A stretch of DNA of 64,000 nt, from the NCBI RefSeq assembly GCF_014905095.1, contig NZ_CP041165.1, forward strand, positions 1,674,001-1,738,000. Reading direction: 5' to 3'. Origin of the DNA: Sulfurimonas marina (GTDB taxonomy: Bacteria > Campylobacterota > Campylobacteria > Campylobacterales > Sulfurimonadaceae). The notes under the pieces are model-generated. The model was not told the origin of the DNA, searched no databases, and was given only the letters and a program-made list of their open reading frames with translations. Position numbers and translations under genes: made by a program. Below, one piece after another: positions 1-64,000 of this stretch. The first letter of the stretch is position 1, and each line of letters starts with the position of its first letter.

Positions 1-794
1 AAAAGCTTTCCGTTTTTAAAGTGATTTACATTGTACTCGATTCCAAGCTCTTTTAACGCAGCGATACTTAAAGAGAGATTATCAACCAAGTAGCTTGCTA
101 AGTTATTCTCTTTGGCAAAGGAGTCGATCTTCTCTTTATCTTCTGAGGTTATATAATCTTCAACTTTTTTCACTTCAAAGCAGTTCTCACATGCGAGCTT
201 CCTTGCGACATCATACACCTCAGTATGTTTCTGTTTAGCCAAAATAGCTTTCGTTTGTACCGCTTTTAATTTAGTTGTAGCGATAGAGTTTATTGTATTT
301 CCCAAAAAAGCTTCATGATCTTTATCGATCGGAGTTACAAGGGTTAAAATATTTGGAAATACTGATGTTGCATCATGCTCACCGCCAAGACCCGCTTCAA
401 GCACCAGATATTCACAATCTGATGCAGCTAAAAGAGCAAGGAACGTTGTGTATTCGAAATAGCTCAGAGTATCTATAAACTCTTTATCTAGAAGCTTTTG
501 GAGCTTTATATGCAGTGAATCTAAATACTCGTCACTTATATCTTGTCCCTCAATCCAAATACGCTCGTTAAACTTTAAAATATGGGGCGATGTATAATGG
601 AGAACTTTTTTACCGCTTTTATGTAAAGCCGTAGCTAAAAAACGCCCCGTTGTCCCTTTTCCGTTAGTTCCGATTAAATGGATAATTTTAGGGATTTTTA
701 CCTGCTCTTTTATAGACTTGTAGGCACGTGGCATACGCGTATAGTCTATCTCTGTATAATATAGCGGTTTTGATTCTAAAAACTGTTGTAACAC
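1..794 (-). CDS. folC: Bifunctional folylpolyglutamate/dihydrofolate synthase, 3' part missing at window edge
   Basis: Adds glutamate to dihydropteroate or folates using ATP (folate biosynthesis, cytosol). My translation from a GTG at 794 gives an open frame to base 1. It carries the Mur-ligase/FolC P-loop IHLIGTNGKGTTG near residue 37 and the family motif TPIDKDHEAFLG near residue 143, preceded by LEAGLGGEHDATS. About 264 residues are visible; the family has about 380-430, so the C-terminal domain lies left of the window. The GTG overlaps the stop codon of the upstream cyclase (TAGTG), so the two genes are translationally coupled at the end of the leuS operon. Identification is firm; only the start codon is a choice. 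Confidence 0.9.
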   Translation of the reverse strand, partial: MLQQFLESKPLYYTEIDYTRMPRAYKSIKEQVKIPKIIHLIGTNGKGTTGRFLATALHKSGKKVLHYTSPHILKFNERIWIEGQDISDEYLDSLHIKLQKLLDKEFIDTLSYFEYTTFLALLAASDCEYLVLEAGLGGEHDATSVFPNILTLVTPIDKDHEAFLGNTINSIATTKLKAVQTKAILAKQKHTEVYDVARKLACENCFEVKKVEDYITSEDKEKIDSFAKENNLASYLVDNLSLSIAALKELGIEYNVNHFKNGKL

Positions 795-2338
795 TATTGT
801 TTTGACTCCACTCTGTCTCTTCCGTTTTTCTTAGCAAGATATAAAAGTTTATCTGCATCGTTTATCGTATCTTTTAAAGAGACATAATCTTTTCTCTCTG
901 CAGCACCCGCACTCACAGTTACTTCAATACGCTCACCCTTGTACATAAACTTCGATCTTGCGACATGTTCACGTACCTTGTTGGCAAAGATCACACTACC
1001 TTCTAGATCTGTATCGCCTAAAATAGCCATAAACTCTTCACCGCCGTAACGCCCAATGATATCTACGTTTCTGCACTCTTTTTTCAGTATCTTTCCAAAG
1101 GCTCCCAGCACTGCATCACCCGCTTCATGCCCAAAGTTATCATTAACCTGCTTAAAGTGGTCAAGGTCAAACATAACAATGCTAAAGTTTCTCATATACC
1201 TTTTAAACTCACCCTCTTTAAGCTCCAAGAACTCATCTAAAGCTCTTTTGTTATAGAGTTTTGTTAAAAAATCCTCTTTCGATTCTTTTTTTACGTTTTC
1301 AAGCTCGTCTTCAAGCTCTTTGATCTTTTGGCTCATCTCCAAAACACTTCTATTGTGTGATTTGAGTTCACTACTGAGTGTAGCGGTATTTTTCTCCAAA
1401 GCCACAGCGATCGTAAAAAGTTTTTTATGTGCCAATGTAAAGTTAGTGATTGTTTTTTCGTTGTAAGACTCTAACTCTTTTTTAATTGTCTGGATCTCAT
1501 TATTTGAGTTGTCCGATTTTTCAATCATATCGATTAAACGGATAGAGAGTTTATCTAAAACCCCGTCAATAGATTCGATCATCTCTTTAACACTCTCTTT
1601 ATCCAGAGCAATTCTAAGAGCAATTGCAGATTTAATCTCAGAAGCGATATCACTATTTTCCAAAAGTGCAGGATTGGAGATAATTCTATTGCTAAGCCCT
1701 GCTATCGTGTCGTTTACACTTGATGCGATGGAAGGTACAAATGACGCTACAAGAAGTTTGGAGATTTTTTCAAAATCAACGTCACTATTTTGAACACTCG
1801 CATCAAGCTCCCTTAAACTCTCTATTGACTTTCTAAGATCAGTGGTATCAAGTTCTCCGAGATATTTGAGTTTTTGTAAAAAAGTATCGTCATAAGTAGT
1901 GATAAAATTCACCCAACGTTGTCTGTAGTTATCAAGTTGTTCAGGCTTTGGAGCATTTTCCATCATATCGATAGTTTTATGTGCGAGCTCACTTGCTTCT
2001 TTATTATGTAAAACCTCAATAACTTGTAAAATTCTTTTACTCAGGTGAGTTTGCGCTTCTAAAGTGTCTGCACATAATGTTTTGTTTGTTCTGTTTATCT
2101 TAGAGATTAAAAACCTTACAAACTCATTCATAGTATTAAGACGGTAGTTTTGAAGATCTTTTTGCAGCTCTTTATTGAGCATCTCTTTGTATCTTGCAAG
2201 ATGGGCACAATCTTCAATACTCATATTTGCTTTTTTCGCTTCTTTACAAAAAGCCTCAGTGTAATGATCGGGAGTTAAAAGTTTCCCTTCATCTTTCAAA
2301 CGTTTGATCGTATTGTTTATGATCGTTTGTATTGTCAT
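794..2338 (-). CDS. Diguanylate cyclase with long helical N-terminus
   Basis: Makes cyclic di-GMP from two GTP. The C-terminal 165 residues are a GGDEF domain with intact active site GGEEF at about residues 432-436 and an allosteric RxxD I-site (RNVD) just before it, so it should be active and product-inhibited. Residues 1-345 hold no recognised sensor; they are mostly helical, with a coiled coil before the cyclase domain (about 280-345). No transmembrane segment is visible, so it is probably cytosolic. Start: an ATG at 2338 has GGGAG five bases upstream; a GTG one codon earlier is possible. It sits between the LptE-like gene and folC, an otherwise conserved pair, so it may be a lineage-specific insertion. 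Confidence 0.85.
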   Translation of the reverse strand: MTIQTIINNTIKRLKDEGKLLTPDHYTEAFCKEAKKANMSIEDCAHLARYKEMLNKELQKDLQNYRLNTMNEFVRFLISKINRTNKTLCADTLEAQTHLSKRILQVIEVLHNKEASELAHKTIDMMENAPKPEQLDNYRQRWVNFITTYDDTFLQKLKYLGELDTTDLRKSIESLRELDASVQNSDVDFEKISKLLVASFVPSIASSVNDTIAGLSNRIISNPALLENSDIASEIKSAIALRIALDKESVKEMIESIDGVLDKLSIRLIDMIEKSDNSNNEIQTIKKELESYNEKTITNFTLAHKKLFTIAVALEKNTATLSSELKSHNRSVLEMSQKIKELEDELENVKKESKEDFLTKLYNKRALDEFLELKEGEFKRYMRNFSIVMFDLDHFKQVNDNFGHEAGDAVLGAFGKILKKECRNVDIIGRYGGEEFMAILGDTDLEGSVIFANKVREHVARSKFMYKGERIEVTVSAGAAERKDYVSLKDTINDADKLLYLAKKNGRDRVESKQ

Positions 2339-2347
2339 CACTTCTCC

Positions 2348-2863
2348 CTATTTTTTAAGAGATCCCTCTGCGGAAACTTTTGCGATAAAGCCTGTAATAG
2401 CTTTAGAAGCACTCAATTTAATAGCGTTAAATCTTTCTTGATCGGTAATGATAGCATTTGGTTCTACACTAAAATCGTATGTACCGTAAGATGTATATTT
2501 TTTTCTTTCGTTTTGTGTCTCTCTCGTAATAAAGAGTTTTACCTTTGCACGGTAAGCAATAACATAACCGTCACTGTTGTACTGTACCGGAGTATATGTA
2601 GGTGCAGACATTCTAATAGTTAAATGTGAATCGGCATACTTTCTGTCAACTAAAGATGCATGAAATACTGACACAACGGCAGCATCTACTGCATCTTTAA
2701 TAACCACAGTATTTTCGGGATCAACCATTGAGATCTCTACACTTGTGGAGATTTTTTCACCCGTCACACTACGGGAAAATTTTGAGCTAGGTTTGTATCC
2801 ACAACTATTTAAGCCCAGAACAAATAGTGACAATATACTTAAATAGAGCAAATACTTTTTCAA
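2348..2863 (-). CDS. lptE: LptE-like outer-membrane lipoprotein
   Basis: Likely the plug lipoprotein of the LptD/LptE complex that inserts lipopolysaccharide in the outer membrane. The 171-residue product starts with a lipoprotein signal (hydrophobic 3-17) and a lipobox ending LNSC, with Cys21 as lipidation site, followed by GYKP, a sequence typical of LptE amino termini after processing. The rest has no motif. Its place directly after leuS and before folC is the position of the LptE-like lipoprotein gene in Campylobacter genomes, which supports the call more than the sequence does. A generic lipoprotein remains possible. Confidence 0.65.
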   Translation of the reverse strand: MKKYLLYLSILSLFVLGLNSCGYKPSSKFSRSVTGEKISTSVEISMVDPENTVVIKDAVDAAVVSVFHASLVDRKYADSHLTIRMSAPTYTPVQYNSDGYVIAYRAKVKLFITRETQNERKKYTSYGTYDFSVEPNAIITDQERFNAIKLSASKAITGFIAKVSAEGSLKK

Positions 2864-2867
2864 ACAC

Positions 2868-5321
2868 TTAGCCTTTAATTACAATATTTACCAGCTTATT
2901 AGGTACTACGATCTCTTTTACGATCTCTTTACCTTCTAGCCATTTAGCAACAACCTCTTTTGCGGCTAAGAGCATATCTTCTTTGCTTGCATCTTTTGCC
3001 ACTTCGATCTCTCCACGGTTTTTACCGTTTACAGATACACCGAGTGTAATGCTGTCTTCAACAAATACCTCTTCAAGTACTGTTTGTACGTTTAGGTTAT
3101 TCAGGTTAAAGAACTTCTCTGAAATCTCCCAACTAGTGTGAGGAATTACAGGCTCTAAAATAGATGTAAAGATCCAGTAAGCTTCCGTCCAAACATCAGA
3201 ATTTTCTTGTGCATTTAAAGCATTCATAGCTTCCATAACACCTGCGATCATAGTGTTAAAAGTGTATCTTTCGTTATAAACTTCTTCCGAACGTTTTAAT
3301 GCCTCGTACACTTTTTTACGTGCGAATTTTTCCTCTTTAGAAAGGCTCGCATGATCGATTGACGGGATAGTATCAGTTGCTACTACGTTTGTTGATCTCT
3401 CGTAAAAACGTTTAATAAATCTAAACGCACCCTCTACCCCGCTGTCGTTCCACTCTAACTCTTGAGTCGGCGGTGCTGCAAAAAGGATGAAAAGTCTTGC
3501 AGTATCAGCTCCATATTTTGCGATCAGCTCATCTGGATCTACCGTGTTACCTTTAGATTTTGACATTTTTGCACCATCTTTAAGCACCATCCCTTGAGTA
3601 AGTAGTCTGTCAAACGGTTCATCAAACTCTAAGTATCCTAAATCACGGAAAACTTTCGTAAAAAATCTTGCATATAAAAGGTGTAAAATTGCGTGTTCGA
3701 TACCACCGATGTAATGATCAACTCCCATCCAGTACTTGATCTGATCTGCCGAGAATGCTTCTTTTTCCCAGTTTAACTCAGATGCACAGAAACGTAAGAA
3801 ATACCAGCTAGACTCAACGAAAGTATCCATTGTATCTGTTTCACGAACTGCATCTTTTCCACATTTTGGACATTTACAATGTTTCCACGTCGGATGCTTC
3901 TCTAGTGGGTTACCCTCACCCGTGATCTCAACATCTTCAGGAAGTGCAACAGGAAGGTTAGCTTTATCTTCCATCACCAAACCACAATCGTCACAGTGAA
4001 TGAATGGAATAGGTGCACCCCAGTATCTCTGACGTGAAACACCCCAGTCTTTTAACTTGTAATTTGTTGTCTTTTTACCGATATTTTTTGCTTCAAAATG
4101 CTCAATGATTTTTGCCTGAGACTCTTTTGAATTCAACCCGTCAAACTCTGCAGAGTTAAAAAGTTCACCAACTTCAGTGTAAGCTTTTTTATCTAACTCT
4201 AACTCGCCTTCAAAAGGTTTAATAACAGCATTAATCTCTAAGCCGTATTTTGTAGCAAACTCATAGTCACGATCATCGTGAGCTGGTACTGCCATAACCG
4301 CACCTGAACCATAATCCATTAAAACAAAGTTTGCGATCCATACAGGAATTTTCTTTCCAGTTAGAGGATGTACAACGTTTAGATCAAGTGAAAGACCAGC
4401 TTTCTCTTTTTGTCTGTCTATGTTTGAAGCATTGATCATCTCTTCGATCGCAGCAATTTTCTCATCGCTTAAAAGTTTGTTCTCGATCATATATGAAACA
4501 ATTTTATGCTCAGGTGCCAGTGCCGTATAGCTTACACCGTAAATAGTATCAGGTCTTGTAGTAAAAACATCAAAGCTCTCAAATTCACCGTTTAACTTAG
4601 CTTTTGATTCATCATCAAAGAATAGATCAAACGCAAGTCCGTTAGATTTTCCTATCCAGTTCTCCTGCATTGTAAGAACTTGTTTCGGCCAGCCACCCTC
4701 AAGCTTTTTAAGATCAGCTAAAAGTTCATCAGCGTATGCCGTGATCTTAAAATAGTACTGATTCATATCTTTTTTTACGATCGGTGTGTCACATCTCCAA
4801 CAACATCCATCAACTACCTGCTCGTTTGCAAGAACAGTTTGATCGTGAGGACACCAGTTTAGCATCCCTTTTTCACGGTAAAGAAGACCTTTTTCATACA
4901 TATCGATAATGAACGCTTGCTCAAACTTCGTATAAAGTTCATCTGAAGTTGCAAGTTCACGTTTTTTAGAAAATGAAAAACCGAGTGAATAAAACTCATT
5001 TTTCATGTAATCGATATTGTCGTATGTCCAAGTTTTAGGGTTTGCATTATTTTTGATAGCTGCATTTTCAGCAGGCATACCAAAACTGTCAAATCCGATT
5101 GGGTGAAGAACGTTTTTCCCTTGCTGTCTGTGATAACGTGCAAAAGCATCACTAATAGAGTAGTTTCTTACATGTCCCATATGTAAACGTCCACTTGGGA
5201 ACGGGAACATTGAAAGGATATATTTTTTCTCTTTTGTGAAATCTTCACTCGGCTCGAAACTATCGTTCTCTCTCCAATAGTTTTGCCATTTTTGCTCAAT
5301 ACTTTTAGCGTTGTATTCCAA
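2868..5321 (-). CDS. leuS: Leucyl-tRNA synthetase
   Basis: Charges tRNA-Leu with leucine. The 817-residue class I synthetase has the HIGH-type motif ([16 protein letters not shown]) at about residues 40-55, the editing (CP1) domain in the middle with TTRPDTIYG, zinc-type cysteine pairs (WCPHD, CCWRCD, CPKCGKD) and the KMSKS loop [16 protein letters not shown] near residue 580, followed by the anticodon-binding domain. Length is normal for bacterial LeuRS. The start is a TTG at 5321 with AGGAGA upstream. It lies 11 bases after the small membrane protein gene, in one operon with secDF. Confidence 0.98.
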
Positions 5322-5332
5322 TTAAAATTCTC

Positions 5333-5671
5333 CTAATATTCTTCGTGTGTTTTGGAACTCTCAATATACACAAGTCCCATAGAAAATACGTTTGCGATAA
5401 GTGCACCGATTGCAAGTGCAATAGCCCACGTGTCATCACCGACAATTACTAAAAAGATAAACGCCGGTATAAGGTGTAAATCAGCTACTAATGAAGATGC
5501 AAGAAGCTCTGCAGAAAGTAGGTTTCTCACTCCGATTTTTAAAATTGTTGAAACAAGGTTTAAACTTGCCGCAATAAACAGTGAAACTGCAGTGTTCTCA
5601 TATAAAAACCCCGCAATTGACGTTAAACTCATTAACGAAAAAAATACGTATACTACTTTACCCCAATCCAT
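5333..5671 (-). CDS. Small inner-membrane protein, DUF6394-like
   Basis: A 112-residue hydrophobic protein with about three to four predicted transmembrane segments (roughly 8-27, 30-47, 58-78, 83-103) and a polar tail. I recognise it as the uncharacterised membrane protein (DUF6394) found between secF and leuS in Campylobacterota; function unknown. Start ATG at 5671 has a strong AAGGAG site. Its fixed position suggests, without proof, a membrane-biogenesis role. Confidence 0.65.
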   Translation of the reverse strand: MDWGKVVYVFFSLMSLTSIAGFLYENTAVSLFIAASLNLVSTILKIGVRNLLSAELLASSLVADLHLIPAFIFLVIVGDDTWAIALAIGALIANVFSMGLVYIESSKTHEEY

Positions 5672-5688
5672 CTATAGTCTCCTTTTTT

Positions 5689-6660
5689 TTACATCACACC
5701 AGATTCGAATTGCTCGCGCATTCTGTTTTTCTCAGCTTCTCTTTTTGCTTTTTGTGCCAACTTCTCATGATAGTTTTGAACGCTAAAGCCAAACCACATC
5801 AATACCGGAGAAGCAACAAAGATAGATGAGTATGTACCTACAATTATACCTACTAATAAGGTAAATGCAAATGGGTGAATAATCTCACCGCCAAATAAGA
5901 ATAGAGTCAGTACAACAAAGAAAGTCGTAAGTGACGTTAGTGTCGTACGTGCCAATGTTCTTGTAACAGACTCATTGATAATCTCAGCAAGTACTGTTTT
6001 CTTACTTGTTTCAATCCCTTCACGGATACGGTCAAAGACGATAATTGTGTCGTTAAGCGAGTATCCAAGAAGTGTAAGCAATGCTGCTAAAACATCAAGG
6101 TTTACATCAATTCCAGAAAGGCTTACTGCTCCAAGAGCGATTGAAACGTCATGAATCAATGCGAAGATAGAAGCAACCGCAAAACGCCATTCAAATCTAA
6201 ATGCTACATAGATTAAGATCCCGGCAATAGCAAGTAGCATCGCCATGATCCCTTTTTCTCTAAGTTCATTACCAACTTTAGGGCCAACGATATCTACACG
6301 GCGTACTTCATAGTTTCCAGTCCCTTTTAGAGCCTCACGAGTAAGATCACCGATATCTGTCGTCACACTTCCTGTTGTAGTTTTCAGACGGATTACAACC
6401 TCATCAGGTGAACCAAATTCAGTGATAGAAGCGTTTGCAAACACTTCGTTGCCTTCAAGCTTTTTACGCATCTCGTCAATCGGTGCAGTTGTGTCGTATT
6501 TTACTTGAACAATTGTACCGCCGGCAAAATCAACACCGTAGTTTAAACCTTTTGTAGCAAGTAATGCATACGAAGCTAAAATCAATACGATCGAGATAAC
6601 TGCAGCAAATTTTGATTTGCCCATAAAGTTAAATGGTCTTGTATATTTAAAAAATTCCAT
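5689..6660 (-). CDS. secF: Protein translocase subunit SecF
   Basis: Partner of SecD; uses the proton motive force to help complete Sec-dependent export. The 323 residues show the usual first membrane helix, a periplasmic loop (about 40-130), and five C-terminal helices with the family motifs GVDFAGGT near residue 42, VGPKVGNELREKG near 125 and GYSLNDTIIVFDRIRE near 200. The ATG shares one base with the secD stop (TAATG), so translation is coupled. Confidence 0.97.
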   Translation of the reverse strand: MEFFKYTRPFNFMGKSKFAAVISIVLILASYALLATKGLNYGVDFAGGTIVQVKYDTTAPIDEMRKKLEGNEVFANASITEFGSPDEVVIRLKTTTGSVTTDIGDLTREALKGTGNYEVRRVDIVGPKVGNELREKGIMAMLLAIAGILIYVAFRFEWRFAVASIFALIHDVSIALGAVSLSGIDVNLDVLAALLTLLGYSLNDTIIVFDRIREGIETSKKTVLAEIINESVTRTLARTTLTSLTTFFVVLTLFLFGGEIIHPFAFTLLVGIIVGTYSSIFVASPVLMWFGFSVQNYHEKLAQKAKREAEKNRMREQFESGVM

Positions 6661-8228
6661 TATTGCCCCTTAATCCCAAACCAAAACTTATAGTTTTTGC
6701 TTTTCATCATTTTACTCTCTAACATCTGATAGATTCCATGTGTACCCAAAATAGCAGTTAGCATAGAAGCTAAAATACCGATACTCATAGTGATCGCAAA
6801 ACCTTTAATAGCACCCGTTCCGTATGCATACAGAACTACCGAAGCGATAAGCGTCGTGATGTTTGCATCTAAGATGGCACTCATAGCATTTGCATAACCG
6901 TCTTCAATAGCTTTGTGCATAGATTTACCCTCACGGATAAGTTCACGGATACGCTCAGAGATAATAACATTGGCATCAACCGCCATACCGACAGTTAAAA
7001 CAATACCCGCCATACCTGGAAGTGTCAATGTCGCACCAAATAGACTCATTACCGCTAAAAGTAAAAAGAGGTTTGCAATAAGTGCAATGTTTGCAATAAC
7101 GCCTGCCGCACGGTAGTAGATCACCATAAAGATAATTACTAAAACAAAACCGCCGATAAGTGCGATCAATGAAGCTTTAATAGAATCAGCTCCAAGGCTT
7201 GGTCCAACTGAACGTTTCTCCATTAGATAAATTGGGGCAAGTAATGCACCACTTCTTAGAGCGATTGCTAAGTCTTTTGCTTCAAGAACCGTATAGTTTC
7301 CTGAAATCTGTCCAGAACCGCCACCGATTCTCTCATTGATATTTGGAGCTGAGTACACTTTTCCATCAAGTACGATTGCAAGACGCTTCCCTACGCTTTT
7401 ACCTGTAAAGTCACCAAAGATCTCTGCACCCTCAGCATTAAGCTTAAAGTTGATTACAGGACGATTGTTTTGGTCAAACCCTACATTCGCGTTTGTCAGC
7501 ATTCCACCATCAAGGATAGGGATCTCACGAACGAGATATTTAACTTCCGGATTTTTTGCATCTTCTAAGATCACATCACCGTAAGCAGCCGCATCACTAG
7601 CGCTCATATTGTAAACACGAGCAGCTCTGTCCTCATCAACAGCCATAAGTTCAAGCTTTGCAGCACGAGAGATAAGTTCACGAGCACGTTGCTCTTCCTC
7701 TTGTGTTTTAATCCCTGCAAGTTCAACTAAGATCTTCTCTTCACCCTGTTTTGCAACAACCGGTTCAGATAAACCAAACTGATCAAGTCTGTTTCTGATA
7801 GTCTCAATAGCTTGATCGATAGCCAGTTTTTTTGTCTTTTCGATCTCTTCAGGAGATAGGCTTACTGAAATAATCTGGTTATTTAAAGATACTACTGCAC
7901 CATCTATCTCTTTAAGATACTCTTGAACCTTTGCGATCTCATCACTATCTAAAACTTCAAATTTTATAGTACCCTCATCAAAAGTAAGTCCATCAATTAA
8001 AATGTCGTTACGTTCAGAGAAATGTTTAATACTTGCTGTTATAGATTTTATACGAGATTTTGTAGCTTCTTCTGTTTTAACGCCAAGAAGCATATGAAGA
8101 CCACCTTGAAGATCAAGACCTAGTGTAATTTTTTTACCACCTTCAGTTTGAAGCAGTGACGGGATAGAAAAAACTACCCCGAAAGTGATTGCTAAAGCGA
8201 AGATTACGATACGATAATTAAGCTTCAT
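6660..8228 (-). CDS. secD: Protein translocase subunit SecD
   Basis: Six-helix RND-type membrane protein that acts with SecF and YajC in late Sec export. Visible are the amino-terminal helix, the D1 motif LGLDLQGGLHMLLGV, the conserved IRNRLDQFGLSEP segment, and the RND-type helices with GMAVDANVIISERIREL. I chose ATG 8228 (protein starting MKLNYR) because AAGAAG lies seven bases upstream; an ATG at 8234 or a TTG at 8246 would add two or six residues. With this start it overlaps yajC by 11 bases. About 522 residues, normal for the family. Confidence 0.95.
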   Translation of the reverse strand: MKLNYRIVIFALAITFGVVFSIPSLLQTEGGKKITLGLDLQGGLHMLLGVKTEEATKSRIKSITASIKHFSERNDILIDGLTFDEGTIKFEVLDSDEIAKVQEYLKEIDGAVVSLNNQIISVSLSPEEIEKTKKLAIDQAIETIRNRLDQFGLSEPVVAKQGEEKILVELAGIKTQEEEQRARELISRAAKLELMAVDEDRAARVYNMSASDAAAYGDVILEDAKNPEVKYLVREIPILDGGMLTNANVGFDQNNRPVINFKLNAEGAEIFGDFTGKSVGKRLAIVLDGKVYSAPNINERIGGGSGQISGNYTVLEAKDLAIALRSGALLAPIYLMEKRSVGPSLGADSIKASLIALIGGFVLVIIFMVIYYRAAGVIANIALIANLFLLLAVMSLFGATLTLPGMAGIVLTVGMAVDANVIISERIRELIREGKSMHKAIEDGYANAMSAILDANITTLIASVVLYAYGTGAIKGFAITMSIGILASMLTAILGTHGIYQMLESKMMKSKNYKFWFGIKGQ

Positions 8229-8484
8229 CCTCATACTTCTTTGCAATAGAGTCTTTTGTGATTTTCACCACTGTGTCTTTATTCATCTCAACACTAAAAA
8301 AGTTTTCTTCAACTTTGTGAACAACTACGATAAAACCACCGTTAGTGATAACTTTATCACCTTTTTTCAATGACTCGATCATCTCTTTTTTAGCTTTCAC
8401 TTCTTTTTGCTGTGGACGAATAATCACAAAGTACATAATTGCGATTAGAAATACAAACGGTAATAATTGAGAGATTAATTCCAT
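8218..8484 (-). CDS. yajC: Preprotein translocase subunit YajC
   Basis: Small accessory subunit of the SecDF complex. The 88 residues have a single amino-terminal transmembrane helix (about 5-22), then the family signature YFVIIRPQQKEVKAKKEMIESLKKGDKVITNGG. It is the first gene of the minus-strand run yajC-secD-secF-membrane protein-leuS-lptE-cyclase-folC. AAGGAAG and AAGG lie upstream of the ATG. Confidence 0.96.
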   Translation of the reverse strand: MELISQLLPFVFLIAIMYFVIIRPQQKEVKAKKEMIESLKKGDKVITNGGFIVVVHKVEENFFSVEMNKDTVVKITKDSIAKKYEDEA

Positions 8485-8569
8485 ACCTTAAACTTCCTTA
8501 TTTAAATAAAATTGAGAGATTATACAAAAACAATACTAATATCTTAGTAAAATTGTGTAAAATTTCACT

Positions 8570-9793
8570 ATGAACAAAATAACAAAAAGAACAAAAGATA
8601 TTTTATTTGGTTTAGTGAGTGCTCTTTTTTTCAGTACATTTATCTACTTAAGCGATTTTGGACTGGAAAATAAACTTTTAAACACCTTCCTTGGTTTAGT
8701 TGCGATAGGGAGTGTTTTATATATTCCTAAACGCTCCGTCTTGGTTGCCGGCTTTACTATAGGGATACTCTGGTTTTACTGGATCGGGTACAGTTTCGAG
8801 TACCAGGGTGTAGGTTTTATGACTCCGATCGTTACTTTGGGATTTGGAGTGCTTTACCTGCTGCTCTTTTTACCTATGTACTTTACAACCAACCCTTTCA
8901 TACGCGCAGCGCTTCTCTTTGGTCTTAGTTTTCTCGAACCGTTTGACTGGAACTGGTTTAAACCAGAACTCCTTTTTATAGACAGCTTTATAGGCGTATA
9001 TAAATACCAGTTTGGTTTTGTTTTACTCGCCCTGGCTTCTACACTTTATGCATACAAACATTACCCTAAATACAAATACTACCCTTTAGTATTATTGGTA
9101 TTTGCTATAAATTTCGGTTACCCGCCGCAAAAGAATATCCCCCTGAGCATTAAACTGGTACAAACAGATGTAAAACAAGAGGATAAATGGCAACAAAAAA
9201 ATCTTTACCCTACCGTGGAGATGATATTTAAAGAGATTACTCAGGCAAAATATGAGGGGTATGAAGTTGTAGTGCTTCCGGAATCTGTATTTCCCTTATT
9301 TATGAATAAAAGCCCAAAACTCCTCTCAGAGCTCAAAAAAATATCATATGATATTACCATCATAGCGGGGGCACTTTTAGTTGAAGAGGGAAAACATTAC
9401 AATGTAACCTATATGTTTAAAGAGGGTGAATATCAGGTAGCTAAAAAGATTGTCCTTGTACCTTTTGGGGAGTATATTCCACTCCCCTCTTTTATGAAAG
9501 AGTTTGTAAACGACACATTTTTCCAAGGGGCAAGCGACTTTGTAACAGCTGAGCAACCGACCGACTTTACAATCAACAAAACTAAGATAAGAAATGCGAT
9601 CTGTTACGAAGCCACATGCGATGCCCTTTACCAGGGGGAATTCGACTTTATGGTAGCGATAAGTAACAATGCCTGGTTCGCACCCTCAATTGAACCGACA
9701 CTCCAACGCCTACTTATGAAGTACTATGCACGCAAATACGGCGTTACGATTTACCACTCTGCCAACTATAAAGGGAGCGGTGTAATAAAATAG
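8570..9793 (+). CDS. lnt: Apolipoprotein N-acyltransferase
   Basis: Transfers the third acyl chain to lipoproteins in the inner membrane. The first 190 residues are strongly hydrophobic (about six to seven helices); the rest is a nitrilase-like domain with the expected Glu (VVVLPESVFPLF), the KKIVLVPFGEYIPLPS segment containing the Lys position, and the Cys nucleophile in NAICYEATCD. Length 407 is short of the E. coli enzyme (512) but usual for Campylobacterota. Divergent from yajC across an 85-base AT-rich gap. It serves the same envelope as the LptE-like lipoprotein and the lipoprotein cytochrome in this window. Confidence 0.93.
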   Translation: MNKITKRTKDILFGLVSALFFSTFIYLSDFGLENKLLNTFLGLVAIGSVLYIPKRSVLVAGFTIGILWFYWIGYSFEYQGVGFMTPIVTLGFGVLYLLLFLPMYFTTNPFIRAALLFGLSFLEPFDWNWFKPELLFIDSFIGVYKYQFGFVLLALASTLYAYKHYPKYKYYPLVLLVFAINFGYPPQKNIPLSIKLVQTDVKQEDKWQQKNLYPTVEMIFKEITQAKYEGYEVVVLPESVFPLFMNKSPKLLSELKKISYDITIIAGALLVEEGKHYNVTYMFKEGEYQVAKKIVLVPFGEYIPLPSFMKEFVNDTFFQGASDFVTAEQPTDFTINKTKIRNAICYEATCDALYQGEFDFMVAISNNAWFAPSIEPTLQRLLMKYYARKYGVTIYHSANYKGSGVIK

Positions 9794-9847
9794 AAATGTA
9801 AGTTAAGATATAATACATAAAAACTATACTTAATAGGGCTAGATTGT

Positions 9848-11941
9848 ATGTTAAACTTAAAAAATCCAAATTTTTATAATAACCGCGAACTCTCGTGGTT
9901 ACAATTTAATACAAGAGTTCTCAAACAGGTACAAGACGATAGCTTACCACTTTTAGAGCGTTTAAAATTTCTTGCTATCTACGGAACAAATTTAGATGAA
10001 TTTTATATGATCCGTGTAGCGGGACTGAAAAAACTTTTCTCTGCGGGGATCATCGTCTCAGGTGCAGACAGACTCACGCCCCTGCAACAACTAAGAGAGA
10101 TAAGAACCTATCTTCACCAAGAACAGCAGGTTGTAGAACACTGTAGAACCGAGATTTTTAAAAAGCTTGAAAATGAGGGGATCAGTGTAAAAAGCTATAA
10201 TGAGCTTAACAATCAGGATAAACATAAAGTAAATCAGTACTTTCAAGAAAATATCTATCCTGTTATTATCCCTATTGCCGTTGATGCGACACACCCTTTC
10301 CCACACCTAAACAACCTCAGTTTCGGTTTGATCGTAAAACTTCAAGATACCGAAAACTTGAGTATTGAGCGTTTTGGGATTGTACGTGTACCTCGTGTTT
10401 TAAACAGATACGTAGAGCTTGGAAACGGTATCTATATACCTATCGAGAGTGTTGTTGAGCAACATATCGATGAGCTTTTTCCTGGATACAAACTGATGAA
10501 ATATGCATCGTTTCGTGTAACGAGAAATGCAGATATCGAGATCGAGGAGGAGGAAGCTGACGATTTTATGGAGATCCTTGAAGAGGGTCTGAAGCTTCGT
10601 AGAAAAGGGGAGATGGTTCGTCTTGAGGTTGGAAGTAATGCAGACAGCGAGATCATTAACTTCTTTAACCGTCATGCAAATATCTATAAAGACGATATCT
10701 ACACTTTCCATACAGACCTGAACCTCTCAAGTCTGTGGCAAATAGTGGGCAATAAAGATTACGCACATCTCTTATCACCGTCGTTTAAACCGAAAAACTT
10801 ACCGCCTTTAGACGGTAATGAAAACATCTTCGGTGTACTAGATAAACAAGATATCTTTATGTACCATCCGTACGAGAGTTTTGAGCCGATCGTAAAACTG
10901 ATTCAAACTGCTGCAAAAGACCCTGATGTAGTATCGATCAAGATGACACTTTACCGCTCAGGGCAAAACTCGCCAATTGTAAAAGCGTTAATGGATGCGA
11001 GTGAAAGCGGTAAACAGGTAACGGTTATGGTTGAGCTAAAAGCACGTTTCGATGAAGAGAACAACCTTATCTGGGCAAAAGCATTAGAGAAATCGGGTGC
11101 ACATGTTATCTACGGTATCAAGGGCTTAAAAGTTCACGCAAAAGCTGCTCTTGTAACTCGCAGAATTAACGGCAGACTAAAACAGTACGCGCACTTAGGG
11201 ACTGGAAACTACAACCCTTCAACTGCTAAAATCTATACAGATATGAGTTATATGACAAGTAAAGATGTGGTGACAAACGATCTGACACGTTTTTTTCACT
11301 TCCTAACAGGTTTTAGTAAAAAAGGGAAGCTTAACGAACTCTATATGGCCCCATCACAGATCAAGCCGAAGATCCTTTCACTTATCCACAATGAAACGCG
11401 TCAAGGTGAAAACGGACGTATTATCGCAAAGATCAATTCACTCGTTGATGACGATGTGATCCGTGCACTCTACAAAGCGAGTCAGGCGGGTGTAAAAGTT
11501 GATCTTATTGTTCGCGGGATCTGTTGTCTTAAACCTGGGATTGAAGGTGTTAGTGAAAACATCAGAGTTATCTCAATACTTGGGAAATATCTTGAACATG
11601 CACGTACATTTTACTTTAAAAACGATGCATCGCAAGTGTATATCTCAAGTGCTGACTGGATGCCGAGAAACCTTGTAAGACGTATTGAGCTTTTAACGGC
11701 TGTTAAAGATGAAAATGCAAAGAAAAAAATCATTCAGATCTTAAACCTCCAATGCTCAGATAACGTTCTGGCACATGAGCTTCAAAGCGATGGGACATAT
11801 ACAAAAGTAAAAGCGGATGAGCGCTCGATCAACAGCCATAAACTCCTAGAAGAGTATGTGAACAAGATCACGAAAGCGACAAGAAAAGAATCATCCACAA
11901 ATATTCAACATTTAGTTGAGAGATTATTTATAGAAAGTTAA
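9848..11941 (+). CDS. ppk1: Polyphosphate kinase 1
   Basis: Reversibly polymerises the gamma-phosphate of ATP into polyphosphate. The 697 residues begin with the typical N domain (NRELSWLQFNTRVL, LKFLAIYGTNLDEFYMIRVAG) and contain the phospholipase-D-like active-site strand GLKVHAKAALVTRR with the phosphorylated His near residue 436 and LGTGNYNPSTAKIYTD. A TATAAT-like box (AGATATAATAC) about 40 bases upstream suggests its own promoter; it is followed 15 bases later by the gamma-carbonic anhydrase gene. Confidence 0.97.
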   Translation: MLNLKNPNFYNNRELSWLQFNTRVLKQVQDDSLPLLERLKFLAIYGTNLDEFYMIRVAGLKKLFSAGIIVSGADRLTPLQQLREIRTYLHQEQQVVEHCRTEIFKKLENEGISVKSYNELNNQDKHKVNQYFQENIYPVIIPIAVDATHPFPHLNNLSFGLIVKLQDTENLSIERFGIVRVPRVLNRYVELGNGIYIPIESVVEQHIDELFPGYKLMKYASFRVTRNADIEIEEEEADDFMEILEEGLKLRRKGEMVRLEVGSNADSEIINFFNRHANIYKDDIYTFHTDLNLSSLWQIVGNKDYAHLLSPSFKPKNLPPLDGNENIFGVLDKQDIFMYHPYESFEPIVKLIQTAAKDPDVVSIKMTLYRSGQNSPIVKALMDASESGKQVTVMVELKARFDEENNLIWAKALEKSGAHVIYGIKGLKVHAKAALVTRRINGRLKQYAHLGTGNYNPSTAKIYTDMSYMTSKDVVTNDLTRFFHFLTGFSKKGKLNELYMAPSQIKPKILSLIHNETRQGENGRIIAKINSLVDDDVIRALYKASQAGVKVDLIVRGICCLKPGIEGVSENIRVISILGKYLEHARTFYFKNDASQVYISSADWMPRNLVRRIELLTAVKDENAKKKIIQILNLQCSDNVLAHELQSDGTYTKVKADERSINSHKLLEEYVNKITKATRKESSTNIQHLVERLFIES

Positions 11942-11956
11942 AAAGAGTAAAAGAAA

Positions 11957-12490
11957 ATGATACATAAATTTAAAGATTATGAACCTAAAATTGGTAAGAA
12001 TACATGGACTGCACCATCAGCTGATGTGATCGGAGATGTTGAGATAGGTGAAGATTGTTCTATCTGGTTTGGAACGGTAATAAGAGGCGATGTGCACTAC
12101 ATCAAAATCGGAGACAGAACAAGTGTTCAGGACTGTTCTATGATCCATGTTACACACCATAAAGGTGAAGACAGATATAAAAAGGGGGATGGAAGTCCAA
12201 CTATCATAGGAAACGATGTAACAATCGGGCACCGCGTAATGCTTCACGGCTGTAAAATCGAAGATGCATGTCTCATCGGAATGAGTGCAACTATACTTGA
12301 TAATGCCGTAATCGGAAAAGAGAGCATCGTAGGTGCAGGAAGCTTAGTTACTAAAGGGAAAAAATTTCCACCAAGAAGCTTAATTATGGGTAGTCCTGCA
12401 AAAGTTGTACGTGAACTTACAGATGAAGAGGTAGCCGAGCTTTACGCATCGGCTAAACGTTACGTTTCTTTTAAGAACGAATACAACTAA
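11957..12490 (+). CDS. Gamma-class carbonic anhydrase-like hexapeptide protein
   Basis: Left-handed beta-helix protein of the YrdA/CaiE/gamma-carbonic anhydrase family, 177 residues. Hexapeptide repeats run from about residue 18 to 150. Zinc-ligand histidines are present in SMIHVTHH (64-68) and GHRVMLHGC (92 and 97), so it may hydrate CO2, but many YrdA-like proteins lack measured activity. Its stop codon overlaps the stop of the convergent SulP gene by four bases (12487-12490), placing three candidate inorganic-carbon genes next to each other. Confidence 0.88.
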   Translation: MIHKFKDYEPKIGKNTWTAPSADVIGDVEIGEDCSIWFGTVIRGDVHYIKIGDRTSVQDCSMIHVTHHKGEDRYKKGDGSPTIIGNDVTIGHRVMLHGCKIEDACLIGMSATILDNAVIGKESIVGAGSLVTKGKKFPPRSLIMGSPAKVVRELTDEEVAELYASAKRYVSFKNEYN

Positions 12491-14079
12491 ATCTTTACAG
12501 CTTTGCTAAACGCTGTAAAATCGTCATAAAGATTCTCTTTTTCGACAAGGTTAGGGATTAGTTTTACTTTTTCAAACATATCTTTTGGTTGTGTCTGCAT
12601 CCCAAAGAAATAGACATCTATCCCTTTTTGTCTTAAAGAGATTATCGTCTCCTCCATCACATAAAGTCCACTTTGATCGATGTACGGGACATCAAGCATA
12701 TTAAAAACAACTGCTTCAACCTCCGGCATCTCACGAACTATCTCTTTAAATCCAAATGTAAAACCGAAAAATATAGGCCCTTCAAAATGTTGCATATACA
12801 CTTTTTTACCCATCTCCTCACAACTTGGAGTATGCAATTTCCCTTTTGCGTTTGCATGAGCATTTTCACTCATCTGCTTCATAAACCACAATGAGGCCAT
12901 TACCATTCCTGCAGCAACCGCTTGTAAAAGATCTACTAAAACAGTTAAAAGAAGCACTACAATCATAATAACTGCATCAGAACGTGGAATATAGCGGATA
13001 TCTTTTAAACCTTTATAGTCTATAATCCCTATCCCTACAGTGATCAAAATTCCGGCAAGAACACTAAGTGGAATCACTTTCGCATACACTCCTGCACCTA
13101 TTAAAACCAGAAGTAGTATAACACCGTGAACAAATCCTGAGAGCTTTGTTTTTCCTCCGGAATTGATATTTACAACCGTACGCATAGTCGCACCTGCACC
13201 AGGAAGTCCTCCTATAAGACCGGCTATAGAGTTACCGATTCCCTGTCCGATGAGTTCTTTATTTGATTGGTGTTGCGTTTTTGTCATATTGTCCGCAACA
13301 ACAGACGTAAGTAAAGAGTCGATCGCACCTAAAGCAGACAAAGTAATTGCTGAAACAACAATAAGCATCGGATCGTGCCAGTTTGTCGGTACCAAGGAGT
13401 CTAAATGAAGTGTAGGCAATCCCGTTGGGATCTCACCGATTACCGCTACATCCAACTCTAAGAAATAAGCTACAAGGGTAAAAAGTATCAGCGCTACAAG
13501 CGTTGAAGGCACCGCTTTGGTTACCTTTGGAAACAGGTAGATCGTAGCTATTGTCCCAAGTGCTAAAAAAACAGCCGCAGGGTTAAATCCTGTAAAAACC
13601 TGATCTAAAGATTTTAACGTTTCTATGATCCCTTTTGGAGCTTCGAGTCCGGCAAAAGGAAAAATTTGTAAAATAATTATGATCACACCGATACCGCTCA
13701 TAAAACCTGAGATCACAGGATATGGCATATACTTAATATAGGTCCCTATACGGATAACACCCATAAAGATCTGCAATAATCCGGCAAGGATAAAGGTTGC
13801 TAAAATTGAAGGAAGGGCTGCTTCCAATGTTCCAAAATGGGCAATTTGTGCAGCGATCACCGTTGCAGCAACTACCGTCATAGGCCCTGTCGGTCCACTG
13901 ATCTGTGTTTTTGTTCCGCCAAAAAGTGCCGCAAATATTCCAAGTGCTATTGCCCCGTATAATCCTGCAATAGCCCCCATACCTGAACCCACTCCAAACG
14001 CTAGAGCAAGAGGCAGTGCTACAATAGCTGCAGTCAATCCTCCAAAAAGGTCACCGCGAAAATGATTAAACTGCAACAT
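12487..14079 (-). CDS. SulP-family anion (probable bicarbonate) transporter with STAS domain
   Basis: Inner-membrane transporter of the SLC26/SulP family, about 530 residues: a transmembrane domain (residues about 10-395) with the SulP signatures FGGTKTQISGPTGPM and GNSIAGLIGGLPGAGATMRT, then a cytosolic STAS domain (about 430-530). Sulfate and bicarbonate are both known SulP substrates; the overlapping beta-carbonic anhydrase gene upstream points to bicarbonate. Start ATG 14079 has GAGG six bases upstream; a GTG at 14085 is less well placed. It overlaps the anhydrase gene by 14 bases. Confidence 0.9.
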   Translation of the reverse strand: MLQFNHFRGDLFGGLTAAIVALPLALAFGVGSGMGAIAGLYGAIALGIFAALFGGTKTQISGPTGPMTVVAATVIAAQIAHFGTLEAALPSILATFILAGLLQIFMGVIRIGTYIKYMPYPVISGFMSGIGVIIIILQIFPFAGLEAPKGIIETLKSLDQVFTGFNPAAVFLALGTIATIYLFPKVTKAVPSTLVALILFTLVAYFLELDVAVIGEIPTGLPTLHLDSLVPTNWHDPMLIVVSAITLSALGAIDSLLTSVVADNMTKTQHQSNKELIGQGIGNSIAGLIGGLPGAGATMRTVVNINSGGKTKLSGFVHGVILLLVLIGAGVYAKVIPLSVLAGILITVGIGIIDYKGLKDIRYIPRSDAVIMIVVLLLTVLVDLLQAVAAGMVMASLWFMKQMSENAHANAKGKLHTPSCEEMGKKVYMQHFEGPIFFGFTFGFKEIVREMPEVEAVVFNMLDVPYIDQSGLYVMEETIISLRQKGIDVYFFGMQTQPKDMFEKVKLIPNLVEKENLYDDFTAFSKAVKI

Positions 14080-14725
14080 TATCACCCTCTTTTATAAGTG
14101 ATTTAAATGCATGTTCATCTGGATCGTAGTACTCAATAGCCCCTGTTTGAATATCGTACATCCATCCATGAATATGGATAGTTTCATTTGCAACACCCTC
14201 TTTGATATATGGATAAGTTAAGAGGTTTTCAATTTGTGAAATCACAGAGAGTTTTTCAGTCAAACGCAGCAACTCCTCTTTAGAAGCATCTTTTCCAAGT
14301 GCGAGTTTTGCAAGTGCTTTTGGTTTCTCTCCAAGTGTCAGCCATTTTTTTGTATGAATAAACGAGTCGTCGTCAAGTTCCGAGTATAACGAAGCGATAG
14401 CACCGCAATGGGTATGTCCGCAGATAATTATTTCTGAAACATTTAAAGCATTAACAGCATACTCTATCCCTGTTGCTGTTGAGTGAAACTCCTCATCGGG
14501 CTTATAGGGTGCTACAAAGTTCCCTACATTTCTCAGTACAAAAAGTTCACCTGGTGCAGTTTGTGTAATCAGGTTTGGTATAACCCGAGAATCTGCACAT
14601 CCTATAAATAAAGCTTTGGGATTTTGTCCATTTTTAACAAGATCGAGTAACTCTTCAGAGTGTTTTTTAAAATAACTGTTCACAAAGATCTCATTACCGT
14701 CTAATAATCCACTTTTTTTGATCAT
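14066..14725 (-). CDS. Beta-class carbonic anhydrase
   Basis: Interconverts CO2 and bicarbonate. The zinc ligands are visible: Cys43 in IGCADSRV (with Asp45-Arg47 dyad), His104 and Cys107 in GHTHCGA. The 219-residue length and the GNFVAPY and TGIEYAV motifs fit the bacterial beta class. No signal peptide, so cytosolic. It is the first gene of a two-gene operon with the SulP transporter; together they would import bicarbonate and equilibrate it with CO2 for carboxylases, including the acetyl-CoA carboxylase subunit AccA encoded in this window. Confidence 0.95.
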   Translation of the reverse strand: MIKKSGLLDGNEIFVNSYFKKHSEELLDLVKNGQNPKALFIGCADSRVIPNLITQTAPGELFVLRNVGNFVAPYKPDEEFHSTATGIEYAVNALNVSEIIICGHTHCGAIASLYSELDDDSFIHTKKWLTLGEKPKALAKLALGKDASKEELLRLTEKLSVISQIENLLTYPYIKEGVANETIHIHGWMYDIQTGAIEYYDPDEHAFKSLIKEGDNVAV

Positions 14726-14782
14726 TATAATATTCCTTAATTAGTATTTTTCTAGTATAAAATTGGTTAAAATTGAGGTATA

Positions 14783-15055
14783 TTAAACGATTGGCGGTTT
14801 TAAATGAGGGGGTGAGAGCAACTCTTTATAAAGATCGAGTTGTGGATGATTTGTACATATATCCTGTATACAAACAGTTTTATAGTCAATTTTTGCACAT
14901 GCCAGATCATCTCTGTCATCACTTATCTGTATCTCTTCGCTGAGTTCACACTCCTCTATAGAGGTAGTGATGTGTGTACTCGGATCTTCTGCAAATGCCA
15001 CAGAACTAAAAGTAACAGAAGTGATGAAAACAAAGACTAAAAGCAGAAATTTCAT
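14783..15055 (-). CDS. Small secreted protein, unknown function
   Basis: A 90-residue protein with a clear Sec signal peptide (hydrophobic 3-20, cleavage probably after AFA at 22). The mature part is acidic with four cysteines (in ECEL, DLACAK, TVCIQDIC), which could form two disulfides in the periplasm. No family recognised. It sits alone between the anhydrase and the cytochrome/outer-membrane gene, both on the same strand. Confidence 0.6.
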   Translation of the reverse strand: MKFLLLVFVFITSVTFSSVAFAEDPSTHITTSIEECELSEEIQISDDRDDLACAKIDYKTVCIQDICTNHPQLDLYKELLSPPHLKPPIV

Positions 15056-15092
15056 GGAGAAATTTTATCTCTAAATAGTAAATAAACAGATT

Positions 15093-16229
15093 CTAATATA
15101 TCAGACTAAGCCCAACACCAACTGTTTCAAACTCACTTGCAGTAGCTTTTACTTTTACATAATTTGCATTCAAAAAGATATGTTCAAAAAATAGATGTGA
15201 ATATTTCAAAGCGTACCCTTTTTCTTGTTCGTTATCAACGGTGTATATTAATCGTACTTGTCCATTTTCAAATACAGGTGCATTGATAGAAGTTTCCAGA
15301 CCATAATAGTCTTCATTAGCTACTCTGTCATTGTTCTCATATACCCCTGTAACATTTACATATCCATATTCTAAATCAAGCTCAAGAGGTACCATAACAG
15401 AGAGCCTCTCTCCAAGTATAATCTCTGACGGTGAATATGTTGCAATCTCAGAATCACTTTGTGTTGCCCAAATCTTATTTACAATGGCAGAGATGCTTAA
15501 CAGGTCATATTCATACTCTATACTTCCCATAAGGGAGTTTTCATTATTTAGTTTTCCAACAACTCCTCCAAGTACTGAAAAAGTAAAACCACTGTTATTC
15601 ATGTAAGAGTATTCAGCCCCGTATATCGGTTTTAGATTCCCTCTATCAATTGGAGAGATATAAAGATCAGGCATATCAGATAAACCTGAATTCTCAGAAG
15701 AATCTGGATACGGTAGTAATACCCCTGCTCGCATCAGATGTGTTTTTGTTTGATTGTACTGTATATATATCTTCTCTCGTATCAGTTTTAACTCTCTCTC
15801 ATTCGCAGTTGGTGTTGAGTAAATATATGCAAACCTAGCCCCTGCAAACATGGAGAAATTTTTACTCAAAGAACCAGATGAAAGAAGTGTCATAATCGGA
15901 TTATTCACCTCATTCTCTTTTTTCATCTCCCCTTTTGGCGTTGAACGGGTAACCTCACCATTTTTATTCATCACACCTAAAAAGATACCAACAGGTACTA
16001 CACTCTCTTCATCACTGAGTACTTTTTGTAATGTTGTTGTATCGCTTTGAGAAAAACGCATACCGTTTCGTAAAAACTCTTTTCCTGTACTGTTTAGCAT
16101 TGGTGGAAGTGCAACGTGACAAGTGTTACAGTTTGTATTGTATTGACGTGCAAATATTGTTGTGGCACTCAATTGAGTAACAGCGCTAAAAAGAGCTAAA
16201 ACAATAAATACTTTTTTTATACTTTTCAT
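15093..16229 (-). CDS. Monohaem cytochrome c / outer-membrane beta-barrel-like protein
   Basis: A 378-residue exported protein. After a signal peptide (1-22, ending near SATT) comes one c-type haem site, CNTCH at residues 34-38 (NTNCNTCHVALPPMLN). From about residue 95 onward it has alternating polar/aromatic beta strands ending GVGLSLIY, the pattern of an outer-membrane barrel with a terminal aromatic. No distal Met ligand is obvious. It may place a haem at a porin, for instance for electron exchange at the cell surface, but that is inference. A Fur-like AT-rich palindrome lies about 60 bases upstream. Confidence 0.6.
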   Translation of the reverse strand: MKSIKKVFIVLALFSAVTQLSATTIFARQYNTNCNTCHVALPPMLNSTGKEFLRNGMRFSQSDTTTLQKVLSDEESVVPVGIFLGVMNKNGEVTRSTPKGEMKKENEVNNPIMTLLSSGSLSKNFSMFAGARFAYIYSTPTANERELKLIREKIYIQYNQTKTHLMRAGVLLPYPDSSENSGLSDMPDLYISPIDRGNLKPIYGAEYSYMNNSGFTFSVLGGVVGKLNNENSLMGSIEYEYDLLSISAIVNKIWATQSDSEIATYSPSEIILGERLSVMVPLELDLEYGYVNVTGVYENNDRVANEDYYGLETSINAPVFENGQVRLIYTVDNEQEKGYALKYSHLFFEHIFLNANYVKVKATASEFETVGVGLSLIY

Positions 16230-16284
16230 TAAAAAACCTTTTTTACTTTATGGTTGAAATTTTACACATTTAACCTTAAATATC

Positions 16285-16305
16285 AATTATGATAATCGTT
16301 ACTAA
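16285..16305. promoter_or_regulatory. Possible Fur-type operator
   Basis: The stretch AATTATGATAATCGTTACTA between the cytochrome/barrel gene and the divergent lysine-rich small gene resembles a Fur box (GATAAT and inverted ATTATC-like half sites), with mismatches. Iron control of a haem protein would make sense. Only a resemblance; no experiment or matrix score behind it. Confidence 0.25.
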
Positions 16306-16397
16306 TATTATATCATCCTTCTGCCTCACTATGACTTTTATAATTACCTAAGTTATCTTGAACTATCATATATATAACATTACTCAAAGGGGACGTT

Positions 16398-16541
16398 ATG
16401 ATAGATAAAAAGAAAGTGAAAAAATTCCTTAAAAAAGAATTGAAAAACCTGCTCAAAAAAGAGCTGAAACAAGATATAAAAAAGAACATTAAAGATTACA
16501 AGAAAAAAGAGAAAGCTGAAAAAAAGTCTAAAAAGAAATAA
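16398..16541 (+). CDS. Very lysine-rich 47-residue small protein
   Basis: An ATG at 16398 preceded by AAAGGGGACGTT (good ribosome site) opens a 47-codon frame ending in TAA at 16541. The product has 23 lysines out of 47, arranged as KKxLKKELKxLLKKELK repeats that would form one amphipathic basic helix, then a KKSKKK tail. It has no signal peptide. Such a peptide could bind nucleic acid, polyphosphate or ribosomes; I do not recognise a family. Divergent from the cytochrome gene. The ribosome site and repeat periodicity argue for a real gene despite the small size. Confidence 0.55.
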   Translation: MIDKKKVKKFLKKELKNLLKKELKQDIKKNIKDYKKKEKAEKKSKKK

Positions 16542-16590
16542 GGCGTTAGTGAGTGAGGAATAACTCTACTCCTCAACTCATAAACGATTA

Positions 16591-17769
16591 TTAAGTTCTG
16601 TAATCTGCGTTAATTTTAACGTATTCATATCCAAGATCACAGCCGAATGCTGTAAATTCGCCTGAACCTAAACCTAAATCGCAAGAGATTGTGAACTCAT
16701 CTTTTTTCATCACTGCTGCCGCAACTTTTTCCATCTCGGCATCAAAATAAAGCTTCCCTTTTTCATATACACATACATCGTCAAAAGAGATTGTCAATGT
16801 TTCCTCTTTTGCTTCTGCTCCGCTTGCACCGACTGTTGAAGCGATACGCCCCCAGTTTGGATCTTCCCCATAAAGCGCAGTTTTTACAAGTAATGAATTT
16901 GAAAGCGCTTTTGCAACCACTTCAGCTTCACGGTCATCTTTTGCACCCGTTACTTTATAGGTTACGAGTTTTGTAGCACCCTCACCATCTTTTACCATCT
17001 GCTTTGCCATAAACTCCATGATCTGATGCAGTGCATCCTCAAATGCTTCCTCATCGTAAGCACCGCTTTTAGAGTTAGAAAGGAGCATTACAGTATCGTT
17101 TGTAGATGTATCACCATCAACTGAAGCAGCATTAAATGTAGTTATAACTACACGATCAAGTATCTTTTGCATTGTAGCGTTTGCAACATCTGCATCAGTC
17201 GTGATAAAACACAACATTGTAGCCATTGCAGGGTTGATCATCCCTGCCCCTTTTGCCATAGCACCGATGTTAAACGAGCTACCGTCACGTAGTGTCACTT
17301 GAAATGCAATCTCTTTTTTAAAGCTGTCCGTTGTCATAATAGCTTGAGCAGCACTTGTCGGATTTTGTTGTGTAAGGTCAAACTGAGCTAAACCGTTGAT
17401 AAGCTTCTCTTTCGGTAATCTTACACCGATAACACCCGTTGAACTCATTACAGGATTTACAGCTTTGCTAGGTAAGTGAGAAAGAACCTCTTCAATATCA
17501 TCAACACCGGCATCACCTGTCATAGCATTGGCATTTTTCGAGTTAATAAGTACAAAGTTTGTTTTAAAGTCACCCTTTGACTTAAAATGTTTAATAGGTG
17601 CAGCTGCCATCTTATTTGTTGTAAAAGTTGATGCAATTTCACACATTGTATCTGCATAAATAAATGCCATGTCTTTAGCATTGTTTGCTTTTAAACCGGC
17701 ACTAATACCATCTGCATAAAAACCGTTAGCGGCACAAACACCGCCCTCTATTTTCTCTAATTTATACAA
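16591..17769 (-). CDS. argJ: Bifunctional ornithine acetyltransferase/N-acetylglutamate synthase
   Basis: Recycles the acetyl group in arginine biosynthesis. The 392-residue precursor has the self-cleavage site in KGAGMINPAMATML, with Thr184 as the new amino-terminal nucleophile, and the MSSTGVIG oxyanion-type loop near residue 108. Length is normal. It overlaps the 3' end of the K+ channel gene by eight bases, so the two are co-transcribed. Whether it acts on acetyl-CoA as well as acetylornithine cannot be read from the sequence. Confidence 0.96.
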   Translation of the reverse strand: MYKLEKIEGGVCAANGFYADGISAGLKANNAKDMAFIYADTMCEIASTFTTNKMAAAPIKHFKSKGDFKTNFVLINSKNANAMTGDAGVDDIEEVLSHLPSKAVNPVMSSTGVIGVRLPKEKLINGLAQFDLTQQNPTSAAQAIMTTDSFKKEIAFQVTLRDGSSFNIGAMAKGAGMINPAMATMLCFITTDADVANATMQKILDRVVITTFNAASVDGDTSTNDTVMLLSNSKSGAYDEEAFEDALHQIMEFMAKQMVKDGEGATKLVTYKVTGAKDDREAEVVAKALSNSLLVKTALYGEDPNWGRIASTVGASGAEAKEETLTISFDDVCVYEKGKLYFDAEMEKVAAAVMKKDEFTISCDLGLGSGEFTAFGCDLGYEYVKINADYRT

Positions 17770-18892
17770 ACTTCAGCTCCTTAGGCTTCAATCTTTTTCT
17801 TAAAATGTCTCTTGTTGTTCGAATACCTGCTTGTGTTCCAATTACTAAAAGTCTACATTCACTTGTAACTAAAACATCACCTTTTGGCATTGCGACAAAC
17901 TTTCCGTCTTTTTTCGTAATACCTACAACAGATGTGTTTGCGATCTGTCTTATATGTGTCTCTTTAAGCTTTTTTAGAACTGCCCATGAGTACTTCGGTA
18001 CCTCGATCTCTTGCATATCAATTGGATTATCTGTTTTATAAAGAAACTCTTCTAAAAGGTTCTCCATATCAGGTCTTGCTGCCATTGCAGAGACCCTTTG
18101 AGCTGTCAATTTTGTAGGACTAACAACCGTATCAGAACCCAGTTTTTTCAGCTTTTCTACATCACTCATAGATTCAGCTGCAGAGATAACATAATATGGA
18201 CGAGGTAAAAAGTGTTCTTTTTCAAACAATCTTACAGATGCAATTAGAGCAATATTATCCGCAATAGAATCAGATAGTGTGATCATACCTTTAGCAGAAG
18301 CTAAATGCGCTTTTAACATCGACAACTCTGCATGCGGTTCAGCCTGTAAGAAATGGGGATATTTATACTCTAATGCCCATTCATGGATTTCAGGTCTTGG
18401 GTCTATTACTACAAACGGTATATGATTTTTACGTAACTGTTTGGTTACTTCGATCGTATAATCGTTATGGTAACACACAACAAAATGTTTCTTCAATCTT
18501 GCGATTTTATACAACATTCTTCGCTCCTTGAGTATAGCTACTATATGCCCCTTGTTTAGTTCTGAAACTAAAATACCGATCGCACTTGAAAATACTGCAA
18601 ATCCTGCAATGATCAGATTGATCGTAAAAATTCTACCTGCATCAGATATAGGACGGATCTCTCCAAAACCTACTGTGGTAAATGTAACAGCTGTTTGATA
18701 TATCGCATCAATGATTGGAAAATCATCTATAAGTACGTAACCTATAGTTCCGATTAGCATCACTACTACGGTTAAAATTAGGGGTAAACGAAATGCTTTT
18801 AGGTGAGGGTAAACTTCCGGAAGAAGTTTTGAGTCGGGTTTGGGAGCAATCTCCCAATTTAGGAATTTACGAATCCTTTCTAAAAGATTCAA
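17762..18892 (-). CDS. Two-helix K+ channel with TrkA-type regulatory domain
   Basis: A 376-residue potassium channel subunit: cytosolic start, helix about 34-55, selectivity filter TTVGFG near residue 92 (variant of TVGYG), second helix about 108-127, then an RCK/TrkA-N domain (about 137-260) and a TrkA-C-like end (about 295-370). The RCK region lacks a clear GxGxxG and shows VVCYHNDY instead, so its nucleotide binding may be altered. Located between rpmB and argJ. Confidence 0.85.
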   Translation of the reverse strand: MNLLERIRKFLNWEIAPKPDSKLLPEVYPHLKAFRLPLILTVVVMLIGTIGYVLIDDFPIIDAIYQTAVTFTTVGFGEIRPISDAGRIFTINLIIAGFAVFSSAIGILVSELNKGHIVAILKERRMLYKIARLKKHFVVCYHNDYTIEVTKQLRKNHIPFVVIDPRPEIHEWALEYKYPHFLQAEPHAELSMLKAHLASAKGMITLSDSIADNIALIASVRLFEKEHFLPRPYYVISAAESMSDVEKLKKLGSDTVVSPTKLTAQRVSAMAARPDMENLLEEFLYKTDNPIDMQEIEVPKYSWAVLKKLKETHIRQIANTSVVGITKKDGKFVAMPKGDVLVTSECRLLVIGTQAGIRTTRDILRKRLKPKELKFV

Positions 18893-18907
18893 ACTATATT
18901 CCTAAAA

Positions 18908-19096
18908 CTACGAATTTTTCTTAAGTGTGCGTAATTCTCTTGCAGAAATCTTAATCTTTTTCGTTGTACCATCTTCTAATGTGATACGCACTGTTCTTAG
19001 GTTTAATAAAAAACGACGCTTAGTTCTGTTTTTTGCGTGAGAAACATTGTTTCCACTCATCGGCCCTTTGCCGCTGATAGCACATCTTCTTGCCAT
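18908..19096 (-). CDS. rpmB: 50S ribosomal protein L28
   Basis: A 62-residue basic protein beginning [21 protein letters not shown], the L28 signature, with [17 protein letters not shown]. Full length for Campylobacterota. First gene of the run rpmB-channel-argJ. Confidence 0.97.
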
Positions 19097-19255
19097 TTCA
19101 GTATCCTTGAATGATATTTAAAGTTGCGAATTATACCAAATTAAAGCAAAACTTCAACTTAAGCGAAATAATTCTAACGCTCTAATAGCGATTTATAATT
19201 CTTTTATGTAATTATAGCTAGAATTAAGCCAATTACAAAATAAAAAGTAGATAAG

Positions 19256-20053
19256 TTGATTACTAAAACACAAATAGATAATTTCATAGAGAAGATCCCC
19301 CCGTCTCCTCAGGTTTTAAAACAAACGGTAGCTATTCTTAATCAAGGGGAATTAAGCAAAGCGGCTAAAGTAGCATCTCAAGATGCAGCAATGAGCAGTT
19401 ATCTCAAAAATATTGTCAACAAACCTATCTATGGCTTTAGACAAGAGGTAAAAGACATATCTCAAATCTTTGGTATTTTAGGGCTATCAGGTTCCCAACA
19501 AGCTGTATATAACTATATGATAAGTTTACTCAGCCCTGCAAAATGGTCACTTTTTAAACTCAACTCACACACTTTTTACGAACTCCAGGCAATACTTACT
19601 ACAAACTGGCAAAAGATTTTAAAACACCTCAATATTGAAAATAAAGATATTGAATCTGCAATCACTCTGCTTCCTGCAAGTATTATCGTTGCAGATGCAC
19701 TTTTTGGGGAAAAGTTAGATGATGTAAATCTTTTAAGAAGTGCAAACGCGATAGATTACAACACTATTTTAGAGAGATTATGTAAGATGGATCTTTTCGA
19801 TATTTGTGAAGAGATCGCAAAAAAATGGGAGATGGATGAAGTTACTTCAAATATTGTCCAATGTGCATCGGGAGTTAAACCTTCAGAAGATGAACAGATC
19901 AACCTACTTGGTAAATGGATGCATCTGCTTCTATTTTACACTTTATCTAAACCGGAATTTATAGAAGCCACACTCAATGATTTCGTCGACTTTCAGATCG
20001 ACTTTGTTGAAGATATCTATCCCGACTTTATTACTTTAATGGATGTACAATAA
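19256..20053 (+). CDS. HDOD-domain protein
   Basis: A 265-residue protein whose first 210 residues match the HDOD output domain (IPPSPQVLKQTVAILNQGELSKAAKVASQDAAMSSYLKNIVNKP, then IFGILGLSGSQQAVYNYM). HDOD lacks the HD catalytic pair, so it is a binding or signalling module, often tied to motility and c-di-GMP pathways. The start is TTG at 19256, with a weak ribosome site. It overlaps the next gene by one base (TAATG), so the two products probably work together. Confidence 0.8.
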   Translation: MITKTQIDNFIEKIPPSPQVLKQTVAILNQGELSKAAKVASQDAAMSSYLKNIVNKPIYGFRQEVKDISQIFGILGLSGSQQAVYNYMISLLSPAKWSLFKLNSHTFYELQAILTTNWQKILKHLNIENKDIESAITLLPASIIVADALFGEKLDDVNLLRSANAIDYNTILERLCKMDLFDICEEIAKKWEMDEVTSNIVQCASGVKPSEDEQINLLGKWMHLLLFYTLSKPEFIEATLNDFVDFQIDFVEDIYPDFITLMDVQ

Positions 20054-21447
20054 TGAGAGCAGTTGTAAAAAACGGGATAGGAGTATTCCATCCCCAAGGT
20101 TTTTTAGACGGGAATGCAGTAACTTCTCTACTGAGTGTAGAAGATATTGAGGCTACACTAAAATTAAATGTAGAGATGGTTTTAGTATCGCTAAAAAAAG
20201 TGATCTTTTTTAATAGAAACGGTTTAGACGCTTTTGTAAAAATGTTTCAAAAAGTAAGAAGTGAAAACCAAAGTATGGTAGGTTTTTGTGACTATGATCC
20301 TAAAAAATATGAAGCGATAATGAAGTTTTATTCCGACGGTCTAAACTTTTCACTCTTTCAAACACTAGAAATTGCCGAACTATTGACCTCTAGCTTTAGA
20401 AATCAACAAAAGAATGTACTTCTTTTTAGTGACGATAAATCACAACGTGCAGCTATGGCTATAGAACTCCACGACAATGGGCATAACCCGATAATTGCAC
20501 AAACGCAAGAGGAGTTTGATGAAAAATCTAAAGCAAAAGATTCTTACGATCTTATTATTGAAAATACATATCTCGGACAGATGGGACAAAAGGTCGCAAC
20601 TCGTGTTACCGGTAATGCCATCATCTATACGGTAAGTTCATTTTTAGATGCAGAGATCGGGACTACCTTTAATATAGCCTACCATAATAACTCTCTGCAA
20701 ATTGGGTTTAGACTCTTTATATTTGATGCCTATAAAGTTGTCAGTATGAATATTCATGCCCTAAACTTTTTCTCTAAACTCGCTTCTTCAGCAGCTGAGT
20801 TTAATGCTACTATCTGTTTTGTGGGAATGACTTTTGATAAAACTCCAAAAGAGTTTAAAGAGACACTTGAAGATGCAGGTATCATGTTTTTTAATCAGAT
20901 GGATGATATTTTACAAAACAAAGAGTTATTAAACGATCTGGGTGCAAGTAGTGCAGCTGCTACAAAAAATAAACGTGCCCTTACTAAACAAGTAGTTAGC
21001 GAACTGCCAAACTTCATTGATGCATCCGTTGCAACTATTGAGATGATGACAAATGCGCAAGCAGTGAAAAAAAATGCCAAAGTTGACAAAATTATTATCA
21101 AAGAGAAACAGGGTAAAGTTGCAAGTTCTATCGGATTTTACGGAGATATAGACGGAATGGTAATCTTAGTATTTCCTCTGAGTATTGCACAAAAAGCTTG
21201 TGAGCTTCTTATCGGCGAAGAGACCCACGATAAAGAACTTATCTTAGATACACTTGCAGAACTTGTAAATATTGTAGGCGGTAAGATTAAAACTTTACTT
21301 GCTGATGAGAATATCAGTGTAGATATTACATTACCTAGAACCTATCCGGATATTGATTCACTCCTAGAAATTACACAAGGAAGAAGTGCCGTAGAAGTTG
21401 ATCTCGCCTTTAGTAATGACAGGTTTTTATTTTTCTTAACAAGATAA
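20053..21447 (+). CDS. STAS domain + receiver-like middle + CheX-type C-terminal domain protein
   Basis: Three parts in 464 residues: an amino-terminal STAS-like domain (1-115, GIGVFHPQGFLDGNAVTSL), a middle part (about 120-225) that looks like a degenerate response-regulator receiver (NVLLFSDDKSQRAAMAIELHDNGH) followed by a linker, and a C-terminal CheC/CheX-type domain (about 345-460) with LAELVNIVGGKIKTLL, which keeps the E..N pair of CheX phosphatases. It may remove phosphate from a CheY-like protein. Coupled to the HDOD gene. Domain assignment of the middle part is weak. Confidence 0.65.
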   Translation: MRAVVKNGIGVFHPQGFLDGNAVTSLLSVEDIEATLKLNVEMVLVSLKKVIFFNRNGLDAFVKMFQKVRSENQSMVGFCDYDPKKYEAIMKFYSDGLNFSLFQTLEIAELLTSSFRNQQKNVLLFSDDKSQRAAMAIELHDNGHNPIIAQTQEEFDEKSKAKDSYDLIIENTYLGQMGQKVATRVTGNAIIYTVSSFLDAEIGTTFNIAYHNNSLQIGFRLFIFDAYKVVSMNIHALNFFSKLASSAAEFNATICFVGMTFDKTPKEFKETLEDAGIMFFNQMDDILQNKELLNDLGASSAAATKNKRALTKQVVSELPNFIDASVATIEMMTNAQAVKKNAKVDKIIIKEKQGKVASSIGFYGDIDGMVILVFPLSIAQKACELLIGEETHDKELILDTLAELVNIVGGKIKTLLADENISVDITLPRTYPDIDSLLEITQGRSAVEVDLAFSNDRFLFFLTR

Positions 21448-21495
21448 AAGCTATTTTCATCTATAATTTCGTAACTTATTAATATGGATTTTATA

Positions 21496-22140
21496 ATGAT
21501 GCAAGTAGCTCCAAGTATTTTGTCTGCCGATTTTGGTAATCTCGCTCGTGACGTGCAAGAGATTTGTGAAGGTGGTTGTGACCTAGTTCACGTTGATGTA
21601 ATGGATGGACATTTTGTTCCAAACCTAACAATCGGCCCTGTTGTTGTAGAGGCTGTTGCAAAAGCTGCGACGAAACCACTTGATGTTCACTTAATGGTAG
21701 AGAACAATACTTTTTTTGTTGAGCTGTTTGCTCCTTTAAAACCTGAGTATATCTCTTTTCATATCGAAGAGGAGAAACACCCTCACAGACTTATTCAAAA
21801 GATCAGAAGTTACGGGATTAAACCTGCTATTGTTTTAAACCCTCATACACCACCTGAATCTATCGAATTTTTATTACAAGACTTAGATATGGTTTTACTT
21901 ATGAGTGTAAACCCTGGATTTGGCGGACAAAGCTTTATCGATACTGTTATTCCAAAAGCTGCACGTCTAAAAGAGATGCGTGATCGTATCAATCCTAACT
22001 GTCTGATCGAAGTTGACGGCGGTGTAAGTGATAAAAATGTACAGACACTAAAAGATGCAGGTGTAGATGTTGTTGTTGCAGGAAGCTATGTGTTTAAACA
22101 TGAAAACAGAGCTGAAGCTATCAAGAGTTTACAAGTTTAA
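21496..22140 (+). CDS. rpe: Ribulose-phosphate 3-epimerase
   Basis: Interconverts ribulose 5-phosphate and xylulose 5-phosphate. TIM-barrel motifs are complete: APSILSADFGNL, VHVDVMDGHFVPNLTIGP, LDVHLMVEN, MSVNPGFGGQSF, EVDGGVSDKN. Metal and catalytic His/Asp residues are within these. The start is uncertain: two adjacent ATGs (21496, 21499) fit the family; an ATG at 21484 would add MDFI. No good ribosome site separates them. Confidence 0.95.
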   Translation: MMQVAPSILSADFGNLARDVQEICEGGCDLVHVDVMDGHFVPNLTIGPVVVEAVAKAATKPLDVHLMVENNTFFVELFAPLKPEYISFHIEEEKHPHRLIQKIRSYGIKPAIVLNPHTPPESIEFLLQDLDMVLLMSVNPGFGGQSFIDTVIPKAARLKEMRDRINPNCLIEVDGGVSDKNVQTLKDAGVDVVVAGSYVFKHENRAEAIKSLQV

Positions 22141-22152
22141 AAGTTTCCGATT

Positions 22153-22746
22153 ATGGCAATGCGTACAAAAATCTGTGGAATAACTTCAGTTGAAGATGCA
22201 ATGAATGCGATCGAAGCCGGAGCGAATGCTCTTGGTTTTGTATTTTATGAAAAATCTCCAAGATATCTCACAATCACACAGGCACAAGAGATTATTAAGC
22301 AACTTCCCCCTTTTGTAGAAAAAGTAGCACTTTTTGTAAATGTTTCACCAAAAGAAGTAAATGATACTTGTAAAAAAGTTGGCGCTACACTTGCCCAACT
22401 TCATTTCGAAGTAGATGAAGATTTTTGTGCACAGTTAGAAATTCCTCATATTAAAGTTGTTCGAGCTAAAAATAAAGAGGATATATCTCAGTTTTCTGAA
22501 GAATACAGACTTGTTGATGCATACTGTGAAGCGTATGGCGGCGCAGGAAAAAGAATTAATATAGAATGGTTTGATGGAGTTGACTGTTCTAAGATTATCC
22601 TTGCCGGAGGACTTGATCCAGACAATGTAGCATCACTCAAAAAGTACGGTTTTTATGGGGTAGATGTTAGCAGTGGTGTTGAAATTAGCCATGGTAAAAA
22701 AGATCCAAATAAAGTGAAAGAGTTTATCAAAAATGCTACGACATAA
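22153..22746 (+). CDS. trpF: Phosphoribosylanthranilate isomerase
   Basis: Third step of tryptophan synthesis from anthranilate. Begins MAMRTKICGITSVEDA with the catalytic Cys in KICGI and has GFVFYEKSPRY, the LAGGLDPDNV motif and GVDVSSGVE phosphate-binding end. 197 residues, normal. It lies 12 bases after rpe and overlaps the exonuclease gene by 14 bases; no other trp gene is nearby. Confidence 0.95.
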   Translation: MAMRTKICGITSVEDAMNAIEAGANALGFVFYEKSPRYLTITQAQEIIKQLPPFVEKVALFVNVSPKEVNDTCKKVGATLAQLHFEVDEDFCAQLEIPHIKVVRAKNKEDISQFSEEYRLVDAYCEAYGGAGKRINIEWFDGVDCSKIILAGGLDPDNVASLKKYGFYGVDVSSGVEISHGKKDPNKVKEFIKNATT

Positions 22747-23527
22747 TATCTGTCTTGACGATAAAAGTATCTCAAGACTCTCAACAAGAGGTTTATCTCT
22801 TAAAACATTAAAAGATCAACTTAACGATGAGCTAGATACATCACTAGAGCTTTTTAAACTCCAAGGTTTGAACATTGTAAAGCATGAAGGATATTTCTAC
22901 TTTGACACACGTTTCATACCTATTGAGGAAGCGGAGTTTTGTATCGTAGATATTGAGACAAACGGTTCTAAAATTGAGAAACATCAAATAATTGAAATAG
23001 CAGCTGTAAAAGTGCTAAACAATAAAATCATAGACAAGTTTGAATCTTTGGTATATGTAGAGCAGATCAACCCTGCAATCACTGAAATCACAGGGATAAA
23101 AGCAGAAGATACAAAAGATGCTCCACAACTTCACAAAGTTTTAGAAGAGTTTCGTATCTTTTTAGGTGATGCTATATTTGTAGCACATGACGTAAAGTTT
23201 GATTATATGTTTATCTCTAAGAGTATGGAGAAGATAGGACTGCCACCACTACTGAACCGTTCACTCTGCTCACTAGCACTTGCAGAAAGAACAATCGTTT
23301 CATATAGATACGCTCTCTCATATTTAAATGATTCCCTTAACCTCAATCCAAATGCACAGCACCATAGAGCTATGAGCGATGTCCTCACTACATACGGACT
23401 ATTTTTATTATCGTTAGAGAAACTGGATGAAAATATAAAAAATGTGGAAGATTTGATAAATTTTTCGAAAGAAGCTAAAAGGCTCAAACGTCCGAAGTTT
23501 GACCCTTTGGCTAAAAAAGAGGAGTAA
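22733..23527 (+). CDS. DnaQ-type 3'-5' exonuclease
   Basis: A 264-residue DEDDh exonuclease. ExoI motif is IVDIETNG (about 71-78), ExoII VAHDVKFDYMFI (about 149-160), ExoIII HHRAMSDVLTTYGL (about 204-217), so the four acidic residues and the catalytic His are in place. The amino-terminal 65 residues are an extra segment. It could be the proofreading subunit or a stand-alone exonuclease of the DnaQ family; the sequence does not decide this. Convergent with accA, both stops lying in one palindrome. Confidence 0.85.
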   Translation: MLRHNICLDDKSISRLSTRGLSLKTLKDQLNDELDTSLELFKLQGLNIVKHEGYFYFDTRFIPIEEAEFCIVDIETNGSKIEKHQIIEIAAVKVLNNKIIDKFESLVYVEQINPAITEITGIKAEDTKDAPQLHKVLEEFRIFLGDAIFVAHDVKFDYMFISKSMEKIGLPPLLNRSLCSLALAERTIVSYRYALSYLNDSLNLNPNAQHHRAMSDVLTTYGLFLLSLEKLDENIKNVEDLINFSKEAKRLKRPKFDPLAKKEE

Positions 23528-23540
23528 TTTTAAATTACTC
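23522..23540. terminator. Palindrome holding both stop codons of two convergent genes
   Basis: GAGTAATTT-T-AAATTACTC is a perfect nine-base inverted repeat around one base. The exonuclease TAA lies in the left arm and the accA stop (TTA on plus) in the right arm. AT-rich and without a separate T run, so it is at most a weak bidirectional terminator. Confidence 0.4.
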
Positions 23541-24470
23541 TGCGAAAGCACCCGGTTTTACAAGTTTATTGTAACGAGCTTCCATACGCTCTTCTTCACT
23601 CATAGATTTTAAATCTTTAAGAGACTCTAGAACATAATCAGCGATTGCTGTTGCAGCCGCTTCTTTTTCACGGTGAGCACCGATTAAAGGTTCATTAATA
23701 ATATCATCGATTAAATCAAGCTCTTTAAGGTCTGCAGCAATAATTTTCATAGCATTTGTTGCAGCTTCAACTTTTGCAGGATCGTTCCATAAAATTGCCG
23801 AACAACCCTCTGGTGAGATAACGCTAAATACAGAGTAACGCATCATAGCAAATTTATCTGCAACACCAATTGCAAGAGCACCACCCGAACCACCTTCACC
23901 GATTACGATAGAGATAGTAGGTACTTTTAATTCAGCAAATTCTAAAAGGTTTCTAGCGATTGCTTCAGACTGGTTACGTTCTTCTGCTCCAATTCCTGGA
24001 TATGCACCCGGAGTGTCTACTAGCATTACGATAGGCATACCGAATTTTTCAGCTAGTTTTGCAGCACGTAAAGCTTTACGATACCCTTCAGGGTGTGGCA
24101 TACCAAAGTTACGTTTTAACTTGTTTTTTGTACCACGCCCTTTTTGTTCACCGATAACCATAACTTTTTCGTCACCGATGTACCCCATATAACAGATAAT
24201 TGCAGCGTCATCACGGAAGTGTCTATCCCCGTGGATCTCATACTTATCTCTTACAATTAAATTAATATAATCAAGTGCATATGGGCGATCTAGGTGACGA
24301 GCTAGTTGTAATTTTTGAAAATCAGTAAGATTCCCATAAATTTTTTCAACTTCACTCTCTAGATTTGCCTGTAACTTTTCAACTGCTGCATAGTCATGAC
24401 GAACTTGTGCAGAGATGATATCCTCTTGAATGAACTTGATTTTGTGTTCAAAGTCTAAGTATGTTGCCAC
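23535..24470 (-). CDS. accA: Acetyl-CoA carboxylase carboxyltransferase subunit alpha
   Basis: Transfers CO2 from carboxybiotin to acetyl-CoA with AccD. The 311 residues have [74 protein letters not shown] and [15 protein letters not shown], all family motifs. Start is a GTG at 24470 with AAGGAAAT upstream. Last gene of the fabG-acpP-fabF-accA cluster. Confidence 0.97.
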
Positions 24471-24486
24471 ATTATTTCCTTATCGT

Positions 24487-25704
24487 TTATATCTTTTTGA
24501 AGATAAGAACGCCGTTCGTTCCACCAAATCCAAAAGAGTTAGACATAACTACATTTAGTTCAGCTTTTCTTGCACCTTCAGTAACGTAATCTAAATCACA
24601 GTTTTCATCCGGTGTTTCATAGTTAATAGTTGGAGGGATAATACCATCTCTCATAGCCATTAAACATGTAACTGCTTCAATACCACCTGCAGCACCTAAA
24701 CAGTGACCGATTTGCCCTTTAATTGAACTCATTGGAGGACAATTTTCTTTTCCGCCAAGAAGCTCTTTAACAGCTGCAGTTTCGTTTTTATCGTTGATCG
24801 GTGTTGAAGTACCGTGTGCATTTACATAGTCAACTTTTGGACGACCAGCCATCTCGTATGCTGCTTTCATAGCACGTGCCGGACCATCAAGACTTGGAGT
24901 AGTAATGTGGTTAGCATCTCCACTTTCACCAAACCCGATAATCTCACCATAAATTTTAGCACCACGAGCGACTGCCATATCATACTCTTCAAGAATAAGA
25001 GCAGCAGCACCTTCACCCATTACGAAACCGTCACGACCGGCATCAAACGGACGAGAAGCATGTTTTGGATCGTCATTTCTAGTTGAAAGTGCTTTCATAG
25101 CAGCAAATCCACCAACACCTACACCAGTAATTGCAGACTCAGCTGAAACAACTAACATTCTGTCAGCACCGTTACACATAATAGTTTTACAAGCTTCACT
25201 TACTGCGTGAGTACCAGCTGCACAAGCAGTTACAGAAGAAAGGTTAGGACCTTGAACGCCGTGTTCAATAGAAACGAATCCACCAAGCATGTTTACAAGT
25301 GCTCCAGGGATAAAGAACGGAGAAATTCTTCTAGCACCACGTGTCTCTAAAATTACAGAGTTTTTCTCGATTGATGGAAGACCACCGATACCACTACCAG
25401 CTGAAATACCGAATCTTGTTTTATCAATATCATCACCGAATGCCGCATCTTCCATAGCTTCAGCAGCAGCTTTTAAACCAAAGTGAATAAATCTATCAGC
25501 TTTTTTCACCTCTTTTGGAGGCATAACAGTTGATGGATCAAAATCTTTTACTTCACCTGCAATTTTTACAGAAAAGTTTTCCGGGTCAAAAATAGTAATA
25601 GTGTCAATACCACATGCACCATCACAAATTGCTTTAAATGAACTCTCTTTGTCATTTCCAACAGAGTTAATCATACCTAACCCAGTTACTACCACTCTTC
25701 TCAT
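24487..25704 (-). CDS. fabF: 3-oxoacyl-ACP synthase II
   Basis: Elongating condensing enzyme of type II fatty acid synthesis. The catalytic triad is visible: Cys in SSVTACAAGTHA (near 162), His in NAHGTSTPINDKNE (near 301) and His in GQIGHCLGAAGGIEA (near 338). 405 residues, ending SNSFGFGGTNGVLIFKK. Follows acpP after a 120-base gap containing a hairpin. Confidence 0.97.
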   Translation of the reverse strand: MRRVVVTGLGMINSVGNDKESSFKAICDGACGIDTITIFDPENFSVKIAGEVKDFDPSTVMPPKEVKKADRFIHFGLKAAAEAMEDAAFGDDIDKTRFGISAGSGIGGLPSIEKNSVILETRGARRISPFFIPGALVNMLGGFVSIEHGVQGPNLSSVTACAAGTHAVSEACKTIMCNGADRMLVVSAESAITGVGVGGFAAMKALSTRNDDPKHASRPFDAGRDGFVMGEGAAALILEEYDMAVARGAKIYGEIIGFGESGDANHITTPSLDGPARAMKAAYEMAGRPKVDYVNAHGTSTPINDKNETAAVKELLGGKENCPPMSSIKGQIGHCLGAAGGIEAVTCLMAMRDGIIPPTINYETPDENCDLDYVTEGARKAELNVVMSNSFGFGGTNGVLIFKKI

Positions 25705-25782
25705 TAAATATCTCCGTAATATAAATTAAATATTTTTATAAACTAACTATAAAAATTAATTGGTAAAAATACTTCAAATTTT

Positions 25783-25807
25783 TATAAAAGGGGCAAACCC
25801 TTTTATA
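25783..25807. terminator. Hairpin between acpP and fabF
   Basis: TATAAAAGGG-GCAAA-CCCTTTTATA: a perfect ten-base stem with a five-base loop in the acpP-fabF gap. No clear T run follows on the minus strand, so it may act as a partial terminator or stabilise the 3' end of the acpP transcript, which would help explain high ACP relative to FabF. The structure is seen; the role is inference. Confidence 0.5.
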
Positions 25808-25824
25808 ATAAAAACTAATTTTTC

Positions 25825-26055
25825 TTAGTTTTTGCTCTCAATGTAAGCAACTACATCAGCAACAGTTTGAATTTTTTCAGCTTCATCATCTGGAATTTCG
25901 ATATCGAATTTCTCTTCTAGAGCCATTACTAGTTCAACAACGTCAAGGCTATCAGCACCTAAATCTTCAACGAATTTTGCGTCCTCTTTAACTTCATCAG
26001 CGCTTACGCTTAGTTGTTCAACTACTACTTCTTTAATATCATCTAAAAGTGCCAT
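25825..26055 (-). CDS. acpP: Acyl carrier protein
   Basis: Carries acyl chains on phosphopantetheine. The 76 residues are acidic and helical, with the attachment Ser36 in [10 protein letters not shown]. Between fabG and fabF, the standard order. Own spacing of about 60 bases to fabG. Confidence 0.98.
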
Positions 26056-26118
26056 TATAGCTCCTATATTTAAGTTTTAAAATCTCGTAATTATATCATA
26101 AATATCTTAGATAAAGAT

Positions 26119-26865
26119 TTATGCCATATTCATTCCGCCGTTAACTTTCAGCGTTTCACCCGTAATGTACGATGCGTGATCAGATAGTAAAAATGCCACA
26201 GATTCAGCGATTTCTCTAGCTTCACCCATTCTCTGCATTGGAATTTTTTCATTAAGTGCTGCTTTTACATCGTCACTTAAAACTTCTGTCATTTCAGTTG
26301 AGATGAAACCAGGAGTAACAGTGTTATATCTAATTCCGCTTGTTGCAGCTTCTAATGCGAATGATTTTGTCATAGCAATAACTCCACCTTTACTTGCAGA
26401 GTAGTTTGTTTGACCTGCATTTCCAGTTTCACCCACGATTGAAGCGATATTTACAACTGAACCGAATTTTTTCTTTCTAGCCCCTTTGAAAAATTCACGA
26501 CATCCGATAAAACAAGATGTTAGGTTTGCATTGATTACAGACATAAAATCTTCTGTTTTCATACGAAGTGCAAGTTTATCGTTTGTAATACCTGCATTGT
26601 TTACTAAGTATGAAAGTTCTCCGTCGCTATCGATAATAGTTTTAATAGCATCAGTAAATGCAGCTTCATCACTTACGTCAAAACCGATAACTGCTGCAGA
26701 ACCGCCTGCTGCTTCGATCTCTTCTTTTACTTTATCAGCTGCTTCAGCGCCGCTTCTGTAGTTTACCCATACTTTTAAACCGAAACCTGCTAAAGTTTTT
26801 GCAACTTCAGCACCGATTCCACGACTTGAACCTGTAACTAATACATTTTTTCCACTAAATTTCAT
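26119..26865 (-). CDS. fabG: 3-oxoacyl-ACP reductase
   Basis: NADPH-dependent reduction in fatty acid elongation. Short-chain dehydrogenase with cofactor motif TGSSRGIG (11-18), NNAG (89-92) and catalytic Ser142, Tyr155 and Lys159 (NYSASKGG). 248 residues. First gene of the fab cluster, 104 bases after gpmI. Confidence 0.97.
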   Translation of the reverse strand: MKFSGKNVLVTGSSRGIGAEVAKTLAGFGLKVWVNYRSGAEAADKVKEEIEAAGGSAAVIGFDVSDEAAFTDAIKTIIDSDGELSYLVNNAGITNDKLALRMKTEDFMSVINANLTSCFIGCREFFKGARKKKFGSVVNIASIVGETGNAGQTNYSASKGGVIAMTKSFALEAATSGIRYNTVTPGFISTEMTEVLSDDVKAALNEKIPMQRMGEAREIAESVAFLLSDHASYITGETLKVNGGMNMA

Positions 26866-26900
26866 TAAAATTATTCTCCCTTTTCATTTAATTTACGATG

Positions 26901-26969
26901 TCGGAAGTAATTCCGCCATCTACGCCAACGCTATGTTCACTTCAGCAGTGAGCTCACGCAACTAGTTGC
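26901..26969. other. Cluster of short palindromes between gpmI and fabG
   Basis: The gap of about 100 bases holds three inverted repeats: CGGAA-GTAA-TTCCG near 26902-26915, the perfect palindrome GTGAGCTCAC at 26948-26957, and directly next to it GCAACTAGTTGC at 26958-26969, which touches the gpmI stop. It is more GC-rich than nearby gaps. On the minus strand a short frame ending SVGVDGGITSDIVN is readable here. It could be a small dispersed repeat, a processing site or a weak terminator. Confidence 0.35.
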
Positions 26970-28445
26970 TTAAACTAGTGAATGGTCCATCTCTGCCGGA
27001 ACTTCAAGCTCCATCAGTTTTAAAACAGTCGGTGCGATGTTATTTAAACCGCCAGATTCAACTTTACTTACACCTTCTGCTTCAACGAAACACCAAACTT
27101 TTCCAACTGTGTGGTTTGTAAGAATATTTCCTTCATCATCTTTCATCTCTTCACAGTTTCCATGATCAGATGTCAGTACAAATGCATACTCTTTATCTTT
27201 TGCTTTTGTAAAGATTTTGCCAAGTTCAGCATCAACTGCTTCAACAGCTTTAACAGCAGCATCGAAATCTCCCGTATGTCCAACCATGTCACCGTTTGCA
27301 AAGTTTACTACGATAAAGTCGTACTCTTCATCCATTGCTTTGAGAACTGCTTCACCCACTTCACGTGCGCTCATCTCAGGTTTCATATCATACGTTTTTA
27401 CGTTTGGTGATGGAATTAAGACACGAGTTTCGTTTGCGTACGGTTCATCGATTCCACCGTTTAGGAAAAATGTCACGTGTGCATATTTTTCTGTTTCTGC
27501 CGTATGTAGTTGACGAAGGTTATTGTTACTAATCACTTCTGCCAAAGTATTTTTCGGTGCTTCTTTTTTGAAAAGTACAGGATAAGTAAAACTTTTATCA
27601 TATTCTGTAATCGTAGCTAGATTAATATTGATAGCTTTTCTTTCAAATTCGCTAAACTCATTTGAAGCAAGAGCAGTTACCATTTCACGCATTCTATCAC
27701 TTCTAAAGTTGATAGTAAGAACAGCATCACCCTCTTCCATACCTTCGTAACCTTCAAAAGCAGTCGGTTCCATAAACTCATCTGTTTCACCTAATGAGTA
27801 CGAGTGTCCAACATACGCTTCAGGGTTCATTGAAGTTTTCGGTTCAGCATGTACGATTGCATCGTATCCGCGCTTAACTCTTTCCCATCTGTTATCTCTG
27901 TCCATTGAGTAAAAACGTCCAGAGATAGTTGCGATAGAGATATTATCGTTCAGATGTTCATTCACGATTTTAAGATATTTATTTGCCGATGTAGGAGATA
28001 CGTCTCTACCGTCTGTAATAAGGTGTAAAAATACTTTTTTCCCTGCTTTAGCCGCAATATCTGCTATTCCCATAAAGTGATCGATATGAGAGTGTACACC
28101 ACCGTCACTCATAAGCCCTATTAAATGTAATCTGTTAGAAGTTCCAAGAAGATTTACCAACTCTTCGTTGTGCTCTAAAGTTTGTTCTTCTAAAGCCAAA
28201 GAGATCTTTACCAAATCTTGGTATAAAATTCTTCCGCTTCCGATAGTCATATGTCCAACTTCAGAGTTCCCCATCTGACCTTCAGGTAAACCAACACTTA
28301 ACCCAAACGTATCGATTAAAGAGTGGGGAGTGTTTTCAAAAAGTTTGTCATATGTAGGTTTATTTGCGTGATAAAATGCATTACTCTCTGTTTTTGCACA
28401 GTAGCCAATCCCATCTGTAATCACTAAAACTGCTTTTTTACTCAA
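26970..28445 (-). CDS. gpmI: Cofactor-independent phosphoglycerate mutase
   Basis: Converts 3- and 2-phosphoglycerate using two Mn ions. The 491-residue alkaline-phosphatase-fold enzyme has the metal Asp in VLVITDGIGY (Asp11), the phosphorylated Ser61 in GQMGNSEVGHMTIG, LIGLMSDGGVHSH, ITDGRDVSP, GRFYSMDRDNRWERV and the C-terminal TSDHGNCE with NHTVG. Length slightly under the usual 510. Confidence 0.97.
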   Translation of the reverse strand: MSKKAVLVITDGIGYCAKTESNAFYHANKPTYDKLFENTPHSLIDTFGLSVGLPEGQMGNSEVGHMTIGSGRILYQDLVKISLALEEQTLEHNEELVNLLGTSNRLHLIGLMSDGGVHSHIDHFMGIADIAAKAGKKVFLHLITDGRDVSPTSANKYLKIVNEHLNDNISIATISGRFYSMDRDNRWERVKRGYDAIVHAEPKTSMNPEAYVGHSYSLGETDEFMEPTAFEGYEGMEEGDAVLTINFRSDRMREMVTALASNEFSEFERKAININLATITEYDKSFTYPVLFKKEAPKNTLAEVISNNNLRQLHTAETEKYAHVTFFLNGGIDEPYANETRVLIPSPNVKTYDMKPEMSAREVGEAVLKAMDEEYDFIVVNFANGDMVGHTGDFDAAVKAVEAVDAELGKIFTKAKDKEYAFVLTSDHGNCEEMKDDEGNILTNHTVGKVWCFVEAEGVSKVESGGLNNIAPTVLKLMELEVPAEMDHSLV

Positions 28446-28528
28446 TTTTATTCCTAGCTATAAAAATTTAACGTATTATACTATAATACCCTTTCATTTT
28501 TACAAACAAAGCTTAAACAGGACAAATA

Positions 28529-29590
28529 TTGATTTATTATTTACACCAATTTTTAGACATAAATATTCTCGGATATATCACTATCCGTGCAGGTATAGCG
28601 TTCTTTATCGCTCTTTTATTTACTCTTTTTTTAATGCCTAAGTTTATTAAATGGGCACAGAAAACATCTAGTGTTCAACCAATCAACGAGTGGGCTCCGG
28701 ACCGACATCAGGAAAAAGCCAAAACACCTACAATGGGTGGTATTGTTTTCATTGGTGCTACAGTATTTGCATCGCTTTTAACTATTAACTTTGAGAACCT
28801 TTTTGCTCTGGGTGCTATCCTTACACTTCTGCTTTTCTCACTTATAGGTTTTCAGGATGACTTTGCAAAGATCAAAAAAAGCGAGAACTTGGCAGGACTC
28901 AAAGCGCGTACAAAACTTGTTTTACAAATAACTTCTGCTTTAATTATCGCTGCATATCTCTGTTTCTTCGCAGGATTTAATACAGATTTTTATGTGCCTT
29001 TTGTTAAATCACCCCTCTTTGATATGGGTGTTTTTGCACTAGCTTTATGGGTATTGGTAATTGTTGCAACATCAAATGCGGTTAATCTGACTGACGGTCT
29101 TGACGGTCTTGCTACCGTTCCATCGATTGCGGCACTAAGCTCTTTTGCTATTATCCTTTATGCAACTGGTAATGCAGTAATCAGTGAATATCTTTTAATT
29201 CCAAACATCCCTGTCGGTGAAGTAAGCATTGTAGCAAGTGCGCTTATAGGTGCACTTGCAGGCTTTTTATGGTACAACTGCCATCCGGCAGAAGTGTTTA
29301 TGGGGGACAGCGGTTCACTTACAATCGGTGCATTTTTAGGCTACCTTGCAGTTATCTCAAAAAGTGAGATTTTACTGCTTCTTATCGGTTCTATTTTCGT
29401 TATCGAGACACTCTCTGTTATCTTACAGGTTGGAAGCTATAAACTCAGAAATAAAAGAGTCTTTTTAATGGCACCTATCCACCACCATTTCGAGATGAAA
29501 AACTGGGCTGAAAACAAGATCATTGTTCGTTTTTGGATCATAGCCATCCTCTCAAATATTCTTGCACTAATTACACTTAAAATCAGATGA
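28529..29590 (+). CDS. mraY: Phospho-N-acetylmuramoyl-pentapeptide transferase
   Basis: Makes lipid I in the inner membrane for peptidoglycan. Ten-helix protein of 353 residues with [10 protein letters not shown], the aspartates in [33 protein letters not shown] and the basic/His loop APIHHHFE. Start is TTG at 28529. Overlaps purN by four bases instead of being followed by murD, the common neighbour. Confidence 0.97.
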
Positions 29591-30150
29591 CAAAAATTGC
29601 CATACTAGCCTCACACAACGGGAGTAACTTAGACCCGATCTACGAGGCTATACAAGAGAATAAACTTGATGCAGCCATCTCTTTGGTTATCTCAAACAAT
29701 ACAGATGCAAATGTTTTAAAAAAAGCACAAAAACTAGCTCTTAAAAACCATCTAATAAATGCAAAAACAGTAAACGATCCTGATCAAAGTATTTACGATC
29801 TCTGTTCTGAAAATGAGATCGATATGATCGTCTTGTCAGGGTATATGAAAAAACTATCATCTGCACTGACAAGAGATTTTAATATTATCAACTCTCACCC
29901 TTCCCTTTTACCAAAATACGGTGGTTCTGGGATGTATGGAAGATTTGTTCATGAAGCAGTGATCGCAAACAGTGAAACAAAAAGCGGCGTGAGTATTCAT
30001 TTTGTAAATGAAGAGTATGATGAAGGGAAGATTATTCTCCAAAAAGAGCTTCTCTTAACAAAAGATGAAACTCCAATTTCATTAGAAGCTCGTGTTAAAG
30101 AGCTGGAAAAACAAGCTATTGTGGAAGCTTTAGAGACATGTTTGAGATAA
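29587..30150 (+). CDS. purN: Phosphoribosylglycinamide formyltransferase
   Basis: Third step of purine synthesis, using 10-formyl-THF. 187 residues with [13 protein letters not shown] (GAR-binding loop), LSGYMKKLS, the catalytic Asn/His in [17 protein letters not shown], and the Asp region [16 protein letters not shown] overlaps the mraY stop (ATGA). Confidence 0.93.
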
Positions 30151-30737
30151 GTGAATATATCGGTATTATCGCTTTTGCAATGAGTGGTTTTTTTGTCGGT
30201 GTGAAAAACAGGCTCGATCTTCTCGGCATACTTATCTCAACATTTTTAACAGCCCTCGGCGGCGGTGTAATTCGTGATGTGATCGTAGATCGTCCCCCTT
30301 TTACATTTACCCATACCTATCCGGCACTCACTATCTTGCTTGTGATGTTGGGACTTATCATATTTCAATACCACAAACGCAACTCTATTGAGAACAAACC
30401 GCTCTTTATACTGAGTGATTCCATAGGGCTTGTATCGTTTAGTATATCGGGAGCTATTATAGGTTTGGAAGCAGATTTCAATCTTACAGGCGTGATCGCA
30501 ACTTCATTTATCACTGCCGTGGGCGGAGGGATCGCAAGGGACGTAATCATTAATGAGATCCCTTTTGTGCTAAAAACAGGTTTTTACGGTACGATCGCCA
30601 TACTTATAGCACTTAGCGTATATCTTTTAGAGATGTTTTCACTGCTAAATCTGGTAACAACCACTGCACTATTTTTTCTCTTTTTAACGCTTCGACTGGT
30701 TGCTTTTTATAAAAAGTGGTCAATCCCTCTAATATAA
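30138..30737 (+). CDS. TRIC-type (UPF0126) membrane channel protein
   Basis: A 199-residue membrane protein of two similar halves, each with a glycine-rich signature: TALGGGVIRDVIVDRPPF near 37 and TAVGGGIARDVIINEIPF near 123. Prokaryotic members of this family form trimeric cation channels. About six to seven helices. Overlaps purN by 13 bases. Confidence 0.85.
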   Translation: MFEISEYIGIIAFAMSGFFVGVKNRLDLLGILISTFLTALGGGVIRDVIVDRPPFTFTHTYPALTILLVMLGLIIFQYHKRNSIENKPLFILSDSIGLVSFSISGAIIGLEADFNLTGVIATSFITAVGGGIARDVIINEIPFVLKTGFYGTIAILIALSVYLLEMFSLLNLVTTTALFFLFLTLRLVAFYKKWSIPLI

Positions 30738-30782
30738 GCTAACTTTCAGAACACAATAGATATACTTTCAGCCTTAAAAGAC

Positions 30783-30858
30783 GGCCTGTTAGCTCAGTCG
30801 GTAGAGCAAGTGACTGAAAATCACTGTGTCCTTGGTTCGATTCCGAGACAGGCCACCA
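30783..30858 (+). tRNA. tRNA-Phe (GAA), copy 1
   Basis: A 76-base cloverleaf with encoded CCA. Acceptor GGCCTGT/ACAGGCC, D stem GCTC/GAGC, anticodon stem AGTGA/TCACT with loop CTGAAAA (anticodon GAA), T loop TTCGATT. Followed 24 bases later by a second copy. Confidence 0.95.
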
Positions 30859-30882
30859 CTTCTTTTAAGTCTTTACAACAAT

Positions 30883-30958
30883 GGCCAATTAGCTCAGTCG
30901 GTAGAGCAAGTGACTGAAAATCACTGTGTCCTTGGTTCGATTCCGAGATTGGCCACCA
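30883..30958 (+). tRNA. tRNA-Phe (GAA), copy 2
   Basis: Identical to the first copy from the D arm through the T arm, including anticodon GAA and encoded CCA, but with acceptor stem GGCCAAT/ATTGGCC. The changes on both strands of the stem compensate, so the stem is kept. Confidence 0.95.
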
Positions 30959-30995
30959 TCCTTTCAACTTTTATTTTACAACTTTTTATCACCAA

Positions 30996-31460
30996 TTAAT
31001 CTTGAGTAGACTTCATTATTTCAAAAGCGTCAATAGGTTCTTCAAAAGCGATAAATAAAACACAAGACTCACCTTTTTCACAATACGCACGATGTGGATG
31101 TTTTGATGGTCCATAAGCATATGTTCCTGTTGTTAGTACTTCCTCATTTTGATTATCATACTTCACAGTCATTGTTCCAGATACAAGTACCATACGCTCT
31201 GCAGATGTATGCCAATGATACGGTATATCATATTCCGCAGGTACTTTAAAGAAAACATCTGTATTCTTTTTTGCAGGGTCGCCTTGTAAGACTGCAATTT
31301 TACACTCCTTTCCAAGAAATGCCGGACAAGGTCCCCATTGGAGCTCTGAACTGTCATGTTTATATGCTAAAGCAACTGCACTGTTCTCCTCAGCAAAACT
31401 AAATGTTGAAAATACCATTGTAATGAGAGTAATTACAATAAGGTTATCTATCTTAAACAT
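30996..31460 (-). CDS. Periplasmic cupin-domain protein
   Basis: A protein of about 154 residues with a signal peptide ending near SFA and a single cupin barrel containing YHWHTSAERMVLVSGTMTV and the second motif YGPSKHPHRAYCEKG; the histidines and Glu would bind a metal. Enzymatic role unknown; similar proteins are annotated as ChrR-like or generic cupins. Start ATG at 31460 has a strong AAAGGAGA site; an upstream in-frame start would place charged residues before the signal peptide and is unlikely. Convergent with the tRNA genes. Confidence 0.75.
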   Translation of the reverse strand: MFKIDNLIVITLITMVFSTFSFAEENSAVALAYKHDSSELQWGPCPAFLGKECKIAVLQGDPAKKNTDVFFKVPAEYDIPYHWHTSAERMVLVSGTMTVKYDNQNEEVLTTGTYAYGPSKHPHRAYCEKGESCVLFIAFEEPIDAFEIMKSTQD

Positions 31461-31592
31461 CTTGTCTCCTTTAAATGGAATCATAAGAGATCATTATAGA
31501 ACTCTATATACTTAACAAAAATTAACTATGGGATATACTAAAAAAGATTAAGGTGTATGAAAATTAATAAAACCAATTTAACAAACTTTCGA

Positions 31593-31598
31593 TATAAT
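31593..31598 (+). promoter_or_regulatory. -10 box of the tmRNA promoter
   Basis: TATAAT in an AT-rich context, 36 bases before the mature tmRNA 5' end, which leaves a short leader for RNase P removal. No clear -35, usual in this class. Confidence 0.5.
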
Positions 31599-31633
31599 TT
31601 CAAAATACTATCTAAACATAGTTCTACAATTAT

Positions 31634-32009
31634 GGGGCTGACCTGGTTTCGACGGGATTTGGTAGCTTTTAACTGCATGTCGGACTGAGCACTTCCGTTA
31701 CGCGGCTCATCTGCGAATAAACGCAAACAATACAAATTATCGCCCAGCTTTAGCAGTAGCTTAAGTTTTTAACCCCTCGCAAGAGGCGGGCTGCTTCACC
31801 TGTTGACTCTAGATAGGCAGGATTCGAAGTATAACCCTTATGTAGATATATCTTGGGTCTGTCTCAGCTCAAGAAGAACCTCCGAGGCTCGTCTTGTGTA
31901 GCTTTGCAAGTTGTGTGAAGCAGGATTAAATTAAACAACTTCTCTAAGCATGTAGACGTTAGGAGTAGCTGAGTTTCGGACTGCGGTTCGATTCCGCACA
32001 GCTCCACCA
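31634..32009 (+). ncRNA. ssrA: Transfer-messenger RNA
   Basis: Rescues stalled ribosomes. The 5' end GGGGCTGACCTGGTTTCGACGGG and the 3' end GGTTCGATTCCGCACAGCTCCACCA form the tRNA-like part. The tag frame starts with GCA at 31723 and reads ANNTNYRPALAVA, ending with TAA at 31762-31764, close to tags known in Sulfurimonas-type bacteria. One-piece (not permuted) form. Its last bases serve as the attachment site of the following island, which restores the 3' end on integration. Confidence 0.97.
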
Positions 32010-32010
32010 A
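31991..32010 (+). repeat. Left attachment repeat of the island (inside ssrA 3' end)
   Basis: ATTCCGCACAGCTCCACCAA, the last 19 bases of tmRNA plus one, is repeated exactly at 42866-42885. The flanking bases differ on both sides, so 20 bases is the full identity block. Position at the 3' end of ssrA next to an integrase is classic for P4-type elements. Confidence 0.92.
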
Positions 32011-32131
32011 CAAAAATTCTCATATATTCAAAAAACATTCAAAAAACCCATAAATATCGATACTTAAAACATTTTTCAATTTCCATAGTTATCTATACTT
32101 CTCTTTACTTCTCTGAAAAATGAGAGTATTA

Positions 32132-32180
32132 TTGTGTGTAGAGAATAAATTCTACTCTCTTTTAATTGGAGTTACACACA
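32132..32180. promoter_or_regulatory. Candidate integrase arm-type sites, left end
   Basis: TTGTGTGTA at 32132-32140 and the inverse GTTACACACA at 32171-32180, the latter ending at the integrase start codon. The same motif occurs in pairs at the other end of the island (42799-42819). Repeated short motifs at both ends are what arm-binding domains of P4-type integrases recognise; one covering the start codon would also allow autoregulation. Inference from repetition only. Confidence 0.4.
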
Positions 32181-33421
32181 TGATAAGAGCAGAAAATAAA
32201 CTTAATGATAAAGCGGTCAAATCAGCAAAGCCTGAAAATGCTACTTATAGTATTTCAGATGGTAAAGGTTTAACTTTACAAGTGCATCCCAATGGATCAA
32301 AGCTATGGCGTTTTCGTTATAGGATAGATGGAAAACAAAAAATGCTTTCTATGGGAAAGTATCCTGATGTTAGTTTAGCTGATGCACGTAGAAAGACACT
32401 TGAGGCTCGAACTATTGTAGCCGAGGGAAATGATCCTTCTCAAGTACGAAAGGACGTTAAACATCAAAAGAAAGCTATTAAAGAAGCTATAGAAAGAAAA
32501 ACTACACACTCTTTTGAATTTGTTGCCAATGAAATTCTAAACTCTCGTTTTGAGAGAGGAGAGATTACTGAAGTACATTACAAACGTACCTATAGAGCTT
32601 TTGAAAATGATGTTTACCCTTTTATTGGTAGTTTAGAAGTAGCAGAAATCACACCAAACCAGATTATGGATATTGTGGAACGGGTAGAAGAACGAGGAGC
32701 ACATGATAGTGCATATAAACTTTTTTATGCAATTAGTAAGATCTACAAAACTATCATAGCTAGAAGAAAATATGATGTCGAATTTTCTCCTACAGCATCG
32801 ATCAGTATCGGTGAACTTATAGGTGCTAAAACAAAAAAACACTATCCAACAATTACAGATCGTAAAGGTATCAAAGGTTTACTTTTAGCTATTGAGTCAT
32901 ATCAAGGTGATTACTCTACAAAAATGGCTTTACAAGTATTGCCTCATGTTTTCCTACGTTCATCAAACATTCGTCATGCTGAGTGGAATGAAATCGACTT
33001 TAACGATCGTTTATGGCGTATTCCAGCTTCCAAGATGAAAACCAAAGAAGAGTTTTTAATTCCACTATCAGATCAAGTATTCACGCTTCTTAAAGAGATA
33101 CACACATTTACAGGTCAAGAGCAATATGTTTTTCCGTCATATCGTTACAAAACTGCCCCGCTTTCAGATAACACTTTAATTGGTGCATTTCGTCGTATGG
33201 GCTACAGTAAAGAGGAATTTGTACCTCATAGTTTCCGTGCAATGTTTTCAACCATAGCACATGAGCAAGGAACTTTTAAACATGAAGTAATTGAAAAACA
33301 ATTAGCTCATAGTGTAGGTAACTCAGTTTCTCAAGCTTACAACCGTTCAGAATACTTACAAGATCGTAAGGAACTTATGCAGTGGTGGAGCGACTATCTT
33401 GAGGAGGTGAAAAATGGATAA
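32180..33421 (+). CDS. int: P4-type tyrosine site-specific integrase
   Basis: Inserts and excises the island at ssrA. The 413 residues have the DUF4102 arm-binding domain (5-95: LNDKAVKSAKPENATYSISD, LRW-like KLWRFRYRIDGK), a core-binding domain (110-215) and the catalytic domain with Arg260, Lys near 287, His350-x-x-Arg353, His377 and the nucleophile Tyr387 (QAYNRSEY). All catalytic residues are present, so it should be active. Start ATG 32180 gives a family-typical amino terminus and has TGGAG upstream; a longer frame from 32120 looks spurious. Overlaps the next gene by eight bases. Confidence 0.95.
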   Translation: MIRAENKLNDKAVKSAKPENATYSISDGKGLTLQVHPNGSKLWRFRYRIDGKQKMLSMGKYPDVSLADARRKTLEARTIVAEGNDPSQVRKDVKHQKKAIKEAIERKTTHSFEFVANEILNSRFERGEITEVHYKRTYRAFENDVYPFIGSLEVAEITPNQIMDIVERVEERGAHDSAYKLFYAISKIYKTIIARRKYDVEFSPTASISIGELIGAKTKKHYPTITDRKGIKGLLLAIESYQGDYSTKMALQVLPHVFLRSSNIRHAEWNEIDFNDRLWRIPASKMKTKEEFLIPLSDQVFTLLKEIHTFTGQEQYVFPSYRYKTAPLSDNTLIGAFRRMGYSKEEFVPHSFRAMFSTIAHEQGTFKHEVIEKQLAHSVGNSVSQAYNRSEYLQDRKELMQWWSDYLEEVKNG

Positions 33422-33890
33422 GGATTATATCAATAACTTTCAAGGTTCACCTGATTATGACCATATGAGTTTAGATGAATTTTTAACATTTCATAATGTT
33501 CCTGAATATCTAAACGAATATATGACAGACAAAAATTGTAAAAAATTGTCTACTCTATTTTTTGTTTCATCCATGATTTCTAACCATATAGCACATATTG
33601 CTATCGGGAACTATAGAGTAATTCATGATAAGGAGCAATTCAAGACTCCATATATAAATGCCCTCCAGACACTTAGAGAATTTAATAATTATTACGATGA
33701 AGATATACTGCTTGCATTGGAAAAAATAGAAGACATAATTCACTATAAAGCAATCTCTCTTAATAAACATAATGTACAAAATAAAAATAAATGGTTATCT
33801 GAACTTATAAATGCTGGATATACGAAAACTAAAGCTAAACAAATCATTATAGAATTGACTGATTATCATAAAAAAAATCTACAAGCATAG
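33414..33890 (+). CDS. Island protein of unknown function
   Basis: 158 residues, mainly helical, acidic first half (DYDHMSLDEFLTFHNVPEYLNEY), no motif recognised, no signal or membrane segment. It overlaps the integrase gene by eight bases with an AGGAGG-like site inside the integrase end, so it is made together with integrase and could be a directionality or regulatory factor. No homologue known to me. Confidence 0.55.
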   Translation: MDKDYINNFQGSPDYDHMSLDEFLTFHNVPEYLNEYMTDKNCKKLSTLFFVSSMISNHIAHIAIGNYRVIHDKEQFKTPYINALQTLREFNNYYDEDILLALEKIEDIIHYKAISLNKHNVQNKNKWLSELINAGYTKTKAKQIIIELTDYHKKNLQA

Positions 33891-33896
33891 ATCATA

Positions 33897-33934
33897 GAAT
33901 TCATCTTTCCATTAAATTTATGGAAAATAAATTC
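33897..33934 (+). terminator. Hairpin followed by T-run downstream of the integrase unit
   Basis: Arms GAATT/AATTC and TTTCCAT/ATGGAAA (33906-33912 and 33920-33926) form a long interrupted hairpin; 18 bases further a short AGCT..AGCT stem runs into eight Ts (33936-33954). It likely ends the integrase transcript before alpA. Confidence 0.45.
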
Positions 33935-33979
33935 AGCTATTAGAGCTTTTTTTTGCTTTAATTTCCTTATAAAAAATAT

Positions 33980-33999
33980 CTATAGTTCTCTATAGTTCT
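33980..33999 (+). repeat. Tandem 10-bp repeat before alpA
   Basis: CTATAGTTCT occurs twice in direct succession, ending just before the AAGGAG ribosome site of alpA. A likely operator for a small regulator, possibly AlpA itself. Similar CATAGTTA fragments occur near 32085 and 34271. Confidence 0.35.
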
Positions 34000-34011
34000 A
34001 AGGAGTTAAAC

Positions 34012-34224
34012 ATGGCAGACAGACTATTAAGATTGCCAGACGTACAAGAAAAGCTGGGAAATATGAGTATACCAGTAATTTATCGTTATATGGAACAAGG
34101 CATACTTCCCCGTCCCATTAAATTATCCACACGTATGGCAGTATGGAAAGAGTCATGGCTAGATGCCTTTATTGATTCTTTAGATAGTGGTCAAGAGTTA
34201 AAAAAGAACTTTGATGGACAATAG
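34012..34224 (+). CDS. AlpA-family transcriptional regulator
   Basis: 70 residues with a MerR-like winged HTH: LLRLPDVQEKLGNMSIPVIYRYMEQGILPRPIKLSTRMAVWKESWLDAFI, the AlpA signature. Such proteins switch integrase/excision genes in P4-type elements. AAGGAG precedes the ATG. A typical partner of the integrase in satellites. Confidence 0.85.
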   Translation: MADRLLRLPDVQEKLGNMSIPVIYRYMEQGILPRPIKLSTRMAVWKESWLDAFIDSLDSGQELKKNFDGQ

Positions 34225-34298
34225 AAGAACAATAATAAACTTATACAAAGAGTTCTAAATGATCTATTTCCATAGTTACACACATTTTTATACTCAAT

Positions 34299-34405
34299 CT
34301 GATATTTGCTTGAGCCCTGAATTTTCATCTATAATTCGGCTTCATACTCCCCTACCTCAATTTAAGCCTCAAAATCCTTTTCCTCAGGGTTCACTCAAAT
34401 ATCAG
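34299..34405. repeat. Pair of 22-bp inverted repeats upstream of the replication gene
   Basis: The 22 bases at 34299-34320 (starting CTGATATTTG, ending CCCTGA) match the reverse complement of 34384-34405 at 19 of 22 positions; the spacer is 63 bases and contains a TATAAT. A GTTACACACA motif lies just before at 34275-34284. The pair may be an operator for the promoter between the arms or part of a replication origin. This non-coding stretch (34225-34445) holds no other feature I can support. Confidence 0.5.
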
Positions 34406-34445
34406 CAAAATAGTATAAATCTATGTGTCTTAAGGGAGTCCTTTC

Positions 34446-35201
34446 ATGGGTGAACGAAATGGTTATAAATATACAAAAATACCAATGAAAGCCTTTAGAA
34501 AATTTCTTACAAAACCCTACTCTGATAGTGATGCATTTGTAGATTTTATGGCTGACTTTCAAACTGAGCAAGTGCGTTCAATCAATAGTTATAAATCAAA
34601 ATGGGGATGGGAAAGCAGATCTAAAGTACACAGAAGACTTCAAGAATTTAAGTATGAGGCTGAACAATTCAAAAACTCATGGAATTCTGAAACACTAAAT
34701 GAAACACTAAATGAAACACTTATATCCCCTAAAATAAGTATCAAATCAAGTGTAAGTGAAACACCTTTTGAAACACCAAATGAAACACATGAGAATAAAC
34801 CCTTAGAGAAAAAACTAAAAAGAATAACCCCTAGGGACTCTAAATCATATAAAAGCGATACAGTGTTACTTAAAGGAAATCGAGAACATATACCTGATGG
34901 AACTACAGTCCTAGAATCTCCAAAAGATGTACTCGGTCATCCAACTAGATCAGATGGAATTTTATTTGATGAAGTAAAAATAGATAGAGTCATCAAGAAA
35001 GATGGAAAATTAAAACGTCATCTACATTTTCATAACGGAAAAGATCATATCTATCTATTAAACATTGAAGATGCGAAGACAGCATACGACTATTACTATC
35101 ATCTTCAAAAAAAACAACAGCCTATCAATCTTTTATCAACAGTATCAAACTTAGCTAACAACAAACGAATAGACATCAAGGCAAGTAATGATACGTTTTA
35201 G
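34446..35201 (+). CDS. Probable replication-type DNA-binding protein with iterons in its gene
   Basis: 251 residues. The first 75 resemble the winged-helix start of phage/plasmid replication proteins (GYKYTKIPMKAFRKFL, SINSYKSKWGWESRSKVHRRLQEF); the middle has repeated NETL/SETP tetrapeptides (about 82-115), then a basic linker, and the C-terminal part (about 170-225) is a short mixed alpha/beta segment. The DNA coding the repeats carries six identical GAAACAC boxes (see separate entry). This arrangement recalls lambda O, where origin iterons lie inside the initiator gene. Replication function is inference; no helicase motif is present. Confidence 0.5.
   Translation: MGERNGYKYTKIPMKAFRKFLTKPYSDSDAFVDFMADFQTEQVRSINSYKSKWGWESRSKVHRRLQEFKYEAEQFKNSWNSETLNETLNETLISPKISIKSSVSETPFETPNETHENKPLEKKLKRITPRDSKSYKSDTVLLKGNREHIPDGTTVLESPKDVLGHPTRSDGILFDEVKIDRVIKKDGKLKRHLHFHNGKDHIYLLNIEDAKTAYDYYYHLQKKQQPINLLSTVSNLANNKRIDIKASNDTF
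34689..34788 (+). repeat. Six GAAACAC iterons, 12-bp period, inside the replication-type gene
   Basis: GAAACAC occurs at 34689, 34701, 34713 and again at 34758, 34770, 34782: two blocks of three, each with exact 12-base spacing, 45 bases apart. Around each core, TAAAT/CAAAT-type AT bases recur. The period is a multiple of three, so the protein also repeats (ETL, ETP), but identical codons in all six copies suggest selection at DNA level. Candidate origin iterons. Confidence 0.6.
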
Positions 35202-35245
35202 TCAAAAAATTGCTTCATGGACAAATATAGGCTAGGAGTTAAGTC

Positions 35246-35446
35246 ATGTTAACAATAAAGAATCAAGATTTTATAGACACTTATGTTGCAAGCAGAATAA
35301 CCAACTTATCCCAAGAGAGGATAAGACAGTTAGTCAGAGAGCGTAAGTTGTCGTCAGTTTGCCCAGTCTCAGGGGGAAAAATCTATGTCTGCAAGAAAGA
35401 TGTAGAAGTGATGATGACTATAAAAGAGAAAGACGAAAATCAATAA
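35246..35446 (+). CDS. Excisionase-like helix-turn-helix protein
   Basis: 66 residues with an HTH-17/excisionase-type fold: SRITNLSQERIRQLVRERKLSSVCPVSGGKIYVCKKDVE. Small, basic and typical of Xis or phage regulators. The next gene starts directly at its stop (TAAATG), so they are one transcription unit. Confidence 0.65.
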   Translation: MLTIKNQDFIDTYVASRITNLSQERIRQLVRERKLSSVCPVSGGKIYVCKKDVEVMMTIKEKDENQ

Positions 35447-35833
35447 ATGAAATTGTCTATTGGATTGTCTATCGAGACTAAAATGTCTATTGAAAACAAA
35501 TCTAATGAATTAATCGGTGAACACGAAGTTTCAAAGTGTTTTTATGTTGCTTGCATAGACAAAAATAGACAACAAAAAAGGAGGTTTTTTTTGAAAGTTA
35601 AAAAGAGAAATATTGATAGCTTTATTCCAGTAGATTACAATACAAGAGTAATTAATGAAGAATTAGAACCGATTGACATAAAAGACCTTGAATATGCAAT
35701 ACCCATCATTTATTTGGATTTAGAACCTATCTACTATGAAAGTTGTGAACTTAGAGCAATTCCAATGCTCTCTTTAGAGCTTGAAGAAGTAATAATAGAG
35801 CTAAAAACTATTCAGGAGGTACTGCATGAATAA
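35447..35833 (+). CDS. Island protein of unknown function
   Basis: 128 residues, no recognised domain. The amino-terminal half is mixed; the C-terminal half is very acidic with repeated xLDLEPIYYE/LSLELEEV strands. Its ATG abuts the previous stop. The region around 35575 (AAAAAAGGAGG followed by TTGAAAGTT) would also allow an internal start at 35591. Confidence 0.45.
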   Translation: MKLSIGLSIETKMSIENKSNELIGEHEVSKCFYVACIDKNRQQKRRFFLKVKKRNIDSFIPVDYNTRVINEELEPIDIKDLEYAIPIIYLDLEPIYYESCELRAIPMLSLELEEVIIELKTIQEVLHE

Positions 35834-35886
35834 CTAAACTAAAAATCAATATTCATCTACAAATTAAAAAGACATAGGAGACAAAA

Positions 35887-36414
35887 ATGTACGAACTAGA
35901 TTATAGTTATATTGAACATAGACCGCAGAATGCTATGGAAGCAATTGAAGCGAATACTAGACAGCAGATACAAGAAAAATATAATAAAGTAGATATTGAA
36001 ACACTCTACGAAGCGTATAGAGACTTAGTATCTATACTTGAAAGACAAATCTCTCATTTGAAACAAAAACAAGAGAATGTAAATAAATCTCTAAAAGCGT
36101 ATAAAACTGCTAAGAATAAATGGACTAAATTCCTACCTCAATTAGAAGCTTTACTTCAAGAACATAATATGGATATTCCTATCAGTATTCAGAATAAACA
36201 TCTTAACGGGAATACTATGATTGAAAAACTAAATAATTTAGAACCATCAGGTAGCATAATCATTGATGGAAGCATATTTCCCCGTAAACTTAATCAAAGT
36301 GAGCTAGACAATCCTAAAGAGGATATTTTTATTACACAAACTAAACTCACTGAACTCCAAAGCCTTATTGATAAAAAAGTAGAAATTTATCATAAATTAC
36401 TAGGGAATCAGTAG
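35887..36414 (+). CDS. Coiled-coil island protein, unknown function
   Basis: 175 residues with a central coiled coil (about 45-85, YEAYRDLVSILERQISHLKQKQENVNKSLK) and a second helix at the end. No catalytic motif, no signal peptide. ATAGGAGACAAAA before the ATG is a strong ribosome site. Fifteen bases before terS, so it may take part in packaging or capsid interference of a helper phage; that is only positional inference. Confidence 0.5.
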   Translation: MYELDYSYIEHRPQNAMEAIEANTRQQIQEKYNKVDIETLYEAYRDLVSILERQISHLKQKQENVNKSLKAYKTAKNKWTKFLPQLEALLQEHNMDIPISIQNKHLNGNTMIEKLNNLEPSGSIIIDGSIFPRKLNQSELDNPKEDIFITQTKLTELQSLIDKKVEIYHKLLGNQ

Positions 36415-36429
36415 GTTAAGAGTAGGACT

Positions 36430-36822
36430 ATGAATAAAGCACTTACGAAAATGCAACAAGATTTTGTAGAAGTATATGTAGTCACACGTAATGCCAAAAA
36501 ATCAGCGTTACAAGCTGGATACAGTCCTATTTTTGCAGAAAAAAAATCTTATAGCTTGTTAAATGACTCTAAAATTAAAACTGCTATAAAGGAAGCTGAA
36601 AAATACTACTTCTCTGAAAAATTTAAAAAGCTAAGTGTCCTAGCTACAGAGGAGCTGGAAAATATCTTAATCAATGGGGATAATAAAGAAAAGCTTCGAG
36701 CATCGGAAATTATTTTTAAATCTTCAGGACTTACCAACATGCTCATCACTCCAGAAGAAGATGATAAGCCAATTAAAATTACGGTTACATTACCACCTGA
36801 ACTAGAGGGTGATATAGGTTAA
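36430..36822 (+). CDS. Phage terminase small subunit
   Basis: DNA-recognition subunit of a packaging terminase. The 130 residues show the Terminase_2 pattern: LTKMQQDFVEVYVVTRNAKKSALQAGYSPIFAEKKSYSLLNDSKIKTAIKEAE, i.e. the DNA-binding HTH, then an oligomerisation helix and an acidic/beta tail (IKITVTLPPELEG). No large subunit follows. In satellites, a private small subunit redirects a helper phage's large subunit to package satellite DNA. Confidence 0.85.
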   Translation: MNKALTKMQQDFVEVYVVTRNAKKSALQAGYSPIFAEKKSYSLLNDSKIKTAIKEAEKYYFSEKFKKLSVLATEELENILINGDNKEKLRASEIIFKSSGLTNMLITPEEDDKPIKITVTLPPELEGDIG

Positions 36823-36833
36823 AAGGAGAAAAA

Positions 36834-37136
36834 ATGACAATAGTGACACATGATCCAATGATTTTTGGAATAATTGATGATGTTATCAATAACTTATCCA
36901 TTGCATCAGATCGACATGAAAATGACATGTTTGCAGGTGCTTACTTGATACTAGAAACTCTAAAAGACAAATATTCTTGTCTTATCGATGATGCAACTTA
37001 TCTAAGTGAATTTCTAGCTACATTAGAGCTAATTACAAGAGGCTTACAAGCTACTAATGAGATGATGGACAAAAATGTTATGCAAGCATGTACATCTTTA
37101 TTACGCGTTCAAGAATATATTAAAGAGGCTCTGTAA
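36834..37136 (+). CDS. Small helical island protein, unknown function
   Basis: 100 residues, all-helical and acidic (DPMIFGIIDDVINNLSIASDRHENDMFAGAYLILETLKDKY). No family recognised. AAAAGGAG lies before the ATG, 12 bases after terS. Last gene of the satellite core before the cargo block. Confidence 0.45.
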   Translation: MTIVTHDPMIFGIIDDVINNLSIASDRHENDMFAGAYLILETLKDKYSCLIDDATYLSEFLATLELITRGLQATNEMMDKNVMQACTSLLRVQEYIKEAL

Positions 37137-37290
37137 GCAAACATTGATTTTACTTATATCTATGTTTACATGTGATTTAATATCGTTAAATGATTAAATA
37201 AGAGATTGTAATATGGCTAGTAAACGAGAAACTTTAGAGGTAAAGTGAAAAAAGTAAAAAAAGATGAATGGGAATTAATCGAACTTCAAT

Positions 37291-38160
37291 TTGAACAATA
37301 AAAATAACATTCAAATAGACTTTTTATTATGGGAAAAAACAGCTAAAATATGGACAATGAAATATAATGACCTAAATTTAAAAGAATGGAAAAAGATTGA
37401 CATTAATACAGACAGTCTTTGGATAATTAATGAAAGAGATAAATCTGGTAAACATAAAAATATTTACCATGGCAATTTTGTACCACAGATACCGAATGAA
37501 TTAATTAGACGCTATACAAAAGAAAAAGAAACTATTTTAGAACCTTTTATGGGGAGTGGTACTACATTATTTGAATGTGAACGCCTTCATAGAAAATATA
37601 TTGGATTTGATATAAATCAAAATATGATTGACTATGTTCATAGTTCTATGAAAGATGGATTAACGACATATCCTGATTATTACATTGAGAATGCAAATTC
37701 ACTGAACAATAAACTTATAGAAAAACATATAAACTTAGCATCTCAACAGTTTCACCAAAGTGAAAAAGTTCAATTTGTCTTAATGCATCCTCCCTATATG
37801 GACATTGTAAAATTTACAGACAATCACAATGATTTATCGCAAATTGATGATGTTGAACTATTTCTAAAAAAATTTAAAAATATATGTACAAATTTTTTAC
37901 AATATTTAGAAAATGACAGATATTTTGCAGTTGTAATTGGCGATGTTTATAAAAATAGCGAAGTAATTCCTCTTGGGTTCTACTGTATGGATATGATACA
38001 AAAAAACTTTAATGTAAAACTAAAAGGAACTATTGTAAAAAACATTGAAGGTAATAGAGGCAAACAAGGAAGTGGTGGTATTTGGAGATATAGAGCTTTA
38101 AACAGTGATTACTATATTTTTAAGCATGAATATATTTTTGTTTTTAAAAAGGTTAAATGA
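37291..38160 (+). CDS. DNA N4/N6 methyltransferase (island cargo)
   Basis: SAM-dependent DNA amino-methyltransferase of about 289 residues. Motif I is EPFMGSGTTLFECERLHRKYIGFDIN (FMGSG at about 86-90) and motif IV is LMHPPYMDIVKF (HPPY at about 166-169), so SAM binding precedes the catalytic motif and Asp of DPPY is replaced by His. A target-recognition region is probably the C-terminal 80 residues. Start: TTG 37291 has a poor ribosome site; ATG 37357 (residue 23) is an alternative that leaves the motifs intact. It overlaps the next gene by four bases (ATGATGG), so it is co-translated with a nuclease, as in restriction-modification pairs. Confidence 0.8.
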   Translation: MNNKNNIQIDFLLWEKTAKIWTMKYNDLNLKEWKKIDINTDSLWIINERDKSGKHKNIYHGNFVPQIPNELIRRYTKEKETILEPFMGSGTTLFECERLHRKYIGFDINQNMIDYVHSSMKDGLTTYPDYYIENANSLNNKLIEKHINLASQQFHQSEKVQFVLMHPPYMDIVKFTDNHNDLSQIDDVELFLKKFKNICTNFLQYLENDRYFAVVIGDVYKNSEVIPLGFYCMDMIQKNFNVKLKGTIVKNIEGNRGKQGSGGIWRYRALNSDYYIFKHEYIFVFKKVK

Positions 38161-39290
38161 TGGCAACAGCGCACGTATTTATAGTAGATTACAATACATT
38201 TAAGTATCACTTAGAATATCTGTTTGCAGGGACAGGAGCAGGTAACAAGGTAATAGATTTTAACAATGTCAGCACTACAACTTTACATGCTCAAAGTGAA
38301 AATAATTTAGTTGGAATGATCGCTGACATAAATAGAATTAGAGTTAATGATTATGTTCTTTTTTATCTACAGCAGAATTATCAAATGGGAATCTATGAAG
38401 GTAAATTTTATGGAATTTTTAAAGTAATAGAGAGAAGAGGATTTATAGATAATAATGACTCCCAACAGTTCTTAAAGAATGAATTACAAAAATCTTTGAC
38501 TTTTAGAATTTTACTTCAAGCTGATGATGTATATGCTGATGGAGTTACAGAGTGGGAAGCTCTGGATGAAATATCGAGTATTCAATCTCCAAATCAAATG
38601 CTTTGGAGTTTAATTTATAGAAAACTGAAAGGTAATCGTGGAAATACAATGATTACTATTTATGAATTTGATAGGATAAAACAACTTATTCGCAATAAAA
38701 ATAATAGAAATGTATTAACTGGGAACTACTTTACTTTTAATACTCAATCTCAGAAAATTGAATCCTGTACTCAACAAAACAGATATACGGGTCGTCAAAG
38801 CAATATTAATCTTTTACCACGACTTATAAATAAATATTCAAGAAACCTACAATTTGAAATACATCTACAAGCTTATATACTACAAAACTTAGAAAATATA
38901 ACACCTTTTTCTAATGAACAAATTGAATGGATTGGGAATGAAGTATCTTGTGGTGTAGGAATGCAAAGAATTGACATTATGTTGTCTACAGTAAGAAATA
39001 CAAATAGAGTTTGTATTCCAATAGAGTTAAAATCCACAGAAGCTTACTTATCAATTACGACACAACTTCAAAGATATGTCGATTGGATTCAACAATACTA
39101 TTTACCTAATAGACCTTCAGATTTGGAACCAATGATTATATCAAGAAAAATTTCTAATAAAACAAGTCAAAATTATTTAAATCTAGTGGCTGAATTTAAT
39201 ACTTTCAATCGACGAAATAATTTACAACTCCGATATGTTGAATTTGACATTATTACAAATAATATTAACTTTGTTGAAGTTATATATTAA
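38157..39290 (+). CDS. EVE/PUA-like + NucS-like nuclease fusion (island cargo)
   Basis: 377 residues. The first 170 resemble an EVE/PUA-type domain (AHVFIVDYNTFKYHLEYLF, RVNDYVLFYLQQ, GIFKVIERRGFID, LTFRILLQADDV, VTEWEALDE), a fold that in known cases reads modified bases. The C-terminal half has the NucS/DUF91-type PD-(D/E)XK core: GMQRIDIMLS with Asp273, IPIELKS with Glu290 and Lys292, then the TTQLQRYVDWIQQYY helix with Gln303. So it should cut DNA selected by its amino-terminal reader, or act as the restriction partner of the overlapping methyltransferase. Fold assignments are from motifs, not from a search. Confidence 0.7.
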   Translation: MMATAHVFIVDYNTFKYHLEYLFAGTGAGNKVIDFNNVSTTTLHAQSENNLVGMIADINRIRVNDYVLFYLQQNYQMGIYEGKFYGIFKVIERRGFIDNNDSQQFLKNELQKSLTFRILLQADDVYADGVTEWEALDEISSIQSPNQMLWSLIYRKLKGNRGNTMITIYEFDRIKQLIRNKNNRNVLTGNYFTFNTQSQKIESCTQQNRYTGRQSNINLLPRLINKYSRNLQFEIHLQAYILQNLENITPFSNEQIEWIGNEVSCGVGMQRIDIMLSTVRNTNRVCIPIELKSTEAYLSITTQLQRYVDWIQQYYLPNRPSDLEPMIISRKISNKTSQNYLNLVAEFNTFNRRNNLQLRYVEFDIITNNINFVEVIY

Positions 39291-39310
39291 ATACAAGATG
39301 TGAAATAAAT

Positions 39311-39934
39311 ATGGATTTAGAAAGATTAGAAAAAGAATTAAAGAATAGGCTACCTTATGGTTATAGTTGGGGGAAAAAGCAAGATAATAGCTGGGACCAA
39401 CAAACAAATTTTATCTATAAAACTTACAGTGTTTCAAAACTTTTAGAAAAAACACAACACCTTAGTGAAGGTCTTAGAAATTATGCTTTAAACAGATGGT
39501 ATAACTATTGGAGTGCAATGGGTGTTGAAGATATTTTTTGTTCACATGAAAATGTCGAAGCAAATAAAAATATATATGACAAACTTATTGATTTTAGAAT
39601 AAATGATATTCCCTTTGATCATAAAACATCAATTTTTCCAAAAGGTTTTAATAAAGATATTGAATATGCACTTAACAACAAAAGAGAATTGATTCAATGG
39701 CTATATGACAATCAAAGCCAACAAGGACGAAAGCACTTGGAAAACCGTCTTTTTATTGTCCTATATGATAAAAATCATCAACACTGGAAAATGAAAGCAG
39801 AAATATCGCTATTAAAACAAGCAATTGAACAATATGTTCAAGATTTCAATATAAAGAATTTAGAAGTCTTCAACTTTGGAAATGGAGAAGTCTTGTCAGA
39901 TATTATTTGGATTCAAAATGAAGGAGTATTATGA
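39311..39934 (+). CDS. Putative PD-(D/E)XK nuclease-like protein (island cargo)
   Basis: 207 residues. The segment LIDFRINDIPFDHKTSIFPKGF gives Asp94 and a D103-H-K105 pair, the spacing of a PD-(D/E)XK active site, followed by NRLFIVLYDKNHQHWK (a core strand) and a helix. The first 90 residues are helical, with NRWYNYWSAMGVEDIFC. It lies 20 bases after the EVE/NucS gene and overlaps the next by four. It could be a restriction endonuclease or a subunit; no family name is certain. Confidence 0.55.
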   Translation: MDLERLEKELKNRLPYGYSWGKKQDNSWDQQTNFIYKTYSVSKLLEKTQHLSEGLRNYALNRWYNYWSAMGVEDIFCSHENVEANKNIYDKLIDFRINDIPFDHKTSIFPKGFNKDIEYALNNKRELIQWLYDNQSQQGRKHLENRLFIVLYDKNHQHWKMKAEISLLKQAIEQYVQDFNIKNLEVFNFGNGEVLSDIIWIQNEGVL

Positions 39935-41184
39935 TTGAAAAGTCAAAAGAAAATCAATTACTAAAAGCATATATTACAAAACACAATGATATGCAAGGTG
40001 TAATTAAAACTAATAGTGGACGCCATTGCTATCATATAAGATTTAAGTTGTCAGGCAGTTTAACAGACTACCAAAAATATTTTAAACCACTTAACATAAT
40101 GGTAAAAGAATCAGATCATAGCTGTTCATCAAAAAGTCCAACTTATATTTTGGAAAATACAGTTCAAATAGATTCTATCCCTAAAAACACTCAGTTATAT
40201 TGGGTTAATAATGAAGTTGAAAATTCCAAAACAGGAAGTACGTTATTCGCTACAAAAGATTTAAGCCCAGATAAATTAAACGTTACTGCTAAAACATATA
40301 CAATAGATGAATTAATAGCTGATGTAACAAAAAAAGTTCAATTAAAATATGATAAATGTGTCGCTACAGAGTTAATAAGACTTTTAAACCTTGCTTCTCA
40401 AAAAAAAGATATTATTAAAATTGATCCTATTTTAACATTTACAACCGAAGACTTAAAAGTTATATCGAAAGACTTTGGAGAGATTTTAGCTGCAATATGG
40501 ATTATGAAAAATTCAAATTTTAGTAAAGTAATATTTCCAAAGAATTCAAATGAAAAATTGATAGATTTTTATGCTGAAAAAGTTTCAATAAACTATCCTA
40601 TTTCTGTTAAATCAGGTAAAGGTGGTAAAGTTCTTCTTCAAAATCTTATAGATGCTTTAAACCGAAGAACAAGAAAGCATTCAAAAAAAATATCTGAAGA
40701 GCCTATATATCAGATTATTCAAATCGTAAATAAAAATAGTGCAAAGGAACAAATGGTTATAATACATCAATATTTACAGACGAAAATGATTGAAGATTTA
40801 GCTACAATTCTAAAAAAACCAATTGAACTTATTGACTTAGAATATATCAAAAATTGGAGTAATAGCAAAACTATTGAAGAACTTAAAGAATTATTATCTG
40901 ATTGGTGGAAAGAATATTCTCAACCTACAAAATTCAATATACAAGATCAAGAAAGATTAGTGATTTCTCCTTTAGGAGAGGCTATAAAATACACTCTTAA
41001 TAACGACCCTAAATTGAAAGAATCATTGAACTGTATAGCTAAGCAAGTGGCATTATTACAGGTGAATGTAGATATAAACACTAAAACCATGAGATTCCAA
41101 AAAAGTTTCTTTAAAAACGCAAAATTTGAATTTGGATGGCCTGGGTATTCATCAGGAAACAAACTTGGATTCAGAATGGTTTAA
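39931..41184 (+). CDS. Large putative restriction-nuclease-like protein (island cargo)
   Basis: 417 residues, not recognised as a named family. The centre looks like a nuclease core: KDFGEILAAIWIM (Glu184), KLIDFYAEK (Asp212), YPISVKSGKGGK (S225-V-K227). The acidic residue usual before Lys is Ser, a variant known in the Cfr10I/Bse634I group, where an acidic residue from elsewhere completes the site; Asp241 is a candidate. The first 140 residues (GVIKTNSGRHCYHIRFKLSG, KTGSTLFATKDLSPDKL) would be a separate recognition domain. Last gene of the four-gene operon. Inactive or structural roles are possible. Confidence 0.5.
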   Translation: MIEKSKENQLLKAYITKHNDMQGVIKTNSGRHCYHIRFKLSGSLTDYQKYFKPLNIMVKESDHSCSSKSPTYILENTVQIDSIPKNTQLYWVNNEVENSKTGSTLFATKDLSPDKLNVTAKTYTIDELIADVTKKVQLKYDKCVATELIRLLNLASQKKDIIKIDPILTFTTEDLKVISKDFGEILAAIWIMKNSNFSKVIFPKNSNEKLIDFYAEKVSINYPISVKSGKGGKVLLQNLIDALNRRTRKHSKKISEEPIYQIIQIVNKNSAKEQMVIIHQYLQTKMIEDLATILKKPIELIDLEYIKNWSNSKTIEELKELLSDWWKEYSQPTKFNIQDQERLVISPLGEAIKYTLNNDPKLKESLNCIAKQVALLQVNVDINTKTMRFQKSFFKNAKFEFGWPGYSSGNKLGFRMV

Positions 41185-41194
41185 AAAATAATTG

Positions 41195-41218
41195 TACAAA
41201 GTTAATAAAATATTTGTA
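41195..41218. promoter_or_regulatory. Possible controller-protein operator
   Basis: TACAAA at 41195-41200 and TTTGTA at 41213-41218 form an inverted repeat with a 12-base spacer, upstream of a TATAAT at 41237-41242 and the HTH gene. Such boxes before a small HTH gene that overlaps a methyltransferase resemble C-boxes of restriction-modification systems. Confidence 0.4.
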
Positions 41219-41242
41219 TTTCTAATTAAATAAAGGTATAAT

Positions 41243-41461
41243 TTGAATATTGATAAATTTAAAATTAAAGAACTGATGGCAAAAAAACAGATTAAAACAC
41301 AATCTGAATTAGCTGAATTATTGGGAATGTCTAAAAATCAATTATCTAATATTTTAAGCGATGATTTTGATCCAATAAAAAGTAATGTTAGAAAACTGTC
41401 TGATTTTTTTGAAGTTAGTCCTCTATCAATAATCAAAGATACTAAGGAAAACATAGAGTGA
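41243..41461 (+). CDS. Xre-type HTH regulator, controller-like
   Basis: 72 residues with a Cro/CI-type HTH: KTQSELAELLGMSKNQLSNILSDDFDPIKSNVRKLSDFFEVSPLSII. Overlaps the methyltransferase gene by four bases (GTGA), the common layout of controller genes. The listed start is TTG 41243, which lies directly after a TATAAT; if that is the -10 box, the transcript starts inside and ATG 41276 (MAKKQIKT) would be used, possibly leaderless. Confidence 0.75.
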   Translation: MNIDKFKIKELMAKKQIKTQSELAELLGMSKNQLSNILSDDFDPIKSNVRKLSDFFEVSPLSIIKDTKENIE

Positions 41462-42468
41462 ACTATATAGGATCTAAATTAAAATTATCTTCTTGGATAG
41501 AAGAAGAAGTAAAAAATGTTGTTGGGGACGATCTTAGTCAAAAAGTTTTTTGTGATTTATTTGCTGGCACAGGCATAGTAGGAAGAACTTTCAAAAACGA
41601 TGTTAAACAAGTAATTAGTAATGATATTGAAGATTATAGTTATATATTAAATAGGAATTATATACAAAATTCATCTACTCTTGAGCAAGCAGAAGAATAT
41701 ATTATTCAGTTAAATAACTTGCCTCTTATTGAAGATGGGTTTATATATAATAACTATTGTATGGGAAGTGGTAGTGAACGACAGTATTTTAGTGATTATA
41801 ATGGTAAAAAAATAGATACTATACGACTTCAAATAGAAAAGTGGAAGACTGATAAAAAAATAAATGAAAATATGTATTATTTTTTATTAGCTTCTTTACT
41901 TGAAAGTGCTGATAAGGTCGCAAATACTGCATCGGTATATGGAGCTTTTTTAAAAAAGTTAAAAAAGTCTGCCTTAAAAGAATTGGCACTTGAAAGTGCA
42001 AACTTTGATCTTTCTTCAAATAAGCATGTTGTTCATAAAGAAGATAGTAATACTTTAATTCAAAAAATTTCAGGGGATATATTATATTTAGATCCTCCAT
42101 ACAATCAAAGACAATACGGCGCAAACTATCACTTGTTAAATACAATAACAAAGTATGATAATTTTACACCAAAAGGTAAAACTGGAATGAGAGAATACTT
42201 CCGTTCTCAATATTGTAGTAAAAAAGATGTAGCAGAAAGTTTCAATGAACTTATAAAAAATGCAAATTTTAAATATATTTTTCTTAGTTACAATAATGAG
42301 GGTTTAATGAGTGAAGACACGACTCGTGAGATAATGGAAAATTATGGTGAGTATAAATTGATTAAAAAAGAATATCAACGATTTAAAGCTGATAAAACGG
42401 AAAATAGAAATCATAAAGCTAATAGTACTTTTGAATACTTACACGTACTAATTAAGAAAGAACTTTAA
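41458..42468 (+). CDS. D12-class (Dam-family) DNA adenine methyltransferase
   Basis: 336 residues with the D12 order: amino-terminal MNYIGSKLKLSSWI, motif I FCDLFAGTGIVG near 36, and motif IV LYLDPPYNQRQYGANYHLLNTI near 210, then the alpha-class C-terminus (KYIFLSYNNEGLMS). Expected product N6-methyladenine. The target-recognition insert is between motifs III and IV or just after. Start GTG 41458 inside the regulator end. No obvious separate nuclease follows; the nuclease-like genes just upstream or the HARE-HTH gene downstream may be functional partners. Confidence 0.85.
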   Translation: MNYIGSKLKLSSWIEEEVKNVVGDDLSQKVFCDLFAGTGIVGRTFKNDVKQVISNDIEDYSYILNRNYIQNSSTLEQAEEYIIQLNNLPLIEDGFIYNNYCMGSGSERQYFSDYNGKKIDTIRLQIEKWKTDKKINENMYYFLLASLLESADKVANTASVYGAFLKKLKKSALKELALESANFDLSSNKHVVHKEDSNTLIQKISGDILYLDPPYNQRQYGANYHLLNTITKYDNFTPKGKTGMREYFRSQYCSKKDVAESFNELIKNANFKYIFLSYNNEGLMSEDTTREIMENYGEYKLIKKEYQRFKADKTENRNHKANSTFEYLHVLIKKEL

Positions 42469-42523
42469 ACTATAAAAGTTTAACATGCTATAATTGAACA
42501 AAATTAATAATCAAAGGAATTCA

Positions 42524-42766
42524 ATGAAAGGTAGTTATACTAATTGGGATCTAATTGCTGATGTCTTTAAAAAAGAAAAAAGGCCCCTCGGTGTGAAAGA
42601 AATTTGGGATATAGCTGTTAAACTTGGTTTAGATAAGAAAACAAATAATTCAGGAAAAACTCCTTGGAACAGTTTACATAGCATGTTCAATTATAGAAAA
42701 AAAATTGGGAATGATGAGTATATTCAAGTAGGAAAAAAATGGTTACCAAAATCTTTAAAAATTTAA
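42524..42766 (+). CDS. HARE-HTH domain small protein
   Basis: 80 residues that match a HARE-HTH domain end to end: TNWDLIADVFKKEKRPLGVKEIWDIAVKLGL, GKTPWNSLHSMFNYRKKIGNDEYIQVGKKWLP. This domain occurs in restriction enzymes and chromatin proteins and has been predicted to link to modified DNA. Here it stands alone. Start ATG 42524 has AAAGGA five bases upstream; a TATAAT at about 42489 gives it its own promoter. Last gene of the island. Confidence 0.7.
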   Translation: MKGSYTNWDLIADVFKKEKRPLGVKEIWDIAVKLGLDKKTNNSGKTPWNSLHSMFNYRKKIGNDEYIQVGKKWLPKSLKI

Positions 42767-42798
42767 TTTTCCTTTATTAGACAATTAAACTTTATTAT

Positions 42799-42819
42799 TT
42801 GTGTGTAACATTGTGTGTA
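42799..42819 (+). promoter_or_regulatory. Candidate integrase arm-type sites, right end
   Basis: TTGTGTGTA at 42799-42807 and again at 42811-42819, the same motif as near the left end. 42800-42809 is the exact reverse complement of GTTACACACA at 32171-32180. Confidence 0.4.
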
Positions 42820-42865
42820 TATAAATATAAATACATACTTATACACCTGTTATAGATATTATTTA

Positions 42866-42885
42866 ATTCCGCACAGCTCCACCAA
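42866..42885 (+). repeat. Right attachment repeat of the island
   Basis: Exact 20-base copy of the tmRNA 3' end (see 31991-32010). The rest of the tmRNA is absent here, so it is an attachment-site scar and not a second ssrA. It marks the distal island border; chromosome resumes with the TraB/GumN gene. Confidence 0.92.
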
Positions 42886-42993
42886 TGTTTCAAAACCTCC
42901 TTTTTAAACAACTTCTTGATAAAAACATATCTTCACGCTATTATTACAATATACAACAGAAAAATACAATTTTTTATTTTTTAAAGGCTTCTA

Positions 42994-43842
42994 ATGAGAG
43001 TTATATCTATTTTATTCCTTATAACTATTTCCTTATTTGCAGATTCTTTTGTTTGGAAAGTACAAAAAGGTGATTCTACTCTATACCTCGGTGGTACTAT
43101 ACATCTATTGCGTCCTGCTGATTTTCCTCTCCCTAAAGAGTTTGAAAGCGCTTATAAACGCTCAGAAGTTCTTGTATTTGAAACTCAAATAGACAGACTG
43201 GAAGATCCAAGTTTTCAAGAGTTTATGATGCAATCAATGCTTTACAACGATGGCTCGACACTCAAACAACATCTTCAAGAAACAACTTATAAAAGATTAG
43301 AAGAGTATTGCCAAGACAATAATATAAGTCTTCAAAATATGCAACAGATGAAAGCCTCTATGGTCGCCTTGGCATTGATGCAAATGCGATATATGGAATT
43401 AGGAGCTACCCAAGATGGTGTAGACCGCTACTATTATCAAAAAGCTGTAGCAGATAAAAAAAAGAGTGAATATTTTGAAACACTTGAAGAGCAAGTAGGT
43501 ATGATCGCAAATATTGGCGGGGATGACGAAGATGATTTTGTACTCCAGACACTAAGCGATATAAAAGAGCTCGATACTATGTTTACAAAAATTGTTCAGT
43601 TTTGGAAAAATGGAAAAGAGAAAGAGCTCTCAGATTTTTTCATTTTAGATCTTAAAAAACAGTCTAGGCAACTTTACAACGACCTAATCGTCAAAAGAAA
43701 TATCGCTTGGCTTCCACAGATCAAACATTACCTCACAACAGAAAAGACAGAGTTTATCTTAGTTGGTGCAGGTCATTTAGTAGGTCCTGATGGATTACTG
43801 CAAGCTTTAAAAAAAGAGGGGTATAAAGTTACTAAACTTTAA
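42994..43842 (+). CDS. TraB/GumN family protein
   Basis: 282 residues with a signal peptide (1-16, ending LFA) and the family start SFVWKVQKGDSTLYLGGTIHLLRPADFPLPKEFESAYKRSEVLVFE plus the C-terminal FILVGAGHLVGPDGLLQALKKEGYKVTKL. The GGTIH and GAGHL motifs carry the histidines/glutamate proposed as a metal protease-like site. Function in bacteria is poorly defined; periplasmic. Probably the original neighbour of ssrA before the island arrived. Confidence 0.85.
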   Translation: MRVISILFLITISLFADSFVWKVQKGDSTLYLGGTIHLLRPADFPLPKEFESAYKRSEVLVFETQIDRLEDPSFQEFMMQSMLYNDGSTLKQHLQETTYKRLEEYCQDNNISLQNMQQMKASMVALALMQMRYMELGATQDGVDRYYYQKAVADKKKSEYFETLEEQVGMIANIGGDDEDDFVLQTLSDIKELDTMFTKIVQFWKNGKEKELSDFFILDLKKQSRQLYNDLIVKRNIAWLPQIKHYLTTEKTEFILVGAGHLVGPDGLLQALKKEGYKVTKL

Positions 43843-43895
43843 TATCCTTCAACCTCAACGCATTTACAATTACAAACACAGAACTTGATTTTTTC
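43832..43895 (-). pseudogene. 3' scar of a P-type (heavy-metal) ATPase gene
   Basis: On the minus strand about 20 codons read KKSSSVFVIVNALRLKDIKV then stop. SSVxVxxNALRL is the hallmark C-terminus of CopA-type P-ATPases. A stop codon lies just upstream and no other part of such a gene is present, so this is a remnant. Its end overlaps the 3' end of the TraB/GumN gene. Confidence 0.5.
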
Positions 43896-43985
43896 TAAGC
43901 TTTAGCTCTTAACATCACTTTATAAATAAACCTTATAAAGAAAAAGCATAACATATGAGGTGTATAGTGCAAAAAAGGATACTTC

Positions 43986-44942
43986 ATGAACTATATAAAA
44001 AGAAAAAGCTGGGAATTAAAAGAGAGTTTTGTTACTGATGAAAAGTTCTTTAACGACAGAAGAAAGTTCTTAAAACTAGGCGCTGCCCTTGCTGTAAGTA
44101 CTTCTGCGGTGATGGAACTTGCTGCCAAAGAGTTTACACCCTTGCCAAACCTGCACTACACAAAAGATTTAAACCAAAACAATCTCACTCCAAACTCTTA
44201 TGAGCAAATCACCTCCTACAATAACTTCTATGAATTCACCACAAGTAAAAAAGCAGTTAAAGAAAAAGCCAAAAATTTTAGATCTGAACCATGGCAGATA
44301 TCTGTTGACGGACTTGTCGAAAAACCATTTATTCTAGATATGGAGAAACTGCTAAAAAAGTTTGCTCTTGAGGAGCGAATCTATAGATTTAGATGTGTTG
44401 AAGGCTGGTCTATGGTAGTCCCATGGATCGGTTTTGAACTCTCAGAACTGATAAAATATGCAAAACCCCTCTCAAATGCAAAATATATACGCTTTGAAAC
44501 CCTTTATGATCCTAAACAGTTCCCTAGTCAAAGATATGGCTTAGGATCGATTGACTACCCATATGTTGAAGGTCTGAGGATGGATGAGGCGATGAATCCT
44601 TTGGCTATTATAGCTGTAGGGCTTTATGGGCATACACTACCACCCCAAAATGGTGCACCCATTAGACTTATAACACCATGGAAATACGGTTTTAAAAGTA
44701 TAAAATCAATCGTAAAGATCACTTTTACAGATACTATGCCCTTAAATACATGGCGCAAAGCTGCACCTTATGAATACGGCTTCTATGCCAATGTCAATCC
44801 AGATGTAGACCACCCTCGCTGGTCACAAAAACGTGAACGCCTTTTAGGTAAATTTTTCAAACAAGATACACTTATGTTTAACGGCTATGAAAAAGAGGTG
44901 GCTGATCTGTATAAAGATATGGACCTTAGGAAAGAGTTTTGA
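43986..44942 (+). CDS. msrP: Methionine sulfoxide reductase, molybdopterin subunit
   Basis: Periplasmic enzyme that repairs oxidised methionine in proteins. 318 residues with a twin-arginine signal ([16 protein letters not shown], Arg25-26), the molybdenum ligand Cys137 in [15 protein letters not shown], and the family end [15 protein letters not shown]. Length close to E. coli MsrP. It overlaps msrQ by four bases. Confidence 0.95.
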
Positions 44943-45490
44943 ATAAACACTCTGTTTTAATAACCCTGCTCTTATCCCCTCTGCTCTTTTTATTATATAT
45001 GCTCTTCATAGTAGAAGTAGATGATCCGATTAAATATATCTATACTGTAACAGGGGCAACAGCTATCACCCTTTTATATGCCACAACTACTATCTCTTTA
45101 GTTAAAAAGATTGTCAACTTTATCAAATATCGCCGAACTGTCGGACTTTTTAGTTTTTTTTACGCTTTACTGCATATGCTGAATTTTATAATATTGGATA
45201 TGGAGCTTGATTTAGAGTTTGCCATTCAAGAGACTTTAGATAAGCCTTTTATATATCTGGGTATGAGTGCATTTTTCATATTACTTTTTATGGCCATTAC
45301 ATCACTTAAAAAACTATTTTCCAAGTTTTACAAATATCATAAAGTGATATATATAGCCATCATACTAGTGACTATACACTTTATTATGGCGCAAAAGGCA
45401 CTTAGTCTTGAACAATTTGGTTACCTTTTTATAATGGGGATTATAGTAGTATTGAAGATACTTCAGAGAACAAATCTGATAAAGTTATAA
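44939..45490 (+). CDS. msrQ: MsrQ haem-binding membrane subunit
   Basis: Passes electrons from the quinone pool to MsrP. 183 residues with about five to six helices; histidines in LLHMLNFI and [16 protein letters not shown] may bind b-type haem. Slightly shorter than typical (about 200). Start TTG 44939. Its stop and that of the convergent DUF3147 gene share the palindrome TTATAA. Confidence 0.88.
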
Positions 45491-45835
45491 TTCAATCCCA
45501 AACTTCCCAACTACATAAATCACACTGTAATACGCTGCTATCGTTAGTGTAGTTGCAATCAACATACTCAGAGGAAATCCAACACCTTTTTTTATAAGGA
45601 TTGGAAATGCTATAAATAGGGTCATAGATGGTGCTATGAGCCATACTATTCTTTGGGAAAACTCTACTGCACTGCTTGAACTTCCCGTATCGACATACAT
45701 CCAAATCATAGCGAGGATCGAGACCAAAGGTATGGCAGCTAGTAATGCACCCGCTAAAGAGTATCTTTTTCCTATTTCAGATATAAGTACGATCAGCACC
45801 GTCGTGATAAGTAATTTAACTATATAATACGTCAT
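45485..45835 (-). CDS. DUF3147 inner-membrane protein
   Basis: 116 residues with four transmembrane helices (about 3-19, 27-47, 62-80, 87-108) and the family-like GKRYSLAGALLAAIPLVSILAMIWMY. Function unknown. Confidence 0.7.
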   Translation of the reverse strand: MTYYIVKLLITTVLIVLISEIGKRYSLAGALLAAIPLVSILAMIWMYVDTGSSSSAVEFSQRIVWLIAPSMTLFIAFPILIKKGVGFPLSMLIATTLTIAAYYSVIYVVGKFGIEL

Positions 45836-45933
45836 TATTTTTCTCTCTATTTTCTATCTTGTAAGAATTATACACAACCTTATTGTGATCAAAGCATTTT
45901 ATGTGCATAATGCGAAATAAAAAAGGAAATATT

Positions 45934-46221
45934 TTGAAATATGTTGCATTTGTTTTTCAAGACGAAGATGAATTTACGGCTGTTGTTCCAGACATTTCAG
46001 GATGTATAGCTTCAGACGACACAGAAGAAGAGGCATGTGAAGCAGTTCTAGATGCTGTCGAGTTATGTCTTGAAGATGAGGAGCTTCCAAGAGCAAATAC
46101 ACTTGAGTATTTTACAGATGAAGTTCTAAACAAGTTGGGGCTCCCTTTAAACGCTTCAAAATACATTGTAGATGTAGAGGATGAAGGTTATAATTCATAC
46201 GGTGCAAAGCTCTTATCATAA
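45934..46221 (+). CDS. HicB-like antitoxin-fold protein without HicA
   Basis: About 95 residues: KYVAFVFQDEDEFTAVVPDISGCIASDDTEEEACEAVLDAVELCLEDEELPRA, the partial RNase H fold of the HicB family. No HicA gene lies on either side and no C-terminal DNA-binding domain is visible. Start: TTG 45934 with AAAGGAAAT upstream fits the family; ATG 45901 would add 11 residues. May be a solitary regulator or a relic. Confidence 0.7.
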   Translation: MKYVAFVFQDEDEFTAVVPDISGCIASDDTEEEACEAVLDAVELCLEDEELPRANTLEYFTDEVLNKLGLPLNASKYIVDVEDEGYNSYGAKLLS

Positions 46222-46297
46222 TAGAACTTTTTTCAAACCTCTTTGTCCGTTTCTTTAAAGTGCTATAATAAAAAACAGACAAATTTTAAGGCTTACA

Positions 46298-47266
46298 ATG
46301 AAGAAAATTGTTCTACTTCTGGTAATTGTTTTGAGTGCATTTGGATTGTATGTTTATCAAAACAATTCAGACTCTTCGGAGCAACAATCCACTTTTTACG
46401 GAAACATCGAAAACCGTACACAGAAGCTCTCATTTCGCTTTTTAGGTACGATCAAAACAGTTCCAAAAGATGAAGGGGAACAATTCTCTAAAGGGGATGT
46501 TTTAGCAACGCTTGACACGACACCCCTGCTCTATGCGATCGAACAACTCCAAGCCCAGATCGAGAGTGAAACAAGCATACTAAATAAACTCCAATCAGGC
46601 TATAGAAAAGAGGACATCGCGCAGGCAAAAGCAGCTATGCAAGAAGCCAAAGCGCTTCTTGACGGGGCAAAAGACACATACACACGTCAAAAACAACTCT
46701 ATAAGACAAAAACAACAGCTGAACAGACATATATTCAAACAAAAACAGCCTATGAAAAAGCACAAGCTGCATATAACAAAGCCGCAAGCTCATACAAACT
46801 GCTGCAAAACGGCTACCAAAAAGAGGATATTTTAGCCCAAGAGAAAAAGATAGCAGCACTCAAACTTCAAAAAAAGACACTAGAGTACAATCTCAAAGAG
46901 TCAACGATCTACGCACCAACAGACGGTACAGTTCTTAGCCGATATGTAGAACCAAACTCCGTTATAGTTGCAGCTCAAACTATCTTAGAGATAGCGCTGC
47001 AAAATGAGTACTGGGTACGTGCCTACATTAGTGAAGCAGAGCTTGGAGCGATCAAACAGGGACAAAAGATGCTGGTATACAGTGACGCAAGAGATGAACC
47101 TTATGAGGGGTATGTTGGGTTTATCTCACCAATTGCCGAGTTTACCCCGAAAAATATCGAAACACCGCAGTTACGCCCCGATCTTGTCTATAGATTTCGC
47201 GTTATCATTACAAACCCTACGGCTCAGTTGAAACAAGGCCTTCCTGTAACAATCAAAAGATTATAA
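46298..47266 (+). CDS. HlyD-type periplasmic adaptor of an ABC exporter
   Basis: 322 residues: amino-terminal membrane anchor (5-20), lipoyl-like half, long coiled-coil hairpin (about 75-190, AKAAMQEAKALLDGAKDTYTRQKQLYKTKTTAEQ), second half with STIYAPTDGTVLSRYVEPNSVI and a beta domain. Resembles YbhG. Followed by the ATPase and two permeases, so it links the inner-membrane pump to an outer-membrane channel encoded elsewhere. Confidence 0.85.
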   Translation: MKKIVLLLVIVLSAFGLYVYQNNSDSSEQQSTFYGNIENRTQKLSFRFLGTIKTVPKDEGEQFSKGDVLATLDTTPLLYAIEQLQAQIESETSILNKLQSGYRKEDIAQAKAAMQEAKALLDGAKDTYTRQKQLYKTKTTAEQTYIQTKTAYEKAQAAYNKAASSYKLLQNGYQKEDILAQEKKIAALKLQKKTLEYNLKESTIYAPTDGTVLSRYVEPNSVIVAAQTILEIALQNEYWVRAYISEAELGAIKQGQKMLVYSDARDEPYEGYVGFISPIAEFTPKNIETPQLRPDLVYRFRVIITNPTAQLKQGLPVTIKRL

Positions 47267-47274
47267 GAGACTCT

Positions 47275-48981
47275 ATGAAACTTGTCACTGCGCAAAATCT
47301 TTCTAAAACTTTTCAAGTTCAAGATACTCCTGCACTCAAAGAGCTCAGTTTTTCCATAGAGTCTGGAAAAATTACCGGAGTAGTAGGACCTGACGGCGCA
47401 GGCAAATCAACACTCATACGACTAATAGCGGGACTTTTAGAGTTCTCCGAGGGTTCTTTGGAGGTTCTAGGCACTTCTCTCCCCTCTGCAAAAGATGATT
47501 TCTTAGAAGATATCGGCTATATGCCTCAGCGTTTTGGTTTGTATGAGGAGCTGAGCATTGATGAAAATCTCAGTCTTTATGCAAACCTGCAGGATATCCC
47601 TTCCCAAAAAGAGAGGATAGAAGAGCTTTTAGAGTTTACTGAACTCAAGCCTTTTAGAAGTAGAAAAGCAGGTGACCTCTCAGGTGGAATGAAACAAAAA
47701 CTCGGGCTTGCATGTGCACTCATCAAAAAACCGAAACTGCTTCTTTTAGATGAACCGAGCGTAGGGGTCGATCCAATCTCAAGACGTGCTTTATGGAAAC
47801 TGGTTCAAACCCTTTTAGATGATGAAGTCGCCGTACTTTGGAGTACATCTTATCTTGATGAAGCTGATCAGTGTGATGAGATCATTTTACTCAGTGAAGG
47901 TTCTATGCTCTATCACGGAACACCTGAGCTTATGAAAAAACCGATCGAAAATGAGGTCTATCTTGTTGAAAATATAAGTATTGAAAAACGCTCTTTGCTC
48001 TCCAAACTTTTAGAATCACCTTCTGTTATGGATGCTGTTTTAGTGGGGGAATCTATCCGTGTAAATCTTATGCCAGACACCCCTTTCCCGCATTCATACC
48101 TCCAACAAGCCGATCTAAAAGCAACTGCAAAAATAACAGAACCGACTTTTGAAGATGCATTTATAAAGATGCTGGGTGTAAAAACGATCGCCACCTCTTT
48201 ACTCGCCGGGCAGATGCAGCAAAAACAATCAACAGATGCGAAGCTGATCGAGGCAAAGAATCTAACAAAAAAGTTCGGTGATTTTACCGCCACCGATGAT
48301 ATTGACTTTTCTATCGGTGCAGGGGAGATCTTTGGATTTTTAGGACCAAACGGTGCGGGAAAATCAACCACTTTCAAGATGCTGTGCGGTTTGCTTACAC
48401 CAACAAAAGGCACTGCTGCGGTCATGGGTGAAAATCTTTACCTTACAAACACAAATGCAAGGGAACAGATAGGATATATGGCACAAAAATTCTCTCTCTA
48501 CCAAACACTCAGCGTCAAAGACAACTTAGAGTTTTTTGCAGGTGTTTACGGACTTTCTCGCTCGGAGAGAAAAAAGAAGATAGATGCGATCGTAGAGACT
48601 TTTGATTTTACACCTCACTTAAATACAAAAACGGAACTGCTTCCCCTTGGACTCAAACAACGTCTGGCACTCTCGTGTGCTTTGATGCACGAACCCTCTG
48701 TATTATTTTTGGATGAACCCACAAGTGGTGTCGATCCGATCACACGTAAAGAGTTTTGGACACACATTAACGGGCTCATAAAAAAAGGGATCTCCGTTAT
48801 GGTCACGACCCACTTTATGGATGAAGCGCAATACTGCGATCGGATAATGCTTATCTATAAAGGCAAAGCTATCGCCGTGGGAACTCCCGATGAGCTCAAA
48901 TACCAAGTCTCCGAAAATGCCACAATGGAGGAGGCTTTTATAGAGCTGATCGAGAGGTATGAGACAAGGGAAGTGGTATGA
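47275..48981 (+). CDS. ABC transporter ATPase with two nucleotide-binding domains (YbhF-like)
   Basis: 568 residues carrying two ATPase domains. First: Walker A GPDGAGKST, signature LSGGMKQKL, Walker B LLLLDEPSVGVD. Second: GPNGAGKST, degenerate signature LPLGLKQRL, Walker [13 protein letters not shown]. One protein thus supplies both halves of the engine. Overlaps the next gene by four bases. Confidence 0.92.
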   Translation: MKLVTAQNLSKTFQVQDTPALKELSFSIESGKITGVVGPDGAGKSTLIRLIAGLLEFSEGSLEVLGTSLPSAKDDFLEDIGYMPQRFGLYEELSIDENLSLYANLQDIPSQKERIEELLEFTELKPFRSRKAGDLSGGMKQKLGLACALIKKPKLLLLDEPSVGVDPISRRALWKLVQTLLDDEVAVLWSTSYLDEADQCDEIILLSEGSMLYHGTPELMKKPIENEVYLVENISIEKRSLLSKLLESPSVMDAVLVGESIRVNLMPDTPFPHSYLQQADLKATAKITEPTFEDAFIKMLGVKTIATSLLAGQMQQKQSTDAKLIEAKNLTKKFGDFTATDDIDFSIGAGEIFGFLGPNGAGKSTTFKMLCGLLTPTKGTAAVMGENLYLTNTNAREQIGYMAQKFSLYQTLSVKDNLEFFAGVYGLSRSERKKKIDAIVETFDFTPHLNTKTELLPLGLKQRLALSCALMHEPSVLFLDEPTSGVDPITRKEFWTHINGLIKKGISVMVTTHFMDEAQYCDRIMLIYKGKAIAVGTPDELKYQVSENATMEEAFIELIERYETREVV

Positions 48982-50069
48982 AACTCCGCAGACTAAGCGC
49001 ACTTTTGGTAAAAGAGAGTTTTCAGATCATTCGCGATCCAAGTGCGATACTTATCGCTTTCATACTCCCTTTGATCCTTTTGTTTTTAATGGGGTATGCT
49101 GTTTCACTCGATGCAAAAAAACTCCCTTTTGGGATCATCAATAAAAGTGCAACACTCAGCTCCCATACCCTGCTTCAAAAGTTTGCAGCCTCACCTTTTT
49201 TTAAAACCACTTTTGCATATAACGAAGAGAAACTGCTTAAAGAGATTGAAACAAATCATCTTAAAGGCCTGCTTATAATAGATGAAGATTTCGGGCTTAA
49301 CAACGAGTACAAATTCCAACTCCTTGTAGATGCAAGCGATCCAAATACTGCAGGACTACTCCAAAAATACACCTCTGGGATCATTCAAAACTGGTCTGTT
49401 GAAGAGGGGATCGTTGCAAAACTCCCAATTGAGATCAAACCAAGGTACTGGTTTAATCCGGAAACTTCTAGCCGTTATTTTTTACTTCCTGGCTCGATCG
49501 CAGTTATTATGACGCTTATCGGAACTTTGCTTACCGCTTTGGTAATTGCAAGAGAGTGGGAACGCGGGACTATGGAAGCGTTGATGGCGACACCTGTTTC
49601 TATGGCAGAGATTATCGTTGGTAAACTCCTTCCTTACTTCATTTTGGGACTTGGTTCCATGTTGCTTTGTTTTGTAGTAGCCTACTATTGGTATGAAGTC
49701 CCGTTTGAGGGGAATATCTTTCTCCTTTTTGTACTTGGGGCATTTTACCTTTTCCCTTCTCTTAACATCGGACTGCTGATCTCAACTCTCGCTAAAAACC
49801 AGTTTGTAGCTGCACAGGTCTCACTTATAATCGGTTTTCTTCCCGCATTTTTACTCTCAGGATTTTTATTTGAGATCGCAAATATGCCCTACTGGCTGCA
49901 ACTAGTTACATACATCTTTCCCGCACGCTACTTTGTAGAGTCTTTGCAGACTATCTTTTTAGTAGGGAACATCCCCTCACTTTTTCTCAAAGATATTTTT
50001 GCAATGACGCTTGTAGGGGTATTTGTCTTTATAATTGTTATGAAAAAAAGTAAAAAAGGGTTGGAATGA
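48978..50069 (+). CDS. ABC-2 type permease, first (YbhS-like)
   Basis: 363 residues: helix near 24-43, large periplasmic domain (about 45-175), then five helices with RWERGTMEALMATPVSMAEIIVGKLLPYFILG, the ABC-2 signature. Overlaps the second permease by four bases. Confidence 0.9.
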   Translation: MKLRRLSALLVKESFQIIRDPSAILIAFILPLILLFLMGYAVSLDAKKLPFGIINKSATLSSHTLLQKFAASPFFKTTFAYNEEKLLKEIETNHLKGLLIIDEDFGLNNEYKFQLLVDASDPNTAGLLQKYTSGIIQNWSVEEGIVAKLPIEIKPRYWFNPETSSRYFLLPGSIAVIMTLIGTLLTALVIAREWERGTMEALMATPVSMAEIIVGKLLPYFILGLGSMLLCFVVAYYWYEVPFEGNIFLLFVLGAFYLFPSLNIGLLISTLAKNQFVAAQVSLIIGFLPAFLLSGFLFEIANMPYWLQLVTYIFPARYFVESLQTIFLVGNIPSLFLKDIFAMTLVGVFVFIIVMKKSKKGLE

Positions 50070-51160
50070 TTCGACGACTGCTTGCACTAATAAAAAAAGA
50101 GTTTTTAGCAATCAAGAATGATAAAAAAAGTCTTGTTGTTGTGATCGTACCGCCCCTTATTCAAGTTTTCATATTTGCTTTTGCCGCAACCTTAGAGGTT
50201 AAACATATTAATTTAGCTGTAATGGATAAAGACGCTACACCTGCAAGTCTACAGCTGATCCAACACCTAAAAGCCTCTTCTTATATAGAGACACTCAAAC
50301 GGGTAGAGACGAAAAAGGAGTTTGAAACGCTTATAGATCGAGAAAAGATTTTAGCTACGATTATTATCCCCCAAGGATTTGGAAAAGATTTACATTTTGC
50401 CGATGCAAAGATAGGAATCATTTTTGACGGGCGTCATTCAAATACGGCGCAGATAGCAGAGGGGTATCTTACAAACATCATCAACAATTACGCTACGAGT
50501 TTACAACAAAAAGAGCTTCCTATTAAACTGCAAAGCCACTTTTTATACAACCAGAATCTCAATAACTTTTGGTGGATTGTTCCAAACCTTTTCGGCTCTG
50601 TTACAATGGTGGTGGCAATGCTGCTAACATCCCTTTCTATAGCGAGAGAAAGAGAACTTGGAACATTTGATCAGGTGTTAGTCTCGCCGCTTCGCTCTCA
50701 TGAGATTCTCCTTGGAAAACTGCTCCCTGCTCTTTTTATAAGTACTTTGGAGTCTACACTTATCCTCTTTGCTGCAGTATTTATATTTGATGTTCCTTTT
50801 GTCGGTTCTTTATCTATGCTTTATATCGGTGTAGTTGTGTTTTTATTTTCTATGTCGGGAGTGGGACTGCTTATATCTTCAATCTCAAATACACAACAAC
50901 AAGCAATTCTCGGCTCATTTGTAGTACTACTACCGTCATTTTTGATCTCCGGATTTGCAACACCTGTTGAGAATATGCCCTCATGGCTACAATCATTTTC
51001 GGCACTTTTTCCGCTTAAGTACTATCTGGTTTTAATTAAAGGGGTATTTTTGAAAGATATCTCTTGGGAGGAAACGATTCCGCTGTTACTGCCTATGATT
51101 GGGCTTGGAATAGTTTTTATGTTAATTGCGATGATGTTTTTTCGCAAACGCTCAAGATAA
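50066..51160 (+). CDS. ABC-2 type permease, second (YbhR-like)
   Basis: 364 residues with the same layout: helix 25-44, periplasmic domain, and SIARERELGTFDQVLVSPLRSHEILLGKLLPALF. Completes the exporter HlyD-ATPase-permease-permease. Substrate unknown; YbhFSR is linked to drugs and cations in E. coli. Confidence 0.9.
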   Translation: MIRRLLALIKKEFLAIKNDKKSLVVVIVPPLIQVFIFAFAATLEVKHINLAVMDKDATPASLQLIQHLKASSYIETLKRVETKKEFETLIDREKILATIIIPQGFGKDLHFADAKIGIIFDGRHSNTAQIAEGYLTNIINNYATSLQQKELPIKLQSHFLYNQNLNNFWWIVPNLFGSVTMVVAMLLTSLSIARERELGTFDQVLVSPLRSHEILLGKLLPALFISTLESTLILFAAVFIFDVPFVGSLSMLYIGVVVFLFSMSGVGLLISSISNTQQQAILGSFVVLLPSFLISGFATPVENMPSWLQSFSALFPLKYYLVLIKGVFLKDISWEETIPLLLPMIGLGIVFMLIAMMFFRKRSR

Positions 51161-51174
51161 GCGCTTACTTTGAG
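51151..51174. terminator. 24-bp inverted repeat at convergent gene ends
   Basis: CTCAAGATAAGC/GCTTACTTTGAG: 10 Watson-Crick pairs, one G-T and one mismatch over 12 positions. The permease TAA lies in the left arm and the stop of the minus-strand gene in the right arm. Likely a compact bidirectional transcription end. Confidence 0.45.
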
Positions 51175-51389
51175 GCTATTTTCATTGCTAAATTTCTAGC
51201 GAATGGAAAGACCACTAAAATTGTAGGAAAAGCGATCGCATAAGCGACAAGCCATGCATTTATCCAAATAGAGATGAAGTTATCTACCAATCCGAGATTG
51301 ATAAAACTAATAGCACCCGACATTATAAAACTCATAAATCCTGAGAGTAAAAATGTTTGTACATACTGTAAATATTTTGCTGAAATCAT
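51165..51389 (-). CDS. DUF2798-type small membrane protein
   Basis: 74 residues, two transmembrane helices (about 10-30 and 43-62) with SGFMSFIMSGAISFINLG and AWLVAYAIAFPTILVVFP, the DUF2798 pattern. Overlaps the mutY stop by four bases. Function unknown. Confidence 0.7.
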   Translation of the reverse strand: MISAKYLQYVQTFLLSGFMSFIMSGAISFINLGLVDNFISIWINAWLVAYAIAFPTILVVFPFARNLAMKIASK

Positions 51390-52315
51390 TTTATAAACCT
51401 TAATGCTTTTTTTGTAAGTGACGAGATAGGTGCACTCTCTATTTTATCGAGCTCAAACCACTCAACCTCATCTTGTATATCTTCTGTAGTATAAAGATGT
51501 ACACTTAAACGGTATTTTGTATAAGAGTGTTTAAATACTCCGATCAAGTTCTCTTCAACCGGTTCAACACTTGGGAGTTCAAGCATATTTTTATACATAG
51601 GACCGTGGGAAAGTTTGAGTGCGATCTTACCATCTTTTACCAACAAAGCGTAAAACAGCTCTAATGATTCATACTCTTTTTTCTTAGTCTCGGTATAGAG
51701 TTCAGGTTCATTTTTCCCTTCACATTCATCAAAGAGCGGGCACTCGTCACACTTTGGATTTTTCGGCAGACAGACCATTGAACCAAGGTCCATGAGTGCA
51801 AGGTTATGTTCACGTGGAGCTTGATGATTTAAGAGTTCTTCTGCCTTTTCCCAGATCACGGCCTCTTTTACATCTAAAAGTGCAAAAAATCGTTTGAGCA
51901 CCCGTGCGATATTTGTATCCACAACAGGGACACTCTGTTTATATCCGAAACTACAGATCGCACTTGCGGTGTATTTTCCTATTCCGGGAAGTTTAAGCAG
52001 CTCTTTGAGATCAGACGGCAGAGAATTTTGGACAGTTTGAGCGGTAGCGTGCAGATTTCTTGCACGAGAGTAGTATCCTAACCCGCTCCAACAAGCAAAT
52101 ACCTCATCAAGCGGTGAATCTGCCAGTTTTTCAAGGGTGGGAAATTTTTCTAAAAATCGTGGATAGTATTCCTGCTCAACACGGTTTACCTGAGTCTGTT
52201 GCAGCATTATCTCACTGAGGTAAATATGGTATATATCTGTGGTATTTCTCCAGAGTAAAGAGTGTCTGCCCTCTTTTTCATACCATTCTAAGAGTTTGTT
52301 TTGCACATTATGCAA
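51386..52315 (-). CDS. mutY: A/G-specific adenine glycosylase
   Basis: Removes adenine opposite 8-oxoguanine. 309 residues: catalytic Glu35 in LSEIMLQQTQV, helix-hairpin-helix LPGIGKYTASAI, catalytic Asp in PVVDTNIARVLKR, 4Fe-4S cluster ligands C-x6-C-x2-C-x5-C (CLPKNPKCDECPLFDEC) and a NUDIX-like C-terminal domain (about 220-305), shorter than in E. coli. Confidence 0.96.
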   Translation of the reverse strand: MHNVQNKLLEWYEKEGRHSLLWRNTTDIYHIYLSEIMLQQTQVNRVEQEYYPRFLEKFPTLEKLADSPLDEVFACWSGLGYYSRARNLHATAQTVQNSLPSDLKELLKLPGIGKYTASAICSFGYKQSVPVVDTNIARVLKRFFALLDVKEAVIWEKAEELLNHQAPREHNLALMDLGSMVCLPKNPKCDECPLFDECEGKNEPELYTETKKKEYESLELFYALLVKDGKIALKLSHGPMYKNMLELPSVEPVEENLIGVFKHSYTKYRLSVHLYTTEDIQDEVEWFELDKIESAPISSLTKKALRFIK

Positions 52316-52334
52316 TCTTTCTATCCTTTAAAGA

Positions 52335-52676
52335 CTAGATATTTAAAACTGCCCATTCGCTATTTTTCAACGCTTCAGTTAAAAACTCACCTGTATGACG
52401 AACCTTGATCCCTATCTCTTCTAATAGCTCAATCCCTTCATACTCTTCCGTACACAAAATGCATGAACTGAACTCCACATTCTCTTTTTGCATCTCTAAG
52501 ACTTTTTCGCGAACAAAACTATTATTTTTAGCAGGGACAATAGATGCGCCCCAGAACATAACATGAACATGCTTCCAGTATTCTCTAGGCATAGAAACAC
52601 TTCCATAGAGTAACGGAAATTTAATAATGGTATCGACATTGTCGGTACTTATAACGATAAGCAGTTTATCTTTCAT
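52335..52676 (-). CDS. DsrE-like small protein
   Basis: About 113 residues with an alpha/beta pattern like DsrE/DsrF proteins (KDKLLIVISTDNVDTIIKFPLLYGSVSMP, HVMFWGASIV, SSCILCTEEYEGIELLEEIGI). The central CxxC (SCILC) could be redox or sulfur-relay active. Start ATG 52676 has AGGA upstream; ATG 52679 and GTG 52688 are alternatives. Family assignment is tentative. Confidence 0.5.
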   Translation of the reverse strand: MKDKLLIVISTDNVDTIIKFPLLYGSVSMPREYWKHVHVMFWGASIVPAKNNSFVREKVLEMQKENVEFSSCILCTEEYEGIELLEEIGIKVRHTGEFLTEALKNSEWAVLNI

Positions 52677-52877
52677 CATATTCCTCACAATTGGCGAAAT
52701 TATATCAAAAAATTATAATACTTGATAACAAGAAACTATTGAGTATAATCACCATATTGCAAGGTGTTTCTATAGGTTATTTTATGATAAAAACAACCAG
52801 TTCATAATAGAATTATATTATTTATTGTATTTATAATAAACATAAGATATAATTTAAAAACAACTTAGGATAGATAG

Positions 52878-53558
52878 ATGTACTTCAAACTTTTACTTTT
52901 AGGCACTCTTCTTACATTTACCGCCTGCAACGAACACCATCAAAGCAAAAATCTTGACGGTGAAAAACTTTTAAAAGAGAAATGCAGCAGCTGTCATAAT
53001 ATAGACTTGCCGCCAAAAACTTTTGAAGATGAGAAAGCACCGCCGATGATGGCTGTAGTTTTTCATGTAAGAAACTTTACAGAGATTAATGTAGAAAGCC
53101 AAAGAGTTCCAAAAGCTATTGAGTTTGTAAAAGATTATGCCCTCTATCCGAGTATTTCAAAAGCTTTCTGTGATAAAGAGAGTCTAAAGAGTTACGGACT
53201 TATGCCTTCACAAAAAGGTTTAGTGAGTGAAGATGAATTAGAAGCGATCGCCGTTTATATGTTTGAACATTTCACACAGGAAAATCTTGAAAAAGAGCAA
53301 CGTGTTTTAAGAAAATACAATGCGATGACTCAAGGGGAAAAAATCGCCATCAAAAATAACTGTTTAGGGTGTCATAGAGTTGAAAAAGATTTGATGGGTC
53401 CCTCATTTAAAAAGATTGCAGACAAATATAAAAACGATGAACAAAAGCTCAAAACAGCTATACGCAACGGCGGCAATAAAATGCCTCCATATACAAACCT
53501 GAGCGATAAGGAGCTTCAAGATCTTAGTAAGTTTATCTATCGCTCATTAAAAAAGTAA
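52878..53558 (+). CDS. Dihaem cytochrome c lipoprotein
   Basis: 226 residues, lipobox ending TACN (Cys17), then two c-type haem sites: CSSCH (36-40) and CLGCH (162-166), the second followed by LMGPSFKKIADKYKN and KMPPYTNLSDKELQDLSKFI, a class I cytochrome fold with Met ligand. The two haem domains are separated by about 120 residues. Periplasmic, membrane-anchored electron carrier; partner unknown. Ends one base before the stop of the convergent cyclase. Confidence 0.85.
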   Translation: MYFKLLLLGTLLTFTACNEHHQSKNLDGEKLLKEKCSSCHNIDLPPKTFEDEKAPPMMAVVFHVRNFTEINVESQRVPKAIEFVKDYALYPSISKAFCDKESLKSYGLMPSQKGLVSEDELEAIAVYMFEHFTQENLEKEQRVLRKYNAMTQGEKIAIKNNCLGCHRVEKDLMGPSFKKIADKYKNDEQKLKTAIRNGGNKMPPYTNLSDKELQDLSKFIYRSLKK

Positions 53559-53559
53559 T

Positions 53560-54828
53560 CTATTTTTTGTGAACTTTCACCTGATTTCTACCACTCTCTT
53601 TTGCCAGATACAAGGCTTTATCTGCCGAATTAAATAAGGTTTGAGCATCCATATCGTGAGTGATCTCAGCGACACCGAAACTAGCCGTTATCTTCATATA
53701 TGCAAGTGGTGTTTCACTGATTGCCGCCCTTAGTTTTTCAGCAAGTAAAAAAGCTGATCCACTAGGTTTATTAACAATCATCACAAACTCTTCTCCACCC
53801 CATCGAAATATAAGATCATCACTTCGAATATTGCTTTTTAAAAACTTCGCCAAATCTTTTAAGATAGCGTCTCCAACATCATGTCCATGTGTATCGTTAA
53901 TCTTTTTAAAGTGGTCGATATCGATCAAGATTAAAGAGAAAATATCCCCGTTGTGATGATAAGCGGAAAGTTTCTCTTCGATCACATCATTATACTTTCT
54001 TCTATTGTAAAGTTTTGTCAGTGTGTCTTTAAAAGCTTGAGTTTGGAGCTGTTTCTCTTTCTCCATCTGCTCAGTAATATCTTGACTGATACTCACGTAA
54101 TAGATAGGATTTCCCATATCATCAACAATTGTACTGATATCTTTTTTATCATAAAAGAGTGAACCGTCTTTTTTTCTACTAACAAATACATCACTAAACC
54201 TACCTTTAGTCAAAATAGAATGCCACATCTTTGCATAAAAATCTTTATCTTGTTCATGAGACTTTAAAACTCTGGAGTGTCTTCCAATCAATTCCTCTTT
54301 TTTGTATCCTAACTTTTCACTAAAAGAGTTGTTTATGTAAACTATAAAACCTTCTAGATCAGTTACTAAAATCAGGTTATTAGAGATATCTACGATCGAG
54401 CTTAAAAGTTTTTCGTGTTTTAGTTCTAGTCCCTTTTTATCTGTAATTCTTTGAAAAGAGACATAACCTACTACTACTTGTTCTTTATTTTTTAAAGGAG
54501 TTATGGACCATTTTACATAATAAGGGGCTCTGTTTTTCTTGTAGTTGACTGTTTGTCCTACAAACTTCTCCCCTTTTTTCAACTTCTCTTTGAGTTCTTG
54601 TAAAACTTCATAATTTGATTCCGGCCCTTGAAACATTTTTGGATTTTTTCCAAGAACTTCCTCTTTTGTATAACCTGTTGCTTCACAAAATGTTTTATTT
54701 ACATAGAGAATTTGAATACCCTTATCCCAATTAGCATCTGTTACTACTACAGAATCAAAAGAGGCTTCAAAAACTTCATATAAAGATTTTTCATCCACTA
54801 CATTCAATAATGAGGTAAGCTGTTCCAT
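53560..54828 (-). CDS. PAS-PAS-GGDEF diguanylate cyclase
   Basis: 422 residues: PAS 1 (about 10-125, DSVVVTDANWDKGIQILYVNKTFCEATGYTKEEVLG), PAS 2 (about 135-255, NLILVTDLEGFIVYINNSFSEKLGYKKEELIGRHS), GGDEF (about 262-422) with active-site GGEEF at 344-348 and I-site RSDD. The NPKMFQGP stretch in PAS 1 resembles LOV/flavin or redox PAS loops, but the flavin Cys is absent. Cytosolic sensor of unknown ligand. Confidence 0.9.
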   Translation of the reverse strand: MEQLTSLLNVVDEKSLYEVFEASFDSVVVTDANWDKGIQILYVNKTFCEATGYTKEEVLGKNPKMFQGPESNYEVLQELKEKLKKGEKFVGQTVNYKKNRAPYYVKWSITPLKNKEQVVVGYVSFQRITDKKGLELKHEKLLSSIVDISNNLILVTDLEGFIVYINNSFSEKLGYKKEELIGRHSRVLKSHEQDKDFYAKMWHSILTKGRFSDVFVSRKKDGSLFYDKKDISTIVDDMGNPIYYVSISQDITEQMEKEKQLQTQAFKDTLTKLYNRRKYNDVIEEKLSAYHHNGDIFSLILIDIDHFKKINDTHGHDVGDAILKDLAKFLKSNIRSDDLIFRWGGEEFVMIVNKPSGSAFLLAEKLRAAISETPLAYMKITASFGVAEITHDMDAQTLFNSADKALYLAKESGRNQVKVHKK

Positions 54829-55089
54829 CTATTCTTCACTTTATCTTTTACGTGTATCAGAGTATAAATACAGATATTTTAATACCTTATTATATTCACC
54901 TATCCATTAAAACCTAATAATATATCCATTATAACACCTATTGCATATAATAAGTTCACATAATTGTTTAATTTTATAGCTATTTTTATTTTAATCATCA
55001 TATTTAGAAATAATATATTTGATAAAAACAACTAATTATGTTGAAAAAAATCGGTAATAATTAGGTACAATAAATTAATAGGAGTTCTT
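54829..55089. other. AT-rich intergenic stretch without detected gene
   Basis: 261 bases between a minus-strand cyclase and a plus-strand cytochrome gene. Only a TACAAT and AGGAG site before the cytochrome gene stand out; I see no RNA gene or repeat. Confidence 0.5.
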
Positions 55090-55662
55090 ATGAAATACAC
55101 TTTACAATTTAGAATCTGGCACTGGTTAAACGCTATCGTAGTTCTTGGTTTATTAGGTACGGTTTTGTTAAGAAAAACTTTTTTAAGTTGGAGAACAAAC
55201 TCTGAAATCTTAATGACAAAACTTGCAGAGATCAATGTAGAGATAACAGCAGAACAGGCAAAAGTACTTGCAAAAGCGATACGTGCAGGTATGTGGGAGT
55301 GGCATATCATACTTGGATATGCTCTGGCATTTTTAGTTCTCTATAGAATCTATCTCTATTTTATGGACAAAAGTGAAAAAGAGAGCTTTAACTCTTTAAC
55401 TACACATAAAAAAGCTGTTAAGACATCTTACTATATAGTCTATGTAACACTATTTTTTATGACTATAAGCGGTCTTGCAATTCACTTTTATAAAGAGTTG
55501 GAACTTACAAAAGAGTTTGCAGGTTCAATTAAAGAGATACATGAACTTGTTTATAACATAATCCTTTATTTTGTTCCTTTACATATTGCTGGTGTGATAG
55601 TGGCAGAAACTCGTGATGAAAAAGGGTTAGTCTCTACAATGATAAACGGAGAGAAATCGTAA
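55090..55662 (+). CDS. Cytochrome b561-type membrane protein
   Basis: 190 residues, four helices, with histidines suited for b haem: RIWHWLNA, MWEWHIILGY, AIHFYKE and PLHIAG. Matches the Ni/Fe-hydrogenase b-type/cytochrome b561 fold. It would carry electrons between quinone and a periplasmic partner. No partner gene is adjacent. Confidence 0.8.
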   Translation: MKYTLQFRIWHWLNAIVVLGLLGTVLLRKTFLSWRTNSEILMTKLAEINVEITAEQAKVLAKAIRAGMWEWHIILGYALAFLVLYRIYLYFMDKSEKESFNSLTTHKKAVKTSYYIVYVTLFFMTISGLAIHFYKELELTKEFAGSIKEIHELVYNIILYFVPLHIAGVIVAETRDEKGLVSTMINGEKS

Positions 55663-55702
55663 AAAGTATATTCTTTGTATCTCCTAGTTAATATAGCCGT
55701 GT

Positions 55703-56578
55703 TTATAAAACAATTTTCTTCAGCTCAGATGGCGGAAATCCAAATTGACTTTTAAACTCACGGCTAAACTGAGCAGGACTTTCATACCCTACTTTATATG
55801 CCGCATCGACAACTTTCATCTTTTCAAATAAAATGTACTGTCTTGCTTTATTTAGTTTGACTTTTTTTATATATTGAATCGGAGAGTCATTAAAAATCTC
55901 TTTGAACTTTCTATGAAAATTGGCTTTACTCATCCCTGTTTTTCGTGCTAATTCATCAATGCTAATGGTTTCTTCAAGACGATCTTGTATATCATCTACA
56001 ATGTTTGATATTCTGGAAAACTGAGTATTTTTACTACATAACTCCACTAAATGTTGTCCCGCCTCACTTTGAATAATTCTGTAGTAAATTTCATCTAAAA
56101 TATGCTCACCCAATACTCTTGTATCTTGAGGATCAAGCAAGCTTTTCATCAAGCTGTTAAAAGCTAAGTCAAGCTCACTATTCATATCACCAGTAACTAC
56201 ATTTTGAGGCATCTTCTTAGTTTTACTCTTTGGGATTTCATCAAGCAAAGCGGTAATTCTTTGTAGTCTTTGCATATCAAGATCTATATAGAGCCCTTTA
56301 ATTACCCTGTCAAATACAAAGGTTTCACATTCAAAAGGTTGTACCGCAGCAATGATAACGTAGTGTTCACTTCCAAGTGTTACTTGCTGGTTATCTATAT
56401 AGCCTCTCTTTTGCCCGCTTGCTATTAAAATGATTCCTCTTTTATAAAGTAACGGTTTACCCTGTTCGTGATGATTAATCTGAAATAATTTAACCTCATC
56501 CAAAAAAGTGCGTTTAAACCCCTGTTTATTTTCAAATCGATACTTTTCAAGTAACTCCTGAATCAGTGTTTCCTTCAT
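55703..56578 (-). CDS. AraC-family transcriptional regulator
   Basis: 291 residues: amino-terminal AraC_N-type effector domain (about 15-165) and two HTH motifs at the end (about 195-285: TISIDELARKTGMSKANFHRKFKEIFNDSPIQYIKK and VVDAAYKVGYESPAQFSREFKSQFG). Divergent from the FadL-type porin gene across 114 bases and so its likely regulator. Confidence 0.9.
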   Translation of the reverse strand: MKETLIQELLEKYRFENKQGFKRTFLDEVKLFQINHHEQGKPLLYKRGIILIASGQKRGYIDNQQVTLGSEHYVIIAAVQPFECETFVFDRVIKGLYIDLDMQRLQRITALLDEIPKSKTKKMPQNVVTGDMNSELDLAFNSLMKSLLDPQDTRVLGEHILDEIYYRIIQSEAGQHLVELCSKNTQFSRISNIVDDIQDRLEETISIDELARKTGMSKANFHRKFKEIFNDSPIQYIKKVKLNKARQYILFEKMKVVDAAYKVGYESPAQFSREFKSQFGFPPSELKKIVL

Positions 56579-56692
56579 AAAAAATCCTCAAATTGATACA
56601 AATAGGCAAATAATATAGAGAATTACCCATTCATTTTCTTTAAATTATACACTATTATTCAAAAAATAATTTTAATTTCATAAGGAGAATAG

Positions 56693-57892
56693 ATGAATAA
56701 AGCAATAAAACAATCAATAGTGGCAACAATAATTTTAGGAACGACTGCTCTATACGCAACAAACGGTGACAACCTCATCGGTCTTGGTGCAAAATCACGA
56801 GGAATGGGTGGTATAGGTATCGGTATGAGTCATGGAGCAGAGTCTGGACTGGCAAATCCGGCAATGATCACTTCTATAAAATCAACTGAAATCTCTTTTG
56901 GGGGAACAGTTTTTATGCCTGATGTTTCTTATAATGCGGGAGCAGGATATCAACAAAGCGATGCAGATCTAAATGTAATTCCTGAAGTATCTATAGCATC
57001 TAAAATTGATGAAAACCTTTATATCGGAATAGGTATTTGGGGGACTGCCGGAATGGGTACTGACTATCGTAACGATACAACAGGAACTACAATGCAGATG
57101 GTAACAAACTTACAGTTAATGCAGTTTGGTATCCCCGTAGCATACAAATATAACGGTCTGAGTCTGGGTGTGACAGGAATTATGCAATACGGTGCACTCG
57201 ATATCAACTATCAAAATAGCGGCTCAAACGTAGGTGCAGGTTTCGCTCAAGATATCGCTTTTGGTTACTCTGTAGGTGCAGCTTACGATTTTGCTAACTT
57301 AGGTGTATCAGGTCTTACTCTTGGTGCGGTATATAAATCGGCAATTGAGATGGACTATAACGATCAACTGACAAATGCAACTGCTCCTTTTGACTCATTT
57401 GGAGTTACGGGAATCCCGCAACAACTTGAACAGCCTGCTGAATATGGCGCAGGTATATCTTATAACTTTAATGCCCATACTGTTGCATTTGATTACAAAC
57501 GTATCCTTTGGAGCGATGCTAAAGGGTATGAAAACTTTGGTTGGGAAGATCAGAATGTTTATGTTCTTGGGTATCAATATGCATCTACAGACTGGCAGGT
57601 ACGTTTAGGGTATAACTATGCAAAAAATCCTATTGATGAACTAGACTGGATGGTAAACGGTGGGGCTGCATTAAATATGTTCAACCTTTTAGGATTCCCT
57701 GCAACTATTGAACAACATTACACTGTAGGTGGTACTTATGCTTTCAATGAGAAATTTTCATTCGATGCCGCATTTGTTTATGCACCTGAAGTTGAAGAAA
57801 ACTTCACATCTGCAGATACAAACGGTCCATTTGAAATAGGCTCAAAACACAGCCAATCAAGTATAACTCTTCAGGCCAATTTCACATTTTAA
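56693..57892 (+). CDS. FadL/TodX-type outer-membrane porin
   Basis: 399 residues: signal peptide (1-21, ending YA), then GLGAKSRGMGGIGIGMSHGAESGLANPAMI, the FadL family start, and a 14-strand barrel pattern ending in Phe (QANFTF). Takes up hydrophobic molecules in this family. AAGGAG precedes the ATG. Likely controlled by the divergent AraC protein and followed by the DUF4395 gene. Confidence 0.88.
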   Translation: MNKAIKQSIVATIILGTTALYATNGDNLIGLGAKSRGMGGIGIGMSHGAESGLANPAMITSIKSTEISFGGTVFMPDVSYNAGAGYQQSDADLNVIPEVSIASKIDENLYIGIGIWGTAGMGTDYRNDTTGTTMQMVTNLQLMQFGIPVAYKYNGLSLGVTGIMQYGALDINYQNSGSNVGAGFAQDIAFGYSVGAAYDFANLGVSGLTLGAVYKSAIEMDYNDQLTNATAPFDSFGVTGIPQQLEQPAEYGAGISYNFNAHTVAFDYKRILWSDAKGYENFGWEDQNVYVLGYQYASTDWQVRLGYNYAKNPIDELDWMVNGGAALNMFNLLGFPATIEQHYTVGGTYAFNEKFSFDAAFVYAPEVEENFTSADTNGPFEIGSKHSQSSITLQANFTF

Positions 57893-57915
57893 ATCTCATC
57901 TAAAAAGGAGATGTT

Positions 57916-58653
57916 ATGAATTTAAAAAGTTTTTTATGGGAATACGGGGAGAAAGTCCCCGGATACGATATAAGAGTAGTAAACGAAAGAGAAGCAAGAG
58001 CCTCGGCAGGGATACTTTTCCTGCTTGGGATGATCGTTATCTTTGTCGGAATCGGATTCAATCATATAATAGTGGCAAAAGTGTATTTAGCATTTATGTG
58101 GTTTGATTTCTTAGCAAGGGTTATCAATCCAAACTACTCCCCTTCTCTGCTCTTGGGAAGAGTTGTTGTCCAAAACCAAAAACCTGAGTATGTAGGTGCT
58201 ATGCAAAAACGTTTTGCATGGACACTCGGTTGGTTTATGGCTTTTCCAATGGCCTACTGGTTTGTTCTAAACTGGGATATCAGTTTTTACAAAGTTTTAA
58301 TTTGTGTACTTTGTCTTGCCTTAACATTTATGGAAAGTGCTTTTTCTATATGTGTCGGTTGTATGATCTACAAAGCCGTTATAAAAGAAGATCCAAAATA
58401 TTGTCCCGGCGGTGTTTGTGAAATGCGTATAAAAGAGCCTATTCAAACTTTCAATACAACGCAGCAATTGATGACAATAGTAACTTTAGCAGGACTTACT
58501 ATAGGGATATATCTGTTTTTAGCCAATACGGAATCTAAAACATTCTTCGGTGAATTTCTCCATGAAGCGGTTTTAACAGAGACACAACTGCAAAAAGAGA
58601 AAGATGAAGCATATCAAAAAGAGATGGAGTTAGAATTTGGGGATGATTTCTAG
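57916..58653 (+). CDS. DUF4395 membrane protein
   Basis: 245 residues, about five helices, with the DUF4395 core: NEREARASAGILFLLGMIVIF, FDFLARVINPNYSPSLLLGRVVV and FSICVGCMIYKAVIKEDPKYCPGGVC, holding cysteine pairs CxxC and CxxxxxC near the end. Proteins of this family often accompany thiosulfate sulfurtransferase-like genes. Function unknown; co-transcribed with the porin (23-base gap). Confidence 0.75.
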   Translation: MNLKSFLWEYGEKVPGYDIRVVNEREARASAGILFLLGMIVIFVGIGFNHIIVAKVYLAFMWFDFLARVINPNYSPSLLLGRVVVQNQKPEYVGAMQKRFAWTLGWFMAFPMAYWFVLNWDISFYKVLICVLCLALTFMESAFSICVGCMIYKAVIKEDPKYCPGGVCEMRIKEPIQTFNTTQQLMTIVTLAGLTIGIYLFLANTESKTFFGEFLHEAVLTETQLQKEKDEAYQKEMELEFGDDF

Positions 58654-58676
58654 TCAAAACATCCCTTTTTTCTTAC

Positions 58677-59669
58677 TCAAAACTGCCAGGATAAATTTAT
58701 TCTGGCAAAACTTGTCGATGTAGGATTGGCAACAGTCGATCTAGACGGGAAAAAATCTAACGATGCCGTAAAATTTTTAAGATAAACACTTACTCCTGCA
58801 TTTAATACCGGCAATATATTGGGTCTGTCAAAACTGTATCCGAGTCGCTTACTCTCTTCATAAAGATAAAGATAGCCTACGAAATTCAAATGAACTCCCC
58901 CATGAACATCCCATCCCAAAGAACTGTTTTTATGCTCAAGTTCAACCATATCGCTTTTTGAACTGCTTAACAATCCGCTTGAACTTTTAAAATTCAAGGG
59001 CATATTCTCTCCATATCGGACTGAACTGCCCACTCCCGCTCCACAATAAAAACTCCCGACATCGGCATAATAGCTATTGAACCATTCAAAACGTTTTGAA
59101 TCTCCAAAGTTTCCTGTATATTGTTTGATCCCATGCACGTATTCCAGCTGCATAATAATTCTCGTTCCGATTTGATTGTCCCACCCTTTTGGATCGATCG
59201 AACCTGTTATCTTGTGAACAGTTTTTTGTAATTGCTCGGCTCCTGAATTTGGTCCTGCTACGCCTATTGTAAAACGGTATTCATCAAAATCATCACTATC
59301 CCATGATAAAAGTGAAAAAGCACCGCTTAATGTCCCCATATAAGGTACATCATCATATATGGCATCTGTTCTTTCTAGATCATTTGGAGTGATCATCATC
59401 CCTTGTACACTAATACTTCCTGCACGTTTACGCTCAGAAAAAGAGACACCGACAAGCTCTACAATGCTGCTTAAAGATTGTATGTAGCTTTGAGTAAAGC
59501 TATCGTTTAACTCACCGCTATAGCCCTCACTTATCCAACCAATCTGTACACCGCTTGTATAATGATCGTCTGAATTAAAAGGTAAATCGTTATCATGCAA
59601 AATATATAAACTATCGCCATATAACGGCAAGAAAATCATCAAACTAAAAAATAAAAACTTTTGTATCAC
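58677..59669 (-). CDS. LpxR-like lipid A deacylase family outer-membrane protein
   Basis: 330 residues: signal peptide (1-18), then LYILHDNDLPFNSDDHYTSGVQIGWIS, the LpxR/DUF2219 start with Asn27-Asp28 at the proposed calcium/active site and YTSG, and a barrel ending in SWQF. LpxR removes the 3'-acyloxyacyl chain from lipid A. Its start shares one base with the end of the permease gene, so it belongs to the exporter operon; the link is unexpected. Confidence 0.75.
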   Translation of the reverse strand: MIQKFLFFSLMIFLPLYGDSLYILHDNDLPFNSDDHYTSGVQIGWISEGYSGELNDSFTQSYIQSLSSIVELVGVSFSERKRAGSISVQGMMITPNDLERTDAIYDDVPYMGTLSGAFSLLSWDSDDFDEYRFTIGVAGPNSGAEQLQKTVHKITGSIDPKGWDNQIGTRIIMQLEYVHGIKQYTGNFGDSKRFEWFNSYYADVGSFYCGAGVGSSVRYGENMPLNFKSSSGLLSSSKSDMVELEHKNSSLGWDVHGGVHLNFVGYLYLYEESKRLGYSFDRPNILPVLNAGVSVYLKNFTASLDFFPSRSTVANPTSTSFARINLSWQF

Positions 59670-60793
59670 TATTCGCTCGCTAAACTTTTACGAAAAATTG
59701 CCAAAGAGATAAGGAAAAATAGCATACCGATAGCAACAATAGCTAAAAGCTCAGGCCATACAACATCAATACCTGCTCCTCGGTATAAAACAGCTTGAGC
59801 CATACTTACAAAATGACTTGTAGGCATTAAAAGCATCACATCCTGAATCCCTTCAGGCATACTGTCAAAAGGGGTAACACTTCCTGAGAGTACTTGCAGC
59901 GGTAAGATTGTTAAGATAACAATAAGTCCAAGTTGCGGCATTGTTCTAGCAACAGTCCCCATAAAGATCCCCATTGAGGTAGTAGCAAAAAGCATTAACA
60001 ATGCACCAAATAAGAACAGCCACTCCGAACCTATAATAGGAACTGCCAATATCCCCTTAATGAGTAGAAATAAAGAAAGTGCTGATGACATAACAACTAC
60101 CAGCCCCATAGACCATACTTTAGAGAGCATTATCTCTGTAGCACTAAGCGGCATAACCAATAGGTGTTCGAGTGTTCCATGTTCCCGTTCACGGATTAGT
60201 GCCGCACCTGAGAGTATGATTGAGAGCATTGAGATCTGCTCAATTAGTTTCATTACACTTCCAAACCACAGACTATCGAGTGTAGGATTGAACTTTATTC
60301 TCGTTACCAAGTTGATCGGCAATGATGCACTTGTTTTATAACCGTTTAAAAAGATATTGAGTTCATCATTGATCATCTGTTGGATATACCCGGCTCCGAT
60401 TCCCGCCTGAGACATCCGTGTCGCATCAATATTAACTTGCACAGTCGGGTGTTTCCCCTGTAAAAGCTCTTTTTCAAAAGATGGCGGGATAGTTATAACA
60501 AAAGTATAAATCCCCTCATCCATATTTTTATCGATCTCGTCCGCATCGATAACAGCTGGAGGGAGAAACTCAGGTTCATGAAAAGCTTTCATTAGACGGG
60601 CTGAAAGAGGTGAACGATCTTCATCTACAAAGGCAATAGGCACTTTGTTTAACTCTGAACTTGCAGAGGTTGCACCTATGTAAATACCTAGAGAAAATGA
60701 ATATATGATCAAAAACAACATAACTTTATCCTGCCAAAGACTTTGAAGCTCTTTGAGACCTAAATACCATATGTTTAATAGCCTTTTTTTCAT
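59669..60793 (-). CDS. ABC-2 type permease (YhhJ-like)
   Basis: 374 residues, helix near 23-43, periplasmic domain, five C-terminal helices and the signature REREHGTLEHLLVMPLSATEIMLSKVW. One-base overlap with the RbbA-like gene. Second permease half of the exporter. Confidence 0.9.
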   Translation of the reverse strand: MKKRLLNIWYLGLKELQSLWQDKVMLFLIIYSFSLGIYIGATSASSELNKVPIAFVDEDRSPLSARLMKAFHEPEFLPPAVIDADEIDKNMDEGIYTFVITIPPSFEKELLQGKHPTVQVNIDATRMSQAGIGAGYIQQMINDELNIFLNGYKTSASLPINLVTRIKFNPTLDSLWFGSVMKLIEQISMLSIILSGAALIREREHGTLEHLLVMPLSATEIMLSKVWSMGLVVVMSSALSLFLLIKGILAVPIIGSEWLFLFGALLMLFATTSMGIFMGTVARTMPQLGLIVILTILPLQVLSGSVTPFDSMPEGIQDVMLLMPTSHFVSMAQAVLYRGAGIDVVWPELLAIVAIGMLFFLISLAIFRKSLASE

Positions 60794-63513
60794 TACTGTT
60801 CCTGTTTTTTCAGTGCCATTGCACTAAGCAGCGTAATTACGATCACGGCTGCAGTTAATCCCATCAAGTCATGGGTTAAATCTTTGAACTCCAAGGCCTT
60901 ACTAAAAACACCCCGACTGATATTAATAAAAAATGTTGCCGGGAATATCTCCCCGATAAAAGCCCCTACCCCTTCTAAGGAACTCACGGGGTCTTTTAAT
61001 CCTGAAAAACTGATTGTCGGTAAAAGTGTAAGTATGGCTGTCCCGGCAATCGCTGCAATCTGTGTTCTGGCAAAAGCAGATATTAACAGTCCCATCCCCG
61101 TTGTAGTGGTAACAAAAAGCAGTGCTCCAACAATAAGAGTTGTCAAGCTCCCTTTTAGCGGCACTCCAAAAAGAAATATTGCAAAAAGAATCAGTCCTAA
61201 AAAACCTATCATACTGATCACGATATATGGAAGCTGCTTCCCGAGTAAAAACTCAAAGCGGGTCACAGGAGTTGCATAGAAGTTGGTAATGGAGCCGAGC
61301 TCTTTTTCACGTACAATACTCAGTGCCATTAAAATAGAAGGTATAAAAACCAGTAACATCGGAATAACGGCCGGAACCATTGCATAGATACTTTTAAAGT
61401 CTTGGTTATAACGGTAACGCATTTCGATATTTGCAGCAGACAAGCTTGGAGTATATCCTAGAGTTTGACGAGCTAATGAAAGTATATAGTTATAATGCAT
61501 CCCGCTTATATACCCTTTAATAGTCTCTGCCCTAAAAGGCATAGCTCCATCGATCCATACACCGATCTCAACATCTCGTCCCTGTTTCAAATTACGCCCA
61601 AAACCGGGCGGTATCTCAAGGGCAACGGCAATCTTTCCACTTCGCATACGCTGTTCAAGTTCATCTTGGGAATAGATAGGGGATTGTTCGAGAAAATATC
61701 TGGATCCTGAAAGGTTTTGAATATAGTCACGGCTTTGAGGTGTGCGATCTTGATCGAGCACTGCAAAACGCAGATCCTCTACATCCATTGTGATCCCATA
61801 TCCCAAAGTGAGCATAAGTAAAATTGTACCTAATGAAGCGAACATAAGGCGTATCGGATCACGCAAAAGTTCTAGTGTTTCACGATAGCTGTAACCAAAA
61901 AGACGCAGCGGGCTAAAAAAACGGTTCGGTTGTTTTGACTGTTCAAACTCTACCACTTCAGCTTCACTCTCTTTTTCTCCCTTAACTCCGCTTGCTTCTT
62001 CCAAATACTCGATAAATGCTTCTTCAAGTGTTTCTTTATTTCGTTGTTTTGTTAGTGCTTCAGGTGTATCACTTGCAAGTACACGCCCCTCATGCATCAG
62101 TGATATTCTGTCACAGCGCTCACCCTCATTCATAAAGTGAGTTGAGACAAATATAGTTACACCGTCATTACGAGAGAGGTCTATCAGCAGCTCCCAGAAA
62201 CGATCCCTAGATATCGGGTCAACTCCGGAAGTCGGTTCGTCAAGTATAAGCATTTTAGGATGGTGTACAACCGCTACAGCTAAAGAGAGGCGCTGACGGA
62301 TTCCTAAAGGAAGATCAGCCGTTAAAGAGTCTTTGTAATGCTCTAAATCAAAACGCTCTATCATCTCATCAATACGCTTTTTAATCTTCTCTTTTGGAAT
62401 GTGAAACAATCTTGCATGGAGCATAAGGTTCTGAACTACTGTTAGCTCACTATAAAGAGAAAAAGATTGCGTCATATAGCCTACTTGATTTCTCGTAGCC
62501 ATATCCTGAGCATCTGTCGGTTGTTCAAATAGCCATGATTCTCCGCTAGAAGGGGTTAATAACCCCGTTAACATCTTCATAGTTGTTGTTTTCCCACAAC
62601 CGTTTGAACCTAAAAATCCAAAAATTTCACCACGTTCAATAGAGAAACTTACATCATCAACAGCAGTAAAGTCGCCAAAACGCATAGTCAAACCTTTGGC
62701 AACGATAGCTTTAGTTTCATCTTCTTGAACTCTGCGTGGAGGAATTTGTAAAAGTTCATGCCCTTGTCGTTTTGCTTCAGGAAGTAAAGCGATAAATGCT
62801 TCATCAAGATTGGTAGTTTTCGTTTGTAAGAGAAGTTCTTTAGGTGTTCCCGTAGAGAGAATTTTACCCTCATCCATCGCAACAAGCCAGTCAAAGCGCT
62901 CAGCCTCTTCCATATAAGCCGTTGCAATAATGACACTCATCCCTTCACGTCTTTTTCGAATTCTCTCAACAAGCTCCCAAAACTGACGTCTGGAGAGCGG
63001 GTCTACACCCGTTGTCGGCTCATCAAGTATTAAAAGTTCTGGATCGTGAATCAGGGCACAACAAAGTCCCAGTTTTTGTTTCATCCCTCCAGATAATTTT
63101 CCTGCCGGACGATCTCTAAAGGGAGTCAGCCCCGTACTGGCTAATAGTTCTGTAATTCTTGCTTTTCTCTCAGCCTTGCTTTGACCAAACAGACGGCCGA
63201 AAAAATCGATGTTCTCTTCAACTGAGAGTGACATATAAAGGTTTTTGCCTAAACCTTGAGGCATAAATGCAATGCGTGGCCCTATAGCATTTCTGTCATT
63301 TTGCAAATCAATATTATGATCAAGTACTTCGATAGAACCTTTTTGCAGTTTACGAACCCCTGAGAGCAATGCAAGTACACTTGATTTACCCACACCGTCA
63401 GGGCCTATAAAACCAACCATACATCCTGAGGGTATATCTAAACTTACATTATCTACCGCTATCGTATTACCATAGTGATGAGAAAGGTTTTCTATATGGA
63501 CAACCGGTTTCAT
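60793..63513 (-). CDS. RbbA-like ABC exporter: two ATPase domains fused to an ABC-2 permease
   Basis: 906 residues. ATPase 1: Walker [10 protein letters not shown], signature [10 protein letters not shown], Walker [13 protein letters not shown]. ATPase 2: GSNGCGKTT, degenerate signature [21 protein letters not shown]. From about residue 540 a full ABC-2 permease follows, with [29 protein letters not shown]. Length matches E. coli RbbA (about 911). Operon order HlyD-RbbA-YhhJ as in E. coli yhiI-rbbA-yhhJ. Overlaps the HlyD gene by four bases. Confidence 0.92.
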
Positions 63514-64000
63514 GGAGCAGTTTTATTATTCTCTGTAACTTCAAGATATAGTGGCCACGGCGTTGAACTCTCTAAACGCACATAAGCAACACCCGGAAGA
63601 CCGCTTTTGGCACTTTTAAAACCATCTTTTATAATTTTTGGATCAACCTTTACTTTTATGCGGAACATAAGTTTTGCACGCTCCTTATCAGTTTCAATCT
63701 CCTTTGGAGTAAACTGTGCCTCAGGAGAAACAAAAGATACAAAAGCGGGTATCGGCTTGTTTGGCAATGCATCGATCATAATACGTGCTTCACTCCCTAT
63801 TGCCACACGTCCTGCATCAGCAGTAGGTAGAAATATTGTCATAAATGTATCAGTTACATCTAAAAGAGTATATAGTTTTGTACCGCTGCCGACAATCTCA
63901 CCCGGTTCAACTAGTTTATATAACACCCTAGCGTTGATCGGAGCATATAAACTACACTCTTCAATATTGACTTTTATAGTCTCTACTTGCGCCTTTGCCG
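63510..64000 (-). CDS. HlyD-type adaptor of the RbbA-like exporter, 5' part outside window
   Basis: The frame is open to the right edge: before the valine at 63926 the sequence continues [29 protein letters not shown], the usual second lipoyl half of HlyD proteins, then [15 protein letters not shown] and the beta domain [32 protein letters not shown]. So the true start lies beyond base 64000. First visible gene of the exporter operon. Confidence 0.9.

What the first reader, a model, noticed from the sequence alone, without database searches (positions are those of the whole stretch)
37291..41184. Four-gene operon: methyltransferase, EVE-like/NucS-like fusion, and two more nuclease-like proteins
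Start/stop overlaps (38157-38160, 39931-39934) tie the genes together. A reader-type domain fused to a NucS-like core (Asp273, Glu290, Lys292) next to a methyltransferase with His in place of Asp in motif IV, plus two proteins with PD-(D/E)XK-like residues, is not a standard type I-IV layout I can name. It may be a multi-component restriction or modification-dependent defence system.
Basis: partly seen in the sequence, partly recalled or inferred. Interest (0 to 1): 0.86.

Follow-up and report, generated by a model that had tools for sequence, protein, structure and literature searches.

The report
CATG restriction locus with swappable nucleases
The genes form part of a bacterial DNA-cutting defence system in which one or two protective DNA-marking enzymes are kept while several unrelated DNA-cutting enzymes are swapped in and out; here three such candidates sit together on a small mobile element.

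Summary
The four ORFs, their overlaps and the quoted residues are real, but three more genes follow: a C-like regulator, a D12 adenine methyltransferase (M2) and a HARE-HTH protein. All lie on a 10.9-kb integrated element flanked by a perfect 20-bp repeat of the tmRNA 3' end. Related loci show a Type II R-M system of the NlaIII/HpyI (CATG) kind: M2, often with the HPPY methyltransferase M1, has changing nuclease partners (IceA/NlaIII-type HNH, EVE-NucS, P3, P4, others). EVE-NucS is in one gene run with M2 in 12 of 12 assessable genome loci and the only recognised nuclease in 6; two viral contigs lack M2 in the stretch fetched. P3 pairs with M2 alone in one genome. Two species share the P3-HNH pair at about 96% DNA identity inside flanks near 74%, so nucleases move as cassettes. 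The EVE-NucS model matches EVE (Z 13.9) and EndoMS/NucS (Z 11.2). I conclude that EVE-NucS and P3 are alternative restriction enzymes blocked by M2 methylation, probably at CATG; P4 is a less certain third and M1's role is inferred. No activity has been measured. This is a new variant of Type II, not a new type.

The parts
37291..38160 (+). M1: N6/N4-type DNA methyltransferase, motif IV HPPY; likely true start ATG 37357
   Evidence: PF01555 1.9e-21; PADLOC Type II MTase 1.1e-84; relatives start at the MKYND equivalent; HPPY conserved
38157..39290 (+). P2: EVE domain (about residues 1-180) fused to a NucS/EndoMS-like PD-(D/E)XK nuclease (about residues 228-370); D273, E290, K292
   Evidence: profile hits to EVE structures (E 0.001) and, weakly, to NucS (E 0.24); AlphaFold2 pLDDT 85.9; EVE Z 13.9, EndoMS Z 11.2
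39311..39934 (+). P3: PD-(D/E)XK-type restriction endonuclease candidate (E73, D94, D103-H-K105)
   Evidence: invariant residues; beside M2 with no other recognised nuclease in L019; homologous domain at the C-terminus of D12 methyltransferase proteins in L020 and L021
39931..41184 (+). P4: candidate nuclease (E184, D212, S225-V-K227), otherwise unclassified
   Evidence: residues conserved in three homologues; reading of the strand order as PD-(D/E)XK-like is mine; the structure model failed
41243..41461 (+). C-like Cro/C1-type regulator
   Evidence: PF01381 3.3e-9; a homologous small gene lies just before M2 in L017, L018, L025, L058, L060 and L068
41458..42468 (+). M2: D12-class N6-adenine methyltransferase, DPPY; predicted CATG
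   Evidence: PF02086 6.1e-55; PADLOC Type II MTase 2.7e-136; 55-73% identical to 18 compared M2 proteins of other loci
42494..42766 (+). HARE-HTH protein, 90 aa; accessory DNA-binding protein or remnant of a HARE-nuclease
   Evidence: PF05066 1.5e-9; 40% identity over about 47 residues to the HARE-type protein of L024
32011..42885 (+). Integrated element that carries the operon: integrase 32120-33421, AlpA-like 34012-34224, small-terminase-like 36430-36822
   Evidence: 20-bp perfect direct repeat 31991-32010 / 42866-42885; tmRNA 31634-32009; Pfam
31991..32010 (+). left att repeat: last 19 bases of the tmRNA gene plus one base
42866..42885 (+). right att repeat

Best explanation
This is a Type II restriction-modification locus of the NlaIII/HpyI (CATG) kind whose nuclease genes are exchangeable. 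M2 methylates the adenine of CATG on both strands (specificity inferred from relatives). The nucleases cut unmethylated CATG in incoming DNA. Here there are three candidates: EVE-NucS (P2), P3 and, less surely, P4. P2 and P3 would each be a restriction enzyme in its own right, held off by the same methyl mark. In P2 the EVE domain would inspect the site and the NucS-like domain, probably as a dimer like EndoMS (recalled), would cut. C would delay the nucleases until M2 is made (recalled behaviour of C proteins). M1 probably methylates the same site on another substrate, such as single-stranded or entering DNA, as DpnA does beside DpnM (recalled; inferred only). The set rides on a phage-satellite-like element in the tmRNA gene. 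Shown: gene content, modelled folds of P2, conserved catalytic residues, recurrent pairing with M2, cassette transfer. Inferred: CATG cutting, blocking by methylation, independence of the nucleases, roles of M1, C and P4.
For: EVE-NucS occurs in 13 of 397 genomes. M2 is in the same gene run in 12; the 13th (L059) lies at a contig end, and the EVE frame of L024 is split in two. In 6 of the 12 (L063, L105-L109; L105 is near a contig start) it is the only nuclease recognised by my seeds. All four full-length stand-alone P3 genes in 199 genomes lie with M2, L019 being P3+M2 without M1; two more P3-like domains are fused to D12 methyltransferases. The IceA protein of the same slot in L025 scores 2.9e-79 to PF05315. 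M2 of EVE-only or P3-only loci is 66-74% identical to the nearest M2 of an IceA-only locus. A C. jejuni HS:19 gene cluster has the order of L066 by annotation (MTase, hypothetical, zinc-ribbon protein, restriction endonuclease, putative MTase), and its D12 enzyme was assigned Cm6ATG from PacBio data and REBASE (PMC8743553, passages). PMC4687069 and PMC4658567 (passages) describe iceA1/nlaIII with hpyIM and a further methylase in C. jejuni ST-677. On an M2 tree of 26 counted rows the nuclease set changes at least 13 times, EVE-NucS 7 and IceA 8. P3 and HNHb are 96.7% and 95.6% identical in DNA between L017 and L018, M2 76.3%, two flanking genes 74.8% and 73.5%.
Against: No activity is measured. 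Two viral contigs lack M2 in the stretch fetched: L103 has EVE-NucS with M1 only, L104 a partial EVE-NucS with neither; two others (L056, L057) have M1 with no listed nuclease and no M2. A P3 homologue on a Priestia plasmid has no seed-family methyltransferase in the 12.4 kb fetched. M2 often lacks such partners: of 22 M2-positive genomes among 120 of the genus, 4 carry one of EVE-NucS, P3, P4, HNHa or HNHb beside it (several of the other loci lie near contig ends). The CATG frequency test was post hoc, is not corrected for 16 palindromes or kinship (p 0.004), and runs opposite to simple avoidance: M2-positive genomes are less CATG-poor. P4 has no usable model and a Ser in place of the usual acidic residue. 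EVE-PD(D/E)XK fusions in print are predicted to be modification-dependent (PMC7641849, section 9).
Confidence: 0.75

Rival explanations
1. EVE-NucS is a Type IV enzyme that cuts modified phage DNA, parked beside an ordinary CATG system, so the locus covers both unmodified and modified phages.
For: EVE-PD(D/E)XK fusions are predicted to be modification-dependent (PMC7641849 section 9); YTH m6A readers are among the fold matches of the EVE half; L103 and L104 lack M2 in the stretch fetched.
Against: In 6 of 12 assessable genome loci EVE-NucS is the only recognised nuclease in the run with M2, which would leave the methyltransferase without an enzyme (orphan M2 genes do exist); an enzyme that reads m6A at CATG would attack its own host.
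Confidence: 0.15
2. EVE-NucS, P3 and P4 are subunits of one cutting complex rather than separate enzymes.
For: Overlapping or closely spaced genes; P4 found in bacteria only near an EVE-NucS gene (2 of 2); small zinc-ribbon-like proteins sit before EVE-NucS in some loci.
Against: EVE-NucS and P3 each occur with M2 and no other recognised nuclease (L063, L105-L109; L019); a P4 homologue occurs in Phage C48C1 without annotated R-M genes around it.
Confidence: 0.12
3. Only one nuclease is active; the others are leftovers of past cassette exchanges. This is compatible with the main scheme and only denies the stacking.
For: Broken pieces of M1 and M2 accompany a transferred cassette in L018; M2 is often without any listed nuclease.
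Against: All three window ORFs have the length of their relatives and keep the conserved residues.
Confidence: 0.25

Closest known systems
NlaIII / HpyI (IceA1-hpyIM) CATG Type II R-M systems
   Same: D12 adenine methyltransferase; the same slot holds PF05315 (ICEA) nucleases in many relatives
   Different: In the window no IceA gene is present; EVE-NucS, P3 and P4 take its place, with M1 and a C-like gene added
C. jejuni HS:19/ST-677 'cluster X' (PMC8743553; PMC4658567)
   Same: Gene order and annotation match L066: methyltransferase, hypothetical, zinc-ribbon, restriction endonuclease, putative methyltransferase; Cm6ATG seen by PacBio in HS:19
   Different: The 'hypothetical' protein there was not identified; I match it to EVE-NucS by position only, not by sequence
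EVE-PD(D/E)XK proteins predicted to be Type IV (PMC7641849)
   Same: Domain architecture
   Different: Here it also occurs with a site methyltransferase as a minimal two-gene set, which points to methyl-blocked cutting
NucS/EndoMS
   Same: C-terminal nuclease fold (Z 11.2) and D...ExK residues
   Different: N-terminal half is EVE; context is R-M, not mismatch repair
DpnII-type systems with two adenine methyltransferases (recalled)
   Same: A D12 enzyme plus a second methyltransferase of the N6_N4 kind; short matches of M1 to structures named DpnA
   Different: In M1 motif I precedes motif IV, and motif IV is HPPY; the site differs

Membership tests
Type II R-M of the NlaIII/HpyI (CATG) kind | D12 adenine methyltransferase of the M.HpyI type | tested here: met
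   PF02086; 56-66% identical over the whole length to M2 of six IceA-only loci; no named M.HpyI or M.NlaIII sequence was compared
Type II R-M of the NlaIII/HpyI (CATG) kind | IceA/NlaIII-type HNH endonuclease | tested here: not met
   absent from the window operon; present in relatives. The window locus is related through its methyltransferase, not its nucleases, and is called a variant
Type II R-M of the NlaIII/HpyI (CATG) kind | methylation and cutting at CATG | not testable with these tools
   needs methylome and cleavage assays; support is by relatives
EVE domain family | EVE fold | tested here: met
   Z 13.9 to PH1033 over 137 residues; profile E 0.001; the single window sequence stays below Pfam's cut-off
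NucS/EndoMS nuclease domain | PD-(D/E)XK core with D...ExK | tested here: met
   Z 11.2; D273/E290/K292 in 15 of 15
NucS/EndoMS | NucS N-terminal DNA-binding domain and mismatch repair | tested here: not met
   N-terminal half is EVE; activity not testable here
Type IV modification-dependent enzymes | cuts only modified DNA; no cognate methyltransferase needed | tested here: inconclusive
   12 of 12 assessable genome loci have M2; L103 and L104 do not in the stretch fetched
Phage satellite (PICI-like) | integrase, AlpA-type regulator, terminase small subunit, small size, att repeats, no virion genes | tested here: inconclusive
   integrase, AlpA, TerS-like gene and att repeats found; several element ORFs have no match, no primase was recognised, mobilisation not tested; criteria recalled

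The most novel reading that the evidence does not exclude
A 'socket' R-M system: one conserved CATG methylation code (M2, often with M1) into which unrelated nucleases are plugged, alone or stacked. It would include an EVE-reader nuclease, the first known to me, whose reader licenses cutting of unmethylated DNA instead of modified DNA. Stacking two or three isoschizomers would guard against phage anti-restriction proteins aimed at one of them.
Probability: 0.4. Interest if true: 0.75.

Novelty: new variant of a known kind. Interest (0 to 1): 0.58.

Why it matters
It gives a testable function to an EVE-NucS family which, if the match by position holds, was noted only as a hypothetical protein in the C. 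jejuni cluster. It suggests that EVE, thought of as a sensor of modified bases, can serve in a methylation-blocked restriction enzyme. And it offers a natural experiment on how one methylation code is shared by unrelated nucleases, which bears on how R-M systems evolve and move on mobile elements.

Tried and rejected
Four-gene unit as such: rejected; P4 was found in only 2 of 397 genomes, and among the loci inspected the exact quartet was only here.

Modification-dependent reading of EVE-NucS: kept as a rival, not chosen, because of the loci with EVE-NucS and M2 only.

P4 structure: AlphaFold2 with two sequences gave pLDDT 41.9, not used. A profile of three P4 sequences found nothing better than E 0.51 among solved structures. 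For P4 and its homologues the family libraries gave only matches below their curated cut-offs or none. P3 found no solved relative (none; nothing better than E 0.24). The viral structure library was not searched.

Weak P3 match in G078 (E 3.8e-4, inside an m5C methyltransferase frame): taken as chance. L001, the only hit of the genome-contig scan, holds an M2 gene and a 31-residue match to P2; it is on the M2 tree but left out of the change counts. Scans of viral contigs for P3 and P4, tblastn of plasmids for P2 and P4 and of phages for P2 and P3 found no relative; plasmids gave one P3, one IceA-type and fifteen M1 records, the M1 ones all under 60% identity.

M1 neighbourhoods: of the 49 genomes with M1 I looked at 32; the 17 not fetched have weaker matches. 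M1 rows down to about 32% identity were among those fetched.

CATG counts: in the window outside the element observed/expected is 86/165.5 = 0.52 (only CGCG is lower), in the element 30/31.0 = 0.97. Across the genus, stretches of at least 9 kb were used: 10 of 20 fetched without M2 (pooled 0.64) and 14 of 20 with M2 (0.87); Mann-Whitney p 0.004 for CATG, the smallest of 16 palindromes, uncorrected (GTAC 0.02 and GGCC 0.04 follow). One M2-positive stretch (L174) shows an odd 15% G+C and was not removed. I had no prior prediction of the direction; weak support at most. The first attempt stopped with an error after printing the loci; the counts are.

Literature: search listings turned up no report of EVE-NucS as a Type II enzyme or of several restriction enzymes sharing the CATG methyltransferase. 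I saw passages of PMC6191088, PMC10423294, PMC4687069, PMC4658567, PMC8743553 and PMC4081073, passages and section 9 of PMC7641849, and only the abstract's start of the others. Subscription papers and REBASE were not searchable, so this is no proof of novelty. PMC6191088 describes another CATG system with an unrelated-looking enzyme; its sequences were not compared.
Full report
What is there. P2 matches EVE and NucS_C only weakly as a single sequence (E 0.023 and 0.015). A 15-member alignment reaches an EVE structure at E 0.001 and NucS at 0.24. The AlphaFold2 model (pLDDT 85.9) aligns residues 3-179 to EVE protein PH1033 (Z 13.9, 2.6 A over 137) and residues 228-364 to EndoMS (Z 11.2, 2.8 A over 111). 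M1 is an N6_N4-type methyltransferase with HPPY. P3 and P4 match no family above a curated cut-off in Pfam or NCBIfam, nothing in PADLOC, and nothing of known function in PHROGs, but each keeps PD-(D/E)XK-like residues in its aligned relatives: P3 E73, D94, D103-x-K105 (7 of 7); P4 E184, D212, SVK227 (3 of 3).

Directly after P4 come a Cro/C1-type regulator, a D12 adenine methyltransferase (M2) and a HARE-HTH protein, with C and M2 overlapping by four bases. The whole operon lies in an element of 10,875 bp bounded by a perfect 20-bp repeat of the tmRNA 3' end (31991-32010, 42866-42885), with an integrase, an AlpA-like protein and a small-terminase-like protein. It resembles a phage satellite; mobility was not tested.

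Related loci. M1 relatives (E <= 1e-20) were found in 49 of 397 genomes of the phylum. I looked at the neighbourhood in 32 of these 49 (the window, L024, L025 and 29 stretches) and at further loci. ORFs were labelled by phmmer with ten, later seventeen, seeds. Between or beside M1 and M2 lie different nucleases: an IceA protein alone (L062, L067, L069-L072), EVE-NucS alone (L063), EVE-NucS with IceA (L023-L025, L060, L066), P3 with a second HNH protein, HNHb (L017, L018; HNHb scores 1.2e-37 to a PADLOC Type II enzyme), EVE-NucS with P4 (L058), HNHb with two other genes (L065, L068), HARE-like HTH proteins with HNH or nuclease-like parts (L073, L074, L077, L078, L080, L082; no M2 labelled in L073 and L080), or m5C-type genes (L075). 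Several of these loci have broken M1 or M2 frames, and the remote M1 rows (L085, L086) have none of these partners.

EVE-NucS anchored. A profile search of 397 genomes of the phylum found EVE-NucS in 13. M2 is in the gene run in 12, the 13th being at a contig end (L059); M1 is present in 8 of 13. Nuclease partners in the 12: none recognised in 6 (L063, L105-L109; L105 is near a contig start), IceA in 4 (L024, L025, L060, L066), P4 in 2 (window with P3, L058). L105 and L106 also have a small zinc-ribbon-like ORF before EVE-NucS. A further genome, G174, found, has M1, EVE-NucS, IceA and M2 (L023). Against this, two viral contigs hold EVE-NucS without M2 in the stretch fetched: L103 with M1 beside it, L104 a partial gene with neither.

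P3 and P4 anchored. P3 matched in 7 of 199 genomes: four full-length stand-alone genes, all with M2 (window, L017, L018, L019; L019 has no M1 label), two C-terminal domains of D12 methyltransferase fusions (L020, L021), and one weak match taken as chance. A Priestia plasmid has a P3 homologue with no seed-family methyltransferase in the 12.4 kb fetched. P4 occurs in 2 of 397 genomes and in one of 50,697 phage records, Phage C48C1, at 44% identity with no annotated R-M gene in the stretch.

Why CATG. The IceA protein of the slot (L025) scores 2.9e-79 to PF05315. In C. jejuni HS:19, cluster X has the gene order of L066 by annotation, and its D12 enzyme was assigned Cm6ATG from PacBio data and a REBASE query (PMC8743553, passages). 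C. jejuni ST-677 was described as holding iceA1/nlaIII, hpyIM and another methylase (PMC4687069; PMC4658567; passages). M.HpyI targets CATG as part of the iceA system (PMC10423294, passages). M2 enzymes with EVE-only or P3-only partners are 66-74% identical to the nearest M2 with an IceA-only partner, 61-68% in the stretch before motif IV that should hold target recognition (the placing is recalled). The HS:19 methylomes showed three motifs: one assigned to another gene, CATG, and a bipartite motif left unassigned there. So M1 has no assigned motif; a shared CATG site fits but is not proved.

Exchange. On a tree of 27 M2 proteins (9 of 24 inner branches starred, 10 open), with one row left out of the counts, the nuclease set needs at least 13 changes, EVE-NucS 7, IceA 8, P3 4. 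These rows came from searches with M1 and the nucleases, so they are not a random sample. Direct transfer is seen between L017 and L018 (two species, same flanking genes): P3 96.7% and HNHb 95.6% DNA identity, C 85.9%, M2 76.3%, flanking genes 74.8% and 73.5%. In the genus M2 is in 22 of 120 genomes (E <= 1e-60). The 18 further loci from 17 of these genomes show none of my nuclease families beside M2, though several lie near contig ends; so M2 is often an orphan or has other partners.

Mechanism. Because EVE-NucS and P3 each occur with M2 and no other recognised nuclease, each is best read as a restriction enzyme whose self-protection is M2's mark. This makes EVE a reader in a methyl-blocked enzyme, against the general prediction that EVE-nuclease fusions are modification-dependent (PMC7641849 section 9). 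P4 is placed as a third enzyme on weaker grounds. M1 as a second, perhaps single-strand, enzyme for the same site is analogy with DpnA (recalled).

Verdict. New variant of Type II R-M, not a new type. Interest 0.58: the EVE-NucS/D12 pairing and the stacking of three candidates under one methyltransferase would surprise a specialist and can be tested with three purified proteins and one methyltransferase.

Noticed in passing
window 31991-42885: A 10.9-kb element with integrase, AlpA-like and small-terminase-like genes sits in the tmRNA gene with perfect 20-bp att repeats; it looks like a phage satellite with R-M cargo.
   Followed up: partly
L110 5929-7230 (Phage C48C1): A P4 homologue (44% identity) in a 156-kb phage classed as Kyanoviridae, between an exonuclease gene and a phrog_455 gene; role unknown.
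   Followed up: partly
L020 5309-7513 and L021 5199-7400: A P3-like nuclease domain at the C-terminus of a D12 methyltransferase, an apparent single-chain R-M protein.
   Followed up: partly
L105 141-395, L106 4671-4901, L024 7711-7932, L066 5021-5242: Small zinc-ribbon-like proteins before EVE-NucS that match part of the HNHb nuclease; possibly a DNA-binding subunit.
   Followed up: no
L065 5478-7173 and L068 5280-7041: Two further genes (about 360 and 211-229 aa) between M1 and the HNHb nuclease, of unknown role.
   Followed up: no
L075 2417-5846: Between an M1 remnant and M2 lie two genes that read like m5C methyltransferases and a 477-aa protein, as if a foreign R-M system had been dropped into the site.
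   Followed up: no
L146 3510-6211 and L148 5028-7735: A 533-aa protein that reads like an adenine methyltransferase and a 366-368 aa protein beside M2 in two genus members.
   Followed up: no
window outside 32011-42885 versus inside: CATG is at 0.52 of expectation in the host part of the window but at 0.97 in the element; across the genus, M2-positive genomes are less CATG-poor.
   Followed up: partly
L174: This 18-kb stretch shows 15% G+C; it may hold masked letters.
   Followed up: no
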